Shown one piece after another: positions 1 through 64,000 of a stretch of 64,000 nt of DNA. The first letter of the stretch is position 1. Each line of letters begins with the position of its first letter. The DNA comes from Polaribacter sp. (GTDB lineage Bacteria; Bacteroidota; Bacteroidia; Flavobacteriales; Flavobacteriaceae): positions 62,001 to 126,000 of the forward strand of contig JAQXEU010000028.1 of the NCBI GenBank assembly GCA_029250685.1, read 5' to 3'. The position numbers and the translations under genes are program-made. The notes below the pieces were generated by a model that made no database searches, was not told the origin of the DNA, and worked only from the letters and a program-made list of their open reading frames with translations.

Positions 1-1
1 A

Positions 2-814
2 CAAGTTTTCACGATAAATCCGTCTCAATGGTCTAATAAAACTGGATTTAAAAAAATACTTTCTCATTTTTATAATCAAACAAATCTTCTGATTGACAAT
101 GAACAAAAAAGAACTAATGATTCTTTTAATTTAAATCCGTTTGATATTGATGAAACCAAATTATCGGGTTTAAATTTTAGTCTTAGAAACAGCTTATACT
201 TAAACAAAAATCAAGATAACTATAGTATTATTTTTACATATGGAACTTCTAAAAATAAGCGCTTGTATAATATCGGAAATCAAGAAAATAACACCAAATT
301 ACATCAGTTAGAGTTTTCTCATAAATTGTCTACTTTTTGGCTTTTTGACTTTAAATCAAACACAACTAAAGATGAAATAATTACTGAGAATTTTACGAAT
401 CAGAATTATAAAATTGACGCGTATGAATTAGCTCCAAGATTCACTTTTGAATACAGTAAAAACCATCAGTTTTCTTTCTTCTACAATTATAAGAATAAAG
501 AAAATAACGTTACAAATTTAGAAGCGTTGCAACAACAAAAAATTGGTAGTTCTTATTATTACAAATCAACCAAGAACACCATAATCAGAGCCGAATTTAA
601 TTTGTTTCATAACGATTTTACTGGGAGTCAAAATAGTCCGGTTGCATATCAAATGTTAGAAGGTTTACAAGCAGGAAGAAATTATACCTGGTCTTTAGTA
701 TATCAGCAAAAAATAAATTCTTTTATCAATTTAAACTTTAATTATCTTGGGAGAAAAGGAGAAAACGCTACTGTAATTCATACAGGTTCTGTTCAATTAC
801 GTGCAGATTTTTAA
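2..814 (+). CDS. C-terminal part of a large outer-membrane beta-barrel protein (5' end outside window)
   Basis: The reading frame is open from base 2 to the TAA at 812-814, so the gene starts upstream of the window; a TTG at 263 is internal, not the start. The 270 visible residues are rich in alternating polar and aromatic residues, with repeated strand-like stretches such as FTFEYSKNHQFSFFYNYKNK, and the chain ends in LRADF with a terminal Phe, as is usual for outer-membrane barrels. I infer a barrel or surface-associated protein of the kind common and unnamed in Flavobacteriaceae. No enzymatic motif is visible. The function is unknown. Confidence 0.7.
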   Translation, partial: QVFTINPSQWSNKTGFKKILSHFYNQTNLLIDNEQKRTNDSFNLNPFDIDETKLSGLNFSLRNSLYLNKNQDNYSIIFTYGTSKNKRLYNIGNQENNTKLHQLEFSHKLSTFWLFDFKSNTTKDEIITENFTNQNYKIDAYELAPRFTFEYSKNHQFSFFYNYKNKENNVTNLEALQQQKIGSSYYYKSTKNTIIRAEFNLFHNDFTGSQNSPVAYQMLEGLQAGRNYTWSLVYQQKINSFINLNFNYLGRKGENATVIHTGSVQLRADF

Positions 815-848
815 CTTTTTATACTTTCTAAATCTTAAAAAATAACAG

Positions 849-856
849 TAGATTTG
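849..856 (+). promoter_or_regulatory. TAnnTTTG promoter -7 box (TAGATTTG)
   Basis: This is a perfect match to the Bacteroidota -7 consensus, 68 bases before the ATG of the 165-residue barrel protein. The following leader contains the inverted repeats GCAAATTATTTGC and ACAGTA/TACTGT. Confidence 0.5.
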
Positions 857-924
857 TAATCGCATATAATTGTTGCAAATTATTTGCGTTATACTGTAAA
901 CAATATTAATATTAAACATAAAAA

Positions 925-1422
925 ATGAAAAAGCTATTTATCGTTATTGCTATATTAACCGCCTCATTTACACAAGCGCAGCAAGAAATTAAATTAGATA
1001 TTTTTGATGCTCTGGTATTAAAAACAATTGAAGTTTCTTACGAGAAATACATTGATGACACTTCTTCTTTTGGTATTTCTGCATTGATTAATTCCGAGAA
1101 AAATAGTGCTGATTTGAGATACAACGAACAAAGAGTGTTAACGCCATTCTTTCGTCATTATTTTACTTCTGATAGCAATTGGAATTTCTTCGGAGAAGGT
1201 TTTTTTGCATTTAATTTTGGAGAAAAGAAAGTAATAAATGGAGCTACAAGCACATATGAAGATTATACAGATGGCGCTTTAGGTGTTGCCGTAGGAATGA
1301 AATATGTTACTGAAGGAGGTTTTACTGTTGATCTTTATGGTGGTGCTGGACGTAATTTATTTAGTAATAATTCTTATCCTGTTATTCCAAGAGTTGGTGT
1401 AAATGTTGGTTGGAGATTTTAA
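925..1422 (+). CDS. Small secreted outer-membrane beta-barrel protein (DUF3575-like)
   Basis: The 165-residue product starts with a clear signal peptide (KK, then a hydrophobic core, cleavage after FTQA at about residue 18-19). The rest alternates polar and hydrophobic residues (FFRHYF, FFGEGFFAFNFG, GVAVGMKYV) and ends GVNVGWRF with a terminal Phe, as expected for a small barrel inserted by BamA. It resembles the DUF3575/porin-like proteins of Flavobacteriia; that assignment is from recall and not certain. It has its own promoter box at 849 and a strong hairpin terminator just downstream, so it is probably a single-gene unit. Substrate and role are unknown. Confidence 0.75.
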   Translation: MKKLFIVIAILTASFTQAQQEIKLDIFDALVLKTIEVSYEKYIDDTSSFGISALINSEKNSADLRYNEQRVLTPFFRHYFTSDSNWNFFGEGFFAFNFGEKKVINGATSTYEDYTDGALGVAVGMKYVTEGGFTVDLYGGAGRNLFSNNSYPVIPRVGVNVGWRF

Positions 1423-1446
1423 AAATTTGGAACTATAAAATATTAA

Positions 1447-1497
1447 AAAACCACATCTTTATGCTGAATTTATTTCAGTAACAGATGTGGTTTTTTT
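1447..1497. terminator. Bidirectional intrinsic terminator
   Basis: Arms AAAACCACATCT (1447-1458) and AGATGTGGTTTT (1483-1494) pair perfectly and are flanked by A and T runs. The hairpin lies between the convergent barrel-protein gene and glyS and can serve both. Confidence 0.85.
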
Positions 1498-1519
1498 ATT
1501 CCTTAACGAGACATAGTGT

Positions 1520-3061
1520 CTACATTTTTTGCAACCATGTTTTCACGGCAACTTCTGCTTTAATAATATCTTTCAATTCAGCAATAGCAACACGCTTTTG
1601 TTCCATGGTATCTCTATGACGAATCGTTACTGTTTTATCTTCTAAAGTTTGATGATCTACAGTAATACAAAACGGTGTTCCGTTTGCATCTTGTCTTCTA
1701 TAACGTTTTCCAACCGCATCTTTCTCATCGTAAAAAACGTTAAAATCCCATTTTAAATCGTTTAAAATTTCACGAGCAACTTCTGGCAAACCATCTTTTT
1801 TAACCAAAGGTAAAACTGCTGCTTTAAAAGGTGCTAATACTCCTGGTAATTTTAAAACCGTTCTTGTTGTACCGTTTTCTAGTTCTTCTTCTTTTAAAGA
1901 ATTTGAGAAAACTGCTAAAAACATTCTATCTAAACCAATCGATGTTTCTACAACAAATGGCGTGTAACTTTTATTTTCTTCGTGATCAAAGTATTGTAAT
2001 TTCTTTCCAGAATGTTCTTCGTGTGCTTTTAAATCAAAATCTGTTCTTGAGTGAATTCCTTCTAATTCTTTAAATCCAAACGGAAATTTAAATTCAATAT
2101 CTGAAGCTGCATCTGCATAATGTGCTAATTTTTCATGATCGTGAAAACGATAATTATCAGCGCCCATTCCTAAAGATAAATGCCATTTCATTCTGGTTTC
2201 TTTCCAGTTTGTATACCATTCTTTTTGAGTTCCTGGCTTTACAAAAAATTGCATTTCCATTTGTTCAAACTCACGCATTCTAAAAATAAATTGTCTTGCA
2301 ACAATTTCATTTCTAAACGCTTTTCCTGTTTGTGCAATTCCAAACGGAATTTTCATTCGTCCAGTTTTTTGAACGTTTAAGAAATTTACAAAAATTCCTT
2401 GCGCAGTTTCTGGTCTTAAATATACTTGTGTAGAACTTTCTGCTGACGCACCAATTTGTGTTCCAAACATCAAATTAAATTGCTTTACTTCTGTCCAGTT
2501 TTTAGAACCTGTTAAAGGATCAGCAATCCCTAACTCTTCAATCAACAATTTAACATCTGCTAAATCTTCTTTCTCTAAAGATGATGCCATTCTAGATAAA
2601 ATCGAATTGATTTTCTCTTGATAACCAACTACTCTTCCGTTTGTAGAAACAAATTCTTCTTTATTAAAAGCATCTCCAAAACGTTTTGCTGCTTTGGCAA
2701 CTTCTTTGTCTATTTTTCCTTCTATTTTGGCACAATAATCTTCTACTAAAACATCAGCTCTGTAACGTTTTTTTGAATCTTTATTATCAATTAAAGGATC
2801 GTTAAAAGCATCTACATGGCCAGAAGCTTTCCAGGTTGTTGGATGCATTAAAATTGATGCGTCAATTCCCACAATGTTTTCGTGCATTTGCACCATTGCT
2901 TTCCACCAATAATCTCTAATGTTTTTCTTTAATTCTACTCCGTTTTGAGCATAATCATACACTGCACTTAATCCATCATAAATTTCTGATGATTGAAATA
3001 CATAACCGTATTCTTTTGCGTGCGATAAAACTTTCTTAAACTGATCTTCTTGTTTTGCCAT
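1520..3061 (-). CDS. glyS: Glycine--tRNA ligase (single-chain, dimeric type)
   Basis: Charges tRNA-Gly with glycine in the cytoplasm. At 513 residues it has the length of the single-subunit alpha2 class II enzyme, not the alpha/beta tetramer. Visible marks are the substrate loop with YLRPETAQGIFVNF (about residues 216-229), class II motif 2 around FRNEIVARQFIFRMREFEQ, motif 3 around ETSIGLDRMFLAVF, and a C-terminal anticodon-binding domain (APFKAAVLPLVKKDGLPE onward). The ATG at 3061 is only 8 bases from a perfect TATCTTTG promoter box, so the mRNA would have almost no leader. Confidence 0.97.
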   Translation of the reverse strand: MAKQEDQFKKVLSHAKEYGYVFQSSEIYDGLSAVYDYAQNGVELKKNIRDYWWKAMVQMHENIVGIDASILMHPTTWKASGHVDAFNDPLIDNKDSKKRYRADVLVEDYCAKIEGKIDKEVAKAAKRFGDAFNKEEFVSTNGRVVGYQEKINSILSRMASSLEKEDLADVKLLIEELGIADPLTGSKNWTEVKQFNLMFGTQIGASAESSTQVYLRPETAQGIFVNFLNVQKTGRMKIPFGIAQTGKAFRNEIVARQFIFRMREFEQMEMQFFVKPGTQKEWYTNWKETRMKWHLSLGMGADNYRFHDHEKLAHYADAASDIEFKFPFGFKELEGIHSRTDFDLKAHEEHSGKKLQYFDHEENKSYTPFVVETSIGLDRMFLAVFSNSLKEEELENGTTRTVLKLPGVLAPFKAAVLPLVKKDGLPEVAREILNDLKWDFNVFYDEKDAVGKRYRRQDANGTPFCITVDHQTLEDKTVTIRHRDTMEQKRVAIAELKDIIKAEVAVKTWLQKM

Positions 3062-3069
3062 AATGGCGA

Positions 3070-3077
3070 CAAAGATA
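3070..3077 (-). promoter_or_regulatory. TAnnTTTG promoter -7 box for glyS (TATCTTTG)
   Basis: A perfect -7 consensus on the minus strand, with eight bases between its G and the glyS ATG. Transcription starting about 5 bases past the box would leave a leader of only a few bases. Confidence 0.55.
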
Positions 3078-3106
3078 CATCAATCTAAAAAGTTAACAAG
3101 AAAAAA

Positions 3107-3673
3107 TTAATGCTCTTTTTTGCATCGATAAACAAATGCTGGCGGGAAATTTAACAGTTCAAAATCTAAAGAAATCTTTTCTTTAAAAACTGCTTTTAGT
3201 TTTTTGTAATACGTTAAACTATATTGATATTGAATGAACGTTCCGTTTTTAATGAGTGTTTTTAATGAGTTTTCTAAAATAGCACTCGAAATAGGTTTTG
3301 GGATAATGGCTAAAGGTAAACTCGAAACAATATGACATGCCTTTGAAAAACCTAATTTTTCCATTTCGGGCTGAATTTCTTCTGCAGACGCTTTCAAAAC
3401 TGTTAATTGGGGATGGTTTATTTTTCTTAGGCTTTCGTAAAAAACATCATTTACTTCAAAGCAAATTAAATGAGAATCTGGCTGTATTTTTTTTAAGATT
3501 TGATTGGTAATAACACCGTTTCCAGGACCTAATTCAACCAACACCTTACATGAGGAAAAGTCAATTTCTTTTAACATTTTTTGAGCTAAAAATCTAGAGC
3601 TTGGCGTAACTGTACCAGAGGTTTTTAAATTCTTAACGGCTACTTTAAAAAAATCAATTTTTTTTCCCAACAA
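3107..3673 (-). CDS. Class I SAM-dependent methyltransferase (phospholipid N-methyltransferase-like)
   Basis: The 188-residue protein has the SAM-binding motif I VELGPGNGVIT (about residues 46-56), an acidic residue after the second strand (LICFEVND) and a later conserved segment around HIVSSLPLAII. The fold and size match the COG3963 phospholipid N-methyltransferase / rRNA adenine dimethylase-like group, so methylation of phosphatidylethanolamine is one possibility, but the acceptor cannot be read from the sequence. The start is one of two consecutive TTG codons (3673 or 3670); no ATG is available nearby. It is divergent from comF, with a 38-base gap. Confidence 0.75.
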   Translation of the reverse strand: MLGKKIDFFKVAVKNLKTSGTVTPSSRFLAQKMLKEIDFSSCKVLVELGPGNGVITNQILKKIQPDSHLICFEVNDVFYESLRKINHPQLTVLKASAEEIQPEMEKLGFSKACHIVSSLPLAIIPKPISSAILENSLKTLIKNGTFIQYQYSLTYYKKLKAVFKEKISLDFELLNFPPAFVYRCKKEH

Positions 3674-3711
3674 TTTGTTTTTTAGTATCTTAACAGTAAA
3701 AAGCTAAGAAA

Positions 3712-4398
3712 ATGAATTTTTTACAAGATGTTTTGCATCTTTTTTTTCCGAAGATATGCATTACTTGTGATATTAAGTTATTACAACCTGAAAAAATAAT
3801 CTGTACTCTATGTAGACATGATTTGCCTATAATTTGTTACACAAACTATGAGAATAATAAAATTACTAAAGCATTCTATGGGAGAATTCCGATTGAGAAA
3901 GCAACTTCGTTTTTATTTTATAGAAAAGAAGGAAAAACCAAGAAGTTGATTCATGCTTTAAAATATAAAGGAAATCAAGAGGTTGGTAATTTTATTGGTG
4001 ATTGGTTTGGAGGAATTTTAAAAGATTCAAGTGAATTTAAAGATATCGATTGTATTATTCCTGTTCCGTTGCATCCAAAAAAACAGAGAAAACGCGGATA
4101 TAATCAACTAACAACTTTTGGTTTACGCTTGTCAGAACATTTAACAAAACCATATTTAGAAGATGTTTTAATTAGAACCTCTGCATCAAAAACACAAACT
4201 TTTAAACAACGTTTCGAACGTTTTAGTAATAATAGCACAAAATTTAGTGTTCCAGATCCATCAATCATAAAAAACAAACACATCTTATTAGTTGACGATG
4301 TGATTACAACAGGGGCGACTTTAGAGTCTTGTTGTAAAGAATTATTAAATTCCGAAAGCATTAAAATTAGTATTGTCACAATGGCTTACACAGAATAA
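3712..4398 (+). CDS. comF: ComF family protein (phosphoribosyltransferase-like)
   Basis: The 228-residue protein has an N-terminal zinc-finger-like pair of CxxC motifs (CITC at about 17-20 and CTLC at about 33-36) followed by a type I phosphoribosyltransferase fold. The PRPP-binding motif ILLVDDVITTGATLE lies near residues 192-206 and the flexible-loop region with KKQRKRGYNQL near 124-134. ComF is needed for DNA uptake in naturally competent bacteria, where it is thought to act at the cytoplasmic end of the uptake machine; in this organism that role is inferred from the family only. No other competence gene is adjacent. Confidence 0.9.
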   Translation: MNFLQDVLHLFFPKICITCDIKLLQPEKIICTLCRHDLPIICYTNYENNKITKAFYGRIPIEKATSFLFYRKEGKTKKLIHALKYKGNQEVGNFIGDWFGGILKDSSEFKDIDCIIPVPLHPKKQRKRGYNQLTTFGLRLSEHLTKPYLEDVLIRTSASKTQTFKQRFERFSNNSTKFSVPDPSIIKNKHILLVDDVITTGATLESCCKELLNSESIKISIVTMAYTE

Positions 4399-4462
4399 TT
4401 TAACTAAAGAATGAGTCTTTTTAAAGTAAAAAAATCGTTATTTTGCGTGAAAATAAAACCGC

Positions 4463-6073
4463 TTGAAATTTTTTTCTAAACATATCATTTTCGTTTTTGC
4501 TGTTATTCTTTTAACTAGCAATTGTGCAAGGAAAGGAAGGCCAAATGGTGGGTTAAAAGACAGTTTAGCTCCAGTTATGGTAATTGCTAATCCACCATAT
4601 AAAAGCATTAACTTTAACAGTAAAAAAATTAAGCTTTCGTTTGATGAATATGTTACTTTAGATAAGTTGAATCAACAATTAGTGATTTCTCCGCCTTTAA
4701 AGTATGCGCCAACTATTTCTCCTCAAGGATCTCCAAGTAAAGAAATTACTATAAAATTGACTGATACTTTAAAAGAAAACACAACTTATATTTTCAATTT
4801 TGGAAACAGCATTAAAGACAATAATGAAGGCAATACTTTAAAAAGCTTCAATTACGTTTTTTCAACCGGAAAATATGTTGACTCTTTAAAAACAAAAGGA
4901 CTAATTAAAGACGCTTTTAACAATAAACATGATAAAGACATTAGTGTTTTACTTTACAAAGTAGACTCAAGTTATTCAGACTCTATCGTCTATAAACAAA
5001 AGCCAAATTATATTACAAATACTATTGATTCTTTATATAAGATTACAAATATTAAAGACGGAAAATATTTATTAATTGCTCTAAAAGATGTTTCTAGCAA
5101 TTACCTTTTTAACCCGAAAGAAGATAAAATTGGCTTTTATAATAGGTTTATAGAACTGCCAAAAGACAGTCTAATTAATGAGCCTTTATCATTATTTAAA
5201 GAAGTTCCTAGTTTTAGAGTAATCTCTGCAAAAGAAATATCTAAAGGAAAAATATTATTTGGATTTGAAGGCGGTAAAGAAAATATAAATATTGAAATTC
5301 TGTCTAATTTACCAACTAATTTTAAAAGTGAATCTGTTTTGGATAAAAATACAGATAGTCTTTATTTATGGCATTCTGCAATCAAAAGGGATTCTTTAGT
5401 TTTTAAAATTAAGAAAGGTAATTATACAGCAACTAAAACCGTTTTTTTGAGAAGTAAAGTTGTTGATTCTTTAAAAATAAACTCGAATATTACTAATAAT
5501 TTAGATCTAAAAGATACGTTAACGTTAATAAGTAACAACCCCATTAATAAAATTGATACAAGTAAAATTTTATTTTTTGATAAAGATTCCGTGCAAGTAA
5601 ACTATCAACATGTATTAAAAAAATCTACAAATAAAATTCAGTTATTATTTGATAAAAAATATAATACAAATTATAAATTAACAATACTTCCTGAAGCATT
5701 AACTGACATTTTTGAAACAAAAAACGATACTTTAAAATATAATTTCAACACAAAAGAGCCTGAAGATTACGGAAGTATTTCTTTCTCTATTGATAAAAGT
5801 TCTTCTTCGCTTGTTATTTTCGAACTATTAACTGAAAAAGATAAAAAAGTGGTTCAACAAATTAAAGTAACAGATAGTAAAAAAATTAAATTTGAGTTAA
5901 TACCACCAGGAAGATATATTGTTAGAGCAATTATTGACACTAACAAGAATAACAAATGGGATTCAGGAAATTACTTAAATAAAATACAACCAGAAAGAGT
6001 AATTTATCACCCTTCTGTTTTTAATATTAGATCTAATTGGGATTTACCTTTAGAAACTTTCACAATAAATTAA
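4463..6073 (+). CDS. Lipoprotein with bacterial Ig-like domain (Big_5 type)
   Basis: The 536-residue protein starts at a TTG (4463) and has a lipoprotein signal peptide, with a lipobox-like TSNC putting the lipidated Cys at about residue 21. The next segment (DSLAPVMVIANPPYKSINFN, then FDEYVTLDKLNQQLVISPPL) is the pattern of the SbsA/Big_5 Ig-like domain often found at the N-terminus of Bacteroidota surface lipoproteins. The remainder is beta-rich with repeated DSL and DT segments, and the C-terminal part (PGRYIVRAIIDTNKNNKWD) looks like a second Ig/transthyretin-like fold. It is probably anchored in the outer membrane. I recognise no catalytic residues; the biological role is unknown. Confidence 0.8.
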   Translation: MKFFSKHIIFVFAVILLTSNCARKGRPNGGLKDSLAPVMVIANPPYKSINFNSKKIKLSFDEYVTLDKLNQQLVISPPLKYAPTISPQGSPSKEITIKLTDTLKENTTYIFNFGNSIKDNNEGNTLKSFNYVFSTGKYVDSLKTKGLIKDAFNNKHDKDISVLLYKVDSSYSDSIVYKQKPNYITNTIDSLYKITNIKDGKYLLIALKDVSSNYLFNPKEDKIGFYNRFIELPKDSLINEPLSLFKEVPSFRVISAKEISKGKILFGFEGGKENINIEILSNLPTNFKSESVLDKNTDSLYLWHSAIKRDSLVFKIKKGNYTATKTVFLRSKVVDSLKINSNITNNLDLKDTLTLISNNPINKIDTSKILFFDKDSVQVNYQHVLKKSTNKIQLLFDKKYNTNYKLTILPEALTDIFETKNDTLKYNFNTKEPEDYGSISFSIDKSSSSLVIFELLTEKDKKVVQQIKVTDSKKIKFELIPPGRYIVRAIIDTNKNNKWDSGNYLNKIQPERVIYHPSVFNIRSNWDLPLETFTIN

Positions 6074-6108
6074 TAATAATTGAGTTATTATTTATGTCCT
6101 CAATTTAA

Positions 6109-6116
6109 TATATTTG
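6109..6116 (+). promoter_or_regulatory. TAnnTTTG promoter -7 box (TATATTTG)
   Basis: A perfect match, 22 bases before the TTG start of the degraded outer-membrane protein gene at 6138. The promoter has survived although the gene has not. Confidence 0.5.
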
Positions 6117-6137
6117 TTTAATTCTAAAACTATTTCC

Positions 6138-6498
6138 TTGAGAAAGCCCCTAAACATACTTTTCTTTTTTATAATAGGTTTATCTGCAAATGCCCAACAC
6201 TTAACTCATGATGTAGGTATCTTTGCAGGATTGGCCAATATGGAAACTGATTACGGAAAAGTATAGAGATTCCGGAGAACTTGAAGTTGGTAGCGGTAGT
6301 ACATTTTCCTTTATTCTTGGAGCAGGGACAAGATATAAACTATCTGAAAAATTTGATTTAGCTGCAAACTTAAATTGGCAATACTTTTTTTCAGATACTT
6401 TAGATGGACTAAAATCAAATGATGTCTCGAATAAATATAATGAATGGCTGCTCAACTTCCAAGTTGGTATTATTTATCACTTGAATTTTTCTAAATGA
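6138..6498 (+). pseudogene. Degraded outer-membrane beta-barrel protein gene (THC0290_0291-like): internal deletion and frameshift
   Basis: Frame 1 from the TTG at 6138 gives a signal peptide (MRKPLNILFFFIIGLSANAQ) and the first mature residues HLTHDVGIFAGLANMETDYG, then stops at the TAG 6264-6266. Another frame, open across the same point, carries the end of a barrel protein: LGAGTRYKLSEKFDLAANLN and WLLNFQVGIIYHLNF before the stop at 6498. Together they make only about 120 residues. From memory, intact Flavobacteriaceae relatives are roughly twice as long, with the same N-terminus and C-terminus and a long middle section that is missing here. The gene therefore looks like a remnant of an internal deletion that also shifted the frame, near 6255-6270. 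A sequencing error alone would not restore the missing middle. Confidence 0.7.
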
Positions 6499-6536
6499 TT
6501 TTTCTGCAAGAAATAAAACTACAAATTATAAAACAT

Positions 6537-6570
6537 AAAAAAATCCGAAGAAATTTTCTTCGGATTTTTT
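6537..6570. terminator. Bidirectional intrinsic terminator
   Basis: AAATCCGAAGAAA (6541-6553) pairs with TTTCTTCGGATTT (6555-6567), flanked by A and T runs. It lies between the pseudogene and the convergent trans-sulfuration gene. Confidence 0.85.
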
Positions 6571-6586
6571 AGGCTCTTTATTTTAA

Positions 6587-7735
6587 TTATTTAGATAACG
6601 CTTGTTCTAAATCTTCTAATAAATCATCAATATCTTCAATCCCTACACTTAAACGAATTAAAGAATCTGTAATCCCGATTTTTAACCGCTCTGGTTCAGG
6701 AATAGTTGCATGTGTCATTGTTGTAGGATGATTTACCAAACTTTCAACCCCTCCTAGTGATTCTGCTAACGTAAAAACTTTTGTGTTTTCTAAAAAAGTA
6801 AAAGCTGCTTTTTGACTTTCATCTTTTAATTTAAAAGAAACCATTCCTCCAAAATCTTTCATTTGTTTTTTAGCAACTTCATGATTTGGATGACTTTTCA
6901 ATCCTGGGTAATATACTTCTTTAACTTTCGGGTGATTAACCAAATACGCAGCAACGGCTTTACCGTTTTCACAATGACGTTGCATTCTAATATGCAGCGT
7001 TTTTACCCCACGAAGCGCTAAAAAAGAGTCCATTGGGCTTGCAACAGCACCGGAAGCAAACTGAATAAAATGTAATTCTTTTGCTAATTTTTCATCTTTC
7101 ACCATTAATGCACCCATCAACAAATCAGAATGCCCTCCTAAATATTTTGTTGCAGAATGCATTACAATATCTACTCCTAAATCTAACGGACGTTGTAAAT
7201 AGGGAGTTGCGAAAGTATTATCAACCGACACTAGAATATCAGTGTTTATAGTTTTTACTGCTTTAGTAATTTCCTCTATGTCCGCAATTTTCATTAACGG
7301 ATTTGTTGGTGTTTCTAACCAAATTAATTTCGTATTTTTATTAATTGAATTTGTAATGTTTTCTACAAAATTCATATCAACAAAATGGAATTTCAATCCA
7401 TACTTTTGAAACATTTGTGTAAAAATTCTATACGTTCCGCCATACAAATCATCTCCAGCTATTACTTCATCTCCTGGGTTTAATTTTCTTAAAACACAAT
7501 CAATAGCAGATAACCCAGATGAAAAAGCAAATCCATGCGTTCCATTTTCAATAGAAGCAAAAGCATTTTCTAACGCTGATCTTGTAGGGTTTGCTGCTCT
7601 AGAATATATGTACCCTTTATGTTGTCCAGGGCTTGTTTGTGCGTATGTTGATGTTTGATAAATTGGAGGCATAACTGCACCTGTAGAAGGATCATGTTGT
7701 TGACCACCGTGAATTATTTTTGTATTAAATTTCAT
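6587..7735 (-). CDS. Cystathionine gamma-synthase / beta-lyase family PLP enzyme
   Basis: A 382-residue Cys/Met metabolism PLP enzyme acting in trans-sulfuration between cysteine and homocysteine. Visible family marks are YSRAANPTRSALE near the N-terminus, the PLP-ring segment DDLYGGTYRIF, VDNTFATPYLQRP, the PLP lysine in MHSATKYLGGHSDLLMGA (Lys at about residue 197), and SLGGVESLVNHPTTMTHA near the C-terminus. Length and motifs are typical, but the family interconverts synthase and lyase activities easily, so the exact reaction is not decided. It follows the DinB gene by 19 bases and probably shares its transcript. A second member of the family lies at 51671. Confidence 0.92.
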   Translation of the reverse strand: MKFNTKIIHGGQQHDPSTGAVMPPIYQTSTYAQTSPGQHKGYIYSRAANPTRSALENAFASIENGTHGFAFSSGLSAIDCVLRKLNPGDEVIAGDDLYGGTYRIFTQMFQKYGLKFHFVDMNFVENITNSINKNTKLIWLETPTNPLMKIADIEEITKAVKTINTDILVSVDNTFATPYLQRPLDLGVDIVMHSATKYLGGHSDLLMGALMVKDEKLAKELHFIQFASGAVASPMDSFLALRGVKTLHIRMQRHCENGKAVAAYLVNHPKVKEVYYPGLKSHPNHEVAKKQMKDFGGMVSFKLKDESQKAAFTFLENTKVFTLAESLGGVESLVNHPTTMTHATIPEPERLKIGITDSLIRLSVGIEDIDDLLEDLEQALSK

Positions 7736-7754
7736 TTTATAAATCTTTAACTAT

Positions 7755-8210
7755 TTACACTATTTTTTTTATTGATCTGATAATTCCTAAATGCAAACCT
7801 TCATGATAATTATTAAAGGCAATTGCAGTATCTAAAGAGTTCAACACAAAACCTGTACTTGTTTGATACTCTTCATACTCTTCAAAAATACCTGCTTCGT
7901 AATCTTCTATTAAAGTTTCTGGTAAAGCAATAAATAAATCTTTTACCTCATCAAACTCTTCATCATTAAATTCTCTATCAGGATATGTTCCTTTTCTAAA
8001 ATGAGTAATTAAATCTTCTGGAATTAAACAATTTACGTTAGACATTCTATAATGTAATAACTGTTGTGTAACAACCAAATGCGCTACATTCCAAGCAATA
8101 TTATTTTTAAATCCTTTTGGAATTTCATTAACTTGTTCAATAGTTAAATCATCAATTACTTTTAAAACAAGCTCTCTTGATTTGATAAGTATTTCGAATT
8201 GTGTTTTCAT
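7755..8210 (-). CDS. DinB superfamily protein
   Basis: The 151-residue four-helix protein has three well-placed histidines of the DinB/YfiT metal-site type: one in NVAHLVVTQQ (about residue 44) and two in NNYHEGLHLG near the C-terminus. Known members bind a divalent metal, and some act as thiol-dependent S-transferases, but no substrate can be assigned here. It is the first gene of a leftward unit with the trans-sulfuration gene; the thiol link between the two is suggestive only. A TATATTTG box lies 21 bases upstream. Confidence 0.85.
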   Translation of the reverse strand: MKTQFEILIKSRELVLKVIDDLTIEQVNEIPKGFKNNIAWNVAHLVVTQQLLHYRMSNVNCLIPEDLITHFRKGTYPDREFNDEEFDEVKDLFIALPETLIEDYEAGIFEEYEEYQTSTGFVLNSLDTAIAFNNYHEGLHLGIIRSIKKIV

Positions 8211-8231
8211 TATTTATTTTTAAATTCGTTT

Positions 8232-8239
8232 CAAATATA
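8232..8239 (-). promoter_or_regulatory. TAnnTTTG promoter -7 box (TATATTTG)
   Basis: A perfect match on the minus strand in the 38-base divergent gap between the DinB gene and the ArsC-like gene. It drives the DinB/trans-sulfuration unit. TAAATTCG at 8221-8228 on the plus strand is a one-mismatch candidate for the other gene. Confidence 0.5.
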
Positions 8240-8248
8240 CAGCATAAA

Positions 8249-8596
8249 ATGAAGAAAGTCTATTTTTTACAAACTTGTGATACATGTCGAAGAATCTTAA
8301 AAGAAGTGAATTTGGATGGATTTGAAAAACAAGAAATTAAAGCCAATCCTGTTACAGTAAATCAGCTTGAAGAGATGTATAAAATTTCTGATAGTTATGA
8401 AGCTTTGTTTAATAAACGTGCAAAATTATACAAGTCGATGGATTTAAAAAACCAAACAATTTCTGAAGCCGATTACAGACAATATATTTTAGACGAATAC
8501 ACGTTTTTAAAACGACCTGTTTTTATGATTGATGAAGAAATTTTTATTGGAAACAGTAAAAAAGAAATAGAACGATTGAAAGAGTTTTTAGGCTAA
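8249..8596 (+). CDS. ArsC/Spx-family thioredoxin-fold protein
   Basis: The 115-residue protein has a redox CxxC (CDTCRR, residues 10-15) straight after the first strand and the ArsC/Spx layout (LFNKRAKLYK, then LKRPVFMIDEEIFIG). It could be an arsenate-reductase-type enzyme or a thiol-dependent Spx-like regulator; no arsenic genes are adjacent, so I do not choose. The ATG at 8249 is taken as start: the longer frame from a GTG at 8201 would overlap the promoter of the divergent gene and adds 16 residues not typical of the family. Its stop codon overlaps that of the convergent DUF3089 gene by two bases. Confidence 0.88.
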   Translation: MKKVYFLQTCDTCRRILKEVNLDGFEKQEIKANPVTVNQLEEMYKISDSYEALFNKRAKLYKSMDLKNQTISEADYRQYILDEYTFLKRPVFMIDEEIFIGNSKKEIERLKEFLG

Positions 8597-9594
8597 TGAT
8601 TTTTCAACCAGGTTTTTGTTCTTAACTCTGCATTTTCTTTAATGTCTTGCCAAAAAAGATTGATGTCGCCAACATGATAATTTTTCATAAATGACATGAA
8701 AAATCGCATTGGGAACTTCGGATTTGTAGACCAAACCATGCCGTCAGTAATTACAATTTTTAATGCTTTTGAATACATTTTTCCACTTGAATATAAAAAC
8801 CCTTTGTGTTGTTCTAAAGTTGTTGCTTTAGAAGTATCCCAAGTAATTGGATTTGTAGTTACAGCACCATTATACACTGTTTTATTTTTTGGATATGTTC
8901 CTTTTTTTCGAGTATTCCAAGAAACAAAACCGCCAGTTTCATTTGGTTTTGTCATTGGTTTTAAGGCTTTAAACTCATTAGGTTTAATTCCCATTCCAAC
9001 AATATACGCAGCTATTAATCTTTTTTGCAATGGTTTTTCATCAAAGAAATCTTTTAACAATTGCGTTGTATGATTTGTTCCTTGACTGTGACTAGCAATA
9101 ATAATTGGACGATTATTATTGTAATTTTTTAAATAATATTCAAATGCTTTTTTTACATCTGCATACGCAATTTCAAATGCTTCCTTTCCTCCTTTTGCAT
9201 ATAAATCATACGATTTAATATGCGCTTGTCTGTATATAGGAACGTAAATTTTACCCGAAGTCGCAAATGGTGACGCTTGGTTTTCTACCGCTGTATATAC
9301 AATAGAATTATTTTGAACTGTATCATCAATTGGCGCATTCCAACGCAAATCTTTTTTATCCATCATTAATGTTGGGTACACATAAAAAACATCAGCTTTT
9401 AAATTATCAATATCAGCAACTGAATACTTTTTTAAACCTTCTGAATATTTTGTTGGCAAAACTGCCCAAGAACTTTCATCAGCATAATTTGGCGCAGTTG
9501 GAATGTTTTGTTTTTCAAAATTAACAGTTTGATATGAACTTTTACATGCAACTAAAAAAACCAATAAAAAAAGTGTAACGATTTTAAATTTCAT
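8593..9594 (-). CDS. DUF3089 lipoprotein, alpha/beta-hydrolase fold
   Basis: The 333-residue protein begins with a lipoprotein signal (FLLVFLVACKSS, lipidated Cys at about residue 17), so it is membrane-anchored outside the cytoplasm. The nucleophile elbow ASHSQG (GxSxG-like, with Ala at the first position) lies in the middle after NRPIIIASHSQGTNHTTQLL, and VFYVYPTL is the characteristic early DUF3089 segment. The family is predicted to be serine hydrolases or esterases; the substrate is unknown. The start is the ATG at 9594 rather than the TTG one codon upstream. It is last in a leftward run after DUF6165 and the acidic protein. Confidence 0.85.
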   Translation of the reverse strand: MKFKIVTLFLLVFLVACKSSYQTVNFEKQNIPTAPNYADESSWAVLPTKYSEGLKKYSVADIDNLKADVFYVYPTLMMDKKDLRWNAPIDDTVQNNSIVYTAVENQASPFATSGKIYVPIYRQAHIKSYDLYAKGGKEAFEIAYADVKKAFEYYLKNYNNNRPIIIASHSQGTNHTTQLLKDFFDEKPLQKRLIAAYIVGMGIKPNEFKALKPMTKPNETGGFVSWNTRKKGTYPKNKTVYNGAVTTNPITWDTSKATTLEQHKGFLYSSGKMYSKALKIVITDGMVWSTNPKFPMRFFMSFMKNYHVGDINLFWQDIKENAELRTKTWLKNH

Positions 9595-9602
9595 CAATAA
9601 AA

Positions 9603-10001
9603 TTATTCTGATTTATAATCTTCATAAGATTTCTCTTCAACTAAATCAGAACCTGTATATGTATTGATTTCTTTCTTTACGTCAGAACGATCATCATTTA
9701 CATAATAAACTGCGCGTGCTAAATCGATAAATGATTGACTAAAGTCATTTGCGCGTTCACATTCTCTAATATCATCTTCAATTTTCCATAATTTTTTGTT
9801 GACTTCTAACAAATCGTTCTGTAGTTTCTTCAAATGTGATTCGTCTTTTGCATCAGCATATATATTCTTTACAACTGGAGTTAACGAATTGTGTTCATTA
9901 TGAATATTCACCAATTTTTTTTCATCTTTTATTTTAGAAATTTTGATCTCTAAAATTGTGTACTTATCTATAATTTCTCCGTTAGAAACTTCTATTTTCA
10001 T
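9603..10001 (-). CDS. DUF6165 family protein
   Basis: The 132-residue protein opens with KIEVSNGEIIDKYTILEIK, which I recognise as the start of DUF6165, and is then mostly charged helix (KLWKIEDDIRECERANDFSQ) with a conserved FIDLARAVYYVNDDRSDVKK segment. No signal peptide or membrane segment is present. The family is unstudied as far as I know; in other bacteria it occurs near lipopolysaccharide or glycosyltransferase genes, which is not the case here. It lies 10 bases after the acidic 285-residue protein and 8 before the DUF3089 gene, so an operon is likely. Confidence 0.75.
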   Translation of the reverse strand: MKIEVSNGEIIDKYTILEIKISKIKDEKKLVNIHNEHNSLTPVVKNIYADAKDESHLKKLQNDLLEVNKKLWKIEDDIRECERANDFSQSFIDLARAVYYVNDDRSDVKKEINTYTGSDLVEEKSYEDYKSE

Positions 10002-10011
10002 ATGGTCTGTT

Positions 10012-10869
10012 TTATATAAATTTACGTTCTATCAATGCAAAAAAGCGCTCTTCATATTCTTCTTGATTTGCCCAATTATAATCAGGTTTTACCATTTTAT
10101 TAATAAATTTTTTGGCTTCTTTTTCTGTTTTAATTGTATTTAACTGAGAAACAACTCTATTAAACTCTTCTTGACTTCCATCAAAAAGGTTTTTTACAAA
10201 AGCAATTCTGTCATTTAATCCAATTTGAATATTTTGCTGCAATTGATCGTTTAATGATTTTTTAATTTCTGGTTTTTCAAATAAATCTGCAGCAACTTCA
10301 ACCGAAATTGTATCATCTAATTCCTCTTCTAAAGTAATTGCTTTTTTATCTTTTATTACTTTCTCTTCAACAACTGTTTGAGCAGCAAATAAGGTTTGTT
10401 CTAATTCATCAAAAGGTTGTTCTATAATTTCATTAACTGCTGCTTCACCCTTTGTTACATCGAGCGTAGTCGAGAAGTCTTCAACAATTGTTTCTTTTAC
10501 TTCAACCGCTACTGTTTCAACAACAACAACAACCTCTTTATCTATAAGCAACTCTTCTACTATTTTTTCATTTTTTTCGGTTATCGATTCAACCTCTGTA
10601 ATTTCATCTTCTTGTTTTTCTTCAACAACTTCTAAAACAACATCATCAACTTTTTCTTTAGCAGCATTTTTGATTTTCTCAACAAGCTCTTCTTTTGATT
10701 CTGTTGCGTTTGGCGTATCTTTTAAATACTCATCAACATACGCTAAAACCGTTAGTTTTTCATAAACTTCGTACGCTTTTTCTTTTAACGCCAACACATC
10801 TTCTTTGTTTTTTAATTGCAAAATGTTGTGTGCAATACTCGTTAAATCGGCTGCTAATTTTTTGTGCAT
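10012..10869 (-). CDS. Conserved hypothetical protein with long acidic low-complexity middle
   Basis: I do not recognise this 285-residue protein. Residues 1-70 look like a folded helical domain (KKLAADLTSIAHNILQLKNK). Residues about 75-190 are a Glu/Val-rich, probably disordered linker (EVVVVVETVAVEVKET). The C-terminal 90 residues return to helical sequence (LNDQLQQNIQIGLNDRIAFV, then YNWANQEEYEERFFALIERK). No signal peptide. A 27-base interspersed-repeat-like element lies in frame inside the linker at 10453-10479 and encodes DFSTTLDV. It heads the leftward unit with DUF6165 and DUF3089. Confidence 0.75.
   Translation of the reverse strand: MHKKLAADLTSIAHNILQLKNKEDVLALKEKAYEVYEKLTVLAYVDEYLKDTPNATESKEELVEKIKNAAKEKVDDVVLEVVEEKQEDEITEVESITEKNEKIVEELLIDKEVVVVVETVAVEVKETIVEDFSTTLDVTKGEAAVNEIIEQPFDELEQTLFAAQTVVEEKVIKDKKAITLEEELDDTISVEVAADLFEKPEIKKSLNDQLQQNIQIGLNDRIAFVKNLFDGSQEEFNRVVSQLNTIKTEKEAKKFINKMVKPDYNWANQEEYEERFFALIERKFI
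10453..10479. repeat. REP-like interspersed palindromic element inside a coding region
   Basis: The sequence TGTTACATCGAGCGTAGTCG followed by AGAAGTC contains the near-palindromic core CGAGCGTAGTCGAGA. From memory, this closely resembles the TGTCACTTCGAGCGYAGTCGAGAAGT element scattered through many Flavobacteriaceae genomes, usually between genes. Here it lies in frame in the disordered linker of the 285-residue protein. It is locally GC-rich against its AT-rich surroundings. Confidence 0.6.
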
Positions 10870-10909
10870 AAGTTGATAAATTAATTGATGCTCGGCATCT
10901 TTTTTTTAA

Positions 10910-10917
10910 TAAATTTG
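10910..10917 (+). promoter_or_regulatory. TAnnTTTG promoter -7 box for tdk-alr (TAAATTTG)
   Basis: A perfect match in the divergent gap, 54 bases before the tdk ATG. Confidence 0.5.
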
Positions 10918-10971
10918 TAAGACTTGAAGTAAAATAGAGTTTTAATCATATTTCAAGCATAAAAATACAAA

Positions 10972-11616
10972 ATGTTTCTCGAAAATACGGTAAATCATAC
11001 AGAACAATTTGGTTGGATTGAAGTTATTTGTGGCTCAATGTTTTCTGGTAAAACAGAAGAATTGATTCGCAGATTAAAAAGAGCGCAATTTGCAAAACAG
11101 CGTGTAGAAATTTTTAAACCTGCGGTTGATACAAGATACGACGAGGATGAAGTAGTTTCTCACAACGACAATCGCATTCGTTCAACGCCAGTTCCTTCAT
11201 CAGCAAATATTAGATTATTAGCAAATAATGTTGATGTTGTTGGTATTGATGAAGCGCAGTTTTTTGACGAAGAAATTGTTGCTGTTTGTAATGATTTAGC
11301 AAACAGAGGCGTTCGTGTTATAGTTGCTGGTTTAGACATGGATTTCAAAGGAAAACCTTTTGGGCCCATGCCAGCGTTAATGGCAACTGCAGAGTATGTA
11401 ACTAAAGTTCATGCGGTTTGTACTCATACAGGAAATTTAGCACATTACAGCTTTAGAAAAGCACAAAATGACAACCTTGTTTTATTAGGTGAAGTTGACG
11501 AATACGAGCCTCTAAGTAGAGCTGCTTATTACAAAGCTTTGCGATTACAACAAGAAAAAATTGCATCAGAAAAATTGGAATCTAATTTAAAAGATTCTGA
11601 AACAACTTCAGAATAA
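10972..11616 (+). CDS. tdk: Thymidine kinase (type II)
   Basis: Phosphorylates thymidine to dTMP in the salvage pathway. The 214-residue protein has the P-loop [14 protein letters not shown] (about residues 22-35), the Asp-Glu pair in [12 protein letters not shown], and the lasso region up to [13 protein letters not shown]. The type II family usually carries four zinc-binding cysteines in a CxxC...CxxC pattern near the C-terminus; here only one remains ([11 protein letters not shown]) and the last pair is replaced by SRAAY. I believe this is common in Bacteroidota members. Alr begins on the base after its stop codon. Confidence 0.95.
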
Positions 11617-12717
11617 ATGAATAATCACATAACTGTTTTAGAAATTGACGGAAATGCTTTAAAACATAATCTTCAATATTTTAAAAATAAACTAGAAAAC
11701 GACACTAAAGTTTTAGTGGTTGTAAAAGCATTTGGTTATGGAAGTGAAGCTTCAGAAATTGCAAAGTATTTAGAAAATGATGTAGATTATTTTGCTGTTG
11801 CTTATACTGATGAGGGAATTGCTTTGCGAAACTCAGGAGTTACAAAACCAATTTTAGTTTTACATCCGCAAATACCAAACCTAGAACTGATTATTAAACA
11901 TCAATTGGAACCAAATCTATATAATTTTACGATTCTAAATGCTTTTTTAGAATTAGCAGATTCAAAATTATTGTTGAATTACCCTATTCATATTAAGTTT
12001 AACACTGGTTTAAACAGAATCGGATTTTGGCATACTGATGTTCCGTTAATTTTATCAAATATTGCGGCAACAAATCATGTAAAAATCGAATCACTTTTTT
12101 CTCATTTAGCAGCAAGCGATGATGTCAATGAAAAAGAATTCACAACAAACCAAATCAATGATTTTGCTTTTATTGTAAAACAGTTTTACACACATTTAAA
12201 TTACAAACCAATGGTTCATCTTTTAAATACTTCTGGAATTGTAAATTATCCGCAAGCGCAATTTGATATGGTTCGCTTAGGAATCGGTTTGTACGGTTTT
12301 GGAAATAATAAAAAAGAAACCAATCAACTTAAAAATGTCGTTTCTTTAAAGTCAATTATTTCTCAAATACATTTAATCAAACCTGGCGATTCTGTTGGAT
12401 ATAATAGAGCGTTTACTGCAAATAAACAGATGAAAATTGGAACAATTCCGGTTGGTCATGCAGATGGAATCTCAAGAAAACTAGGAAATAAAAAATATTC
12501 GGTTTCAGTAAATAATCAACCAGCAAAAATTATTGGAAATGTCTGCATGGACATGATTATGATTGATGTCACCAATATTGATTGTAAAGAAACTGATGAA
12601 GTCATCATCTTTAATTCTCAAGAAATGCTAGAAGAAATGGCAACTAATTCTGAGACAATTTCGTACGAAGTTTTAACCGCAATTTCTCAGCGTGTAAAAA
12701 GATTACTGAAATGTTAA
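11617..12717 (+). CDS. alr: Alanine racemase
   Basis: Interconverts L- and D-alanine with PLP, supplying D-Ala for peptidoglycan. The 366-residue protein has the PLP lysine in VVKAFGYGSEA (Lys about residue 34), the barrel segments KFNTGLNRIGF and MVRLGIGLYGFG, and the catalytic Tyr in SVGYNRAFTAN. The PLP motif reads KAFGYG rather than the usual KANAYGHG, which is conservative. The ATG follows the tdk stop directly, so translation is probably coupled. Confidence 0.95.
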   Translation: MNNHITVLEIDGNALKHNLQYFKNKLENDTKVLVVVKAFGYGSEASEIAKYLENDVDYFAVAYTDEGIALRNSGVTKPILVLHPQIPNLELIIKHQLEPNLYNFTILNAFLELADSKLLLNYPIHIKFNTGLNRIGFWHTDVPLILSNIAATNHVKIESLFSHLAASDDVNEKEFTTNQINDFAFIVKQFYTHLNYKPMVHLLNTSGIVNYPQAQFDMVRLGIGLYGFGNNKKETNQLKNVVSLKSIISQIHLIKPGDSVGYNRAFTANKQMKIGTIPVGHADGISRKLGNKKYSVSVNNQPAKIIGNVCMDMIMIDVTNIDCKETDEVIIFNSQEMLEEMATNSETISYEVLTAISQRVKRLLKC

Positions 12718-12764
12718 AATTTTCTTAAATTCGCAGAACTATTAACTGTTAAAATTAATAAAAC

Positions 12765-13178
12765 ATGGGAATGCTTAAAGAATTTAAAGATTTTGCGGTA
12801 AAAGGAAACTTGGTAGACATTGCAGTTGGTTTTGTAATGGGTGCAGCTTTTAAACAAGTGGTAACTTCATTTACAGGAGGTATTGTTTCTCCACTAATTG
12901 GCTTAGTCTTTAAAGCTGATTTTAGAGATTTAAAATACGTAGTTACTGAAGGTGTCGCAGATGCAACTGGAAAAGTAACTGGAGAAGTTGCAATTTTATA
13001 TGGTGATTTTTTAACCAACGTAATCGACTTTATTATTGTAGCATTTGTGATGTTTATGATCATAAAAGGAATTAATGCAACTAAGAAAAAAGAAGAAGCT
13101 GCAGCTCCTGCTCCTCCAGCCGGACCGAGTCAAGAAGATTTATTAGCTGAAATTAGAGATTTATTAGCTAAGAAATAA
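12765..13178 (+). CDS. mscL: Large-conductance mechanosensitive channel MscL
   Basis: An inner-membrane channel that opens under membrane tension to release solutes during osmotic downshock. The 137-residue protein shows the N-terminal amphipathic helix (MLKEFKDFAVKGN), TM1 with NLVDIAVGFVMGAAF, a periplasmic loop, TM2 (FLTNVIDFIIVAFVMFMII) and the C-terminal helix EDLLAEIRDLLAKK that forms the cytoplasmic bundle. An Ala/Pro-rich linker precedes that helix. A strong terminator follows directly. Confidence 0.97.
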   Translation: MGMLKEFKDFAVKGNLVDIAVGFVMGAAFKQVVTSFTGGIVSPLIGLVFKADFRDLKYVVTEGVADATGKVTGEVAILYGDFLTNVIDFIIVAFVMFMIIKGINATKKKEEAAAPAPPAGPSQEDLLAEIRDLLAKK

Positions 13179-13200
13179 GGACCTTATTTTATATAAAATT

Positions 13201-13232
13201 AAAACCGAAGCAGATTGTGCTTCGGTTTTTTT
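13201..13232 (+). terminator. Intrinsic terminator after mscL
   Basis: AAAACCGAAGCA pairs with TGCTTCGGTTTT around a 5-base loop, followed by a T run. The A run on the other side may also let it serve the convergent MOSC gene. Confidence 0.85.
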
Positions 13233-13262
13233 ATTTTACAAGAGTTAAAAAATTATCTTTTT

Positions 13263-13820
13263 TTAAATCTCTTTTGCAATTCTTTTTGCAACATACAAAT
13301 CGGCAATTGTTGAATTTTCTGGACAACTGTTAATTTGCTCAAAGACATCGCCAGCTTTTACAAAACCAGTTTGTACAACTTTAAAATAAACGCCACAAAA
13401 AGTGGTATTCCAAAATTGTTTTACAATTTTCATGTCATCAAAACGAACTCCTAATTTCCAACAAGGATTTCTTTGAACCGTTGCTTCTAAAATTGTATCG
13501 CCAACTTTAAAAGTATCACCTTGATGAATGCTGGTTTCATCCAAATCATCAATCGTTAAATTTTCTCCGAAAATCCCCATTTCGAGATCTAAATCCGGAT
13601 ACAACTCTTTAAAGTAATCGTAGTGTTTTAAAGAATATCCATAAACAGCTTGTAAAATTCCACCATGATTTTCACGATTACAAATTACATCGCCTTTTAC
13701 ATCTTCAGTATCCAAAAAAATGGGAGCATCAACCGAATATTTAAAAATTCCTGTTGCAACCTGTTTTCCTTTCCAGTTGATTTCTTTTCTTTCCCCAATA
13801 TTTGTTGAAATGATTTTCAT
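13263..13820 (-). CDS. MOSC domain protein (YiiM-like)
   Basis: The 185-residue protein carries the MOSC fold of the C-terminal domain of molybdenum-cofactor sulfurases. The conserved cysteine is in VQRNPCWKLGVRF (about residue 119), and NRENHGGILQAVYGY is the typical preceding segment. YiiM-type single-domain MOSC proteins have been linked to reduction of N-hydroxylated bases together with molybdenum cofactor; that link is from the family, not from this context. It starts 2 bases after the GH3-like gene ends, suggesting co-transcription. Confidence 0.88.
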   Translation of the reverse strand: MKIISTNIGERKEINWKGKQVATGIFKYSVDAPIFLDTEDVKGDVICNRENHGGILQAVYGYSLKHYDYFKELYPDLDLEMGIFGENLTIDDLDETSIHQGDTFKVGDTILEATVQRNPCWKLGVRFDDMKIVKQFWNTTFCGVYFKVVQTGFVKAGDVFEQINSCPENSTIADLYVAKRIAKEI

Positions 13821-13822
13821 AA

Positions 13823-15319
13823 TTATTCTTTTAAAAAGTCTTGCAACACATCTGCAATTTTCCGATTATCAGACAATTGCGGGATTTTATTTTGTCCGCC
13901 AAATTTCCCAATCGACTTCATATACTCGTGAAATCCACCTTTTTTTACTTTTGTAATTACTAACGGACGCAAAACTTTACCGTCAATTAAATCTTGATAA
14001 TAAATATTTTGTTCTTGCATAGAAGCATCAACTTTTGTAGCAAATTCTTCTAAGTTTTTAGGTTCATTTTCAAACTCAATGAACCATTCGTGAAACGGCA
14101 ATCCACTTTCTGGATTCACTTGTGGCGCAACCGTAAACTCACTGATATTAATTCCTGTTTTTTTGATAGAATCGTTCAATGCTTTTTCAACTTCTTTACC
14201 AATCACGTGTTCTCCAAAAGCAGAAATAAAATGCTTAATTCTACCAGTAACTTTTATTCGATACGGTTTTGTTGATGTAAATTCAACAGTATCACCAATA
14301 TTATACCCCCAAAGTCCGGCGTTTGTATTTAAAATGATTACGTAATTCACGGCCATTTTCACCTCTTTTATAGAAATCCTGGTTGGGTTTTCTTCATAAA
14401 ATTCTGATGCTGGAATAAATTCATAGAAAATTCCAGAGTTTAATTGCAGCAATAATCCTGGTTCTGTTTGCGAATCTTGATATGCGATAAATCCTTCAGA
14501 AGCTGGATATAATTCTACATAATCAATTTTTTTACCGATTAAACTTTCGAACTTATTTTTATAAGGTTCAAAGTTAACACCACCATACACAAAGAAGTTG
14601 AAATTTGGAAAAATCTCAGCAATTGGTTTTCCTGTTTTCTCAATTAATTTCTCAAAATACATTTGTACCCAAGAGGGAATTCCGCTAATTACAGACATAT
14701 TTTTATCAACCGTTTCTTCTACAATTGCGTTTACTTTGGTGTCCCAATCTTCAATACAGTTGGTCTCCCAACTTGGCAATCTATTTTTCAATAAATATTG
14801 CGGAACGTAATGCGCAACGATTCCACTCAATCGACCTAATTGAATTCCATTTTTGTTTTCTAAAACTGGGCTTCCTTGCAAGAAAATCATTTTTCCGTTA
14901 ACAAAACTTGCGTCTTTTTTTTCTGCGATATAAAACAACAATGCATTTCTTGCTGCTTTAATGTGTGTTGGCATCGATTCTTTAGTAATCGGAATGTATT
15001 TTGCGCCAGAAGTTGTTCCAGAAGTTTTGGCAAAATAAAGCGGTTTTCCTTTCCACAAAACATCTTTTTCTCCAGCAACAATTCTATCAACATAAGAACG
15101 TAAACCTTCATAATCTTGAACTTTTACGCGCTTTTTAAAATCGGAATAGGACTTAATGTTTTTAAAATCATGATCTTTTCCAAATGCAGTATGTGCAGCT
15201 GTTTTAATCAGTTTTTTAAAAACTTTCTCTTGTGTTTTATGTGGATTGTTTGACCATTTGTAAACTTTTTTAATAGCTTGTTTGGCAAATGGAATTGCAA
15301 AAATAGATTTAAGACTCAT
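13823..15319 (-). CDS. GH3 auxin-responsive promoter family protein (acyl-adenylate-forming)
   Basis: The 498-residue protein has the GH3/firefly-luciferase adenylation pattern: the ATP-binding loop in FAKTSGTTSGAKYIPIT (about residues 101-117), YVELYPASEGFIAYQ, NIGDTVEFTSTKPYRIKVTG and a C-terminal GH3-like lobe ending around EYMKSIGKFGGQNKIPQLSD. Plant GH3 enzymes join amino acids to jasmonate or auxin; bacterial relatives are widespread in Bacteroidota with unknown acyl substrates. Its ATG overlaps the M23 peptidase stop by one base (TAATG), so the two are translationally coupled, hinting at an envelope role by association only. Confidence 0.88.
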   Translation of the reverse strand: MSLKSIFAIPFAKQAIKKVYKWSNNPHKTQEKVFKKLIKTAAHTAFGKDHDFKNIKSYSDFKKRVKVQDYEGLRSYVDRIVAGEKDVLWKGKPLYFAKTSGTTSGAKYIPITKESMPTHIKAARNALLFYIAEKKDASFVNGKMIFLQGSPVLENKNGIQLGRLSGIVAHYVPQYLLKNRLPSWETNCIEDWDTKVNAIVEETVDKNMSVISGIPSWVQMYFEKLIEKTGKPIAEIFPNFNFFVYGGVNFEPYKNKFESLIGKKIDYVELYPASEGFIAYQDSQTEPGLLLQLNSGIFYEFIPASEFYEENPTRISIKEVKMAVNYVIILNTNAGLWGYNIGDTVEFTSTKPYRIKVTGRIKHFISAFGEHVIGKEVEKALNDSIKKTGINISEFTVAPQVNPESGLPFHEWFIEFENEPKNLEEFATKVDASMQEQNIYYQDLIDGKVLRPLVITKVKKGGFHEYMKSIGKFGGQNKIPQLSDNRKIADVLQDFLKE

Positions 15320-16194
15320 TATTTAAAATCTATATAATTTGTAGGATTTACAGGGTAACTATTGTACCATAATTCGAAATGCAAATGCGGCCCCGTTGTT
15401 AATTCACCTGTTGAGCCAACAGTTGCAATTGCTTCGCCAGATTTCACAAAATCACCTTGTTCTTTTAACAATGCTCCGTTGTGTTTATACACAGAAATAA
15501 ATCCAGTTCCGTGTTCAATAATCATCACATAACCCGTTTCTGTTGTCCATTCAGAGAAAATAACTCTTCCGTCTTCAATTGCTTTAACTGGCGTTCCTGT
15601 CTTTTGAGAAATATCTATTGCAAAATGTTTATTATCTGCATTAAATTCTTGCGTTATATTCCCAGTTATCGGTGCAAAAAACACCATATCAATTTTGTTT
15701 TCTGCTTTATCAAATAAAGGAAAACGGTCTTTACTTTCTATTTTTTCTCTAAACAAAGAATCTGCTTTTGTAGCATTTAACTTTTTTTCATCTACATCCG
15801 TTAAACTACTCTTTTTTAAAGAATCAAAATCTATTTCTGTAATTGGAGTATCTCCAGATAAAATTGGCAGTAAAACTTTGGTGTAATTTTCTATTAAACG
15901 CAATCTGTTTTTTATAGAATCTGTTTCGTATAACAACTTAGAAGCGTCTTTTTTTAATTGTGTAGAAGCATAACCTGGAATGTATTCTCTAATTGGCGTG
16001 TACGCAATTAAAACAGTTGTTAATGCCACTAAAATGATTGAAAAAACACCGCCATAAACAAAGATATTTAAGATGGTTAACTTAAAAGACAAACGTTCTT
16101 GAAATGTATCTTCGTTTAACACAACCAATCTGTATTTATTGGTTATTTTCTGTCTGAATTTACTTTTTTTTTGCTTCTTTTTTGCCACGGACAT
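15319..16194 (-). CDS. M23 family membrane-anchored metallopeptidase
   Basis: The 291-residue protein has a basic cytoplasmic N-terminus, one membrane segment (about residues 40-62, NIFVYGGVFSIILVALTTVL) and a periplasmic LytM domain. Zinc ligands are visible in HFAIDIS (HxxxD) and in GPHLHFELW (HxH), so the enzyme should be an active peptidoglycan endopeptidase or a septal/cell-shape factor. A stretch of about 100 residues between membrane and catalytic domain resembles the coiled region of similar proteins. It has its own promoter box at 16209 and is coupled to the GH3-like gene downstream. Confidence 0.92.
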   Translation of the reverse strand: MSVAKKKQKKSKFRQKITNKYRLVVLNEDTFQERLSFKLTILNIFVYGGVFSIILVALTTVLIAYTPIREYIPGYASTQLKKDASKLLYETDSIKNRLRLIENYTKVLLPILSGDTPITEIDFDSLKKSSLTDVDEKKLNATKADSLFREKIESKDRFPLFDKAENKIDMVFFAPITGNITQEFNADNKHFAIDISQKTGTPVKAIEDGRVIFSEWTTETGYVMIIEHGTGFISVYKHNGALLKEQGDFVKSGEAIATVGSTGELTTGPHLHFELWYNSYPVNPTNYIDFK

Positions 16195-16208
16195 TTTTCT
16201 ATGAATTA

Positions 16209-16216
16209 CAAATATA
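16209..16216 (-). promoter_or_regulatory. TAnnTTTG promoter -7 box (TATATTTG)
   Basis: A perfect match on the minus strand, 14 bases before the M23 peptidase ATG, in the 41-base gap after nadD. The leader would be about 10 bases. Confidence 0.5.
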
Positions 16217-16235
16217 CAACGAAAAAATAGGGAAA

Positions 16236-16817
16236 CTATTTTCTATAAAAATTCATCTCATCAATATAATTCCATACCGAATTAGACAACATAGGTTGAA
16301 TGTTTTTTTCTTCTTGAATTCCCTTACGGATTTGTGTAGAAGAAATCTGAATTATTGGTGAATCTATTTTATGAATCTTTAGATGATTATCGAATTGTGT
16401 TTCTGTTTTTCCTTCAGAAATTCTTGGATACACATAAATATGATGATGCTCTAAAATGGTTTCATAGTTTTTCCATTTATGAAAACTTTTTAAATTGTCT
16501 TCGCCCATAATTAAACTAAAATTATGTTCTGGAAATTTATCTGAAATATGCGCCAGTGTATGAACCGTATAATTTGGTTGGGGTAAATCGAATTCTATTT
16601 TAGATGCTTTTATTTTAGGATAATTTTCAGTTGCTAAATCAACCAATTGCAAACGATGATAATTATCTAACAAAGAGCTTTTTTTCTTAAACGGATTTTG
16701 TGGTGTAACAACCATCCAAACTTCATCTAAATCAGAATTTTCTGACATGTGATTGGCAATGATTAAATGCCCAACATGAATTGGATTGAAAGTACCAAAG
16801 TATAAACCAATTTTCAT
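16236..16817 (-). CDS. nadD: Nicotinate-nucleotide adenylyltransferase
   Basis: Adenylates nicotinate mononucleotide to deamido-NAD in NAD biosynthesis. The 193-residue protein has the nucleotidyltransferase motif GTFNPIHVGHL (residues 8-18) and the second signature ISSTQIRKG near residue 158. Length is normal. It sits 6 bases after gmk in a yicC-gmk-nadD run, a gene order I have seen in Flavobacteriia. Confidence 0.96.
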   Translation of the reverse strand: MKIGLYFGTFNPIHVGHLIIANHMSENSDLDEVWMVVTPQNPFKKKSSLLDNYHRLQLVDLATENYPKIKASKIEFDLPQPNYTVHTLAHISDKFPEHNFSLIMGEDNLKSFHKWKNYETILEHHHIYVYPRISEGKTETQFDNHLKIHKIDSPIIQISSTQIRKGIQEEKNIQPMLSNSVWNYIDEMNFYRK

Positions 16818-16823
16818 TTTTAC

Positions 16824-17405
16824 TTATTCTAGACCTAAATAATCTCCTACTAATTGTTCAGCTTCTTTTAATGCAACTTTTAAATCATAATTTTTTATGA
16901 TGACATCAAACTGTGGTGCTGTTGCTAATTCTACAGATGCTTTTGCGATGCGCATATTTATTTTTTCGTCATTTTCTGTTTTACGCTTTTTCAAACGAAT
17001 TTTTAGCTCATCAATACTAGGTGGCTTTACAAAAACGGCTAATGTATTGTCTGGAAATTTCTTTTTAATTCTTAATCCGCCAGCAACATCAATATCAAAA
17101 ATAACATGTTTTCCTTGTGCCCAAATTCGCTCAACTTCACTTTTTAAAGTTCCGTAAAAATTATCTCTATATACTTCTTCCCATTCTAAAAAATCTTCAC
17201 CTTTTATATGGTTTTTAAAATCTTTTAGAGAAATAAAATAATAATCTTTTTCGTGTACTTCTTCCCCTCTTGGTTCTCTAGAAGTAGCTGAAATAGAAAA
17301 TTCTAAATTGAATTTTTCTTGTGCTAACAAATGACGAACAATGGTTGTTTTACCAGAACCTGATGGCGCAGAAAAAACAAATAATTTACCTACAAAATTA
17401 TCCAT
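16824..17405 (-). CDS. gmk: Guanylate kinase
   Basis: Phosphorylates GMP to GDP. The 193-residue protein has the P-loop SAPSGSGKTTIVRHL (about residues 12-26), the GMP-binding SATSREPRGEEVHEKDYYFI and the lid region VKPPSIDELKIRLKKRKTEN. All key residues are present and the length is standard. It follows yicC by 4 bases. Confidence 0.97.
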   Translation of the reverse strand: MDNFVGKLFVFSAPSGSGKTTIVRHLLAQEKFNLEFSISATSREPRGEEVHEKDYYFISLKDFKNHIKGEDFLEWEEVYRDNFYGTLKSEVERIWAQGKHVIFDIDVAGGLRIKKKFPDNTLAVFVKPPSIDELKIRLKKRKTENDEKINMRIAKASVELATAPQFDVIIKNYDLKVALKEAEQLVGDYLGLE

Positions 17406-17409
17406 AAAA

Positions 17410-18276
17410 CTAAAGTACGTTTAAAATTTGCTCTTTAACTTTTTCTAATTCATTTTTCATTTGAATCACCGATTTTTGCATCGGTGCATAGTTTGCTTTT
17501 GATCCAGTTGTATTGATTTCTCTTCCAATTTCTTGAATGATAAAACCTAGTTTTTTACCGTTAGAATCTTTACTATCTAATTCTTGTAAAAAATATTCTA
17601 AATGATTTCCTAAACGAACTTTTTCTTCGTTAATATCTAGTTTTTCTAGATAATAAATCAATTCTTGCTCAAAACGATTCTGATCAATTTCTACTTTTAA
17701 ATCGTCAATAGATTTTTGCAAACGCTCTCTAACATTCTCTAATCTTTCTTCATCCAACGCATTTACTTCTTCTAAATATTTTCTGATATTTAAAATTCTT
17801 AATTTAAAATCATCTTCTAAAGAAGCCGCTTCATCCGTTCTATATTGAATGGTTTCATTTAATGCCTCAACAATTGAAGCTTCAATTAAATTCCATTCAT
17901 TTTCATCTAATTCTTCACGTTCAGTTTTTAAAGCATCTGGCATTTTTATGGCCATTTTCAACAACTCAACTTCATTATCATTCTCAGTAAACAAGACATT
18001 TTTTAATTGCTGTACATAATTATTTACAACCGTTTTATTAATTACAGTTGTAGTTTCATCTGCCGTCATTTCTACATAAATAGAAAAATCTATTTTACCT
18101 CTAACCAAACCAGCTGCTAGTTTTTTACGAACCGATAATTCTTTCTCTTTATAATAAGACGGAATACGAACATTTAAATCTAAATTTTTACTATTTAGTA
18201 TTTTAATTTCTATCGTAACTTTTTTTGTTGGTAATTGTAAAACGGATTTCCCGTAACCTGTCATTGATTGAATCAT
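17410..18276 (-). CDS. yicC: YicC/YloC family endoribonuclease
   Basis: The 288-residue protein opens with the signature MIQSMTGYGKS and has the characteristic EIKILNSKNLDLNVRIPSYY segment; the C-terminal DUF1732-type part includes GKKLGFIIQEIGREINTTGSKAN. YicC proteins have been shown to be RNases in E. coli and Bacillus, affecting small-RNA turnover. It is the first gene of the yicC-gmk-nadD unit, with a TATCTTTG box 25 bases upstream. Confidence 0.95.
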   Translation of the reverse strand: MIQSMTGYGKSVLQLPTKKVTIEIKILNSKNLDLNVRIPSYYKEKELSVRKKLAAGLVRGKIDFSIYVEMTADETTTVINKTVVNNYVQQLKNVLFTENDNEVELLKMAIKMPDALKTEREELDENEWNLIEASIVEALNETIQYRTDEAASLEDDFKLRILNIRKYLEEVNALDEERLENVRERLQKSIDDLKVEIDQNRFEQELIYYLEKLDINEEKVRLGNHLEYFLQELDSKDSNGKKLGFIIQEIGREINTTGSKANYAPMQKSVIQMKNELEKVKEQILNVL

Positions 18277-18301
18277 TCAATACTTTTTTTAAATATAGCT
18301 G

Positions 18302-18309
18302 CAAAGATA
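18302..18309 (-). promoter_or_regulatory. TAnnTTTG promoter -7 box for yicC-gmk-nadD (TATCTTTG)
   Basis: A perfect match on the minus strand, 25 bases before the yicC ATG. Confidence 0.5.
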
Positions 18310-18431
18310 CAAAATTATTAAAGGATTTTTTATTGCAGAAAAACGAAAAACCCAAAGAGAATTTCAGGAAAAACTACAGAACTTATTTTGTTTTCGTTAT
18401 TTTTACAATTCACAATTTATAGACATAAAGT

Positions 18432-19463
18432 TTGCAAACAAATACACATATTTTAGTGATCAGATTATCTGCAATGGGCGATGTTGCGATGACAATTCCT
18501 ATTATTAGAGCTTTGATTGAAAAGCACCCAGAAATTAAAATCACATTTTTATCTAAAGCCTTTTTAAAGCCACTTTTTGATGACATTCCGAATGTAACTT
18601 TTTATGCAGCGGATGTTAAAAACAAACACAAAGGTGTTTTAGGTTTGCACAAACTTTCTAAGGAATTAAAACAATTAAGAATTACACATATTGCCGATTT
18701 ACACAATGTATTACGATCTAAAATTTTACGTAGCTTTTTTAAATTTTCAACGAAAAACATTGCTGTTATTGACAAAGGAAGAAGCGAAAAAAAAGCTTTA
18801 ACAAGAAAAGAGAATAAAGTTTTTAAACAGTTAAAAACATCGCACGAACGTTATGCTGATGTTTTTAGAAAATTAGGTTTTTCTGTTGATATTACAAATC
18901 CAACCAAACTAGAAAAACCGAGTTTAGCAACTTCTGTTTTAAGTTTAATTGGAGAAAAGAAAAATAATTGGATTGGAATTGCGCCTTTTGCTGCTTTTGA
19001 CTCTAAAATGTACCCATTAGATTTAATGGAAAAAGTGATTGATATTTTATCTAACAAATACACTGTTTTACTTTTTGGTGGTGGTGAAAAAGAAATTGCA
19101 TTATTATCAAAAATTGAACAAAAAAATGAAGCAGTTATTTCTGTTGCGGGCAAATTAAACTTGCGTGAAGAATTAAATTTAATTGCACATTTAGAGTGTA
19201 TGTTGGCTATGGATTCTGGAAACGCACATTTTGCTGCAATGTTACAAATACCTACAATTACAACTTGGGGAGCAACGCACCCGTTTGCAGGTTTTGTGCC
19301 TTTTAATCAACCAAAAGAAAATAGTTTATTACCCGATTTAGAGAAATACCCAAACATTCCGTGTTCTATTTATGGAAATAAAATTTGTGACGGATATGAA
19401 GATGTTATGAGAACAATTTCGCCAGAAAGAGTCATTAAAAAAGTAGAAGAAATACTAAATTAA
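18432..19463 (+). CDS. Glycosyltransferase family 9 protein (heptosyltransferase-like)
   Basis: The 343-residue protein has the GT9 opening ILVIRLSAMGDVAMTIPIIR and the donor-binding C-terminal half (NWIGIAPFAAFDSKMYPLDL; VLLFGGGEKE; MDSGNAHFAAMLQIPTITTW). GT9 enzymes add heptose or other sugars to lipopolysaccharide core at the cytoplasmic face of the inner membrane; the sugar used here cannot be told. The start is a TTG at 18432 that overlaps an imperfect promoter-like TAAAGTTTG, so a short leader is possible. It is followed 10 bases later by upp. Confidence 0.9.
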   Translation: MQTNTHILVIRLSAMGDVAMTIPIIRALIEKHPEIKITFLSKAFLKPLFDDIPNVTFYAADVKNKHKGVLGLHKLSKELKQLRITHIADLHNVLRSKILRSFFKFSTKNIAVIDKGRSEKKALTRKENKVFKQLKTSHERYADVFRKLGFSVDITNPTKLEKPSLATSVLSLIGEKKNNWIGIAPFAAFDSKMYPLDLMEKVIDILSNKYTVLLFGGGEKEIALLSKIEQKNEAVISVAGKLNLREELNLIAHLECMLAMDSGNAHFAAMLQIPTITTWGATHPFAGFVPFNQPKENSLLPDLEKYPNIPCSIYGNKICDGYEDVMRTISPERVIKKVEEILN

Positions 19464-19473
19464 AAAAGCAATT

Positions 19474-20127
19474 ATGATTATCCATCACTTAGAAGAAACC
19501 AATTCGATTCTTAATAAATTTATTGCAGAAATTAGAGATATTTCCATTCAAAAAGATGCGATGCGTTTTAGAAGAAATATCGAAAGAATTGGAGAGATTT
19601 TAGGCTACGAATTAAGTAAAAACTTAAATTATTCTTCAGAAAAAACCACAACTCCTTTAGGAGTAAAAGAAAGCTTTCAACTATTAAATAAAATAGTTTT
19701 AGGTTCAATTTTAAGAGCTGGTTTACCTTTACATCAAGGTTTATTAAATTATTTTGATGATGCGGAAAACGCTTTTATTTCTGCATATAGAAATCATCCA
19801 AATAATGATACAGAATTTGAAATTGTTGTAGAATATTTTGCTGCACCATCAATCGATAATAAAACATTGATTTTAGCAGATCCAATGTTGGCAACAGGAC
19901 AGTCTTTAGTTTCGGTTTTTGAAGCAATTAAAAAATATGGAAGCCCTAAAGAATTACATATAGCTTGTGTGATTGCATCTGCTGAAGGAATTGAATTTAT
20001 CAAAAATCATTTTCCTGAAAACACACATTTATGGATTGCTGCAATTGATAACGAATTGAATGAAAAAGGATATATTGTACCTGGTTTAGGCGATGCAGGA
20101 GATTTAGCTTTTGGTGCTAAACTATAA
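19474..20127 (+). CDS. upp: Uracil phosphoribosyltransferase
   Basis: Converts uracil and PRPP to UMP in pyrimidine salvage. The 217-residue protein has the typical GSILRAGLPLHQGLL segment, the PRPP-binding motif LILADPMLATGQSLVS and the uracil-binding GYIVPGLGDAGDLAFGAKL at the C-terminus. The last 11 bases overlap the 3' end of the convergent DUF6427 gene. Confidence 0.96.
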   Translation: MIIHHLEETNSILNKFIAEIRDISIQKDAMRFRRNIERIGEILGYELSKNLNYSSEKTTTPLGVKESFQLLNKIVLGSILRAGLPLHQGLLNYFDDAENAFISAYRNHPNNDTEFEIVVEYFAAPSIDNKTLILADPMLATGQSLVSVFEAIKKYGSPKELHIACVIASAEGIEFIKNHFPENTHLWIAAIDNELNEKGYIVPGLGDAGDLAFGAKL

Positions 20128-21043
20128 AATGTATTGCAAAAGAAAGCAGTAAAAAAACCATCAAGACAATATTTATTATCAACTTTTTTTGCAGTGTGCA
20201 AATCCAATTTGCAATAATAATTGTAGTCGGAATTAAGAATGAAATCAATTCTATTCCGTTCTTTTTATCAACGAAAGCTATAAACACAATTGCAATTACT
20301 AAATGTAGCAATAACAAAACCCAACTCTTTTTAAATCGATTACTTACAGACATTATATTTCCTGTTCTTAACAAAATTGAAACGGCTGTAAAAACTAGAA
20401 AAAGCATTAAAAATATTGCGTAATAACTCGTCAAATAAAAACTGATATCAATCATAAGAACAACATCAAAAAGTTGATTGAAAGTTGCTAAATCATCATT
20501 CCAAAAAAGATACGTAAAATATAAGAAGAATGGCGTTACTAAACCAATAATCGGAATCAAAACTGTTCTGATTGTGATTTTTGCAAATAAATAAATCGCA
20601 GCATACAACAAGATTAAATACAATACATAGGAAGGAGAAATTAACACTAAAACCCCGAGCCATAATCCGGCATCAAATAATTTTTGATACACTATTTTTA
20701 AGGTCCTTAAACTATATAGTCTTCTAAAAAACAAGAACAACAATAAATATGTCAATACAATTTCATAATCTAAAACAACGGTTTCTAAAAAACCCAATCC
20801 AATTACAAAAAGTAAAAATCCGTAAGAATCATCTCTAGTTAAATTGTTTTTAGAAATCACAAAATTAAACAAGAAAAAGAGCCCTAAAAACAAAGGGAAA
20901 GTCAACAAGAATTTAAATAAATAATCTAGATTTATTTCGAAATTTTGAACCACAATAAAATCTAACACATAGTACATAAAAAAAAGCACGATGATGATTA
21001 TAAAATTTACTGGTTTTGATTTGCCGAAAAAATTGGCTAACAT
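20117..21043 (-). CDS. DUF6427 multi-pass membrane protein
   Basis: The 308-residue protein is almost entirely hydrophobic with about 8-10 predicted membrane segments (for example FIIIIVLFFMYYVLDFIVV and LLLHLVIAIVFIAFV). The start MLANFFGKSKPVNFIIII is what I recall for DUF6427, a Flavobacteriia family usually next to upp, DUF6341 and trmB, as here. It has no recognisable transporter motif. Its tail overlaps upp by 11 bases, tail to tail. Confidence 0.82.
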   Translation of the reverse strand: MLANFFGKSKPVNFIIIIVLFFMYYVLDFIVVQNFEINLDYLFKFLLTFPLFLGLFFLFNFVISKNNLTRDDSYGFLLFVIGLGFLETVVLDYEIVLTYLLLFLFFRRLYSLRTLKIVYQKLFDAGLWLGVLVLISPSYVLYLILLYAAIYLFAKITIRTVLIPIIGLVTPFFLYFTYLFWNDDLATFNQLFDVVLMIDISFYLTSYYAIFLMLFLVFTAVSILLRTGNIMSVSNRFKKSWVLLLLHLVIAIVFIAFVDKKNGIELISFLIPTTIIIANWICTLQKKLIINIVLMVFLLLSFAIHFIV

Positions 21044-21055
21044 AATTAGTTTTTA

Positions 21056-21063
21056 TATTTTTG
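21056..21063 (+). promoter_or_regulatory. TAnnTTTG promoter -7 box (TATTTTTG)
   Basis: A perfect match, 21 bases before the DUF6341 ATG. It probably drives DUF6341-trmB-atl. Confidence 0.55.
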
Positions 21064-21084
21064 CAATGTAAAGATACTTAAGTT

Positions 21085-21294
21085 ATGATAGCAAGCAATA
21101 TTTTTAGATTAATTGGCGATTTTTTTTCTTGGGCTTTTGGTCCTTTTGAAGCATTACGTTTAAACGACTTAAGCTGGTGGGCATCAAACGCTGTAAACTG
21201 GATGTTTATGGTTGTTTTATTAGTTTTATTTGCTTACTGGATGAAAGAATCAAGACGTTTCAAAAGAGAAGGAATCGAAGATTCTGCCAAATAG
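21085..21294 (+). CDS. DUF6341 family small membrane protein
   Basis: A 69-residue single-pass protein: an amphipathic N-terminus (FRLIGDFFSWAFGPFEALRL), a Trp-rich junction (LSWWASNAVNW), a membrane segment (MFMVVLLVLFAYWM) and a charged C-terminal tail. It matches the Flavobacteriia DUF6341 family and sits in the usual place between DUF6427 and trmB. The function is unknown; conservation of the pair suggests the two act together. Confidence 0.85.
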   Translation: MIASNIFRLIGDFFSWAFGPFEALRLNDLSWWASNAVNWMFMVVLLVLFAYWMKESRRFKREGIEDSAK

Positions 21295-21303
21295 CATTTA
21301 ACT

Positions 21304-21975
21304 TTGGGAAGCAAAAACAAATTAAAACGTTTTAACGAAAACGAAACGTTTTCTAATGTTATTCAACCAAAAAGAGAAGAAATCTTAGATGGTTTTTCTT
21401 TAAAGGGGAAATGGAATACTTTTTTCAAGAACGATAAGCCTATCGTTTTAGAGTTGGGTTGTGGAAAAGGAGAATACACAATCGCTTTAGCTCAAAAAAA
21501 TCCTGATAAAAATTTTATTGGAATTGATATAAAAGGCGCTCGTTTCTGGCGTGGCGCAAAAACTGCTTTAGAAGAGAATCTAGAAAATGTTGGTTTTATT
21601 AGAACGCAGATTGAATTGATTAATGAGCTTTTTGCAGAAAATGAAGTGGATGAAATTTGGATTACTTTTCCAGATCCGCAAATAAAATACAAACGCACAA
21701 AACACAGACTTACAAATGCTGAATTCTTAAAAAAGTATCATCATATCTTAAAAGAAAATGGCATTGTAAACTTAAAAACCGATAGCGAATTTATGCACGG
21801 TTACACATTGGGTTTATTACATGGTGAAGGGCATGAGGTTTTACACGCAAATCATGATGTATATAAAAACACTTACAGTCCAGAGGAAGTAATTAGCACA
21901 CAAACTTTTTACGAGAAACAGTATTTAGAAAAAGGAAAACCAATAACTTTTATTAAATTTAGGATTAATTACTAA
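21304..21975 (+). CDS. trmB: tRNA (guanine-N7)-methyltransferase
   Basis: Methylates G46 of tRNA. The 223-residue protein has the SAM motif VLELGCGKGEYTIALA (about residues 48-63), FIGIDIKGARFWRGAK, the TrmB signature ITFPDPQIKYKRTKHRLTN and the C-terminal FYEKQYLEKGKPITFIKF. It starts at a TTG (21304), 9 bases after DUF6341; no ATG is close. Length is normal. Confidence 0.96.
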   Translation: MGSKNKLKRFNENETFSNVIQPKREEILDGFSLKGKWNTFFKNDKPIVLELGCGKGEYTIALAQKNPDKNFIGIDIKGARFWRGAKTALEENLENVGFIRTQIELINELFAENEVDEIWITFPDPQIKYKRTKHRLTNAEFLKKYHHILKENGIVNLKTDSEFMHGYTLGLLHGEGHEVLHANHDVYKNTYSPEEVISTQTFYEKQYLEKGKPITFIKFRINY

Positions 21976-21983
21976 AATTCTAA

Positions 21984-22319
21984 ATGAGTTCTTCATACAA
22001 TTTTTTTGAAAAAGTATACAAAACTGCTAGGTTAATCCCTTATGGAAGAGTAACAAGTTACGGCGCAATTGCAACATATTTAGGCGCAGCAAGATCCGCA
22101 AGAATGGTTGGTTGGGCAATGAATAATTCTCATAATCAAAAAGAAGAAGTCCCAGCGCACAGAGTTGTAAATCGAAAAGGCTTATTAACTGGAAAGCAGC
22201 ATTTTGATGGCACAAATTTAATGCAACAATTATTAGAAAATGAAGGAATTATTGTTGTTGAAAATCAAATCCAAGACTTTCAAAAAGTATTTTGGAATCC
22301 AATTGAAGAATTGTTATAA
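21984..22319 (+). CDS. Alkyltransferase-like protein (ATL, MGMT family without the active Cys)
   Basis: The 111-residue protein has the MGMT DNA-binding domain: IPYGRVTSYGAIATYLG, the recognition-helix Arg in GAARSARMVGWAMNNSH, and the active-site motif reading PAHRVVNRKG, where true methyltransferases have PCHRV. Replacement of the alkyl-accepting Cys by Ala is the mark of ATL proteins, which bind O6-alkylguanine and hand it to nucleotide excision repair. There is no N-terminal MGMT domain, as usual for ATLs. It follows trmB by 8 bases. Confidence 0.92.
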   Translation: MSSSYNFFEKVYKTARLIPYGRVTSYGAIATYLGAARSARMVGWAMNNSHNQKEEVPAHRVVNRKGLLTGKQHFDGTNLMQQLLENEGIIVVENQIQDFQKVFWNPIEELL

Positions 22320-22382
22320 ATTCCACTTATCAACACATCAATAAACAAACTACAACTTCTTTAATATCTAAACACTAAACAC

Positions 22383-22390
22383 TATATTTG
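22383..22390 (+). promoter_or_regulatory. TAnnTTTG promoter -7 box (TATATTTG)
   Basis: A perfect match, 33 bases before the Mrp gene ATG. Confidence 0.5.
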
Positions 22391-22423
22391 TAGTTTAGAA
22401 TTAATCCTAATTAAAATCTTAAA

Positions 22424-23554
22424 ATGAGCTTTAAAAAGCAAGATATATACAAGGCATTAGAAACAATTACTGCTCCTGGTGAAGGAAAAAGTTTGGTTGA
22501 AAATGAAAACATTACAAATATTGTAACGTTCGGAAAAGAAGTAATTATTGATGTTACAATTAGCAATCCTTCTTTACAAGCTAAGAAAAGAATTGAAAGC
22601 GAAGTTATAAATGCGCTTCGTTTAAAAGTTAGTCAAGAAATTGCAGTAAAAGTAAATGTTAAAGCAGTTGTTCCTAAGAAGGAAAATCCGAATGAGATTA
22701 AAGGAAAAGCAATTCCGAATATCAAAAATATTATTGCAATCGCTTCTGGAAAAGGTGGAGTTGGAAAATCTACAATCACAGCAAATACTGCAATTACATT
22801 AGCAAAAATGGGATTTAGTGTTGGTGTTTTAGACGCTGATGTTTACGGACCATCACAACATATTATGTTTAATGTTGAAAAAGAAAAACCATTATCTGTA
22901 AAAGTTGATGGTAGATCTAAAATGAAACCCGTTGAAAATTATGGCGTAAAATTATTGTCTTTAGGTTTTTTTACAAATCCAGATCAAGCAGTAATTTGGC
23001 GTGGACCGATGGCTTCAAAAGCATTAAATCAATTAATTTTTGATGCAGATTGGGGAGAGTTAGATTTTTTATTGATTGATTTACCTCCTGGAACTGGAGA
23101 TGTGCATTTATCAATTGTACAAGCTTTACCAATTAACGGTGCAATGATTGTTAGTACTCCGCAGAATATTGCTTTAGCAGATGCTAAAAAAGGAGTTGCA
23201 ATGTTTCAACAAGAAAGTATCAATGTTCCTGTTTTAGGAATCATAGAAAACATGGCATACTTTACACCAGAAGAATTACCAAATAATAAATATTATATTT
23301 TTGGAAACGGAGGAGCAAAAAATTTAGCAGAAGATATTAAAACACAATTTTTAGGAGAAATTCCTTTAGTTCAAAGCATTAGAGAAGCTGGCGATGTCGG
23401 ACATCCTGTAGCTTTACAAACCAATACTCCGTTAGAAAAAGCTTTTTCTGACACGACTAAAGAAATGCTTTCTCAATTAGTAAAAAGAAATGAAAAATTA
23501 CCACCAACAGAAGTTGTTAGAATAACAACAATGAGTGGTTGTAGCACAAAATAA
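22424..23554 (+). CDS. Mrp/NBP35-type Fe-S cluster carrier ATPase
   Basis: The 376-residue P-loop ATPase helps load iron-sulfur clusters onto target proteins (ApbC/Mrp group). It has an N-terminal DUF59/MIP18-like domain (about residues 1-85), a deviant Walker A ASGKGGVGKSTITANTA (about residues 107-123), DADVYGPSQ and the switch region LIDLPPGTGDVHLS. One Cys lies at the extreme C-terminus (MSGCSTK). A NifU-type scaffold gene follows 6 bases later, which supports the Fe-S role. Confidence 0.95.
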   Translation: MSFKKQDIYKALETITAPGEGKSLVENENITNIVTFGKEVIIDVTISNPSLQAKKRIESEVINALRLKVSQEIAVKVNVKAVVPKKENPNEIKGKAIPNIKNIIAIASGKGGVGKSTITANTAITLAKMGFSVGVLDADVYGPSQHIMFNVEKEKPLSVKVDGRSKMKPVENYGVKLLSLGFFTNPDQAVIWRGPMASKALNQLIFDADWGELDFLLIDLPPGTGDVHLSIVQALPINGAMIVSTPQNIALADAKKGVAMFQQESINVPVLGIIENMAYFTPEELPNNKYYIFGNGGAKNLAEDIKTQFLGEIPLVQSIREAGDVGHPVALQTNTPLEKAFSDTTKEMLSQLVKRNEKLPPTEVVRITTMSGCSTK

Positions 23555-23560
23555 AAAGTT

Positions 23561-23797
23561 ATGACAGCACAAGAGACGCATACAAATGTTGAAAAAGCTT
23601 TAGAGGAAATTCGTCCTTTTTTAATTAGTGATGGTGGAAACATCAAGCTTTTATCCATAGAGCAGAACATTGTAAAAGTGCAATTAGAAGGTGCTTGTAT
23701 TGGTTGTTCTGTCAATCAAATGACATTAAAAAATGGTGTAGAAGCAACCATTAAAAAATATGCTCCGCAAATACAAGAAGTAGTGAACGTTGAGTAA
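23561..23797 (+). CDS. NifU C-terminal domain protein (Fe-S scaffold)
   Basis: The 78-residue protein is a stand-alone NifU/Nfu domain: EEIRPFLISDGGNIKLL and the cluster-binding CxxC in GACIGCSVNQMTLKNGVE (about residues 46-49). Such proteins hold and transfer 4Fe-4S clusters, usually as a dimer sharing one CxxC from each chain. It follows the Mrp gene and precedes a flavin reductase and ferredoxin, so this stretch is an Fe-S/redox cluster. Confidence 0.95.
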   Translation: MTAQETHTNVEKALEEIRPFLISDGGNIKLLSIEQNIVKVQLEGACIGCSVNQMTLKNGVEATIKKYAPQIQEVVNVE

Positions 23798-23816
23798 CTG
23801 ATAAAAATCAGTTTTT
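23796..23816 (+). terminator. Weak intrinsic terminator
   Basis: AACTGAT pairs with ATCAGTT around AAAA, followed by a short T run. The left arm overlaps the stop codon of the NifU-like gene. It is probably leaky, allowing read-through to the reductase. Confidence 0.4.
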
Positions 23817-23858
23817 AAAGCTTTTACAACCGTTATTTTTACATGATTTTTTAAAGAA

Positions 23859-24914
23859 ATGATTACAACAGATATATTAATTATTGGTGCTGGACCCACT
23901 GGATTATTTACCGTTTTTGAAGCTGGATTATTAAAATTAAGATGTCATTTAATTGATGCCTTGCCACAAGCTGGCGGACAATGCTCAGAGATTTATCCAA
24001 AGAAACCAATTTATGATATTCCTGCTTATCCAGAAATTTTAGCGGGCGATTTAACGGATAAATTACTAGAGCAAATTAAACAGTTTGAACCTGGTTTCAC
24101 TTTAGGAGAACGTGCTGAAACTATTGACAAACAAGAAGACGGTTCATTTATTGTAACTACAAACAAAGGAACAAAACACAAAGCTCCGATTGTTGCAATT
24201 GCGGGTGGATTAGGGTCTTTTGAACCGAGAAAACCTCCGATTCCAAATATTGCAAATTTTGAAGATAACGGTGTTGAATATATGATTCGTGAACCAGAAT
24301 TGTATCGCAATAAAAATGTAGTAATTGCTGGTGGTGGAGATTCTGCTTTAGATTGGTCAATATTCCTAACGGATGTGGCAAAATCTGTAACATTGGTTCA
24401 TAGAAGAAATGAATTTAGAGGCGCTTTAGATTCTGTTGATAAAGTTCAAGAATTAAAAGATTCAGGGAAATTAACTTTAGTTACTCCTGCAGAAATTAAA
24501 GGGATTACTGGAGAAAATCATGTTACTGGTGTTGTCATTTCTAAGAAAGATGAAGATGATTCTATTTTGGAAACTGATCATTTCATTCCACTTTTTGGAT
24601 TATCGCCTAAACTAGGTCCAATTGCAAATTGGGGATTAGAGATTGAGAAAAATGCTATCAAAGTAAATAACGCATTAGATTATCAAACAAATATTCCTGG
24701 AATTTATGCTATTGGTGATGTAAACACCTATCCTGGAAAATTAAAATTAATTTTATGTGGATTTCATGAAGCAACCTTGATGTGTCAAAGTGCTTTTAAA
24801 CGTATTTTTCCTGATAAAAAATATGTAATGAAATATACTACTGTTGGTGGTGTTGATGGTTTTGACGGAACCAGAAAGGAAGCTCCAAAAGCAGTTGTAA
24901 AAAAGATTGAATAA
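23859..24914 (+). CDS. Ferredoxin--NADP+ reductase, thioredoxin-reductase-like type
   Basis: A 351-residue FAD/NAD(P)H oxidoreductase. The FAD-binding motif is IIGAGPTGLFTVFEAG (residues 7-22), the second dinucleotide motif VVIAGGGDSALDWSIFL (about residues 154-170), and the C-terminal FAD motif IPGIYAIGDVNTYPGK. It lacks the CxxC of thioredoxin reductase between the two domains and continues past the FAD motif, both typical of type 2 ferredoxin-NADP reductases (YumC group). A 2Fe-2S ferredoxin gene overlaps its stop by one base and is the likely partner. Confidence 0.92.
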   Translation: MITTDILIIGAGPTGLFTVFEAGLLKLRCHLIDALPQAGGQCSEIYPKKPIYDIPAYPEILAGDLTDKLLEQIKQFEPGFTLGERAETIDKQEDGSFIVTTNKGTKHKAPIVAIAGGLGSFEPRKPPIPNIANFEDNGVEYMIREPELYRNKNVVIAGGGDSALDWSIFLTDVAKSVTLVHRRNEFRGALDSVDKVQELKDSGKLTLVTPAEIKGITGENHVTGVVISKKDEDDSILETDHFIPLFGLSPKLGPIANWGLEIEKNAIKVNNALDYQTNIPGIYAIGDVNTYPGKLKLILCGFHEATLMCQSAFKRIFPDKKYVMKYTTVGGVDGFDGTRKEAPKAVVKKIE

Positions 24915-25246
24915 TGGAACAAGATGTAACATTAAAGATAACAGACAGAGAAGGTAAACTCCACAAGATTCTTGCACCAACAGATATGGCAATGAATTTA
25001 ATGGAAGTTGTTCGTTCATACGAAATTGCTCCCGAAGGAACTATTGGTATTTGTGGAGGAATGGCAATGTGTGCATCGTGTCAATGTTATGTAAAATCTA
25101 ATCACCAATTACCAGAAATGAGTGACGATGAAGATATGATGTTAGCTGAAGCTTTTCATGTGGAAGAAAACAGCCGTTTAGGTTGTCAAATTCAAATCAC
25201 TCCAGAAATGGATGGATTGGAAGTAGAATTAGCGCCAGAAAGTTAA
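24914..25246 (+). CDS. 2Fe-2S ferredoxin (adrenodoxin/putidaredoxin type)
   Basis: The 110-residue electron carrier shows the vertebrate-type pattern: three cysteines in ICGGMAMCASCQCYV (C-x5-C-x2-C) and the last one in RLGCQIQ. An acidic patch (SDDEDMMLAEAF) that normally docks the reductase lies between them. Its ATG overlaps the stop of the flavin reductase (TAATG), so the pair is translationally coupled and probably forms a NADPH-reductase-ferredoxin chain. An acceptor is not encoded here. Confidence 0.95.
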   Translation: MEQDVTLKITDREGKLHKILAPTDMAMNLMEVVRSYEIAPEGTIGICGGMAMCASCQCYVKSNHQLPEMSDDEDMMLAEAFHVEENSRLGCQIQITPEMDGLEVELAPES

Positions 25247-25266
25247 AAATCTTTTATTAGTTTTTG

Positions 25267-25274
25267 TATATTTG
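25267..25274 (+). promoter_or_regulatory. TAnnTTTG promoter -7 box for the aromatic-degradation genes (TATATTTG)
   Basis: A perfect match, 144 bases before hmgA, leaving an unusually long leader of about 140 bases that contains a 19-codon ORF. Confidence 0.5.
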
Positions 25275-25300
25275 AAGTGCACACTTAAAGCACATTAAAA

Positions 25301-25360
25301 ATGTATTGGTTAGAACTCTTAATTCTTTTAAAGCTTTTAATAAAAAGAAACCCTGAATAA
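25301..25360 (+). CDS. Possible 19-residue leader peptide upstream of hmgA
   Basis: An ATG-to-TAA frame encoding MYWLELLILLKLLIKRNPE sits in the leader between the promoter box at 25267 and hmgA at 25419. It is Leu/Ile-rich with Tyr and Trp as residues 2 and 3, both of which are degraded by the three enzymes downstream. It could be a regulatory leader peptide, a tiny membrane peptide or chance; no clear ribosome binding site is seen, and leader-peptide attenuation is poorly documented in this phylum. Confidence 0.25.
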   Translation: MYWLELLILLKLLIKRNPE

Positions 25361-25418
25361 ACAGTAATAATTTATCGTGTAATTAAATCAATTTATTAAT
25401 TATCAAAATTCAATTATT

Positions 25419-26576
25419 ATGTCACGTTATCATTCATTAGGGAGAATTCCAAAAAAAAGACATACAACATTCAAAAAAAAAGACGGTAGTTTATACCAAG
25501 AAGAATTATTTGGTACGGCAGGTTTTGCCGGAATGTCATCATTACTTTATCATATTCATCCGCCAACTGTTGTAACAGAAATTAAAGATAAAGGTGCTGT
25601 TATGCCAAAAATAGCGGTTGAAAAAAACATGAAAGCTTTAAGTTTTAAAGGATTTTCTTTACCTGTTGAAGAAGATTTTTTAGACAGTAGAAAAACCTTA
25701 TTTGTAAACAATGATTTGCATATTGGTTTGGCTGCACCAAAATCTTTTTCGAAAGATTATTTTTATAAAAATGGCGATGCAGATGAAATGCTTTTCATTC
25801 ATGTTGGCTCTGGAACATTAAGAACCAATTACGGAAACATCCCTTTTAAATATGGTGATTATTTAATCATTCCGAAAGGAGTTATTTATCAAATAGACTT
25901 TGACACAGAAGACAATCGTATTTTATATGTTGAATCTTTTGAGCCAATTTTTACACCAAAAAGATACCGCAATAATTTTGGGCAGTTATTAGAGCATTCT
26001 CCTTTTTGTGAAAGAGACATGCGTTTGCCTGAAAATCTAGAAACACATGATGAAAAAGGTGAGTTCTTAGTGAAAATTAAGAAACAAGGAAACATGTGGG
26101 AATATATTTATGGAAATCATCCTTTTGACGTTGTTGGATGGGACGGATTTCATTACCCATACGCTTTTTCAATTCATGATTTTGAACCAATAACAGGTCG
26201 AATTCACATGCCACCTCCAATCCACCAAACATGGGAATCCGCAGGTTTCGTTGTGTGTAGTTTTGTTCCACGTATGTATGATTATCATCCAGAAAGCATT
26301 CCTGCACCATATCACCATAGCAATATAGATTCTGAAGAATTGCTTTATTATGTTGATGGAGATTTTATGAGTAGAAACGGGATTGAAAAAGGGCAAATTA
26401 CATTGCATCCAGGTGGTGTTCCTCACGGACCTCATCCAGGAGCAATAGAAAGAAGTGTCGGAAAAAAAGAAACTGGAGAATTAGCGGTTATGATAGATCC
26501 TTTCAGACCAATGTCTATTACAGAAGAAGCATTAAAATTACAAGTAGACGATTATCATAAATCTTGGATTTTATAA
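25419..26576 (+). CDS. hmgA: Homogentisate 1,2-dioxygenase
   Basis: Opens the ring of homogentisate to maleylacetoacetate in tyrosine and phenylalanine breakdown, using Fe(II). The 385-residue cupin protein starts with YHSLGRIPKKRHTTF, has a first cupin barrel around MLFIHVGSGTLRTNYGNIPF, and metal-region histidines and glutamate toward the C-terminus (PAPYHHSNIDSEELLYYVDG; LHPGGVPHGPHPGAIE). It is shorter than the human enzyme but typical of the Bacteroidota form. A hairpin without T run (CCTGT-TTAC-ACAGG, 26598-26611) lies between it and hppD. Confidence 0.94.
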   Translation: MSRYHSLGRIPKKRHTTFKKKDGSLYQEELFGTAGFAGMSSLLYHIHPPTVVTEIKDKGAVMPKIAVEKNMKALSFKGFSLPVEEDFLDSRKTLFVNNDLHIGLAAPKSFSKDYFYKNGDADEMLFIHVGSGTLRTNYGNIPFKYGDYLIIPKGVIYQIDFDTEDNRILYVESFEPIFTPKRYRNNFGQLLEHSPFCERDMRLPENLETHDEKGEFLVKIKKQGNMWEYIYGNHPFDVVGWDGFHYPYAFSIHDFEPITGRIHMPPPIHQTWESAGFVVCSFVPRMYDYHPESIPAPYHHSNIDSEELLYYVDGDFMSRNGIEKGQITLHPGGVPHGPHPGAIERSVGKKETGELAVMIDPFRPMSITEEALKLQVDDYHKSWIL

Positions 26577-26632
26577 AAAACTCAAATAAACAATACACCT
26601 GTTTACACAGGAAAAAATAAACATCAAAGAAG

Positions 26633-27793
26633 ATGGCAAAAGAAGTAAAATCAGTAAACTACGGTTTAGAAAAAATATTTGAAGGAGCACAAGATTTCCT
26701 TCCATTGTTAGGAACAGATTATGTAGAGTTCTATGTTGGTAATGCCAAACAAGCTGCGCATTTTTACAAAACAGCTTTCGGTTTTCAATCATTAGCATAT
26801 AAAGGGTTAGAAACAGGATCAAAAGATTCTGTAAGTTATGTTTTGGTTCAAGATAAAATACGATTAGTCTTGACAACGCCTTTAAACAGCAAGTCTCCAA
26901 TCAACGATCATATTGTAAAACATGGTGACGGCGTAAAAGTTGTCGCTCTTTGGGTTGATGACGCAAGGAAAGCTTATGAAGAAACTACAAAAAGAGGAGC
27001 AAAATCATATTTAGAGCCAACCCTAGAAACTGATGAACATGGAGAAATTGTAAAAGCAGGGATATATACGTATGGAGAAACGGTTCATATGTTTGTAGAG
27101 CGAAAAAATTATACAGGAGCATTTATGCCAGGTTTTAGAAAATGGGATTCTGACTACAATCCAACTTCAGTTGGTTTAAAATACATTGACCACATGGTTG
27201 GAAATGTAGGTTGGAATCAAATGGATGTTTGGGTAAAATGGTACGAAGACGTAATGGGATTCGAAAACTTTTTATCTTTTGATGACAAGCAGATTCACAC
27301 AGAATATTCTGCCTTAATGAGTAAGGTAATGTCAAACGGAAATGGGCGCATTAAATTCCCAATTAACGAACCAGCAAAAGCCGCAAAAAAATCTCAGATT
27401 GAAGAATATTTAGATTTTTATGAAGGCTCTGGTGTACAACACATCGCTGTTGCCACAGATGACATTATCAAAACCGTAAGTCAATTAAAAGCACGTGGAG
27501 TTGAGTTTTTGCCTCCACCTCCTCAATCTTATTATGACATGATTCCTGAAAGATTAGGTGAACACCGGGAAATGATGAAAGAAGATATTGGTGAATTGCA
27601 AAAACTTTCAATTATGATTGATGCTGATGAAGAAGGATATTTATTACAAATATTCACAAAGCCTGTAGAAGATAGACCAACCTTATTTTTTGAAATCATT
27701 CAAAGAATGGGTGCTAGAGGTTTTGGAGCTGGTAATTTTAAAGCATTGTTCGAATCAATTGAAAGAGAACAAGCGAACAGAGGTACATTATAA
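26633..27793 (+). CDS. hppD: 4-hydroxyphenylpyruvate dioxygenase
   Basis: Converts 4-hydroxyphenylpyruvate to homogentisate, the substrate of the enzyme encoded just upstream. The 386-residue protein has two glyoxalase-like domains: the N-terminal VEFYVGNAKQAAHFYKTAFG and the catalytic C-terminal half with the Fe(II) ligands His in KYIDHMVGNV, His in GVQHIAVATDD and Glu in FFEIIQRMG. The C-terminal gate region (GAGNFKALFESIEREQ) is intact. It shares a transcript with hmgA. Confidence 0.97.
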   Translation: MAKEVKSVNYGLEKIFEGAQDFLPLLGTDYVEFYVGNAKQAAHFYKTAFGFQSLAYKGLETGSKDSVSYVLVQDKIRLVLTTPLNSKSPINDHIVKHGDGVKVVALWVDDARKAYEETTKRGAKSYLEPTLETDEHGEIVKAGIYTYGETVHMFVERKNYTGAFMPGFRKWDSDYNPTSVGLKYIDHMVGNVGWNQMDVWVKWYEDVMGFENFLSFDDKQIHTEYSALMSKVMSNGNGRIKFPINEPAKAAKKSQIEEYLDFYEGSGVQHIAVATDDIIKTVSQLKARGVEFLPPPPQSYYDMIPERLGEHREMMKEDIGELQKLSIMIDADEEGYLLQIFTKPVEDRPTLFFEIIQRMGARGFGAGNFKALFESIEREQANRGTL

Positions 27794-27805
27794 CTTTTAA
27801 CACAT

Positions 27806-27837
27806 AAGAGTCAAGATTAATTCTTGACTCTTTTTTT
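27806..27837 (+). terminator. Intrinsic terminator or attenuator between hppD and kynA
   Basis: AAGAGTCAAGA pairs with TCTTGACTCTT around a 5-base loop, followed by seven T. It ends only six bases before the kynA ATG, leaving no room for a separate promoter after it. Confidence 0.75.
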
Positions 27838-27843
27838 ATCAAA

Positions 27844-28764
27844 ATGAATAAAGAAGAATTACTTAAAGCAATAGAAGAAAAGTATAAAAGACTTGGGGTT
27901 CCATTAGAGACAATGCTTGAAGGTTTGTTACACAGCACACCAATTACGTATTGGGATTACATTCAGACTGATGCTTTATTAGGTTTACAAATTCCGAGAA
28001 CTACACAACCAGATGAAATGGTTTTTATCATGTATCATCAAGTTAATGAGTTATTGTTTAAAATGATTTTGTGGGAAATCGACCAAATTTCACTCTCTAA
28101 GGAAGCAATTACAGCAGGAAAATTCTCAAAACATTTAATGAGAATTAGCAGGTATTTTGATATGCTTTGTAGCTCTTTTACTGTAATGGGCGAAGGAATG
28201 GATGTTGAACAGTATTTAAAATTCAGAAATACATTAGCGCCAGCAAGTGGGTTTCAATCTGCACAATACAGAAAAATTGAATTTGCCTCAACAGAACTTA
28301 TCAATTTAATTGACGCACGTTTCAGAGATACAATTGACAGAAATTCATCCTTTAGAAATGCATTTGAGCATTTGTATTGGCAAGCAGCTGGTAAAAATCA
28401 TTCTACAGGAGAAAAATCAATTTTGATTAAACTCTTCGAAAAAAAATATATGGGAGATTTTATCGATTTTATGGAAGATTACAATGAATGCAATTTGTCT
28501 AAAAAGTTTCAACAACTACCAGAGGATGTTCAGAAAAACCCTGAATTGATAAAAGCAATGCGCCATTACGACTATACCGTAAACGTAAAATGGGTTTTAG
28601 CACATTATGATGCTGCTGGGAAATATTTAGGCGGTGGTGATAAAGATATCGAAGCAACTGGAGGAAGTAATTGGAGAAAATATATGCACCCAAAGTACCA
28701 AAGACGAATTTTCTTCCCATATTTATGGAGCGAAGAAGAACTCAAAAACTGGGGAAATTTCTAA
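27844..28764 (+). CDS. kynA: Tryptophan 2,3-dioxygenase
   Basis: A heme enzyme that opens the indole ring of tryptophan to N-formylkynurenine. The 306-residue protein has the substrate-binding FIMYHQVNELLFKMILWEID (about residues 60-79) and YLKFRNTLAPASGFQSAQYR; the proximal heme His is probably in NVKWVLAHYDAAGKYLGG, and TGGSNWRKYM near the C-terminus is typical. No other kynurenine-pathway gene is present. The terminator hairpin directly before it means its expression depends on read-through from hppD or on a promoter inside that gene. Confidence 0.95.
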   Translation: MNKEELLKAIEEKYKRLGVPLETMLEGLLHSTPITYWDYIQTDALLGLQIPRTTQPDEMVFIMYHQVNELLFKMILWEIDQISLSKEAITAGKFSKHLMRISRYFDMLCSSFTVMGEGMDVEQYLKFRNTLAPASGFQSAQYRKIEFASTELINLIDARFRDTIDRNSSFRNAFEHLYWQAAGKNHSTGEKSILIKLFEKKYMGDFIDFMEDYNECNLSKKFQQLPEDVQKNPELIKAMRHYDYTVNVKWVLAHYDAAGKYLGGGDKDIEATGGSNWRKYMHPKYQRRIFFPYLWSEEELKNWGNF

Positions 28765-28788
28765 AAAATATGAAATATTTAACATTGG

Positions 28789-28815
28789 CTGCTTGCGAAA
28801 ACAAGCAGTTTTTTT
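28789..28815 (+). terminator. Intrinsic terminator after kynA
   Basis: CTGCTTG pairs with CAAGCAG around CGAAAA, followed by seven T. Confidence 0.8.
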
Positions 28816-28848
28816 GGTTTTGGAATAGATATTGTCATTCCTTTTTTA

Positions 28849-28856
28849 TAAGTTTG
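28849..28856 (+). promoter_or_regulatory. TAnnTTTG promoter -7 box (TAAGTTTG)
   Basis: A perfect match with five bases between its G and the ATG of the DUF3108 gene. The mRNA would begin at or next to the start codon. Confidence 0.5.
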
Positions 28857-28861
28857 AAAAC

Positions 28862-29638
28862 ATGAAAAAAAATATTTTTCTTTTTATCGCATTTTGTATT
28901 GCTTTTAGTTCTTATTCTCAAGAAGAAACTACCGTTTTTAAAAAAGGTGAATGGCTACGTTATAAAATGAGCTACAGTGGTTTTTTTAAAGCTGGAAACG
29001 CAACATTATCTATTGATACAGACACTATTAACGGAAAAGAGGTTTTTCATGTGACTGGAAAAGGCTGGACAACTGGAGTTATAAAATGGTTCTTTAAAGT
29101 AAATGACACCTACGAATCTTATTTTGACAAAGAGACTATAAAGCCCTACGTATTTAAAAGGAATATTAATGAGGGTGGTTATAAAATTAACAGAGAAGTT
29201 AAATTTAATTACGAAACACAAAAAGCAACTGTTACTGATTTTAGACTTCAAACAAAAGAAAGTGTAAATTTTACAAACATACAAGACATGATGTCTTCAT
29301 TTTATTATTTAAGAAATCATGACGTCAGTAAACTAAAAGTAGGTGACGGAATTGATTTAGATATGTTTCTAGATTCTCAAGTCTACCCTTTTAAATTGCG
29401 TTTTTTAGGAACTGAAATCTTAAAAACAAGTTTTGGGAAAATTAAAACATTAAAATTTAGACCAATGGTTCAAGCTGGTCGAGTTTTTAAAGCAAACGAA
29501 AGTGTTACAATTTGGATAACAGCAGATGACAACAAAATTCCCATAAAATTGAAAGCATCACTATCCGTTGGTTCTTTAAGAGCGGAATTAGATGCTTATA
29601 AAGGTCTTGCAAATTCTTTTAAAATTATATACGATTAA
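28862..29638 (+). CDS. DUF3108 secreted protein
   Basis: The 258-residue protein starts at the ATG 28862 with a signal peptide (KKNIFLFIAFCIAFSSYSQ). The mature part follows the DUF3108 pattern: GEWLRYKMSYSGFFKAGNAT, FKVNDTYESYFDKETIKPYV, DMMSSFYYLR and VTIWITADDNKIPIKLKASL, a beta-rich fold thought to resemble LolA/LolB-like lipid-binding barrels. The function is unproven. The longer frame from 28832 would start upstream of the promoter box and is rejected. Confidence 0.85.
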   Translation: MKKNIFLFIAFCIAFSSYSQEETTVFKKGEWLRYKMSYSGFFKAGNATLSIDTDTINGKEVFHVTGKGWTTGVIKWFFKVNDTYESYFDKETIKPYVFKRNINEGGYKINREVKFNYETQKATVTDFRLQTKESVNFTNIQDMMSSFYYLRNHDVSKLKVGDGIDLDMFLDSQVYPFKLRFLGTEILKTSFGKIKTLKFRPMVQAGRVFKANESVTIWITADDNKIPIKLKASLSVGSLRAELDAYKGLANSFKIIYD

Positions 29639-29642
29639 ATTG

Positions 29643-29650
29643 TATTTTTG
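29643..29650 (+). promoter_or_regulatory. TAnnTTTG promoter -7 box (TATTTTTG)
   Basis: A perfect match, 29 bases before the TTG start of the M23 lipoprotein gene. Confidence 0.55.
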
Positions 29651-29679
29651 CGTTGGACGTTTATAAAAATTAATTTCTT

Positions 29680-30957
29680 TTGAAAAAAATAGCTTTTCTT
29701 TTACTAACATTAATCATCTTTAGTTCTTGCAAAGATGATAATCCAGAAAATATTGAAGAAATTGTAACGGTAATTGAGCCAGAAGAAGTCTTTGAATTTG
29801 GTTATAAATTAAACGATTACTTGGTCATAAATGATACTATTGAAAAAGGTGAAAGCTTTGGCGTTATTTTAGACAGACATCATGTAGATTATCCGATTAT
29901 AAATAAAATCGCTTCAAAAATAAAAGACACTTTTGATGTTAGACGAGTTAGAGCAGGAAAACCATATACAATTTTAGCAGCAAAAGATTCTACTGAAAAA
30001 GCACAGGTTTTTATTTATAAAAACAATAAAACTACTGCAACTATTGTAGAATTTAACGATTCAATAATTCATAGTTATAAATTCAGAAAAGAAATTAAAA
30101 CAATTGAAAAAGAAGTTCATGGTAAAATTTATTCTAGCTTTTCACAATCGATGGACAGCTTGCGATTAACACCAAACTTAACAAATAGAGTTGCAGATAT
30201 TTACGCTTGGACATTAGATTTTTTCAAACTTCAAAAAGGCGATACGTTTAAATTGATTTATGAAGAAAACGTTATTAACGACACTACTTTTGTTGGTTAC
30301 GGAAAAGTAAAAGCGGCAGTCTTTAATCACAGAGGGAAAGACATTTTTGCCTATAGATTTGTTCCTGACAAGAAAAGAGGTATTGTTGAATTTTATGATG
30401 GAGATGGTAATATGTTACGAAGACAATTTTTAAAATCACCCATAAAATTTCAATATAGAGTCTCTTCTAGATATGATTTAAATAGAAGAATTGCTTTATA
30501 TGGCAATAAAGTAAAAGCGCATAAAGGAACCGATTTTGCTGCAAATTACGGCACACCAATTATGGCGACTGCAAGTGGAACAGTAACAGAGTCTGCTTAT
30601 AGAAAAAGAGGAAACGGCCATTATGTAAAAGTAAAACATAACAATACCTATACAACTCAATATCTACATATGAGTCGTAGAAATGTAAAACGCGGGCAAT
30701 TTGTAAAGCAAGGAGATATCATTGGTTTTGTTGGCTCAACAGGAAGTAGTAGCGGAAATCATGTTTGTTATCGTTTTTGGAAACACGGTAAACAAGTTGA
30801 TCCGTTTAAACAAAAATTACCATCTGCAGCGCCTTTAAAAAAGAGTTTAAAACCAACTTTTTTAACACATATTTCTCCTTTAAAAGAGCAATTAGAAAAT
30901 ATTGAGGGGCTAAGTCCAAGAATAGTTGAACTAGATTCAAACAATATTACTTTTTAA
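29680..30957 (+). CDS. M23 family peptidase, lipoprotein, with HxC in place of HxH
   Basis: The 425-residue protein starts at a TTG and has a lipobox (LIIFSSC, Cys at about residue 17). A CsgG-free beta region precedes the C-terminal LytM domain. The first zinc motif HKGTDFAANYGTP (HxxxD, about residues 285-289) is intact, but the usual GPHLHFE is SGNHVCYRFWKHGKQVDP, so the third zinc-ligand His is Cys. Cys may still bind zinc, or the protein may be a non-catalytic regulator of other cell-wall enzymes like EnvC/NlpD. Bacteroidota relatives with the same change exist as far as I recall. Confidence 0.88.
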   Translation: MKKIAFLLLTLIIFSSCKDDNPENIEEIVTVIEPEEVFEFGYKLNDYLVINDTIEKGESFGVILDRHHVDYPIINKIASKIKDTFDVRRVRAGKPYTILAAKDSTEKAQVFIYKNNKTTATIVEFNDSIIHSYKFRKEIKTIEKEVHGKIYSSFSQSMDSLRLTPNLTNRVADIYAWTLDFFKLQKGDTFKLIYEENVINDTTFVGYGKVKAAVFNHRGKDIFAYRFVPDKKRGIVEFYDGDGNMLRRQFLKSPIKFQYRVSSRYDLNRRIALYGNKVKAHKGTDFAANYGTPIMATASGTVTESAYRKRGNGHYVKVKHNNTYTTQYLHMSRRNVKRGQFVKQGDIIGFVGSTGSSSGNHVCYRFWKHGKQVDPFKQKLPSAAPLKKSLKPTFLTHISPLKEQLENIEGLSPRIVELDSNNITF

Positions 30958-30975
30958 AGATTTAGAAAAAATCAA

Positions 30976-32547
30976 ATGGCTTTAAAAAACATAAATCCAA
31001 CTAAAACAAAAGCTTGGCAAAAGTTAACTTCTCATTTTGATGATATAAAAGACATTCATCTTAAAGAATTCTTTAAAAACAACACCAACAGAGCTTCTGA
31101 ATTATCAATTACTTTTGATGATTTTAAAATTGATTATTCTAAAAATAGAATTACAAATGAAACATTAGATCTATTAATTGAACTTGTAAATGAAGTTGAT
31201 TTAAAAGATGCAATCCAAAAATATTTTTCTGGTGATATAATAAATACTACAGAAAATAGAGCTGTTTTACACACTGCTCTAAGAGACTCTTCATCAAATA
31301 AAATAATTATCAATAACACAGATGTAAAACCAGAAATAAGTCTTGTTTTAAATGAGGTTGAGCTTTTTTCTGAAAAAATAATTTCTGGTGAATGGAAGGG
31401 TTTTACTGGAAAGTCAATTACAGATATTGTTAACATCGGAATTGGAGGTTCTGATTTAGGCCCAAATATGGTTGTAAATGCATTACAACATTATAAAAAT
31501 CATTTAACAACACATTTTGTTTCTAATATTGATGGTGATCATATTTCTGAAATAATCAAGAAGTTAAACCCAGAAACTACGCTGTTTATTGTCGTTTCTA
31601 AAACATTTACAACACAAGAAACTCTAACAAATTCTACCACATTTAAAGAATGGTTTTTAAAATCTGCAACTCCGAATGACATCTTTAAACATTTTGTTGC
31701 AGTATCATCTAACATTACAAAAGCAACAGAATTTGGAATCAACAAAGAAAACATTTTTCCAATGTGGAATTGGGTTGGCGGTCGTTTTTCTCTTTGGAGT
31801 GCCGTTGGACTATCAATAAGTTTATCTATTGGTTTTCAAAACTTCAAAAAGCTCCTAAAAGGCGCAGAAGAAATGGACATGCATTTTGCTTCTGCAGATT
31901 TCAATAAAAACATCCCTGTTGTTTCTGCTTTAATTGGCATTTGGTATAACAATTTTTTTAATTGCGAAACGGAAGCCATTTTACCATATTCTCAATATTT
32001 AAATATGTTTTCTGATTATTTACAACAAGCAAGTATGGAGAGTAATGGCAAAAGTGTTGATAGAAATGGTGAAAAAATCGATTATCAAACTGGAGCAATC
32101 ATTTGGGGAAATGTAGGGTCTAATATGCAACACGCATTTATGCAGTTATTGCACCAAGGAACAAAGTTGATTCCAACTGAGTTTATTGGTTTTGAAGAAT
32201 CATTATCTGGTTTAACAGTGCATCATAAAAAATTAATGGCTAATTTTTATGCTCAAACAGAAGCTTTGGCTTTTGGTAAAACCGAAGAAGAAGTCCATTT
32301 AGATTTAAAATTTAACCATCAGAGCAATAAACTGACATCATTACTTCCGTATAAAGTTTTTGATGGTAACAAACCTAGCACAACCCTATTAATTAAAAAA
32401 TTAACTCCAAATTCTTTAGGCAAATTAATTGCAACTTATGAACATAAAATTTTTGTTCAAGGGATCGTTTGGAACATTTTTAGTTTTGATCAATTTGGTG
32501 TAGAATTAGGCAAAGAGCTTGCTAATAAACACCTTAACAAACAGTAA
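30976..32547 (+). CDS. pgi: Glucose-6-phosphate isomerase
   Basis: Interconverts glucose 6-phosphate and fructose 6-phosphate. The 523-residue protein has the sugar-phosphate motif NIGIGGSDLGPNMV (about residues 153-166), VSKTFTTQETLTNS, the PGI signature VGGRFSLWSAVGLSISLSIG and the catalytic His region NVGSNMQHAFMQLLHQGT. It follows the M23 lipoprotein gene by 18 bases. Confidence 0.97.
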   Translation: MALKNINPTKTKAWQKLTSHFDDIKDIHLKEFFKNNTNRASELSITFDDFKIDYSKNRITNETLDLLIELVNEVDLKDAIQKYFSGDIINTTENRAVLHTALRDSSSNKIIINNTDVKPEISLVLNEVELFSEKIISGEWKGFTGKSITDIVNIGIGGSDLGPNMVVNALQHYKNHLTTHFVSNIDGDHISEIIKKLNPETTLFIVVSKTFTTQETLTNSTTFKEWFLKSATPNDIFKHFVAVSSNITKATEFGINKENIFPMWNWVGGRFSLWSAVGLSISLSIGFQNFKKLLKGAEEMDMHFASADFNKNIPVVSALIGIWYNNFFNCETEAILPYSQYLNMFSDYLQQASMESNGKSVDRNGEKIDYQTGAIIWGNVGSNMQHAFMQLLHQGTKLIPTEFIGFEESLSGLTVHHKKLMANFYAQTEALAFGKTEEEVHLDLKFNHQSNKLTSLLPYKVFDGNKPSTTLLIKKLTPNSLGKLIATYEHKIFVQGIVWNIFSFDQFGVELGKELANKHLNKQ

Positions 32548-32658
32548 TCTTCTCTTTAAAAAACTTAAAACTTAAAAATTTAACATTTGCCTTTCGCTTG
32601 TTAACAAACTTGTTAATATTTAAAAAGCTGTTTATCAAGTAATAATATAATATTTTAC

Positions 32659-32666
32659 TACTTTTG
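32659..32666 (+). promoter_or_regulatory. TAnnTTTG promoter -7 box (TACTTTTG)
   Basis: A perfect match, 98 bases before the TonB-dependent receptor. The 217-base gap also holds several TTAAC/GTTAA repeats (32690-32710) that could bind a regulator. Confidence 0.45.
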
Positions 32667-32764
32667 AATATCTTAATTTTTTGTTAATACTTAACATTAA
32701 GTTAACATTGCAACTGTAAAAATTCAGGATTTTTGCAAAACATTTAATAACTTAAAATTTCAAA

Positions 32765-35428
32765 ATGAAAAATTTTAAAAATTTACTTATGGTAGCGTTG
32801 TTTTTTACAACAGTTACTATTTTTGGTCAAACAAAACTAACTGGTAAAGTAGTTGATGAAACAAATCAACCTCTACCAAGTGCAAGTGTTATGGTTAAAG
32901 GAACTCAAACTGGTACTTCTACTGATTTTGATGGAAAATTTACTTTAGACGCTAACTCAAACTCAGGAGTATTAGTAATTTCTTTTGTTGGTTACACAAA
33001 CAGAGAAGTAGCTTTTTCTTCATCAAAAACAGATTTAGGAACAATTCAATTAACTGAAGATGCAAATACTCTTGATGAGGTTGTAATTCAAGGTGTAATT
33101 GACGTTGCTAAAGACAGAGAAACTCCAGTTGCTGTATCTACAATTAAGTATGCAGAAATTGAAGAGAAATTAGGGTCTCAAGAATTTCCTGAGATTTTAA
33201 AATCTACTCCTTCTGTATACGCTACTAAAGGTGGTGGTGGTTTTGGAGATTCTAGAATTAACATTAGAGGTTTCAACCAAGAAAACGTTGCTATTTTAAT
33301 TAATGGTGTACCTGTTAATGATATGGAGAACGGTAGAGTTTACTGGTCTAACTGGGCTGGTCTTTCTGATGTAACTTCTGCAATGCAAGTTCAAAGAGGG
33401 CTTGGTTCTTCTAAACTAGCAATTTCTTCTGTTGGAGGTACAATTAACGTTATAACAAAAACATCTCAACAAAGAGAGGGCGCAAATTTAAGCACTAGCT
33501 TTGGTAATGATGGATATATGAAATATTTAGGTTCATACTCTACAGGGAAATTAGATAATGGATTATCTGCGTCTTTCTTATTAAGTAGAACACAAGGTGA
33601 TGGATATGTAGATGGAACTAAATTCTTAGGACATAACTACTTTATCGGAATTGGATATGAATTTAACGAAAACCATTCTGTTGAATTTACTTTTACTGGA
33701 GCACCACAATGGCACCATCAAAGAAGTTATGCTGAAAAATTATCTTTATACCAACAATTTGGATCAGTATACGAACCAAGCAACAAATTTAACCCAGCAT
33801 GGGGTATGTATAAAGGAGAAGAATTTTCTTTAAGAAGAAACTTCTATCACAAACCAGTAATGTCTTTAAACTATGACTGGAAAATTTCTGACACGTCTAA
33901 CTTATCAACAGTGCTTTATGCTTCATGGGGACGTGGAGGTGGTTCTGGTCCAATTGGAGATGTAAACAACATACGCGACTATGACTTTAGATTAAGAGAT
34001 GCTGCAGGTCAAATTCGTTTTGATGATATCGCAAAATGGAATGCTGGAGGAAATGTTCCTGATTTTGGAGCAGATAGAACAAGTACAGTAAATGATAGAA
34101 GTAACGGTTTAACTCGTAGAGCTTCTATGAATTCTCATAACTGGTATGGTGTTATTGCTAATTTCCATAAAGATGCTAGCGAGAACTGGAGCTGGGACTT
34201 AGGTGTAGACTTCAGAACATATCAAGGTATTCACTACAGAGTGGCATCTGATTTATTAGGAGCCTCTGGATATACTGATAATAGAGATAAAAACAATCCT
34301 AATAGAAATATTACTTCTTTTGTAGATCCTTCTCCAAGCTTTAATCCTTGGGCAAACATTACTAATCAACAAAAAATTGAGTACTATAATGATGGTAATG
34401 TTAATTGGCTAGGTGCTTTTGGACAATTAGAATATAAAAATGATAACGTTTCTGCATTCGTACAAGGGGGAATTTCTCAACAAGGTTTTCAAAGAGTAGA
34501 TTACTTTAACTTATTAGTTGGAAATCAAAAATCTAGTTTCGAAAACTTAATAGGTGGAAACATTAAAGGTGGAATGAACTGGAATATTAACGAAGCACAC
34601 AACCTTTATGGTAATGCAGGTTACTATTCTAAACAACCTTTCTTTGGAGCTGTATATCCAAATTTCAATAACAACAACACAAATGTTGGGTTAACTAATG
34701 AAAAAATCTTAGGATTAGAATTAGGGTATGGGTACAGAAGTGAAAAATACAATGTAAAAATAAATGCTTACAGAACTTCTTGGAAAGATAGATTTCAAAG
34801 AACTGGTGGATCTGCTCCAGGAAACTTTGTAGATTTTTCAGGAATTGAACAAGTTCATACAGGTTTAGAAGTTGAATCTACAGGTAGATTTGGAAAATTA
34901 ACAGTTGACGCGATGTTCTCTTTAGGTAACTTCGAATATGTAGGAAATATTACAGGTACTGAATATGACCAAAATAATGCTGTTGTTGGTGCCTCTGGAA
35001 CTACCTATTACCTAGATGGTGTTAAGGTAGGAGATGCTGCGCAAACTACTGCTCGTATCGGGTTGACATATAGAGCCACTGATAATTTAAAATTTGATGT
35101 TAGTCAATTTTTTGCTAATAGCTTATTTTCAAGAATCTCAGCTTCATCTTTTAAAACTCAAGCAGCTAACGATTTAGGTTCTTTACAATTACCTAACCAT
35201 ACTTTAATGGATGCTGGTTTTTCTTATAGGTTTAATGTTGGAGAAAAAATAAATGCTAGGTTCAGGTTAAATGTAAACAACTTATTAGATACTAGATATA
35301 TCTCAGATGGTTTTACTAATATCCATGCAACTGCTGGAAGCAGAACTTACAAAGGTATTGATGTAAATAACAGAGTTTACTTTGGTTATGGAAGAACTTG
35401 GAATGCTTCAATGAAGTTTTCTTTCTAA
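32765..35428 (+). CDS. TonB-dependent outer-membrane receptor
   Basis: The 887-residue protein has a signal peptide (residues 1-20, ending FGQ), a carboxypeptidase-regulatory-like domain (KLTGKVVDETNQPLPSASVM, about residues 22-105), the plug domain (EILKSTPSVYATKGGGGFGD; RINIRGFNQENVAILINGVP; GGTINVITKTS) and a long beta-barrel ending in MKFSF with a terminal Phe. Such receptors import siderophores, cobalamin or glycans with energy from TonB/ExbBD. No SusD partner or enzyme is next to it, so the substrate is open. A strong terminator follows and the leader is about 90 bases. Confidence 0.95.
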   Translation: MKNFKNLLMVALFFTTVTIFGQTKLTGKVVDETNQPLPSASVMVKGTQTGTSTDFDGKFTLDANSNSGVLVISFVGYTNREVAFSSSKTDLGTIQLTEDANTLDEVVIQGVIDVAKDRETPVAVSTIKYAEIEEKLGSQEFPEILKSTPSVYATKGGGGFGDSRINIRGFNQENVAILINGVPVNDMENGRVYWSNWAGLSDVTSAMQVQRGLGSSKLAISSVGGTINVITKTSQQREGANLSTSFGNDGYMKYLGSYSTGKLDNGLSASFLLSRTQGDGYVDGTKFLGHNYFIGIGYEFNENHSVEFTFTGAPQWHHQRSYAEKLSLYQQFGSVYEPSNKFNPAWGMYKGEEFSLRRNFYHKPVMSLNYDWKISDTSNLSTVLYASWGRGGGSGPIGDVNNIRDYDFRLRDAAGQIRFDDIAKWNAGGNVPDFGADRTSTVNDRSNGLTRRASMNSHNWYGVIANFHKDASENWSWDLGVDFRTYQGIHYRVASDLLGASGYTDNRDKNNPNRNITSFVDPSPSFNPWANITNQQKIEYYNDGNVNWLGAFGQLEYKNDNVSAFVQGGISQQGFQRVDYFNLLVGNQKSSFENLIGGNIKGGMNWNINEAHNLYGNAGYYSKQPFFGAVYPNFNNNNTNVGLTNEKILGLELGYGYRSEKYNVKINAYRTSWKDRFQRTGGSAPGNFVDFSGIEQVHTGLEVESTGRFGKLTVDAMFSLGNFEYVGNITGTEYDQNNAVVGASGTTYYLDGVKVGDAAQTTARIGLTYRATDNLKFDVSQFFANSLFSRISASSFKTQAANDLGSLQLPNHTLMDAGFSYRFNVGEKINARFRLNVNNLLDTRYISDGFTNIHATAGSRTYKGIDVNNRVYFGYGRTWNASMKFSF

Positions 35429-35447
35429 GAAATCAAGAATAAATATT

Positions 35448-35478
35448 AAAACCACCTCATTTGAGGTGGTTTTTTTTT
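35448..35478 (+). terminator. Intrinsic terminator after the TonB receptor gene
   Basis: AAAACCACCTCA pairs with TGAGGTGGTTTT around TT, followed by T residues. Confidence 0.88.
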
Positions 35479-35523
35479 GATTAAAATGATTACTTTTACA
35501 GCAACTATTAAACAACTATAATC

Positions 35524-35955
35524 ATGATGAAAGAAATTCACTCATATTGGGCATATTTAGCGCTGTTAATGTTAATTTTTGCCGTTGCAAATGCATTTAT
35601 GGGAATGTCAAAGAAAAGAGCTTTTACCGATAAAGATGTTCGCATCGGTTTATTCACATTAATTGTATCACATATTCAATTATTAATTGGTTTAGCTTGG
35701 TATTTTATGAGTCCTGCTTATAAAGCATTAAAAATTGACAGTTCAGCTGTAATGGGAAATTCGGCATCAAGATTATTAGCAATTGAACATCCATTAATGA
35801 TGCTCATTGCAATCGTATTAATTACGATTGGATGGTCTAAACATAAAAAGAAAACAGAAGATTCTTCTAAGTTTAAAACTTTTGCAATCTTTTACGGATT
35901 GGCATTAGTTTTAATTCTAGCAAGAATCCCGTGGAATCAATGGTTTCAATTTTAA
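35524..35955 (+). CDS. Small four-helix membrane protein (cytochrome b-like annotation possible)
   Basis: The 143-residue protein has four membrane segments (for example WAYLALLMLIFAVANAFMG; LFTLIVSHIQLLIGLAWYF; LMMLIAIVLITIGW; FAIFYGLALVLILARI). Histidines at HSYWAY, SHIQ and IEHP lie at membrane edges, which is why relatives are often labelled cytochrome B, but heme binding is not shown. I would call it a conserved Bacteroidota membrane protein. ATG codons at 35524 and 35527 are both possible starts. Confidence 0.72.
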   Translation: MMKEIHSYWAYLALLMLIFAVANAFMGMSKKRAFTDKDVRIGLFTLIVSHIQLLIGLAWYFMSPAYKALKIDSSAVMGNSASRLLAIEHPLMMLIAIVLITIGWSKHKKKTEDSSKFKTFAIFYGLALVLILARIPWNQWFQF

Positions 35956-35999
35956 TAAAAATCATCTTAAGTTTTCTTAGGGTTTTTTCAAATAGTTAA

Positions 36000-36728
36000 A
36001 TGAAAATACTTAGCCACATATTATCTCCAATATTTATACTAACATTTGTACTTCTGTTAGTTATTTTTCATCCATTGCAATGGATTGGACTAAAAGTTTT
36101 TGGATACAATGGACATAAAAGAGTTGTAGATGTTTTAAATTTCTGTTTGGTAAAATCGATGTTATTAATTGGTGTTACAGTAAGTTTAAAGAATGAACAT
36201 GACTTACCAAAAGATACTTCATTAATATTTGTATCTAATCATCAAAGTATTTCAGACATCCCTCCTTTGAGTGTATTTTTCAGAAAACACCACCCAAAAT
36301 TTGTTGCTAAAATTGAATTAGGGAAAGGAGTTCCTAGTGTTTCTTTTAACTTAAAGTATGGAGGTGCCGCTTTAATAAACAGAAAAGACGGAAAACAAGC
36401 CATCGCAGAACTTGGTAGATTTTCTAAAAACATCAATAAAAATAAATGGGGAGCAATTATTTTCCCTGAAGGAACTAGAAGTAGAGACGGGAAACCAAAA
36501 AAGTTCTCTACAAATGGTTTAAAAATGATTACCAAATACAATCCTGAAGGCTATATTGTGCCAGTTACGATAAACAATTCTTGGAAAATTTTTAAATACG
36601 GAAAATATCCATTGGGAATTGGAAGTCCGATTACATTAACTGTACATAAACCAATAAAAATTGATTCTTTGCCCTTTGAAGAGTTAATGAAAGAAACAGA
36701 ATCAATAATAATTTCACACATAAAATAA
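36000..36728 (+). CDS. plsC: 1-acyl-sn-glycerol-3-phosphate acyltransferase
   Basis: Adds the second acyl chain in phosphatidic acid synthesis at the inner membrane. The 242-residue protein has an N-terminal membrane segment (about residues 8-28), the catalytic NHQSISDIPP (HX4D), FVAKIELGKGVP, and the FPEGTRSRDGKPKKF motif for the phosphate. It lies 5 bases before an acyl-ACP desaturase gene, which fits joint control of membrane lipid composition. Confidence 0.95.
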   Translation: MKILSHILSPIFILTFVLLLVIFHPLQWIGLKVFGYNGHKRVVDVLNFCLVKSMLLIGVTVSLKNEHDLPKDTSLIFVSNHQSISDIPPLSVFFRKHHPKFVAKIELGKGVPSVSFNLKYGGAALINRKDGKQAIAELGRFSKNINKNKWGAIIFPEGTRSRDGKPKKFSTNGLKMITKYNPEGYIVPVTINNSWKIFKYGKYPLGIGSPITLTVHKPIKIDSLPFEELMKETESIIISHIK

Positions 36729-36733
36729 CCTGA

Positions 36734-37717
36734 ATGTCTATTCATAATATTAGAAGAGAGGTAATGCTTGCTCTAGAAAAAAGCATTGATACATTTGTCG
36801 ATAAATTTTTAATCACACCAGAAAAAATTTGGCAACCAACAGATTTTTTACCAAACTCTCAAAAAGATACTTTTATTGATGAAGTAAAAGAAATTCAAGA
36901 ACTTTCTAAAGAACTAGATGATGATTTTTGGGTTGTTTTAGTTGGAGATACAATTACAGAAGAAGCTTTACCAACCTATGAATCTTGGCTATTAGATTTA
37001 GATGGCGTTTCACAACATCCAGATAATGGTTGGGCTAAATGGGTAAGAGCTTGGACAGCAGAAGAAAATAGACATGGAGATGTTTTGAATAAATATTTAT
37101 ATTTATCTGGAAGAGTAAATATGCGCGAAGTAGAAATCACTACACAGCATTTAATTTCAGATGGATTTGATATTGGTACTGCTTCAGACCCTTATAAAAA
37201 CTTTGTATATACAAGTTTTCAAGAATTAGCAACGTATATCTCTCATAATAATGTCGCTAAAATAGCTCGTAAAAAAGGACATAAAGCTTTAGCGAAAATG
37301 TCTAAGATTATTGCTGGTGATGAAATGCGTCATCATATAGCATATTCAGAGTTTGTAAAAGAAATTTTCAAAATAGACCCAAGTGAAATGATGTTGGCTT
37401 TTCAACACATGATGAAACACAAAATTGTAATGCCGGCATTGCACTTAAGACAATCTTTTGAAACTAAAGGAAGTATGTTTGATCAGTTTTCTAATGTAGC
37501 ACAAAGAATTGGTGTTTACACAGGCTTTGATTATGTAGATATTTTAAAGAAATTAAACACAACTTGGGAAATTGATAAAATAATCAACTTAACACCAGAA
37601 GCAGAAAAAGCTAGAGATTGGTTGATTAAACTACCTGAAAGAATGTATAGAATTACAGAAAGAATTGTAGTTCCTGACACAAAATATAATTTCAAATGGA
37701 TGAATCCAGTAACATAA
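36734..37717 (+). CDS. Acyl-[acyl-carrier-protein] desaturase
   Basis: A soluble di-iron desaturase that puts a double bond into acyl-ACP. In 327 residues the iron ligands are visible in EENRHGD (about residues 111-117) and in DEMRHH (about residues 196-201), each EExxH/DExxH-like as in the plant FAB2 family. Membrane-lipid unsaturation would suit a cold marine life. It forms a unit with plsC and is followed by a hairpin terminator. Confidence 0.94.
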   Translation: MSIHNIRREVMLALEKSIDTFVDKFLITPEKIWQPTDFLPNSQKDTFIDEVKEIQELSKELDDDFWVVLVGDTITEEALPTYESWLLDLDGVSQHPDNGWAKWVRAWTAEENRHGDVLNKYLYLSGRVNMREVEITTQHLISDGFDIGTASDPYKNFVYTSFQELATYISHNNVAKIARKKGHKALAKMSKIIAGDEMRHHIAYSEFVKEIFKIDPSEMMLAFQHMMKHKIVMPALHLRQSFETKGSMFDQFSNVAQRIGVYTGFDYVDILKKLNTTWEIDKIINLTPEAEKARDWLIKLPERMYRITERIVVPDTKYNFKWMNPVT

Positions 37718-37719
37718 AA

Positions 37720-37747
37720 AAAAAGAGCCTTAATTGGCTCTTTTTTT
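37720..37747. terminator. Bidirectional intrinsic terminator
   Basis: AAAAAGAGCC pairs with GGCTCTTTTT around TTAATT. It serves the desaturase gene and overlaps the end of the convergent nitrilase gene. Confidence 0.8.
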
Positions 37748-38522
37748 AGTTTATAGAAAACCTATCTTGATCTTCTAAAAAGGGTAATTTTTCTCTAACT
37801 TTTATCAATTTTTCTTTACTTAAAGAGGCGTAAATAATTTCCTCAGAGTTTTCAGCAACTTCTGTCATTTCATTTCCTAAAAAATCTATTGCGATAGAAT
37901 TACCATTGTATTCATAATCGTTTGCATCTACTCCAACCCTATTAACTCCAATACAAAAACTCATATTCTCTATAGCTCTTGCTTTTAAAAGCGTTTTCCA
38001 CGCATTAATTCTTGGTTTAGGCCAATTCGCTGAATATATTAAAACATCGTAATTTTCTACGTTTCTAGACCAAACAGGGAAGCGTAAATCATAACAAACC
38101 ATCGGACAAATTTTAAACCCTTTATAATTTACAACCAATTTCTTTGTTCCTGATGCATATTCTTTGTGCTCGCCAGCTAACGTAAAAGTGTGTCGTTTGT
38201 CATAATGTTCAATATTTCCATTTGGATCTACAAATAGCATTCTGTTATAAAATTCATTTTCTACTTTTATAATAATGCTTCCAATAATTGCAGCATTCAT
38301 TCTTTTTGCATTTTCTAGCATCCATTTTATGGTTTCTCCTTTCATCGTTTCAGCAAAAGGTTTTGGGGTCATCGAAAACCCAGTAGTAAACATTTCAGGT
38401 AAAATGATTAAGTCTACGTCGTTAATCTTATTGAAAAATTGATCAAATTTCGCTTTGTTTTCAAATGGATTTTCCCAAATTAAATCGGTTTGAATAATTG
38501 CTATTTGTAAATCGGTTTTCAT
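37746..38522 (-). CDS. Nitrilase-family carbon-nitrogen hydrolase (omega-amidase YafV-like)
   Basis: The 258-residue enzyme has the Glu-Lys-Cys triad: Glu in LILPEMFTTGFS, Lys in YDKRHTFTLAGE and Cys in CPMVCYDLRFPVW. The pattern fits the YafV/Nit2 group, which hydrolyses alpha-ketoglutaramate in methionine salvage or glutamine metabolism; the substrate is inferred. The ATG at 38522 (MKTDLQIAIIQ) is chosen, since the 17 further codons upstream are not family-like and enter the divergent promoter region. Confidence 0.9.
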   Translation of the reverse strand: MKTDLQIAIIQTDLIWENPFENKAKFDQFFNKINDVDLIILPEMFTTGFSMTPKPFAETMKGETIKWMLENAKRMNAAIIGSIIIKVENEFYNRMLFVDPNGNIEHYDKRHTFTLAGEHKEYASGTKKLVVNYKGFKICPMVCYDLRFPVWSRNVENYDVLIYSANWPKPRINAWKTLLKARAIENMSFCIGVNRVGVDANDYEYNGNSIAIDFLGNEMTEVAENSEEIIYASLSKEKLIKVREKLPFLEDQDRFSIN

Positions 38523-38602
38523 AAAAATAATTTTCAAACAATATAATAAAATAAATGGCTTCTTTTTGTACATTGTTTGTTCAAAAAATTGACTTCCGTA
38601 AA

Positions 38603-41341
38603 ATGCAAACTTTTATATCAGAAACTTTAAATACAATTTTAACGAAACAAAAATCGTTTGAAAACACGGTTTTTGTTTTGCCTTCTCAAAGAGCTGGAGT
38701 TTTTGTAAAACAAGCATTAAAAGAAACTATTGAAGTAGGTTTTTTACCTAGAATATTAAATATTGAACAGTTTATAGAAGAGGTTTCTGGTTTGCATAAA
38801 ATTGATTCTATTCAAATATTATTTCATTTTTATGCGATTTATAAAAAGGTTGAAAATGAGCCCGAAGATTTTGAAAATTTTATCTCTTGGGCGTTTACCG
38901 TTGTACAAGATTTTAATGAAGTAGATCAGCATTTAGTCGATCCAAAGCAAATTTTTACTTATTTAAGAGACATTCAACGTTTAAAAAACTGGTCGGTAAA
39001 AAAGCCTTTTCAAGAAACTAAAATGGTTAAAAATCATTTTTCTTTTTTAGAAAAATTAGAAACTTATTACACAGAGTTCTATCAATTTTTGCTTGAAAAA
39101 AAAATTGGATATCAAGGGCTAATTTACAGAGAAGCTACAAAAAAAATTGAAACATATATTGACAAAAACAAAAGGCAGAATTTTGTATTCATGGGATTCA
39201 ATGCGCTAAACAAAGCAGAAGAATATTTATTTCAGCAATTATTATCTGCAGGAAACACTGATGTTTATTGGGATATTGATGTTAATTTTTTAAAGAACAA
39301 CCATCAGGCAGGAACATTTATCAGGAAGTATAAAGCTGAATGGAAATATTATCTCACGAATCCGATTTCGACAGTATCCTCTAATTTTGAACGAGACAAA
39401 AACATTGAAGTTATTGGTGCTTCAAAAAACAGTACACAAATAAAATATGTTGGAGAACTTTTAAATAAACTTCCAAATTATAACAAAACTGCGTATGTTT
39501 TAGCTGATGAAAGTTTGTTACCAATAACATTAAATTCTTTACCAAAAAAAGTTGAAGCGGTAAATATAACAATGGGTTATCCGTTAAAAGATATTCCAAC
39601 TACTTCTCTATTTATATCTATTTTTCAACTGTTTTTAACACAGGTGAAATTGAATAAATCACAAACTGAACAATTTTATTATAAAGATGTTTTGCAGTTT
39701 TTTAAACATGCAGCTATTTTACCTTTATTAATTGTTGACGGAAATAATATTTTAGATACAATTGCTATAAAAATAAGTGAAGACAATGATGCATTTATCA
39801 GTAAAAATCAAATTGAATCATTTTTAAAACCATTAGATAAATCAGTTAAAGAAACCATTGTTGCTCTCTTTTTTCCTATTGAAAAAATGCAAGGTTTTAT
39901 TCAACGAATATTAAACTTAATTGATGTTTTAAAAGAGAAAGCAAACCCGCTAGAAAAAGAATATTTATTTAGATATTTTACCGTTTTTTCTCAATTAAAA
40001 ACATTTCAAAGCGAATACAATTTCTTAAAAACTTTTAAAACAATTCATCAGTTATTCAATCAATTATTGAATACAGAATCGATTTCATTTCAAGGAGAAC
40101 CCTTGCAAGGCTTGCAATTAATGGGAATGTTAGAAACTCGAGTTTTAGATTTCGAAAATGTAATTATTACTTCTGTAAACGAAAATATTTTACCAAAAAA
40201 TAGCAAGCAGAATACGTTTATTCCGTTTGATGTAAAATTAGATTTCGGCTTGCCAACATACAGAGAAAAAGATGCTATTTTCTCGTATCATTTCTTTAGG
40301 TTATTACAACGAGCAAAAAACATTTACTTATTATATAATTCTGAAAGTGACACTTTTGGAGGTGGAGAAAAAAGCAGATTTATTGCACAATTATTACATT
40401 TAAAAAAAGAAATAAAAGAACTGCAAATAAGTCCGAAAGTGACCACAGAAAAAACAGAAGTTAAAGTAATTGAAAAAACAGACACCATAGCTTCTATCTT
40501 GAAAGAAGTTGCCAAAAAAGGATTCTCTCCATCTGCTTTAACCAATTATTTATACAATCCATATCAGTTTTACACGCAAAAAATTTTAAAGCTTTCAGAA
40601 TATAAAGAAGTAGAAGAAACTGTTGCTTCCAATACAATGGGAACAATTATTCATGATACTTTAGATGCATTATATCAACCTTATATTGGTCAATTTTTAA
40701 GCTTGGATAATCTAAAAGAAATGTTCGCTAAAGTTGACGAATTAGTTTCCTTTTACTTTAAAGAGCACTTTCATAATTCTGATGTATTCACAGGGAAAAA
40801 TAGGTTAATTTTTGAAGTTTCAAAAGATTATGTAAATCGCTTTTTAGAAAATGAAAAAACACTTGTATCTGAAAATAATCAATTAAAAATTATTGCAACA
40901 GAAGAAAATTTAGAAACAACAATTGAAATTGAAAGTTTTGATTTTCCAATTAAAATTCGCGGACAAGTTGATAGAATTGACGAGTTAAATGGCGTTACAA
41001 GAATTATAGATTACAAAACTGGTAAAGTTGAAGCTTCAAATTTAAAAGTAAACGATATTTCTAATATCGCTGATGAAAAATATAGCAAAGCAATTCAAGT
41101 GTTACTCTACGGATTTATGTATTCTAAAAGCAACAATATTCATCAACCTATTGAAAGCGGAATTATTTCTTTTAAAAATTTAAAAAGCGGATTGATAAAA
41201 GTAGATTTCGGCAAAAAAGATTACGAAATTACAGAAGATAGAATCACTGAATTCATCAACTCAATAAAAGAATTGATCAAAGAAATTTTTGCCCTTTCCA
41301 TTCCGTTTACAGAAAAAATTCACGAGAAACGTAAAATATAA
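38603..41341 (+). CDS. PD-(D/E)XK nuclease, AddB-like
   Basis: The 912-residue protein starts at ATG 38603 (MQTFISETLNTIL). The N-terminal two thirds resemble the degenerate helicase fold of AddB (VFVLPSQRAGVFVKQALKE; FMGFNALNKAEEYLF; NVIITSVNENILPKNSKQN). The C-terminal RecB-type nuclease domain is clear: RGQVDRIDELNGVTRIIDYKTGKV, with the Asp and DYK catalytic residues. AddB works with an AddA helicase-nuclease in double-strand break repair; no addA is adjacent. It lacks an obvious Walker A, and I do not see the CxxxC iron-sulfur pattern of Bacillus AddB. Confidence 0.85.
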   Translation: MQTFISETLNTILTKQKSFENTVFVLPSQRAGVFVKQALKETIEVGFLPRILNIEQFIEEVSGLHKIDSIQILFHFYAIYKKVENEPEDFENFISWAFTVVQDFNEVDQHLVDPKQIFTYLRDIQRLKNWSVKKPFQETKMVKNHFSFLEKLETYYTEFYQFLLEKKIGYQGLIYREATKKIETYIDKNKRQNFVFMGFNALNKAEEYLFQQLLSAGNTDVYWDIDVNFLKNNHQAGTFIRKYKAEWKYYLTNPISTVSSNFERDKNIEVIGASKNSTQIKYVGELLNKLPNYNKTAYVLADESLLPITLNSLPKKVEAVNITMGYPLKDIPTTSLFISIFQLFLTQVKLNKSQTEQFYYKDVLQFFKHAAILPLLIVDGNNILDTIAIKISEDNDAFISKNQIESFLKPLDKSVKETIVALFFPIEKMQGFIQRILNLIDVLKEKANPLEKEYLFRYFTVFSQLKTFQSEYNFLKTFKTIHQLFNQLLNTESISFQGEPLQGLQLMGMLETRVLDFENVIITSVNENILPKNSKQNTFIPFDVKLDFGLPTYREKDAIFSYHFFRLLQRAKNIYLLYNSESDTFGGGEKSRFIAQLLHLKKEIKELQISPKVTTEKTEVKVIEKTDTIASILKEVAKKGFSPSALTNYLYNPYQFYTQKILKLSEYKEVEETVASNTMGTIIHDTLDALYQPYIGQFLSLDNLKEMFAKVDELVSFYFKEHFHNSDVFTGKNRLIFEVSKDYVNRFLENEKTLVSENNQLKIIATEENLETTIEIESFDFPIKIRGQVDRIDELNGVTRIIDYKTGKVEASNLKVNDISNIADEKYSKAIQVLLYGFMYSKSNNIHQPIESGIISFKNLKSGLIKVDFGKKDYEITEDRITEFINSIKELIKEIFALSIPFTEKIHEKRKI

Positions 41342-42136
41342 TTATTGTTTCCCTCCTAAAACCAATAACGGAATGTTACAGTGGAATTCTTTCTTTAGAA
41401 TTGTATTCTTTTCCCAAAGCTTTTTAAAGAAACCTCTTTTACGTCTAAAAACACATAACATATCTGGGTTATGAGATTGAAAATGTTCTAATACTCCTTG
41501 AAAAGTAGTTGCATTTTCTGTAATTGTTAAAGACGACTTTAAACTTTCTAAAGCTGAATTTAAAACTAAATCTGCATCTGTATGATTTGGTGTTTTTACC
41601 AGTAATAAATTAATAACAGGATTAAATTTATCTTGAATAAATTGTAATGGAGCAATTGCATTTTCTTTGTTTACAATACCAGTTTTAAAAGCCGTTAAAA
41701 CAGAGTTAAATGGTTTAAAAACATACGATTCTGGGACAATTAAAACAGGTATATTAGATTGTTTTACAACACTACCAGAAGTGCTTCCTAAGAAAACTTC
41801 TTCTTTAATTGAATTACTTCTTGGTCCCATCACAATTAAATCTAAACCAATTTCTTTGTCAACGGCAGCAATAGAATCTACAACGTTTCCTTTTGCAGAA
41901 ATCAACTGAACATTCTTTCCTCTTCTGTTTACTGCATTAATCATAGAGCGTAAATACAAGTTAGATTCGCGTTCAACAATCGAAGTTACGTCAATAATTG
42001 TTCCTGCTTTAGATTGCACATTATATGCTCTTAATGCAAATACATTTGCATCAATTTCATTCGCAAAATCAATTGCATATTGTAAAGTGTTTATCGAGTT
42101 TTCTGAAGATCCGATTGGAACAAGTATGTTTTTCAT
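41342..42136 (-). CDS. Universal stress protein, two UspA domains
   Basis: The 264-residue protein has two tandem UspA-like halves. The first (residues 1-145) is complete: ILVPIGSSENSINTLQYAID, then the nucleotide-loop GPRSNSIKEEVFLGSTSGSVVKQSNIPVLIVP, close to the ATP-binding G2xG9xGS/T pattern. The second (about 146-264) is shorter and degenerate, ending NIPLLVLGGKQ. It abuts the convergent nuclease gene with no gap (stop codons 41339-41341 and 41342-41344). Confidence 0.9.
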   Translation of the reverse strand: MKNILVPIGSSENSINTLQYAIDFANEIDANVFALRAYNVQSKAGTIIDVTSIVERESNLYLRSMINAVNRRGKNVQLISAKGNVVDSIAAVDKEIGLDLIVMGPRSNSIKEEVFLGSTSGSVVKQSNIPVLIVPESYVFKPFNSVLTAFKTGIVNKENAIAPLQFIQDKFNPVINLLLVKTPNHTDADLVLNSALESLKSSLTITENATTFQGVLEHFQSHNPDMLCVFRRKRGFFKKLWEKNTILKKEFHCNIPLLVLGGKQ

Positions 42137-42237
42137 GTGATGTTTTTTTGATTATAGAAAATTACACAAAATAAATGAACTGCAAAAATACACTTTTTAA
42201 ATCTATCAAATATTCAATTTTAAAAACATAATAATGG

Positions 42238-42245
42238 TATTTTTG
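42238..42245 (+). promoter_or_regulatory. TAnnTTTG promoter -7 box (TATTTTTG)
   Basis: A perfect match with only four bases (GTTG) between its G and the MATE gene ATG at 42250, predicting a leaderless mRNA. Confidence 0.5.
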
Positions 42246-42249
42246 GTTG

Positions 42250-43587
42250 ATGTTAAAAACCGATATCAGTCGTAAAAAAATAAACAAACTGGCATTTCCT
42301 GCATTAGTTGCTGGAATCGCTGAACCGTTGCTTTCTATTACAGACACTGCAATTATTGGAAATATAGAAAACAATGCTGTAGAATCTTTAGCTGCAGTTG
42401 GAATTGTAGGCGCGTTTATTTCTATGTTAGTTTGGGTTTTTGGACAAATTAGAAGTGCAATTTCTGCTATTATTTCTCAATATATTGGCGCTGATAAATT
42501 GGAAGAAATTAAATCTTTACCATCACAAGCAATTACTATTGTTGTGCTTGTTAGTTTTTTAGTAATCGCAATTTCGTATCCATTTTCTGAAGCTATTTTT
42601 AAATTTTATAATGCTACAGGAATTATTTTAGATTTTTCAGTTGATTATTTTAATATCCGAATTCTTGGCTTTCCATTTACACTTTTTACTTTCGCAATTT
42701 TTGGTGTTTTTAGAGGTTTACAAAACACGTATTATCCAATGTTAATTGCAATTACTGGCGCCGTTTTAAACATCATTTTAGATTATTTGTTTGTGTATGG
42801 TTTTGGTGATTTAATTCCGGCTATGTACATAAAAGGTGCCGCTTATGCTAGTGTAATTGCGCAAATTATAATGGCCATTTTAGCTGCTGTTTTATTATTA
42901 AAAAAAACAAGTATTCCATTAAAAATTGTGCTACCAATACACCCAGAAATAAAACGCTTATTAGGGATGATTTTGAACTTATTCGTAAGAACATTGGCTT
43001 TAAATTTAGCATTATATTTCGGAACAGCGTACGCAACTTCTTACGGAAAAGAATACATTGCTGCTTATACAATCGGATTAAACTTATGGTTGTTAGGTGC
43101 TTTTATGATTGATGGATATTCTAGCGTTGGCAATATTTTATCAGGAAAATTATTAGGCCAAAAAGACTTCAAAACACTCATCGATTTGAATAAAAAACTA
43201 TTAAAATATGCTTTTGTTTTAGGGTGTTTTTTTATTCTTTTAGGGAGTGTTTTTTACAAACCAATCGGAACGATTTTTACCAAAGAGGCAGCCGTTTTAG
43301 ACCAGTTTTATTTAGTGTTCTGGGTTGTTTTAGCGATGCAGCCTTTATGCGCAATGACGTTTATTTTTGACGGCACCTTTAAAGGCTTAGGGAAAATGAA
43401 ATACCTAAGAAATGTACTGATATTCGCAACGCTAATTGGTTTTGTTCCGACATTATTTTTATTCGATTATTTAGACTTTAAATTGTACGCTATTTGGATT
43501 GCGTTTACCGTTTGGATGTTCTTTAGAGGCATTTTTTTATTTTTTAAATTCAAAAGAAAATTTTCTCCACTAGCACAAAAGCAGTAA
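42250..43587 (+). CDS. MATE family efflux transporter (DinF-like)
   Basis: The 445-residue inner-membrane protein has about 12 membrane helices and the MATE/DinF opening ISRKKINKLAFPALVAGIAE followed by PLLSITDTAIIGN. Family members export drugs or metabolites in exchange for Na+ or H+. The ATG at 42250 is preferred to a TTG one codon upstream. It has a perfect promoter box 4 bases upstream and its stop codon lies inside the promoter box of the next gene (43585). Confidence 0.92.
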   Translation: MLKTDISRKKINKLAFPALVAGIAEPLLSITDTAIIGNIENNAVESLAAVGIVGAFISMLVWVFGQIRSAISAIISQYIGADKLEEIKSLPSQAITIVVLVSFLVIAISYPFSEAIFKFYNATGIILDFSVDYFNIRILGFPFTLFTFAIFGVFRGLQNTYYPMLIAITGAVLNIILDYLFVYGFGDLIPAMYIKGAAYASVIAQIIMAILAAVLLLKKTSIPLKIVLPIHPEIKRLLGMILNLFVRTLALNLALYFGTAYATSYGKEYIAAYTIGLNLWLLGAFMIDGYSSVGNILSGKLLGQKDFKTLIDLNKKLLKYAFVLGCFFILLGSVFYKPIGTIFTKEAAVLDQFYLVFWVVLAMQPLCAMTFIFDGTFKGLGKMKYLRNVLIFATLIGFVPTLFLFDYLDFKLYAIWIAFTVWMFFRGIFLFFKFKRKFSPLAQKQ

Positions 43588-43592
43588 ATTTG
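43585..43592 (+). promoter_or_regulatory. TAnnTTTG promoter -7 box (TAAATTTG)
   Basis: A perfect match that includes the MATE gene's TAA stop codon, 20 bases before the enoyl-CoA hydratase ATG. Confidence 0.5.
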
Positions 43593-43612
43593 AATACAAA
43601 TCAAAAATCAGC

Positions 43613-44380
43613 ATGACAACTAACCGAGCAGAAGGAAGTTTATTTACCAAGATTGAAAAGAGCATTGCAACGATAGAGTTTGGTCATCCAGCAAGCAACT
43701 CTTTCCCAAGTGTTTTATTGGATCGATTGACAAAAGAATTGCAACGTATTTCTACGATTGATGCTGTTAATGTAATCATTTTAAAATCTGAAGGCGAAAA
43801 GGCATTTTGTGCTGGCGCTTCTTTTGATGAATTGGTTGCGATTGATAATTTAGAAGATGGAAAAAAATTCTTTTCAGGTTTTGCAAATGTTATCAATGCC
43901 ATGCGAACGTGTTCTAAATTGATTATTGGTTCTGTTCAAGGAAAAGTTGTTGGCGGTGGTGTTGGCCTAGCATCAGCTTGTGATTATGTATTAGCAACCG
44001 AAGCAGCTTCTATAAAATTATCAGAATTAACAATTGGAATTGGACCTTTTGTAATTGCTCCGGCTGTAGAGCGTAAAATTGGTTTGGCTGGACTTTCTGA
44101 ATTAACATTAGCAGCAACCGAATGGAAAACTGCGTATTGGGCAAAAGAAAAAGGGTTGTTTGCTAAGGTTTTTGCAACGCAAGATGAGTTGCTAAAAGAA
44201 ACGCAAAACTTAGCAGAAAAGTTAGCATCATACAATTCTGAAGCAACTGCAAACATGAAAAAAAATTTTTGGCAAGGAACAGAAAATTGGAATTCTTTAT
44301 TAATTGAAAGAGCAGAAATTACGGGAAAACTAGTTTTATCTGAATTCACCAAAAATGCATTATCAAAATTTAAAAAATAG
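43613..44380 (+). CDS. Enoyl-CoA hydratase/isomerase family protein
   Basis: The 255-residue crotonase-fold protein has the oxyanion-hole segments AFCAGASFDELVAI (about residues 64-77) and QGKVVGGGVGLASACDYVLA (about residues 104-123), followed by KLSELTIGIGPF. One Glu of the usual hydratase pair is seen in SELTIGI. Methylglutaconyl- or enoyl-CoA hydratase activity is likely; the exact acyl chain is unknown. It is followed by a 31-codon ORF and the QueD-like gene on the same strand. Confidence 0.9.
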   Translation: MTTNRAEGSLFTKIEKSIATIEFGHPASNSFPSVLLDRLTKELQRISTIDAVNVIILKSEGEKAFCAGASFDELVAIDNLEDGKKFFSGFANVINAMRTCSKLIIGSVQGKVVGGGVGLASACDYVLATEAASIKLSELTIGIGPFVIAPAVERKIGLAGLSELTLAATEWKTAYWAKEKGLFAKVFATQDELLKETQNLAEKLASYNSEATANMKKNFWQGTENWNSLLIERAEITGKLVLSEFTKNALSKFKK

Positions 44381-44385
44381 AAAAT

Positions 44386-44481
44386 ATGGGAGCAGATTAT
44401 TTATTTTTAGGATTGGCTGTATTATTAGCAATCATGTACTTTTACAACAAGTTCAATGCAAATAGAAATAAAAGAAAATAG
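44386..44481 (+). CDS. 31-residue single-pass membrane protein
   Basis: ATG 44386 to TAG 44479-44481 encodes a small protein starting MGADYLFLGLAVLLAIMYFY and ending NKFNANRNKRK. It has a clean membrane helix (about residues 5-22) followed by a strongly basic tail (NRNKRK), as in genuine small membrane proteins with the tail in the cytoplasm. It lies 5 bases after the enoyl-CoA hydratase stop and 1 base before the QueD-like ATG, so it fits exactly between the two genes. I infer a real gene of unknown function, too short for most gene finders. Confidence 0.7.
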   Translation: MGADYLFLGLAVLLAIMYFYNKFNANRNKRK

Positions 44482-44482
44482 C

Positions 44483-44932
44483 ATGAGTACAATAAGAATT
44501 ACAAAGCAATTTAATTTTGAAACGGGTCATGCATTATACGGTTATGACGGAAAATGTAAAAATGTTCACGGGCATTCTTACAAACTTTCTGTTACCGTAA
44601 TCGGGCAACCAATTACAGATAGTTCTCAAGTTAAATACGGAATGGTTATTGATTTTTCTGATCTAAAAAAGATTGTGAAAGAAGAAGTTGTCGATGTATT
44701 TGATCATGCAACTGTGTTTAATCAAAATACGCCACACATCGAATTGGCAAAAGAGTTAAAACAACGTGACCATCATGTTATTTTGGTCGATTATCAACCT
44801 ACAAGTGAAATGATGGTGATTGATTTTGCAGATAAAATCAGAAAAAGATTACCCGAAAATATTGCGTTATTTTCATTGCGATTACAAGAAACTGAAACCA
44901 GTTTTGCAGAGTGGTTTGCTAGTGATAATTAG
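44483..44932 (+). CDS. queD: 6-carboxytetrahydropterin synthase / 6-pyruvoyl-tetrahydropterin synthase homolog
   Basis: The 149-residue protein makes a pterin intermediate for queuosine. The zinc-site histidines are in FETGHALYGYDGKCKNVHGHSYKL, where Cys (GKCKNVHGH) is the catalytic residue; DHATVFNQNTP and QETETSFAEW carry the rest. The ATG at 44483 is preferred: the longer frame from 44456 overlaps the 31-residue ORF and has no family support. The queuosine role is inferred from the family. Confidence 0.92.
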   Translation: MSTIRITKQFNFETGHALYGYDGKCKNVHGHSYKLSVTVIGQPITDSSQVKYGMVIDFSDLKKIVKEEVVDVFDHATVFNQNTPHIELAKELKQRDHHVILVDYQPTSEMMVIDFADKIRKRLPENIALFSLRLQETETSFAEWFASDN

Positions 44933-44958
44933 TTCCTAACTCCCGCTTGAACTGGAAA

Positions 44959-45525
44959 TTACTTACCATTAAAAGTGTTCATCGTATTTGACATTCCTGC
45001 AGTTCCAAAAGAAGTAATTAAATTACATGAAACTGGAATACGCTCTATTAGCAAACTTGTTTCTTCTTTAGACCATTTATTTAACACAAAATCTACTTGT
45101 CGTCCTTTCGAATAATCAGCACCAACACCAAATCTAAATCTTGGATAATTTGTTGTGTTTAATTTCTCTTGAATATCTTTCAATCCGTTATGTCCACCAG
45201 CAGAACCTTTTCCTTTTAGGCGAATTGTTCCAAAATCGATATTTAAATCGTCTGTAATTATCAACGTATTTTCAATCGAAATTTTTTCTTTGTCCATCCA
45301 ATATTTAACTGCTTTTCCACTTAAGTTCATAAACGTACTTGGTTTAAGTAATACAAAAGTTCTTCCTTTAAATCGGAAAGTAGCTACATCACCTAATTTA
45401 TCAGTTTCAAAAGTGGCATCATAATCTTTAGCTAAAGCATCTAGTATTTTAAAACCAATATTATGACGCGTATCCTCGTATTTCTCTCCAATATTTCCTA
45501 AGCCAACAATTAAAAATTTCTTCAT
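44959..45525 (-). CDS. pth: Peptidyl-tRNA hydrolase
   Basis: Frees tRNA from prematurely dropped peptidyl-tRNA. The 188-residue protein has the catalytic His in YEDTRHNIGFKILDAL, the FMNLSGKAVKYWM segment with its key Asn, and TDDLNIDFGTIRLKGKGSAGG. ATG 45525 is preferred over a TTG at 45534 that lies inside the promoter box. Only six bases separate the box from the ATG, so the mRNA is probably leaderless. Confidence 0.95.
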   Translation of the reverse strand: MKKFLIVGLGNIGEKYEDTRHNIGFKILDALAKDYDATFETDKLGDVATFRFKGRTFVLLKPSTFMNLSGKAVKYWMDKEKISIENTLIITDDLNIDFGTIRLKGKGSAGGHNGLKDIQEKLNTTNYPRFRFGVGADYSKGRQVDFVLNKWSKEETSLLIERIPVSCNLITSFGTAGMSNTMNTFNGK

Positions 45526-45531
45526 ATGGTA

Positions 45532-45539
45532 CAAAAATA
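45532..45539 (-). promoter_or_regulatory. TAnnTTTG promoter -7 box for pth (TATTTTTG)
   Basis: A perfect match on the minus strand, 6 bases before the pth ATG and touching the rplY terminator at 45541. Confidence 0.55.
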
Positions 45540-45540
45540 A

Positions 45541-45572
45541 AAAAAGCGTTACAATAAAGTAACGCTTTTTTT
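45541..45572 (-). terminator. Intrinsic terminator after rplY
   Basis: AAAAAGCGTTAC pairs with GTAACGCTTTTT around AATAAA, with a T run in the direction of rplY transcription. The pth promoter box starts one base beyond it. Confidence 0.85.
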
Positions 45573-45593
45573 AATTATAAGAATAATTTATGT

Positions 45594-46214
45594 TTATTCT
45601 GCTGCTGGAGCTTCTGCTGCTGCTTCAGTTCCTTCTTCAGTTTCATCTTCAGTTTCTAAATCTTCTGTTGCATTACGAGACATTCTTACTTGTACTACAA
45701 CCGTATTATCTGGGTGTAAGAATGTACAGTTTTTACTATCGATGTCAGTTATAAATAATTTACTTCCGATTTTCAATTTAGAAATATCTGCATTGAAAAA
45801 ATCTGGCAAGTTGCCCGGTAAAGCTTTTACTCTTAATTTACGCTTTGGAAAACGTAAAGAACCTCCATTTAAAACTCCTGGAGCACTACCTACCAAGTGT
45901 ACTGGAATGTTCATTGTAACTTCTTTATCATCAAATAACTGATAAAAATCAATGTGTATGATTCTGTCTGTTACTGGGTGAAATTGAATGTCTTGTAAAA
46001 TAGCTGCTACTTTTTGACCATCTAACTCAATCGTTGCAGTATATACATTTGGAGTATAAACAAGTTTTTTAAATGCCAATTCTGGCGCTGAAAAATGCAT
46101 TGGCTTGTCTCCTCCGTATATAACGCAAGGAACCTGACCAGCATTACGTAAGGCTTTAGTTGCTACTTTACCTACGCTTTCTCTTTGAGATCCTTTGATT
46201 GTAATTGATTTCAT
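45594..46214 (-). CDS. rplY: 50S ribosomal protein L25/general stress protein Ctc
   Basis: Binds 5S rRNA in the large ribosomal subunit. The 206-residue form is the long CTC/TL5 type: the N-terminal L25 domain ([29 protein letters not shown]) and the C-terminal beta domain ([34 protein letters not shown]), ending in an acidic Glu/Ala tail. It follows prs by 26 bases, a common pairing, and is closed by the terminator at 45541. Confidence 0.95.
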
Positions 46215-46240
46215 TACTTTTATTTAATTATTGTTAATAT

Positions 46241-47182
46241 TTACATTAAAAATTGTCCGCTAATGCTAGTGTTCTCTTGAACTTTCTGCATTATGTCTGC
46301 GAATAAAGGGGCGCAAGATACAACTTTTATCTTAGAACTTTCTCTTTTTAAAGGAATTGTATCTGACACGATTAACTCAATTAAATCAGACTCTTCTATG
46401 CGCTCTATTGCGGTTCCAGAAAGTATTGGATGTGTACAAATTGCACGCACACTTAACGCGCCTCTTTCCATCATTATATTTGCTGCTTTTGCCAATGTTC
46501 CTCCAGTGTCAATCATATCATCAACCAGAATAACATTTTTACCTTGAACGTCACCAATCAATTCCATGTGAGAAATTACATTGGCTTTTTTACGTTGTTT
46601 GTAACAAATAACTACATCAGAATCTAAATATTTAGAATAGGCATACGCTCTTTTAGAACCACCCATATCTGGGGATGCAATTGTTAAATTGTCTAACCCT
46701 AACGATTTTACGTAGGGTAAAAATATTGTTGAAGCAAACATATGGTCAACAGGTTTTTCGAAAAAACCTTGAATTTGATCAGCATGTAAATCCATTGTCA
46801 TAATTCTAGTTGCACCTGCAGCTTGCAATAAATTTGCAACTAATTTTGCGCCAATTGCAACTCTCGGTTTGTCTTTTCTATCTTGTCTTGCCCACCCAAA
46901 ATATGGTATAACTGCTGTTACGTGTCTTGCCGATGCTCTTTTTGCAGCATCAATCATCAATAACATTTGCATTAAATTATCAGAATTTGGAAATGTTGAA
47001 CCAATGATAAATATTCTTCTACCACGAATAGATTCCTCAAAAGCAGGTTGAAATTCACCATCACTAAAATGAGTTGTAGTTACTTTACCTAATTTTGCAC
47101 CATATTCTTTGGCAATTTTCTCTGCTAATTCTACACTTTGAGAACAAGCAAATATCTTTGGAGTTAACTGATTTGAAGACAT
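46241..47182 (-). CDS. prs: Ribose-phosphate pyrophosphokinase
   Basis: Makes PRPP from ribose 5-phosphate and ATP, used by upp and ComF-type enzymes among others. The 313-residue protein has the pyrophosphokinase signature DLHADQIQGFF (about residues 132-142), the ATP loop region KDKPRVAIGAKLVANLLQAAG, and the PRPP motif VILVDDMIDTGGTLAKAA near residue 219. Length is standard. The promoter box lies about 40 bases upstream. Confidence 0.97.
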   Translation of the reverse strand: MSSNQLTPKIFACSQSVELAEKIAKEYGAKLGKVTTTHFSDGEFQPAFEESIRGRRIFIIGSTFPNSDNLMQMLLMIDAAKRASARHVTAVIPYFGWARQDRKDKPRVAIGAKLVANLLQAAGATRIMTMDLHADQIQGFFEKPVDHMFASTIFLPYVKSLGLDNLTIASPDMGGSKRAYAYSKYLDSDVVICYKQRKKANVISHMELIGDVQGKNVILVDDMIDTGGTLAKAANIMMERGALSVRAICTHPILSGTAIERIEESDLIELIVSDTIPLKRESSKIKVVSCAPLFADIMQKVQENTSISGQFLM

Positions 47183-47221
47183 TTAGTTGTGTTTTGTTTT
47201 AAGTTAGTTTGTTGTTAGATG

Positions 47222-47229
47222 CAAAAGTA
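47222..47229 (-). promoter_or_regulatory. TAnnTTTG promoter -7 box for prs-rplY (TACTTTTG)
   Basis: A perfect match on the minus strand, 39 bases before the prs ATG. Confidence 0.5.
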
Positions 47230-47284
47230 AAAATATTTAATGAGTTGTGTGGTTTTTTATGCTTTAATACTAAAATTATTTTTT

Positions 47285-47292
47285 TAGATTTG
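47285..47292 (+). promoter_or_regulatory. TAnnTTTG promoter -7 box for tRNA-Leu (TAGATTTG)
   Basis: A perfect match, 17 bases before the first base of the tRNA. Confidence 0.55.
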
Positions 47293-47309
47293 CAGTCCGA
47301 TATTATTAT

Positions 47310-47391
47310 GCTCGAGTGGCGGAATTGGTAGACGCGCTGGATTCAAAATCCAGTTCTTTCGGGAGTGTGGGTTCGATTCCCACCTCGAGTA
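47310..47391 (+). tRNA. tRNA-Leu(CAA)
   Basis: An 82-base class II tRNA with a long variable arm. The acceptor arms GCTCGAG and CTCGAGT pair (the first pair is G-U), followed by discriminator A; CCA is not encoded. The anticodon stem-loop CTGGA-TTCAAAA-TCCAG gives anticodon CAA, reading UUG leucine codons. The T arm has GTTCGATTC. It stands alone with its own promoter box and terminator. Confidence 0.97.
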
Positions 47392-47397
47392 CAAAAT

Positions 47398-47430
47398 AAA
47401 ACCTCAACACTTTGTTGAGGTTTTGTTTTG
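47398..47430 (+). terminator. Intrinsic terminator after tRNA-Leu
   Basis: AAAACCTCAACA pairs with TGTTGAGGTTTT around CTT, followed by a T-rich stretch. Confidence 0.85.
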
Positions 47431-47518
47431 TTAGAAAGATATTTTGTAATTTCACAAGATTCATTACATTACTCTTTCAACTCTTTGATGTTAGATGTTT
47501 ACTTTAATAATTTCATTC

Positions 47519-48574
47519 ATGAAAACATATCAATCTTTTTATCTTTTTGCTGTTGTAATTATATTATTATCATGTGAATCTAATTCGAAAAAAAAATCTT
47601 CTTTACTAGCAAATGATGCTCCTAATGGAATGATTTGGGTGGCTCAAAAAACTTTTATGATGGGCGCAAGAAGTGATGATAAGATGGCAATGTCAAGAGA
47701 AAAACCTTCTCATTCTGTTACCGTTTCGGGATTCTATATAGATGAAACTGAAGTGACCAATGCTCAGTTTAGAAAATTTATTAATGAAACCAAGTATTTA
47801 ACAGTTGCAGAAAGACCAATTGATTGGAATGAAATGAAAAAACAGTTGCCAGCAGGAACCCAAAAACCTCATGATTCTTTATTAAAGCCAGGAAGTTTAA
47901 TATTTAATAAAAACCTAAAAGCGGTTGCTTCTATGGATAACTATTATCAATGGTGGACATGGAAAACGGGCGCTAATTGGAAGCAGCCGTATGGAGAAGG
48001 AACCAACATTGATAGAAAAGATAATTTCCCTGTTGTTCATGTTTCTTATGAAGATGCTTTAGCATATTGCAAATGGGCAAATAGAAGATTACCTACTGAA
48101 GCTGAATGGGAGTCTGCAGCATTAGGTACAAAAACGAGTTCAATTTTTACTTGGGGGAATGATGTCTCAAAATTAAATGAAATGGCCAATACTTGGCAAG
48201 GTGTTTTTCCTGTTAAAAATCAATCTATGGATGGTTTTGAATATATTTCTCCAATAAAATCTTTTCCAGCAAATAGCATAGGTATTTATGATATGACTGG
48301 AAATGTCTGGGAATTAACAAGCGATTGGTTTCATATAAATTACTACCAACAAATAGTAGGTAAAAAGCTAGTAAATCCAAAAGGGGCAACTGAATCTTAT
48401 AATCCGCAGAATCCTTATCAAAAAGAAAAAGTTATGAAAGGTGGCTCTTTTTTGTGTCACGAATCTTATTGTGCAAGTTTTAGGATATCAGCAAGAATGG
48501 CATCTGCAATGGATACAGGATCAGATCATCTTGGCTTTAGAACTGTTGCAACTCAAAAAATGTTAAAAAATTGA
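47519..48574 (+). CDS. Formylglycine-generating enzyme (SUMF1/FGE), lipoprotein
   Basis: The 351-residue protein has a lipoprotein signal (VIILLSCES, lipidated Cys at about residue 19) and one FGE-sulfatase domain: GMIWVAQKTFMMGARSDDKM, YIDETEVTNAQFRKFI, HVSYEDALAYCKWANRRLPT, NVWELTSDWFH. The catalytic copper-binding cysteine pair is present in GGSFLCHESYCASFR, so this is a true oxidase that converts the sulfatase Cys to formylglycine, unlike GldJ/GldK relatives, which lack it. The client sulfatase is encoded next, 73 bases on. ATG 47519 is preferred to 47495 because the signal starts there. Confidence 0.92.
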   Translation: MKTYQSFYLFAVVIILLSCESNSKKKSSLLANDAPNGMIWVAQKTFMMGARSDDKMAMSREKPSHSVTVSGFYIDETEVTNAQFRKFINETKYLTVAERPIDWNEMKKQLPAGTQKPHDSLLKPGSLIFNKNLKAVASMDNYYQWWTWKTGANWKQPYGEGTNIDRKDNFPVVHVSYEDALAYCKWANRRLPTEAEWESAALGTKTSSIFTWGNDVSKLNEMANTWQGVFPVKNQSMDGFEYISPIKSFPANSIGIYDMTGNVWELTSDWFHINYYQQIVGKKLVNPKGATESYNPQNPYQKEKVMKGGSFLCHESYCASFRISARMASAMDTGSDHLGFRTVATQKMLKN

Positions 48575-48647
48575 AATTAATTTAAAAATCTAAAAGTTGG
48601 AAACAACAGCTAAATCAATTAGTTTTATCAAACAAAATTTTAAAAGC

Positions 48648-50165
48648 ATGAAAAATACTTTCCTCCTATTCTTAATTATTTTAGTTTCTTCTTGTAAAAT
48701 TGAAAAGCCAAAAGAAACACAAAAACCAAATATCCTTTGGGTGTTTTTAGAAGATACTGCACCACTATTAAGTGCTTATGGAGAGAATTTAATTTCAACC
48801 CCAAACATTGATAGTTTAGCAAAAAAAGGCGTTTTATATACCAATGTTTTTATGCCTGCCCCTGTTTGTTCTGCAAGTAGATCTAGTATTATTACTGGAG
48901 TTATGGCTACCAGTTTTGGAGCACAAAATCATCATAGTTCAAGAACAAAAGAATCTGCGATTCATTTACCAGAAGGATTTAAAACAATTCCTGAGGTTTT
49001 TAAAGAAGCCGGATATTTCACTTTTAATAACGGGAAAGATGATTACAACTTTGTCTATGACAGATTAGAATTATACAGTCAAGATTATAAAGTACATCCG
49101 CTGTATGGAAAAACTGGAGTTCGTTTAGATTTGACGAAATTAAAAGACAAGCAGCCTTTCTTTGGGCAAATTCAAATGTACGGTGGAAAGGAAATTTTTT
49201 CATCAACATTTAAAGAACGAGTGAAAACTCCTGTAGATAGATCTAAAATAAAACTACCTCCATATTTACCAAATCACCCAGTAATTATTGAAGAATATGC
49301 AAATCATTTAGATGCCATTCAAATTACAGATGATAAGTTTGGTGAAATCATTCAAAAATTAAGAACAGATAATGTCTTAGAGAATACAATTGTGTTCTTC
49401 TTTTCTGATCACGGAATGCGAATGACAAGGAATAAACAATTTTTATACGATGGTGGTATTCAAGTTCCGTTGATTATAGCAGATTTCACCAAAAACAATA
49501 AAAATTTAATTCACGGAAAAACGAATACCAATTTAATTAATGGATTGGATTTAGGAACAGGTTCTTTAGTGTTGGCTGGAATTAAAATTCCTGATTATAT
49601 GGAAGGGCAAAATATGTTTAACGATGAAGACAATCGTGAGTATGTAATTTCTACAAGAGATCGATGTGATTTCACTATTGATAGAATTCGTTCTGTGCGT
49701 TCTAAAGAATATAAATACATCAAAAATTTCTTAACTGACAGACCTTATTCTCAACCAACTTATATGGATGTTGATGGAATTGACTTTATAAAAACCATGC
49801 ATCAATTGCATAAAGACAAAAAGCTAAACCCAATTCAAGACAGGTTTATGTCAGATTACAGACCTTCGGAAGAGCTATACGATATAATAAATGACCCTTT
49901 TGAATTGAAAAACTTGGCAGAAGATCCAAATTATAAAACTGTTTTGCAGAAATACGCTGGAGTTTTAGAGAATTGGATTCAAGAAACTGACGATAAAGGG
50001 CAATACCCAGAAGACGAAGAAAATTTAAAATTAATGTTAGGTATTTGGGGTAAACATGCTGTAAATCCAGAATATGAACCTTTAAGAAAAAAGTATCCAA
50101 ACTTAGCAAGTTCACAGTTCTATTTAAAAAGCGAACCTTTTAAATCTGTTCAATTTAAAGAATAA
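48648..50165 (+). CDS. Type I sulfatase, lipoprotein
   Basis: The 505-residue protein has a lipoprotein signal (FLLFLIILVSSC) and the alkaline-phosphatase-like sulfatase fold. KPNILWVFLEDTAPLLSAYG carries the first metal ligands, and PVCSASRSSIITG is the CxAxR site whose Cys becomes formylglycine. VFFFSDHGMR holds later metal ligands. The neighbouring FGE should activate it. It most resembles N-sulfoglucosamine sulfohydrolase-like groups by the LEDTAPLLSAYG start, but I cannot name the sulfated substrate. ATG 48648 is chosen over 48597 for the signal peptide. Confidence 0.93.
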   Translation: MKNTFLLFLIILVSSCKIEKPKETQKPNILWVFLEDTAPLLSAYGENLISTPNIDSLAKKGVLYTNVFMPAPVCSASRSSIITGVMATSFGAQNHHSSRTKESAIHLPEGFKTIPEVFKEAGYFTFNNGKDDYNFVYDRLELYSQDYKVHPLYGKTGVRLDLTKLKDKQPFFGQIQMYGGKEIFSSTFKERVKTPVDRSKIKLPPYLPNHPVIIEEYANHLDAIQITDDKFGEIIQKLRTDNVLENTIVFFFSDHGMRMTRNKQFLYDGGIQVPLIIADFTKNNKNLIHGKTNTNLINGLDLGTGSLVLAGIKIPDYMEGQNMFNDEDNREYVISTRDRCDFTIDRIRSVRSKEYKYIKNFLTDRPYSQPTYMDVDGIDFIKTMHQLHKDKKLNPIQDRFMSDYRPSEELYDIINDPFELKNLAEDPNYKTVLQKYAGVLENWIQETDDKGQYPEDEENLKLMLGIWGKHAVNPEYEPLRKKYPNLASSQFYLKSEPFKSVQFKE

Positions 50166-50201
50166 TATTTCATACTTTTAAAGCTAACGAAACCTTTTAC
50201 C

Positions 50202-51635
50202 TTGAAACCAACAACACCAAAAACCTATCAACTTTTATTACCGCTAGTTTTTCTATTTATCTTGATTTCTTTTGGCTTGGTCATCGGTCCAAATTTCTAT
50301 GGAATGAAACCTTTTCCGTTAGAAATCATCTTTTTGCAAGCCGCAGTTTTTTCGGCAACAGAATTAATGATTTTAGGCTATAAATGGAAAGACATTCAAG
50401 ATGCAATTGTTAAAAAACTGACACAGGGGTTCCCTGTAATTCTGATTTTCTTTTCTATTGGAATTTTAATCGGTTCTTGGATCATTTCAGGAACCATACC
50501 AATGTTAGTCTATTACGGAATTGAATTGATTAATCCAGATTACATTTATTTAATTGCCTTTATTGTCCCCATCATATTTTCGTTATTAACTGGAACTTCA
50601 TGGGGTTCAATCGGAACAATTGGAGTAGTAATCATAGGAATCGCGGCCATTGCTAATGTCGATTTAGGAATCACAGCTGGTGCAATTATTGGTGGAGCGT
50701 ATTTTGGTGATAAAATGTCTCCGCTATCTGACACGACAAATATAGCTGCCGCAGCGACAGATGTAAAGCTATACGATCATATTCAATCAATGATGTATAC
50801 AACGATTCCATCTGCTATTATCGCAGCAATTATCTTCTTTAGTTTGTCTTTTGTATATCCAGCAACAGTAGAAGTAAATAGCGAAGTAGCTACTCAAACT
50901 ACCTTATCAGTAATTGGGGGAATGTTTCAATTTAATTTCCTTTTAATTATTCCTCCGGTCATCATCCTATATGGTTCCTTAACTAAAAAACCAACAGTAC
51001 CTGTGATGCTTTTATCAGCATTATCAGCATGTATATTGGCTTTATTTATTCAAGATTATTCGTTCGATAGCCTTATTCAAACCTTGTTAAAAGGATTTCA
51101 TGTAGACATGGCAACTTGGATGACCAAGGTTCCAGAAAACGTGTCCGAATTGTTTAATCGTGGTGGATTATACGCTTTAAATGAAGCCATCTTTTTTACC
51201 TTTATGGTGTTTATTTTTATCGGAATATTAGACATGGTAAAAGCAATGCCAACCATCGTAAATATTGTATTTAAAAATGTGAAAAAACGCTGGACATTAA
51301 TTCTTTCTTCTTTAGTTGCAACTGCTTTTACAAACGCTTTTACATCCAATCAATTCGCAACCAGTTTTATCATTGGTGATGCTTTTAAGCCCGCTTATGA
51401 TAAACTAAAAGTTTCAAGAAGAGTTCTTTCAAGATCTATTGAAGATTATGGGACAATGATAGAAACGTTAATTCCTTGGCATGCTTCAACTCTTTTTGTG
51501 GTAGCAACATTAGGTGTTTCTTTAGGTGATTATTGGCATTGGCAATTATTAACATTGATAAATATAGTTGTTGCACCACTTCTAGCCATTTTAGGAATTG
51601 GTTGTTTTTATAAAAAAGATTCAAAGAAAAAATAA
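50202..51635 (+). CDS. NhaC family Na+/H+ antiporter-like transporter
   Basis: The 477-residue inner-membrane protein has about 11-12 helices and the NhaC-family pattern, including FSLLTGTSWGSIGTIGVVII, GGAYFGDKMSPLSDTTNIAA and FTNAFTSNQFATSFIIGDAF. It starts at a TTG (50202). Some NhaC members are predicted methionine transporters (MetT) rather than simple antiporters, and a PLP enzyme of the C-S lyase family follows 35 bases later, so import of a sulfur amino acid is plausible. Plain Na+/H+ exchange is equally open. Confidence 0.9.
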   Translation: MKPTTPKTYQLLLPLVFLFILISFGLVIGPNFYGMKPFPLEIIFLQAAVFSATELMILGYKWKDIQDAIVKKLTQGFPVILIFFSIGILIGSWIISGTIPMLVYYGIELINPDYIYLIAFIVPIIFSLLTGTSWGSIGTIGVVIIGIAAIANVDLGITAGAIIGGAYFGDKMSPLSDTTNIAAAATDVKLYDHIQSMMYTTIPSAIIAAIIFFSLSFVYPATVEVNSEVATQTTLSVIGGMFQFNFLLIIPPVIILYGSLTKKPTVPVMLLSALSACILALFIQDYSFDSLIQTLLKGFHVDMATWMTKVPENVSELFNRGGLYALNEAIFFTFMVFIFIGILDMVKAMPTIVNIVFKNVKKRWTLILSSLVATAFTNAFTSNQFATSFIIGDAFKPAYDKLKVSRRVLSRSIEDYGTMIETLIPWHASTLFVVATLGVSLGDYWHWQLLTLINIVVAPLLAILGIGCFYKKDSKKK

Positions 51636-51670
51636 CGCCCACAAAGTGGGGTTAATTATTATCAATAAGT

Positions 51671-52852
51671 ATGAATAATAGAAAAATAGAAACCTTTTTA
51701 GCTCATGATGGGAAAAAAGCACATAGTAAAGGCGCTGTAGTTCCACCAATTTATCAAAACTCGTTATTTACGATGAAAGATTGGGATGATATTGACAAGG
51801 CTTTTGACGACAGAACAAATAGTTATATTTATTCAAGAGGAAATAATCCTTCAGCAGAAATTGTAGAAGGCAAATTAGCTGCAATTTGTGGGGGTGAAAG
51901 CGCAAAATTATTTGCTTCTGGAATGGGAGCCGTAAGTGCAGTAATGCTTTCATGTATTCAAAAAGGAAGTCATGTTGTTACGCTTAAAAACATTTATGGC
52001 CCTGCAAACAACTTATTAGAGTCGTATTTTAAACCAAAGTTTGATGTAGAAATCACTTACATTTCTGGCACAGATATTCAAGAATTTGAAGATGCCATTC
52101 AGCCAAATACTTCGTTGATATATTTAGAAAGTCCATCTTCAGTAATTTTAAGCTTACAAGATTTAGAAGCTGTTGCCAAACTGGCAAAAGCAAACAATAT
52201 TACAACAGCAATAGACAACACGTGGGCTTCTCCTATTTATCAGAAACCTCTGAAGTTTGGTATAGATTTAGAAATCCATTCCTGTTCAAAATACATTGGT
52301 GGTCATAGTGATGTGGTTGCCGGACTTGTTGTTGGTGCTAAAGCAGATATGCAAAGTTTATTTACAAAAGAGTTTGAACTCTTTGGGGCTAAAATTGCTC
52401 CTTTTGAAGCTTGGCTGTTGCTACGAAGTTTAAGAACGCTGAAAATTAGAATGGACCAACATCAAAAAAGCGGTTTAACAGTAGCTGAATTTTTAGAAAA
52501 GCATCCAAAAATTGCAAAAGTAAATTTCCCTGGATTGAAATCTTTTCCGCAATACGAATTAGCAAAACAACAAATGTCTGGAACTACCGGTTTGATGAGT
52601 TTTCAATTAAAAACGACTAATTTAAATGAGATTAAAACTTTCTTCAACGGATTGGAATTATTTCAGATTGGTGTAAGTTGGGGCGGACATGAAAGCTTAA
52701 TTTACGCTCCAGCAATTAGTTATTTAAAAGAGTTGAATCCAGAACAATTTGAAGGATTAGGTATTAGCTTAGGTGATATGAGAATTTCTGTCGGGTTAGA
52801 ATCCTCTGAAGATTTAATAAAAGATTTAGAACAGAGTTTAAATAAGATATAA
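51671..52852 (+). CDS. Cys/Met metabolism PLP enzyme (cystathionine beta-lyase/methionine gamma-lyase-like)
   Basis: The 393-residue enzyme has SYIYSRGNNPSAEIVEGKLA, the PLP-ring segment KNIYGPANNLLESYF (with YG as in C-S lyases), AIDNTWASPIYQKPL and the PLP lysine in SCSKYIGGHSDVVAG (Lys about residue 211). The C-terminal GVSWGGHESLIYAPA is typical of beta-lyases. It differs clearly from the family member at 6587, so the two probably have different roles. It shares direction with the NhaC gene; CCCAC-AAA-GTGGG at 51638-51650 is a small hairpin without a T run between them. Confidence 0.92.
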   Translation: MNNRKIETFLAHDGKKAHSKGAVVPPIYQNSLFTMKDWDDIDKAFDDRTNSYIYSRGNNPSAEIVEGKLAAICGGESAKLFASGMGAVSAVMLSCIQKGSHVVTLKNIYGPANNLLESYFKPKFDVEITYISGTDIQEFEDAIQPNTSLIYLESPSSVILSLQDLEAVAKLAKANNITTAIDNTWASPIYQKPLKFGIDLEIHSCSKYIGGHSDVVAGLVVGAKADMQSLFTKEFELFGAKIAPFEAWLLLRSLRTLKIRMDQHQKSGLTVAEFLEKHPKIAKVNFPGLKSFPQYELAKQQMSGTTGLMSFQLKTTNLNEIKTFFNGLELFQIGVSWGGHESLIYAPAISYLKELNPEQFEGLGISLGDMRISVGLESSEDLIKDLEQSLNKI

Positions 52853-52855
52853 ACT

Positions 52856-52886
52856 AAAAACCTCAACTTTTCAGTTGAGGTTTTTA
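52856..52886. terminator. Bidirectional intrinsic terminator
   Basis: AAAAACCTCAACT pairs with AGTTGAGGTTTTT around TTTC, between the convergent PLP-enzyme and GH109-type genes. Confidence 0.85.
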
Positions 52887-52889
52887 GTA

Positions 52890-54248
52890 TTAATATGTGT
52901 CTTTCATCCAGTTATACGGTTTGCGTTTTACCCACATTCCACGAGTAAAATCTGGAAAATCTTGCGGCTCACCATTGTTTTCTATCGACAATTCTGAAAG
53001 CGGTGTTATGGCGCTCCAAGCAGCTGCATCATAAGCATCTAATGGTGGCGCAATATTGCGTTTTGCAGATTCTACAAACGCATTTATCACAAAGAAATCC
53101 ATTCCTCCATGACCAGCACCTTGTGCATGTTCTCCAAATTTTTTCCAAAGTGGATGATCATATTTTTCTAACCATTCTTTTGAAGCATCCCAACGATGTG
53201 GATTTGATTTCCCTTCAATATACATTCTATCTCCATCTTTTTCCCACAAACCATTTGCTCCTTGAACTCTAAATCCTAAAGAATATGGTCTTGGCAAATT
53301 ACAATCATGTGTTACAATAATAGTTTCTCCGTTTGCAGTTTCAATTGTTGATGTTATAACATCGCCTTGCTTAAATTTTAATTTTGCATTCGGATGTTCT
53401 TTTCCTCCATTTTTAACAATATAATTATGCAATCCAATCCCTTTGGTTGCATGAGAAGTTAATGACATAAAACGATTTCCACGATTTACATCACACATGG
53501 TTGCCATCGGTCCAACTCCGTGTGTTGGATATACATCTGCATTTCTTAATAATGAATGTTGGGTTCTCCAAGCCGATTCTGAAATTCCTTTTTCACCAAA
53601 CTCTACTCCTTTTCCGTATGCTGATTTTCCATCATTAAATTTTACAAAACGTAAATCGTGTTGATATCCACATCTAAAATGCACCAACTCTCCAAACACA
53701 TTTTGTTTCACCATGTTTAAAACCGCCAATACATCTCTTCGATAATTTACATTTTCTAAAATCATCATATGTGTTCCGGTTTCTTCATGCGTGTTTACCA
53801 AATCCCAACATTCTTCCATTGTATTCGCAGCAGAAACTTCTAATCCTGCATAAACTCCAGCTAACATTGCATCTTTCGCCATGCGTGTGTGCCACAACCA
53901 AGGTGTAGAAATTATTACTGCATCTACTTCTTCTAACTCCAATAAGTTTCTATAATCAAGGTCGTTTTTACCAAAAACCTTTGGCTTCTTTTCTCCTTCT
54001 TTTTCAATTCTATTTAATGCAATTGAAATTCTTTTAGCGTCAATATCACAAATTGCAGTTACTAAGACATCATCTCTTAGCAATACATTGTTTAAGTGAT
54101 TTGTACCTCTTAAACCAACGCCAATTAATCCTACTTTCAACTTTTCTGCTGATGCCTTTTTATTTGCTCCAAACGATAAACTTGGCGACATTGCTAAACC
54201 TGTTCCTATAATTGCTGATTTCTTGATAAAATCTCTTCTTGAACTCAT
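52890..54248 (-). CDS. Gfo/Idh/MocA oxidoreductase of glycoside hydrolase family 109 type
   Basis: The 452-residue protein starts with a Tat-type signal (SSRRDFIKKSAIIGTGLAMS). An NAD-binding Rossmann fold follows (VGLIGVGLRGTNHLNNVLLR). Segments such as GVEFGEKGISESAWRTQHS, NADVYPTHGVGPMATMCDVN, NRGNRFMSLTS and GHGGMDFFVINAFVES match the GH109 alpha-N-acetylgalactosaminidases characterised in Elizabethkingia, which use a bound NAD in an elimination mechanism. Export as a folded, cofactor-loaded enzyme by Tat fits. The substrate is not certain; related proteins may act on other glycans. It has its own promoter at 54292. Confidence 0.88.
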   Translation of the reverse strand: MSSRRDFIKKSAIIGTGLAMSPSLSFGANKKASAEKLKVGLIGVGLRGTNHLNNVLLRDDVLVTAICDIDAKRISIALNRIEKEGEKKPKVFGKNDLDYRNLLELEEVDAVIISTPWLWHTRMAKDAMLAGVYAGLEVSAANTMEECWDLVNTHEETGTHMMILENVNYRRDVLAVLNMVKQNVFGELVHFRCGYQHDLRFVKFNDGKSAYGKGVEFGEKGISESAWRTQHSLLRNADVYPTHGVGPMATMCDVNRGNRFMSLTSHATKGIGLHNYIVKNGGKEHPNAKLKFKQGDVITSTIETANGETIIVTHDCNLPRPYSLGFRVQGANGLWEKDGDRMYIEGKSNPHRWDASKEWLEKYDHPLWKKFGEHAQGAGHGGMDFFVINAFVESAKRNIAPPLDAYDAAAWSAITPLSELSIENNGEPQDFPDFTRGMWVKRKPYNWMKDTY

Positions 54249-54291
54249 AATATTATTAATTAGTTAGTTGTTGTATAATTTCAAACCCATC

Positions 54292-54299
54292 CAAATTTA
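54292..54299 (-). promoter_or_regulatory. TAnnTTTG promoter -7 box (TAAATTTG)
   Basis: A perfect match on the minus strand, 43 bases before the GH109-type ATG. Confidence 0.45.
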
Positions 54300-54342
54300 G
54301 AAATATTATTTTAGGATTAAGGAACTGAGTGTAACTTTTTTA

Positions 54343-54350
54343 TATATTTG
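54343..54350 (+). promoter_or_regulatory. TAnnTTTG promoter -7 box (TATATTTG)
   Basis: A perfect match, 20 bases before the HupE/UreJ-like ATG. Confidence 0.5.
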
Positions 54351-54370
54351 GTTTTCTAAAATGTTTTTTA

Positions 54371-54952
54371 ATGGACGAATTTCTTTTATATGTAAAAATG
54401 GGACTGAATCATGTGTTGGATTTTTCTGCATATGATCACATTCTTTTTTTAATTGCTTTGGCGGTTATTTTTTCATTTCATCAACTTAAAAAAGTACTGT
54501 GGTTAATTACTTTATTTACACTTGGACACACAATTACATTGGCACTTTCTGCTTACGGATTTTTAAAAATTGATGTTACAATTGTAGAATTTTTAATTCC
54601 TGTGACCATTTTTATAACAGGAGTTGTAAATATTTACAATCTTAAGAACAATTCGATAAAAAAAGACAATATCAATTTAATATTTGCTTTATTTTTTGGG
54701 TTGATTCACGGTTTAGGCTTTTCTAATTATTTTAGAATGATGGTTGGTAGAGAAGAAGACAAATTATTGCCTTTAATTGAATTTGCATTAGGCATAGAAA
54801 TCTCGCAAGTAATTATTGTTTTGGGGATATTAGTTGTTGGCTCAATAGTACAATCAACCTTAAGAGTTACAAAAAGAGATTGGATTCTAGTAACCTCGTC
54901 AATTGTAATTGGTTTTGTAATTCCAATGATGATTGAGCGTGTTTTTTGGTAA
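54371..54952 (+). CDS. HupE/UreJ family membrane protein
   Basis: The 193-residue protein has about six membrane helices and the conserved histidine/acidic motifs of the HupE/UreJ group: GLNHVLDFSAYDHILFLIAL, TLFTLGHTITLALSAYG and LFFGLIHGLGFSNYF. Family members move nickel or cobalt for hydrogenase and urease, but no such enzyme is encoded here, so the metal and partner are open. It is first in a run with dCMP deaminase, S41 protease and LpxH. Confidence 0.85.
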   Translation: MDEFLLYVKMGLNHVLDFSAYDHILFLIALAVIFSFHQLKKVLWLITLFTLGHTITLALSAYGFLKIDVTIVEFLIPVTIFITGVVNIYNLKNNSIKKDNINLIFALFFGLIHGLGFSNYFRMMVGREEDKLLPLIEFALGIEISQVIIVLGILVVGSIVQSTLRVTKRDWILVTSSIVIGFVIPMMIERVFW

Positions 54953-54995
54953 AAAATTAACGCTTCAATAATAGAAAACAAACTACATTAGCTAC

Positions 54996-55421
54996 ATGAA
55001 TAGAAAGCAACTGAAATACGATTCTGCTTATTTAAAAATGGCTCATGAGTGGGCAAAATTATCGCATTGCGAACGTAAACAAGTTGGTGCTTTAATTGTA
55101 AAAGACAGAATGATTATTTCTGACGGATTTAACGGAACTCCAACAGGTTTTGAAAATCCGTGTGAAAATGAAGAAGATTATACAAAGTGGTATGTTTTAC
55201 ATGCAGAAGCAAATGCTATTTTAAAGGTTGCATCATCAACACAATCGTGTAAAGGCGCAACGTTATACATTACATTATCACCTTGTAAGGAATGTAGTAA
55301 ATTAATTCATCAAGCGGGTATAAAAAGAGTTGTATTTGCAAACAAATACAAAGATGAAACTGGTTTGAAATTTTTACAAAAAGCAGGGGTAGAACTAATT
55401 CATTTATCTAATGAAGCATAA
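54996..55421 (+). CDS. dCMP deaminase family protein
   Basis: The 141-residue zinc enzyme deaminates dCMP to dUMP (ComEB-type). The zinc site is HAEANAIL (His and catalytic Glu, about residues 69-76) plus PCKECSK (two Cys, about residues 98-104); the N-terminal LSHCERKQVGALIVKDRMII is also typical. Its last 11 bases overlap the start of the S41 protease gene, so the two are translationally coupled. Confidence 0.94.
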   Translation: MNRKQLKYDSAYLKMAHEWAKLSHCERKQVGALIVKDRMIISDGFNGTPTGFENPCENEEDYTKWYVLHAEANAILKVASSTQSCKGATLYITLSPCKECSKLIHQAGIKRVVFANKYKDETGLKFLQKAGVELIHLSNEA

Positions 55422-57012
55422 AAATTATTTACCATTATATTTTGCTTTCGCCATTGTCTTTGGTGTTTTAATAGGCAGTTTTTTTAACGGAGGAGATTCT
55501 TCAAACTCGTTATTTGCCAAAAAATCTGCTAACGAAGTAAAGATAAAACGCTTAATGGAATACATCCAAAAAGATTATGTTGATAGCGTAAATACGGATG
55601 ATTTATTAGACGGAGCAATTACTCAAATATTAGGGAAACTAGATCCGCATTCGTATTATATTCCGAAAGAAAACTTACAGGAAATTACCGAAAATATGCA
55701 AGGTAATTTTGTTGGAATTGGTGTTCAATTTAGAATGATAAAAGATTCAATAACGGTAATTCAACCTATGAAAGGTGGGCCAAGTATTAAGGCTGGAATT
55801 AAAGCTGGAGACCGGATTTTAATGTCGAATAAAGACACTTTATACGGCAAAAAGTATTCAAGTAATACAATACCGAAATATCTAAAAGGTGCAACAAATA
55901 CAAATATTGATTTACAAGTTTACAGAAAAACGAATGATTCTTTATTTACCGTTTCTTTGAAAAGAGGGAAAGTTGCCATCAAAAGCGTGGATGTTTCTTA
56001 TATGATAAATGATTCTATTGGTTATATTAAATTAGAGCGTTTTGCAAGATCATCTTACAGAGAGTTTAAAACTGCTTTAAGCAAACTTCAAAAAAACGGA
56101 ATGACCGATTTGATTTTAGATCTTAGAGGAAATGGTGGTGGATATATTGATATTGCGAATAAAATTGTTGATGAGTTTTTGGAAGATGATAAATTAATTG
56201 TGTTCACAAAAGATAACAAAGGAAATGTTGATGAATATTTCTCTACCAAGAAAGGCTCTTTTGAAAAAGGTGGCTTGTATGTTTTAATTGATCAGAATTC
56301 AGCTTCAGCTTCAGAGATTGTTGCGGGTGCTTTACAAGATAATGACAGAGGAATAACCTTAGGAAGACGTTCTTTCGGAAAAGGTTTGGTGCAAGAAGAA
56401 AGAGACTTAGGTGATGGTTCTGCAGTTCGTTTAACAATTGCAAGATATTATACTCCAACTGGAAGATCAATTCAAAAACCTTACGAAAAAGGGAAAGGAA
56501 AAAATTATTCTAGAGACCTAAATAATAGAGTTAAAAGCGGAGAATTGTTAAGTAAAGACAGTATAAAAGTTTTGGATTCATTAAAGTTCACAACACCAAA
56601 AGGCAAGATTGTTTATGGTGGCGGCGGAATTGTCCCAGATATTTTTGTCGCGGTTGACACCACATCTTATTTAAATAATTTCTATTTCAATACCATTCAG
56701 AATTTTGCTTTTGACTGGGTTGATAATAACAGAAAAAAATTAACGAAAAATAGTTTAGATAGCTTTATTTTAAATTATGATATCAACACTTCTTATGATG
56801 CATATTTAAAAAGTATCAACACCACTTTAAAAGACTCTAGAAGAAACTACAAACAACGTTTTGAACCTTCAAAAAAAGCAGAAGAAACCATTAAAGAATA
56901 TTTAAAAGCTACAATTGCAAGTCAAATTTATGGCGACGATGGTTTTTATAGAGTCATTCAAGCTGATGATAAAATGCTGCAAAAAGTATTGGAGTTGGAA
57001 ACTAAGAATTAA
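55411..57012 (+). CDS. S41 family carboxy-terminal processing protease
   Basis: The 533-residue protease has an N-terminal membrane anchor or signal (FAFAIVFGVLIGSFF), a PDZ domain (ENMQGNFVGIGVQFRMIKDS; GPSIKAGIKAGDRILM) and the S41 core (LDLRGNGGGYIDIANKIVDE). The catalytic Ser lies in NSASASEIVAGALQD and the Lys in SFGKGLVQEERDLGDG. It probably trims proteins in the periplasm. The ATG overlaps the dCMP deaminase gene. Confidence 0.95.
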   Translation: MKHKNYLPLYFAFAIVFGVLIGSFFNGGDSSNSLFAKKSANEVKIKRLMEYIQKDYVDSVNTDDLLDGAITQILGKLDPHSYYIPKENLQEITENMQGNFVGIGVQFRMIKDSITVIQPMKGGPSIKAGIKAGDRILMSNKDTLYGKKYSSNTIPKYLKGATNTNIDLQVYRKTNDSLFTVSLKRGKVAIKSVDVSYMINDSIGYIKLERFARSSYREFKTALSKLQKNGMTDLILDLRGNGGGYIDIANKIVDEFLEDDKLIVFTKDNKGNVDEYFSTKKGSFEKGGLYVLIDQNSASASEIVAGALQDNDRGITLGRRSFGKGLVQEERDLGDGSAVRLTIARYYTPTGRSIQKPYEKGKGKNYSRDLNNRVKSGELLSKDSIKVLDSLKFTTPKGKIVYGGGGIVPDIFVAVDTTSYLNNFYFNTIQNFAFDWVDNNRKKLTKNSLDSFILNYDINTSYDAYLKSINTTLKDSRRNYKQRFEPSKKAEETIKEYLKATIASQIYGDDGFYRVIQADDKMLQKVLELETKN

Positions 57013-57030
57013 TGCCGTTTCTTTGTTGCA

Positions 57031-57795
57031 ATGAATCATATCAATATTCCAGATAATAAAAAAATCTATTTTGCTTCCGATCAGCATCTAGGCGCACCAA
57101 CAGCAGAAGCAAGTTTTCCTAGAGAACAAAAATTTGTAGCTTGGTTAAACGAAGTAAAAGAAGATGCAGCTGCTATTTTTTTATTGGGAGATTTATTTGA
57201 TTTCTGGTTCGAATATAAAACTGTTGTTCCGAAAGGGTTTGTCAGAGTTTTAGGAAAATTAGCAGAAATTAAAGACAGTGGAATTCCGATTTATTTCTTT
57301 GTTGGAAACCATGATTTATGGATGAAAGATTACTTTGAAAAAGAATTAAACATTACAGTTTATCACAAGCCGCAAGAATTTACTTTTAACAAAACTTCTT
57401 TATTTATTGGTCATGGCGATGGTTTAGGACCTGGAGACATAGGCTATAAACGCATGAAAAAAGTGTTTACTTTCCCTTTATTTCAATGGATGTTTAAATG
57501 GCTGCATCCAGATTTAGGAATGAAATTAGGACAATACATGTCTGTAAAAAATAAAGTGATTTCTGGTGATGAAGATGCCGTTTTTTTAGGTAAAGAAAAC
57601 GAATGGTTAGCACAATACTGTCATCGAAAATTAGAAACCAAACACTACGATTATTTTGTTTTTGGTCATAGGCATTTACCATTAGATATTCAACTGCAAG
57701 AAAACAGTAAGTACATCAATCTAGGCGATTGGATTGGTCATTTTACGTATGGAGTTTTTGAAGACAACTCATTGGCTTTAAAGAACTATAAATAA
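57031..57795 (+). CDS. lpxH: UDP-2,3-diacylglucosamine diphosphatase (LpxH-type)
   Basis: Cleaves UDP-2,3-diacylglucosamine to lipid X in lipid A synthesis, at the cytoplasmic membrane. In 254 residues the metallophosphatase ligands are all visible: DQHLG (residues 17-21), GDLFDFWFEY, VGNHD, GHGDGLGPGD and GHRHLP. Flavobacteria have LpxH-like proteins of this length. It follows the S41 protease gene by 18 bases. Confidence 0.92.
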   Translation: MNHINIPDNKKIYFASDQHLGAPTAEASFPREQKFVAWLNEVKEDAAAIFLLGDLFDFWFEYKTVVPKGFVRVLGKLAEIKDSGIPIYFFVGNHDLWMKDYFEKELNITVYHKPQEFTFNKTSLFIGHGDGLGPGDIGYKRMKKVFTFPLFQWMFKWLHPDLGMKLGQYMSVKNKVISGDEDAVFLGKENEWLAQYCHRKLETKHYDYFVFGHRHLPLDIQLQENSKYINLGDWIGHFTYGVFEDNSLALKNYK

Positions 57796-57863
57796 GTTTC
57801 TTTTCACAATACTTTAACCAAATCTTTAGCATTCTTTTAACAAGAAAAAAAATGCTATTATTG

Positions 57864-57871
57864 TAGCTTTG
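57864..57871 (+). promoter_or_regulatory. TAnnTTTG promoter -7 box for the Bat operon (TAGCTTTG)
   Basis: A perfect match, 36 bases before the MoxR ATG; the likely main promoter for the following genes. Confidence 0.5.
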
Positions 57872-57907
57872 TTTCCAATAAATTTTTATCACAAATAAAT
57901 CACTAAA

Positions 57908-58912
57908 ATGATAGAACAACAAATGAATGTAGATGTAAGAGCAATCAATGAAAAGATTGAAAGAGAAAGTGCCTTTATTGATATTTTAACCTTAGAAATG
58001 AACAAGGTTATTGTAGGTCAAAAAGACATGATAGAAAGGTTGTTAATTGGTTTGTTAGGTAATGGGCATATTCTTCTAGAAGGTGTCCCTGGTTTAGCAA
58101 AAACATTGGCGATTAATACGTTGTCAAAAGCAGTGCAAGCTTCTTTTAGCAGGGTTCAGTTTACGCCAGATTTATTACCTGCGGATGTTGTTGGAACGAT
58201 GATTTACAACATGAAAGAAAATGATTTCATGATTAAAAAAGGACCAATTTTCGCAAATTTTGTTTTGGCTGATGAGATTAACAGAGCGCCAGCAAAAGTG
58301 CAATCTGCTTTATTAGAAGCCATGCAAGAACGTCAAATTACTATTGGCGACACTACTTTTAAATTAGATGAACCTTTTTTAGTGATGGCAACTCAAAATC
58401 CGGTAGAACAAGAAGGAACATATCCTTTACCTGAAGCACAAGTTGACCGTTTTATGTTAAAAGTGGTGATAGATTATCCAAAAATTGCTGACGAACAAAC
58501 CATTATGCGTCAGAATTTAAATAACGGGTTTGCAACTGTAAACCCAGTAGTTTCTGTAGAACAAATCATTAAAGCTCGTGAAGCTGTTAATGAAGTTTAT
58601 ATGGATGAAAAAATAGAAAAATACATTCTTGATATTATTTTTGCAACGCGTTATCCAGAAAAATACAACTTAGCAAATCTAAAAGATTTAATCAATTTCG
58701 GAGCTTCTCCTCGTGGAAGTATTAACTTGGCAAAAGCAGCAAAGTGTTATGCTTTTATTAAACGAAGAGGTTATGTAATTCCAGAAGATGTAAGAGCAGT
58801 TGTGACTGATGTTTTACGTCACAGAATCGGAATTACTTATGAAGCAGAAGCTGAAAATGTAACTACTGTAGATATCATAAACAGCATCATTAACGAAGTT
58901 GAAGTACCATAA
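57908..58912 (+). CDS. MoxR family AAA+ ATPase
   Basis: The 334-residue ATPase has Walker A in LEGVPGLAKTLAINTLSK (about residues 59-76), Walker B in FVLADEINRAPAKVQSALLE, the arginine/sensor region GTYPLPEAQVDRFMLKV and the C-terminal lid (FGASPRGSINLAKAAKCYAF). MoxR ATPases work with DUF58 and von Willebrand proteins encoded alongside, as here, and are thought to act as chaperones in assembly of complexes. It heads the Bat operon. Confidence 0.95.
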   Translation: MIEQQMNVDVRAINEKIERESAFIDILTLEMNKVIVGQKDMIERLLIGLLGNGHILLEGVPGLAKTLAINTLSKAVQASFSRVQFTPDLLPADVVGTMIYNMKENDFMIKKGPIFANFVLADEINRAPAKVQSALLEAMQERQITIGDTTFKLDEPFLVMATQNPVEQEGTYPLPEAQVDRFMLKVVIDYPKIADEQTIMRQNLNNGFATVNPVVSVEQIIKAREAVNEVYMDEKIEKYILDIIFATRYPEKYNLANLKDLINFGASPRGSINLAKAAKCYAFIKRRGYVIPEDVRAVVTDVLRHRIGITYEAEAENVTTVDIINSIINEVEVP

Positions 58913-58914
58913 AT

Positions 58915-58984
58915 AGTTGGCAGTTTTTAGTTTTCAGTTGGCAATAATCAACGAATAAACAAATACACGAATAAACAATTAAAC
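58915..58984. repeat. Two degenerate short-repeat tracts between MoxR and DUF58 genes
   Basis: AGTTGGCAGTTTTTAGTTTT-CAGTTGGCA (58915-58943) repeats AGTTGGCA and AGTTTT units. CAACGAATAAACAAATACAC-GAATAAACAATTAAAC (58949-58984) repeats an ACGAATAAAC unit. Very similar tracts are familiar to me from intergenic regions of other Flavobacteriaceae, where they seem to expand and shrink. The TTG start of DUF58 follows immediately. Confidence 0.55.
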
Positions 58985-58985
58985 A

Positions 58986-59855
58986 TTGGATACTAAAGAA
59001 ATACTTAAAAAAGTTCGTAAAATAGAAATCAAGACACGTCGTTTGTCTGATGATATTTTTGGTGGCGAATATCATTCTACTTTCAAAGGAAGAGGAATGA
59101 CGTTTTCTGAAGTGCGTCAATACCAATACGGAGACGATATTAGAGCAATCGACTGGAATGTTACTGCGCGTTACAACGAACCTTATGTAAAAGTTTTTGA
59201 AGAAGAGCGCGAATTAACCATGATGTTAATGGTAGATATTTCTGGTTCAGAATTCTTTGGTACAAATCAACAATTTAAAAGAGATACAGCAACAGAAATT
59301 GCTGCAACATTAGCTTTTTCTGCTATTCAAAATAATGATAAAGTCGGTTTGATGTTATTTTCTGATCAGGTAGAATTATACATTCCTCCAAAAAAAGGAA
59401 AAAGTCATGTCTTAAGAATTATTCGAGAATTGATTGAGTTTAAACCAGAAAGCAAACAAACAAATATCAATGAAGCGTTAAAGTTTTTATCAAACGTGAT
59501 GAAAAAGAAAGCAATTGTTTTTTTGTTGTCTGATTTTATGGATGATGATTATGAACAAACGCTAAAAATTGCAGGGAGAAAGCATGATGTTACAGGAATA
59601 AAAGTATTTGACAAACACGATGAAGAAATTCCGAATTTAGGAATTGTGCCAATGGAAGATGCTGAAACTGGAAATGTACAGCTGATAAATACAAGTTCAA
59701 AAAAAATCAGAAGCAATTACATAGCAAATGCTTTGCGATTAAATGATTATTACAAGAAAACATTTAGCAGATCTGGCGCAGGTACAATTACTACACGTGT
59801 TGATGAAAATTATGTAAAAAAATTATTAGGGTATTTTAAACATAAAGGAAGTTAG
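58986..59855 (+). CDS. DUF58 domain protein (von Willebrand A-like)
   Basis: The 289-residue protein has the DUF58 signature GRGMTFSEVRQYQYGDDIRA followed by IDWNVTARYNEPYVK, and a von Willebrand-like domain with the metal-binding DISGS (about residue 83) and FLLSDFMDDDYEQTL. It starts at TTG 58986 (MDTKEILKKVRKIEIK); no ATG fits. It is soluble and probably a partner of the MoxR ATPase encoded upstream. Confidence 0.93.
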   Translation: MDTKEILKKVRKIEIKTRRLSDDIFGGEYHSTFKGRGMTFSEVRQYQYGDDIRAIDWNVTARYNEPYVKVFEEERELTMMLMVDISGSEFFGTNQQFKRDTATEIAATLAFSAIQNNDKVGLMLFSDQVELYIPPKKGKSHVLRIIRELIEFKPESKQTNINEALKFLSNVMKKKAIVFLLSDFMDDDYEQTLKIAGRKHDVTGIKVFDKHDEEIPNLGIVPMEDAETGNVQLINTSSKKIRSNYIANALRLNDYYKKTFSRSGAGTITTRVDENYVKKLLGYFKHKGS

Positions 59856-59861
59856 AATAAA

Positions 59862-60797
59862 ATGAAGAAGTTTATTGTTTATATATTTTTAGTTGTTTCA
59901 GTTGTGTGTTTTGCGCAACAAAAACCTGTTGTTAAAGCAGAAATTGACACAACAAATATTAGAATTGGAGAACAATTTGAGTTTAAAATCACGATTAATG
60001 ACACCGCAAATGTTATTATTCCGAAGTTAGAAAACTTTCCTGGTGTCGAAATTGTTGAAGACAAAAAGATTGATACTTTAAAAAATCAATTGATTAAAAA
60101 ATACATTTTAACAAGTTTTGATAGCGGCGCATATTACATTCCGCAACAACAAATTTTCATCCGTCAGAGATTACATTTAACAGATTCATTGTTGATAAAT
60201 GTAGCTACAATTGCTATTGACACAACGAAACAAAAAATGTTTCCGATAAAGTCAATTCAAGATGAACCGATGCAATTTGATGACTACAAACCATACATTT
60301 GGTATGTAGTAATTGCAATTATTTTAATTGGATTGATTCTGTATTTTGTATTAAGAAAAAAGAAAGTAGAAGTCGAAGAAATTATTGTTCCTGCTTTGCC
60401 TCCATTTGAAGAAGCAATTCAGAAATTACAGCAATTGGACGAGAAATTATTGTGGCAAAACAATCAAATTAAAGAGTATTATAGTGAGTTAACAGAAATT
60501 GTTAGAGGATTTATTGAGCGCGAATTAAAAGTGCCTGCATTAGAATCTACCACTGATGAATTGATTGATATTTTAACCGATTTTAATGATTCGAAAGCGA
60601 TATCAACCACAAAAGAAACGATTAAAAAGTTACGCGATTTATTACGCGAAGCTGATTTGGTAAAGTTTGCAAAATCGAAACCGATGTCTGAGCAAATTGA
60701 AGCGAATAGAATAGATGCTGAAGAAGTTGTTACGGAGTTAAAACCAGAAGCAAAAGAGGAACCAGAAATTAAAACCGAAGCAAATGAATTGGACTAA
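59862..60797 (+). CDS. BatD-like anchored protein of the Bat operon
   Basis: The 311-residue protein has a signal peptide (residues 1-19, VVSVVCFAQ), a periplasmic beta-domain (KAEIDTTNIRIGEQFEFKIT; NFPGVEIVEDKKID) resembling the first BatD domain, a membrane helix (about residues 147-165, WYVVIAIILIGLILYFVLRK) and a charged cytoplasmic helical tail ending EIKTEANELD. I do not know a standard name; this position between DUF58 and BatA is usual in Flavobacteriia. Its end overlaps batA by 14 bases. Confidence 0.8.
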   Translation: MKKFIVYIFLVVSVVCFAQQKPVVKAEIDTTNIRIGEQFEFKITINDTANVIIPKLENFPGVEIVEDKKIDTLKNQLIKKYILTSFDSGAYYIPQQQIFIRQRLHLTDSLLINVATIAIDTTKQKMFPIKSIQDEPMQFDDYKPYIWYVVIAIILIGLILYFVLRKKKVEVEEIIVPALPPFEEAIQKLQQLDEKLLWQNNQIKEYYSELTEIVRGFIERELKVPALESTTDELIDILTDFNDSKAISTTKETIKKLRDLLREADLVKFAKSKPMSEQIEANRIDAEEVVTELKPEAKEEPEIKTEANELD

Positions 60798-61791
60798 TTT
60801 TGAGTTTCTTAATCCAGAATTTTTCTGGCTGTATGCAATAATTCCGTTTGTGATTTTATGGAAAATTTTAGTTCGTAAAAAAAGTTCTGCTACATTAACA
60901 ATTCCGAGTGTAAAAGGTTTTAAAGCAGAACAATCTATCATTGGTAAATTAAAACCAATGCTGTTTATTTTAAGAATTAGCGCGTTGTGTATTTTAATTT
61001 TAGCACTGGCAAGACCAAGAAATGTTGCCGTTAGTAAGAAAACAAAAACCAACAAAGGAATTGATATTGTTATGGCAATTGATGTTTCTGCAAGTATGTT
61101 GGCTAGAGATTTAAAACCAAATCGTTTAGAAGCACTAAAAGTTGTTGCTACTGAATTTGTAAATAAAAGACCAAACGACAGAATTGGAATTGTACTTTAT
61201 GCTGGTGAAAGTTTTACACAAACGCCAATTACAAGTGATAAAGGAATTGTAAAAAGAACCATTTCTGAAATTAAATGGGGACAATTAGAAGGCGGAACAG
61301 CAATTGGAATGGGTTTAGGTTCTGCTGTAAACAGATTAAAAGAAAGCAAAGCAAAAAGTAAAGTCATTATTTTATTGACGGATGGTGTAAATAATTCTGG
61401 ATTTATCGACCCAAAAACAGCAACGGAATTGGCAAAAGAATTAGATATAAAAGCATACACAATTGGAATTGGAACTAACGGAATGGCAGATTTTCCTGCT
61501 TTTAAAGACCCACGTACTGGGCAATTACAGTTTAGGAAACAACAAGTAGAAATTGATGAAGAATTGCTGAAACATATTGCCAATGAAACTGGAGGGAAGT
61601 ATTTTAGAGCAACTGATAACACAGAGTTAAAAGCTATTTACGACGAAATTAATAAGTTAGAAAAAACAAAAATTGAAGAATTTAAATATTACAATTATCA
61701 AGAATTGTATAGGTCTTTAATTTTATTAGCATTAGGAATCATCATTTTAGAATATTTACTAAAAAACACACTATTTAAAAGTTTTATTTAA
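60784..61791 (+). CDS. batA: BatA, von Willebrand A domain membrane protein
   Basis: The 335-residue protein has N-terminal membrane helices (FFWLYAIIPFVILWKILV and ILRISALCILILALARPR), a von Willebrand A domain with the MIDAS motif IDVSASM (about residue 98) and a C-terminal helix (SLILLALGIIILEYLLK). Bat proteins support aerotolerance in Bacteroides fragilis and stress survival elsewhere; the precise action is not settled. The ATG lies 14 bases inside the previous gene and batB follows 2 bases later. Confidence 0.93.
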   Translation: MNWTNFEFLNPEFFWLYAIIPFVILWKILVRKKSSATLTIPSVKGFKAEQSIIGKLKPMLFILRISALCILILALARPRNVAVSKKTKTNKGIDIVMAIDVSASMLARDLKPNRLEALKVVATEFVNKRPNDRIGIVLYAGESFTQTPITSDKGIVKRTISEIKWGQLEGGTAIGMGLGSAVNRLKESKAKSKVIILLTDGVNNSGFIDPKTATELAKELDIKAYTIGIGTNGMADFPAFKDPRTGQLQFRKQQVEIDEELLKHIANETGGKYFRATDNTELKAIYDEINKLEKTKIEEFKYYNYQELYRSLILLALGIIILEYLLKNTLFKSFI

Positions 61792-61793
61792 AG

Positions 61794-62825
61794 ATGTATC
61801 AAATAGAAGAACCAATATATTTTTATTATTTAGCAATTATCCCTGTGATAGTTGTACTTTTTCTATTGGCTTTTTGGTGGAAAAAAAGAACACAAAAAAA
61901 GTTCACAGATAATGCTTTACTAGAAAAATTAGCACCTAATAAATCTACTTTTAAGGCGGTTTTAAAATTGGTTTTTTTAGTAATCGGAATTAGTTTTTTA
62001 GTGATTTCTTTGGTGAATCCTAAAATGGGAACCAAATTAAAAACTGTAAAACGTGAAGGTGTGGATGTTGTTTTTGCATTGGATGTTTCTAAAAGTATGT
62101 TGGCAGAAGATATTGCCCCAAATAGATTAGAAAAAGCAAAACAGATCATCTCTAAAATCATTGATAAACTAGGAAGCGATCGAGTTGGAATTATTATTTA
62201 TGCTGGAAACTCGTATCCGCTTTTACCAATTACAACAGATCATGCTGCGGCAAAAATGTTTTTACAAAATGCAAGTCCAGATATGGTTTCAAGTCAAGGA
62301 ACTGCGATTAATGAAGCTTTAAATTTGGCAAAAACATATTATAATAATGATGAACAAACGAATCGATTTTTAATCATTATTTCTGATGGAGAAGATCATC
62401 AAGAAGAAACAAAACAAGTAGCGCAAAATATGTCTGAAGAAGGCGTAAAAGTATACACAATTGGAGTTGGAACAGAAAAAGGTGGGCCAATTCCGATTAA
62501 AGTTAGTGGCTCTTTAGTTGGTTACAAAAAACACAAAGGAGAAACGGTTGTAACCAGAAGAAAAACTGAAGTTTTAGAAGATATTGCGAATGCAGCAGGC
62601 GGAAGATATATTGATGGAAATAAAACTGAAAAACCAGTTGATTTTATTGAAAATTTAATAGCAAATGCTCAAAAAAACGAATTTGAAACCAAGCAATTTT
62701 CAGATTATAAAGATCAATTTCAATGGTTTATCGGAATCGGAATTTTCTTTTTATTAATTGATGTTTTCTTCTTAGACAAGAAAACAAAATGGATTAAAAA
62801 AATCGATTTATTTAACGAGCAATAA
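61794..62825 (+). CDS. batB: BatB, von Willebrand A domain membrane protein
   Basis: The 343-residue paralogue of BatA has the same layout: two N-terminal helices (YYLAIIPVIVVLFLLAFWW; LKLVFLVIGISFLVISLVNP), the MIDAS motif LDVSKSM (about residue 95), SDGEDHQEETKQVAQ, and a C-terminal helix (WFIGIGIFFLLIDVFFL). It probably pairs with BatA in the periplasm. The next gene, batC, begins 10 bases on. Confidence 0.93.
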   Translation: MYQIEEPIYFYYLAIIPVIVVLFLLAFWWKKRTQKKFTDNALLEKLAPNKSTFKAVLKLVFLVIGISFLVISLVNPKMGTKLKTVKREGVDVVFALDVSKSMLAEDIAPNRLEKAKQIISKIIDKLGSDRVGIIIYAGNSYPLLPITTDHAAAKMFLQNASPDMVSSQGTAINEALNLAKTYYNNDEQTNRFLIIISDGEDHQEETKQVAQNMSEEGVKVYTIGVGTEKGGPIPIKVSGSLVGYKKHKGETVVTRRKTEVLEDIANAAGGRYIDGNKTEKPVDFIENLIANAQKNEFETKQFSDYKDQFQWFIGIGIFFLLIDVFFLDKKTKWIKKIDLFNEQ

Positions 62826-62835
62826 ATACAATATT

Positions 62836-63678
62836 ATGAAAACAAATTATTCATTTTTACTGTTACTGATGTTTTTTACATCAATCTTAAACGCTCAAGA
62901 AGTGAAAGATTCTATTGCTTTAAAAAGAGAGGCAAGAAGTTTGTTAAGAGACGGTAACGAGTTATATCAACAAGAGAAATATACAGATGCAAGTGTTCTA
63001 TTTAAAAAAGCATTAGAAAAAAACGCTACATACAAAAAGGCGAGTTATAATTTAGGAAACGCCTTTTATCAACAGAAAAACTTTAAGGAGGCCGTTCCTC
63101 AATTCGAAATTTCTGCAAAAGATTCAGAAGATAAATTTACAAAAGCAGAAGCTTTTCACAATATTGGAAATGCTGCCATGGAACAAAAACAATATCAACA
63201 AGCTGTAGATGCGTATAAAAATTCGTTAAGAAATAATCCGAATGATGATGAAACTCGATATAATTTAGCTGTTGCTAAAGAATTATTGAAGAAAGAAAAG
63301 GAAAAAGAGAAGAAAGATAAAAAGGACGATAAAAAAGACGACAAGAAGAAAGATAACAAAGACAAAAAGGACAATAAAGATAAAAAAGGCGACAAAGAAA
63401 AAGAAGACGATAAAGGGGATAAAAAGAAGGACGAGAAGAAAGACGACAAAAACAAGGATAAAAAAGACGGTGATAAAGATAAAGATCAAAAGGATAAGAA
63501 AAATCCTAATGATCAAAAGAAAAATCCGCAACAACCAAAGCCTAAAAAAGGCAATATGACACCTCAACAGATTAAACAATTACTAGAAAGTTTAAACAAT
63601 GAGGAAAAGAAAACCCAAAAGAAAATGAACGTCAAAAAAGCAAAAGGAAAGAAAGTAAAACAAGAAAAAGATTGGTAA
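62836..63678 (+). CDS. batC: BatC, TPR protein with long Lys/Asp-rich region
   Basis: The 280-residue protein has a signal peptide (YSFLLLLMFFTSILNAQ), about three tetratricopeptide repeats (ARSLLRDGNELYQQEKYTDA; ASYNLGNAFYQQKNFKEAV; AFHNIGNAAMEQKQYQQAV), then a highly charged low-complexity stretch (about residues 155-235) of KDKKDDKK-like repeats. A short conserved end follows (MTPQQIKQLLESLNNEEKKT; closing EKDW). The lengths of such repeats often vary between strains. Confidence 0.9.
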   Translation: MKTNYSFLLLLMFFTSILNAQEVKDSIALKREARSLLRDGNELYQQEKYTDASVLFKKALEKNATYKKASYNLGNAFYQQKNFKEAVPQFEISAKDSEDKFTKAEAFHNIGNAAMEQKQYQQAVDAYKNSLRNNPNDDETRYNLAVAKELLKKEKEKEKKDKKDDKKDDKKKDNKDKKDNKDKKGDKEKEDDKGDKKKDEKKDDKNKDKKDGDKDKDQKDKKNPNDQKKNPQQPKPKKGNMTPQQIKQLLESLNNEEKKTQKKMNVKKAKGKKVKQEKDW

Positions 63679-63709
63679 ATTTTCTGTTTTAATTTTTCCT
63701 AAAAGATAT

Positions 63710-63717
63710 TATTTTTG
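63710..63717 (+). promoter_or_regulatory. TAnnTTTG promoter -7 box for batD (TATTTTTG)
   Basis: A perfect match, 11 bases before the batD ATG; it could give batD an extra, short-leader transcript inside the operon. Confidence 0.45.
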
Positions 63718-63728
63718 ACAACTTAAAA

Positions 63729-64000
63729 ATGAAAAATAAAAGTATTTACATATTTCTATTTCTGAGTTTTATCGCTCAATCTATTTTTGCTCAGGCAGAG
63801 TTTAAAACTACTGTTAGCAAAAGTAAATTAGGTGTAAATGAACGTTTAAGAATTGTTTTCTCTATAAATAAACAAGGTGCTGATAATTTTTCTCCACCAA
63901 ATTTTAAAAATTTTAATGTTGTTGCTGGCCCAAGTCAGTCTGTAAATCAGTCTTGGATAAATGGTAGAGTAACATTTTCGCAATCCTATACATACTTTAT
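63729..64000 (+). CDS. batD: BatD, N-terminal part (runs off window)
   Basis: The ATG at 63729 opens a frame that continues to the end of the window (90 codons visible). It has a signal peptide (KSIYIFLFLSFIAQSIFAQ) and the BatD start: EFKTTVSKSKLGVNERLRIV, FSPPNFKNFNVVAGPSQSVN and NGRVTFSQSYTY. The full protein is normally around 550-600 residues with a C-terminal membrane helix. It completes the BatABCD set. Confidence 0.88.
   Translation, partial: MKNKSIYIFLFLSFIAQSIFAQAEFKTTVSKSKLGVNERLRIVFSINKQGADNFSPPNFKNFNVVAGPSQSVNQSWINGRVTFSQSYTYF

Follow-up and report, generated by a model that had tools for sequence, protein, structure and literature searches.

Does the 31-codon reading frame lying between an enoyl-CoA hydratase/isomerase family gene and a queD-like gene, in the 64,000-nucleotide stretch of Polaribacter sp. 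DNA analysed here (the window), encode a protein, and what could such a small protein do? The initial annotation had described a 31-residue ORF separated by 5 bases from the hydratase gene and by 1 base from the QueD gene, and the coordinates confirm this arrangement (Table 1), with the first gap at 44381-44385 and the queD ATG at 44483. The peptide encoded on the + strand by 44386-44481 is MGADYLFLGLAVLLAIMYFYNKFNANRNKRK; together with its relatives it is called family A. A MATE-family transporter gene, whose start was set at an ATG 3 bases inside the TTG frame of the ORF list, heads the row, and the spacings between MATE, hydratase, family A and queD are 25, 5 and 1 bases, all on the + strand. 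Because the row is so tightly packed, it is plausibly a single transcript. The queD-like product scored 86.0 bits against TIGR03367 (QueD), slightly under the 89.25-bit cut-off.

Table 1 Features of family A and of the gene row around it (window positions).
Feature	Position	Strand	Description
MATE-family transporter gene	42250..43587	+	heads the row; MatE, TIGR00797
Enoyl-CoA hydratase/isomerase family gene	43613..44380	+	Pfam ECH_1; 5 bases 5' of family A
A-rich translation start region	44370..44385	+	overlaps the end of the hydratase gene
smORF family A	44386..44481	+	ATG to TAG; 31 residues, one-helix membrane protein; from ORF list, relatives and selection
Membrane helix	44398..44451	+	codons 5-22; conserved face F7, L10, A/G11, L14, Y18, N21
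Basic C-terminal tail	44449..44478	+	codons 22-31; relatives mostly K/R at columns 22, 24, 30, 31
queD-like gene, 6-pyruvoyl-tetrahydropterin synthase family	44483..44932	+	Pfam PTPS; 1 base 3' of family A

The family A start in the window has A at -3, -12 and -13 and G at -6, and among 113 unique family A genes of relatives, A was found at -3 in 80 and at -12 in 85. In Flavobacterium johnsoniae, A at -3, -12 and -13 is described as favouring initiation (PMC6847099). In an Rfam scan of 41300-47400, the only family to reach its gathering score was tRNA, with a gene that lies outside the row (47310-47391, RF00005, 61.4 bits). A promoter and terminator consensus scan of 42100-45600 gave nothing above shuffled sequence, and the Bacteroidota-type promoter pattern matched 4 times in the window against 9.9 expected, with none of the matches in the row.

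Conservation of the frame and of a helix face

Of the 97 genomes of the genus, 72 matched the peptide in a translated search at E<=0.0185, and 70 did so at E<=4.8e-4; the family profile added G041 and G096, which brought family A to 74/97 genus genomes. At E<=1, the same search gave 84/97 genus genomes, the surplus consisting of weak matches within other frames; when the reversed peptide was used as a control on 40 genus genomes, 24/40 had a match at E<=1, with a best E of only 0.0127. The pN/pS ratio was 0.35 in the frame, and shifting the frame raised it to 0.96 in one case and 0.93 in the other (35 unique sequences). Across 18 disjoint pairs, the 187 differences were distributed over the codon positions as 37/42/108 (p=7e-12 for the third-position excess), and 74 silent codon changes were counted, against a null mean of 35.6 and a maximum of 51 over 2000 shuffles. 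The earlier suggestion that the frame is more than chance is borne out by its retention in these 74 genomes and by changes that are mostly silent in that frame only.

Short chance ORFs are common in this DNA, with 69 ORFs of at least 25 aa overlapping 41000-48500, which speaks for a chance open frame. This alternative has a vanishingly small probability: it is opposed by the genus-wide and family-wide relatives and by the pN/pS ratio, and it is ruled out by the kept frame, the excess of silent changes and the reversed-peptide control. As judged from these substitution patterns, the family A frame is a real gene with selection acting on the protein. We conclude from its conservation that the ORF at 44386-44481 is translated, its product being known from the gene alone.

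To delimit the family, we used a 20-member profile, which found family A in at least 149 of 299 Flavobacteriaceae genomes at E<=3.7e-5; this count was used instead of the 193/299 obtained at E<=0.1, which contains chance matches because the E-values are per genome. Outside the Flavobacteriaceae, the best match of an order-wide search had an E of 0.0026 and lay inside an 812-residue frame, the good matches all being within the family. A class-wide search gave 3/247 with E<=0.001: two belong to the genus, and the third (2.2e-4) lies inside a 587-residue frame. Family A is, on present evidence, a gene of the Flavobacteriaceae. Two forms of the protein were observed, MGGDYLF... as in the window and MDILxFLxGNGLFL..., the latter with about six extra N-terminal residues. 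Among 103 unique relatives, a set that is unevenly sampled, includes near relatives and counts identical genes once, 100 are 23-37 aa long and the others are 44, 44 and 53 aa. A tandem pair of family A copies follows the hydratase gene at L182:2577-2839 and at L180:1610-1956. The copy in G147 (L214:600-860, - strand) carries a TAA in frame at codon 5, with the end of the contig upstream, and may be a broken copy, a gene with a later start or a sequence error.

The conserved residues were concentrated on one side of the predicted helix. Of the 103 unique proteins, all had F7 and all had A or G at position 11, while L10 was kept in 100, N21 in 99 and Y18 in 93; several positions between the conserved ones varied among I, V, L, A and G. 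The conserved residues are spaced 3-4 apart, corresponding to one side of a helix, and the helical periodicity of conservation was equalled by 106 of 20000 column shuffles, a test whose units are alignment columns, not lineages. The structure model was a single helix over residues 3-29 (mean pLDDT 82, pTM 0.39). The window protein itself has F7, L10, A/G11, N21 and the basic tail, the family having been defined from these same sequences. The single membrane helix with a basic tail, proposed from the window sequence, is therefore supported by both the comparative data and the predicted helix. By the positive-inside rule, a basic tail is expected on the cytoplasmic side of the membrane, and from this rule we infer that the Lys/Arg tail most likely faces the cytoplasm, with the short N-terminus on the outer side.

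When the window protein was scanned against Pfam and NCBIfam, no model rose above its cut-off, and the same scans of 20 family A members gave weak matches only. Membership in a known Pfam or NCBIfam family was rejected, the window protein being under every cut-off. The closest were PF21844 (DUF6903), with 20.1 bits and an E of 0.00067 over residues 7-22 only (cut-off 24.2; 6/20 family A members match at E<=0.1), and NCBIfam NF045534 'EYxxD motif small membrane protein', with 15.1 bits and an E of 0.014 (cut-off 29); 11/20 members of alignment A1 matched the latter weakly (best E 0.002), and its EYxxD motif is absent from the window protein. No literature on family A or on a small protein linked to queD or MATE was found among the papers listed, judging by titles and abstract openings, and the literature on the related subject was general work on small membrane proteins. 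The one-helix membrane microprotein is a known kind, and family A itself appears to be undescribed in the sources searched; it may be contained, unnamed, in the global catalogue of small proteins (PMC11364881).

Neighbouring genes and candidate partners

We found MATE 5' of family A on the same strand in all 112 family genomes with both among the matches listed. These are 112 of the at least 149 family A genomes, the other 37 being without a MATE place among the matches listed. The distance was <=100 bp in 36, 101-400 bp in 54, 401-1200 bp in 19 and 1.4-2 kb in 3, and in the loci read, the interval was empty or held the hydratase gene or another small membrane protein (family B). The pairing persists in G194, whose queD is on another contig, and in L171-L176, where queD lies further off behind additional genes. 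A MATE match at 1e-60 was present in 145/149 listed family A genomes vs 103/150 other family genomes, an excess that reduced genomes may explain in part. These observations point tentatively to family A as an accessory or regulatory helix for a larger membrane protein, with the MATE pump as the leading candidate partner, a reading to which we give a probability of slightly less than two in five. MATE leads because it is the steadiest family-wide link and is kept where queD is not adjacent. Conserved gene order by itself cannot name a partner, and the chance that MATE is the partner, as inferred from position only, is between about a quarter and a third.

Family A was also present without MATE in four genomes of 99-100% completeness, namely G206, G229 and G321 of the family set (no match at 1e-60) and G034 of the genus (no match at 1e-40). 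In G206 and G321, family A follows a 2-hydroxyacid dehydrogenase gene with MgtE further upstream, and in G229 it stands alone beside a universal stress protein gene. A fifth case, G147, is the genome whose family A copy has the TAA at codon 5 and the contig edge upstream. Within the genus, MATE was absent from the strand and contig of family A in 35/71 genomes and far off in 2 more, mostly because it is placed elsewhere, as in G043, where it lies ~30 kb off on the other strand; at L188, GH3 and M23 peptidase genes are upstream of family A in MATE's stead. MATE without family A was found in 103/248 MATE-bearing family genomes, and seven genus genomes without a family A match have MATE 23-27 bp before queD. 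Four loci of those seven (L198, L200, L201 and L202), with queD directly after MATE and family A cleanly lost, represent natural deletions.

In view of the MATE-less genomes, it is about as likely as the accessory role that family A stands by itself, as a small membrane protein that alters the membrane state or acts in stress and has no partner dedicated to it in the row; its neighbours would then merely have inherited the gene order. Family A outlasts the loss or removal of MATE in the four genomes above, it is kept without a detected hydratase in 31 of the 36 loci L111-L146 and without an adjacent queD in G194 and others, and in part of the genus it stands behind GH3. The conserved helix face and the unbroken linkage to MATE among the 112 genomes suggest, on the other side, a specific contact.

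The relation to queD was close in position and variable in distance. Of 110 family genomes with both genes among the matches listed, themselves part of the at least 149 family A genomes, 109 have family A 5' of queD at a distance of up to 5 kb and on the same strand; in the remaining one, queD is on a different contig. The gap was -1 to 60 bp in 51 (including exactly -1 bp in 9, counted as adjacent), 61-300 bp in 12, 301-1500 bp in 42 and greater in 4. In the genus, it was -5 to 60 bp in 51/71 and 61-300 bp in 19/71, so that 70/71 have family A no more than 300 bp upstream of queD and in the same orientation. Among 31 loci with a gene inside the gap, a set with uneven sampling and near relatives included, that gene had the opposite orientation in 23 and the same orientation in 8, and cotranscription of family A and queD is therefore not general. 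At L112 the intervening gene (1582-2223, - strand) is a 2OG-Fe(II) oxygenase gene according to Pfam, L112 alone having been scanned, and similar opposite-strand genes lie between family A and queD at L114, L119 and L176.

The hydratase and queD genes, the neighbours named in the initial annotation, adjoin family A in the window and in the six best-matching relatives (L002-L007), where the frame is kept at 74-84% identity; this check, proposed with the initial annotation as a possible refutation, did not refute it. The two genes are not the most telling context. Across the family the constant neighbour is MATE; with flanks of 1.5 kb, the hydratase showed up in just 5 of the 36 loci L111-L146, and queD is often separated from family A by another gene.

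These distances bear on two further explanations. The frame could be a leader ORF whose translation controls that of queD through termination-reinitiation, with little importance for the peptide, and the single base between its stop and the queD start in the window, as well as the gaps of up to 60 bp in 51 genus and 51 family genomes, would suit such a role. A leader would leave its amino acids free to vary, whereas this peptide is under purifying selection with a conserved helix face; the wider gaps (61-300 bp in the 19 genus genomes and 301-1500 bp in the 42 family genomes) and the 23 opposite-strand genes also argue against it. A leader role alone fails because the selection on amino acids and the loci with an intervening gene stay unexplained, and we regard it as very doubtful. 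Equally doubtful is an accessory of QueD-related or acyl-CoA (hydratase) function, with family A as the membrane anchor of a soluble enzyme. The position of family A upstream of queD in 109/110 family genomes, and within 300 bp in 70/71 genus genomes, speaks for this role; yet queD matches occur in 277/299 family genomes and therefore in many without family A, other genes often intervene, and the hydratase was seen in those 5 loci of 36.

Family B, the second small protein of this region, is a one-helix protein of ~57 aa with the motif APDxxYxIGxxIGxxLPF and a basic tail (for example, L112:1326-1499). A search at E<=1e-4 found it in 88/299 family genomes, where it often separates MATE from family A; the window genome gave no match at 1e-4. 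Scanned against Pfam and NCBIfam, its members matched weakly at best. In a comparison that took 63 of the 88 family B places and left out 25 genomes without a listed family A, family B was directly 5' of family A in 57/60 genomes with both among the matches listed, and 28/88 family B genomes were without family A among the matches listed. Like family A, family B is a small membrane protein with one helix and a basic tail; its own conserved N-terminal part sets it apart. In the Tenacibaculum-type loci L035, L041, L045, L058 and L100, there is another small protein with one helix just 5' of family A, its sequence ending with KQIRTFGE or KQIRNFGE. It may be a remote variant of family B; two such proteins are part of the family B alignment, so that a match to that alignment is not independent. 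A narrower and rather unlikely possibility is that a MATE-family exporter of the Flavobacteriaceae has family A as its dedicated small subunit, alone or paired with family B.

Proposed mode of action and comparison with known small membrane proteins

As an accessory or regulatory helix, family A would be a small inner-membrane protein with one helix, its N-terminus outside and its Lys/Arg tail cytoplasmic. The face F7-L10-A/G11-L14-Y18-N21, itself defined statistically, would presumably pack against another membrane helix, and the family A helix might stabilise or tune a larger membrane protein in the way AcrZ acts on AcrB. The candidate partner would be the MATE transporter heading the gene row.

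With family A, the testable bacterial membrane microproteins gain a family that is conserved in position and has a clear conserved helix face, and one specific transporter, MATE, comes forward as the partner to test. If MATE binding is true, family A would be an accessory subunit, an AcrZ-like helix, for the MATE transporter class. MATE transporters are otherwise generally regarded as working alone, and the class is not known to have an accessory subunit. Even if family A does not bind MATE, about half of the sampled Flavobacteriaceae genomes retain this gene, for which neither Pfam nor NCBIfam has a model that passes its cut-off.

Both leading readings have a counterpart in Escherichia coli. 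For the self-standing role, it is YohP, a 27-residue membrane protein described as affecting the membrane state or stress (PMC12719787). YohP belongs to the same size class as family A and is likewise a small membrane protein without a known catalytic part; it differs in being a stress-linked E. coli protein, and the likeness to family A is one of description. For the preferred reading as an accessory helix, the counterpart is AcrZ, a 49 aa protein that binds AcrB and is described as a small membrane protein tuning a transporter (PMC7267776). The likeness is in the working mode, not a homology family, and the binding of family A to a transporter is putative. Family A would share with AcrZ a possible link to a drug-efflux-type transporter, AcrZ acting on an RND pump; for family A, MATE is upstream in 112/112, yet four near-complete genomes are without MATE and in 37/71 genus genomes it is not nearby upstream. 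Both are tiny single-helix inner-membrane proteins, and with 31 aa and a predicted helix at residues 3-29, the window protein falls within the AcrZ-like size range of one helix and under ~50 residues.
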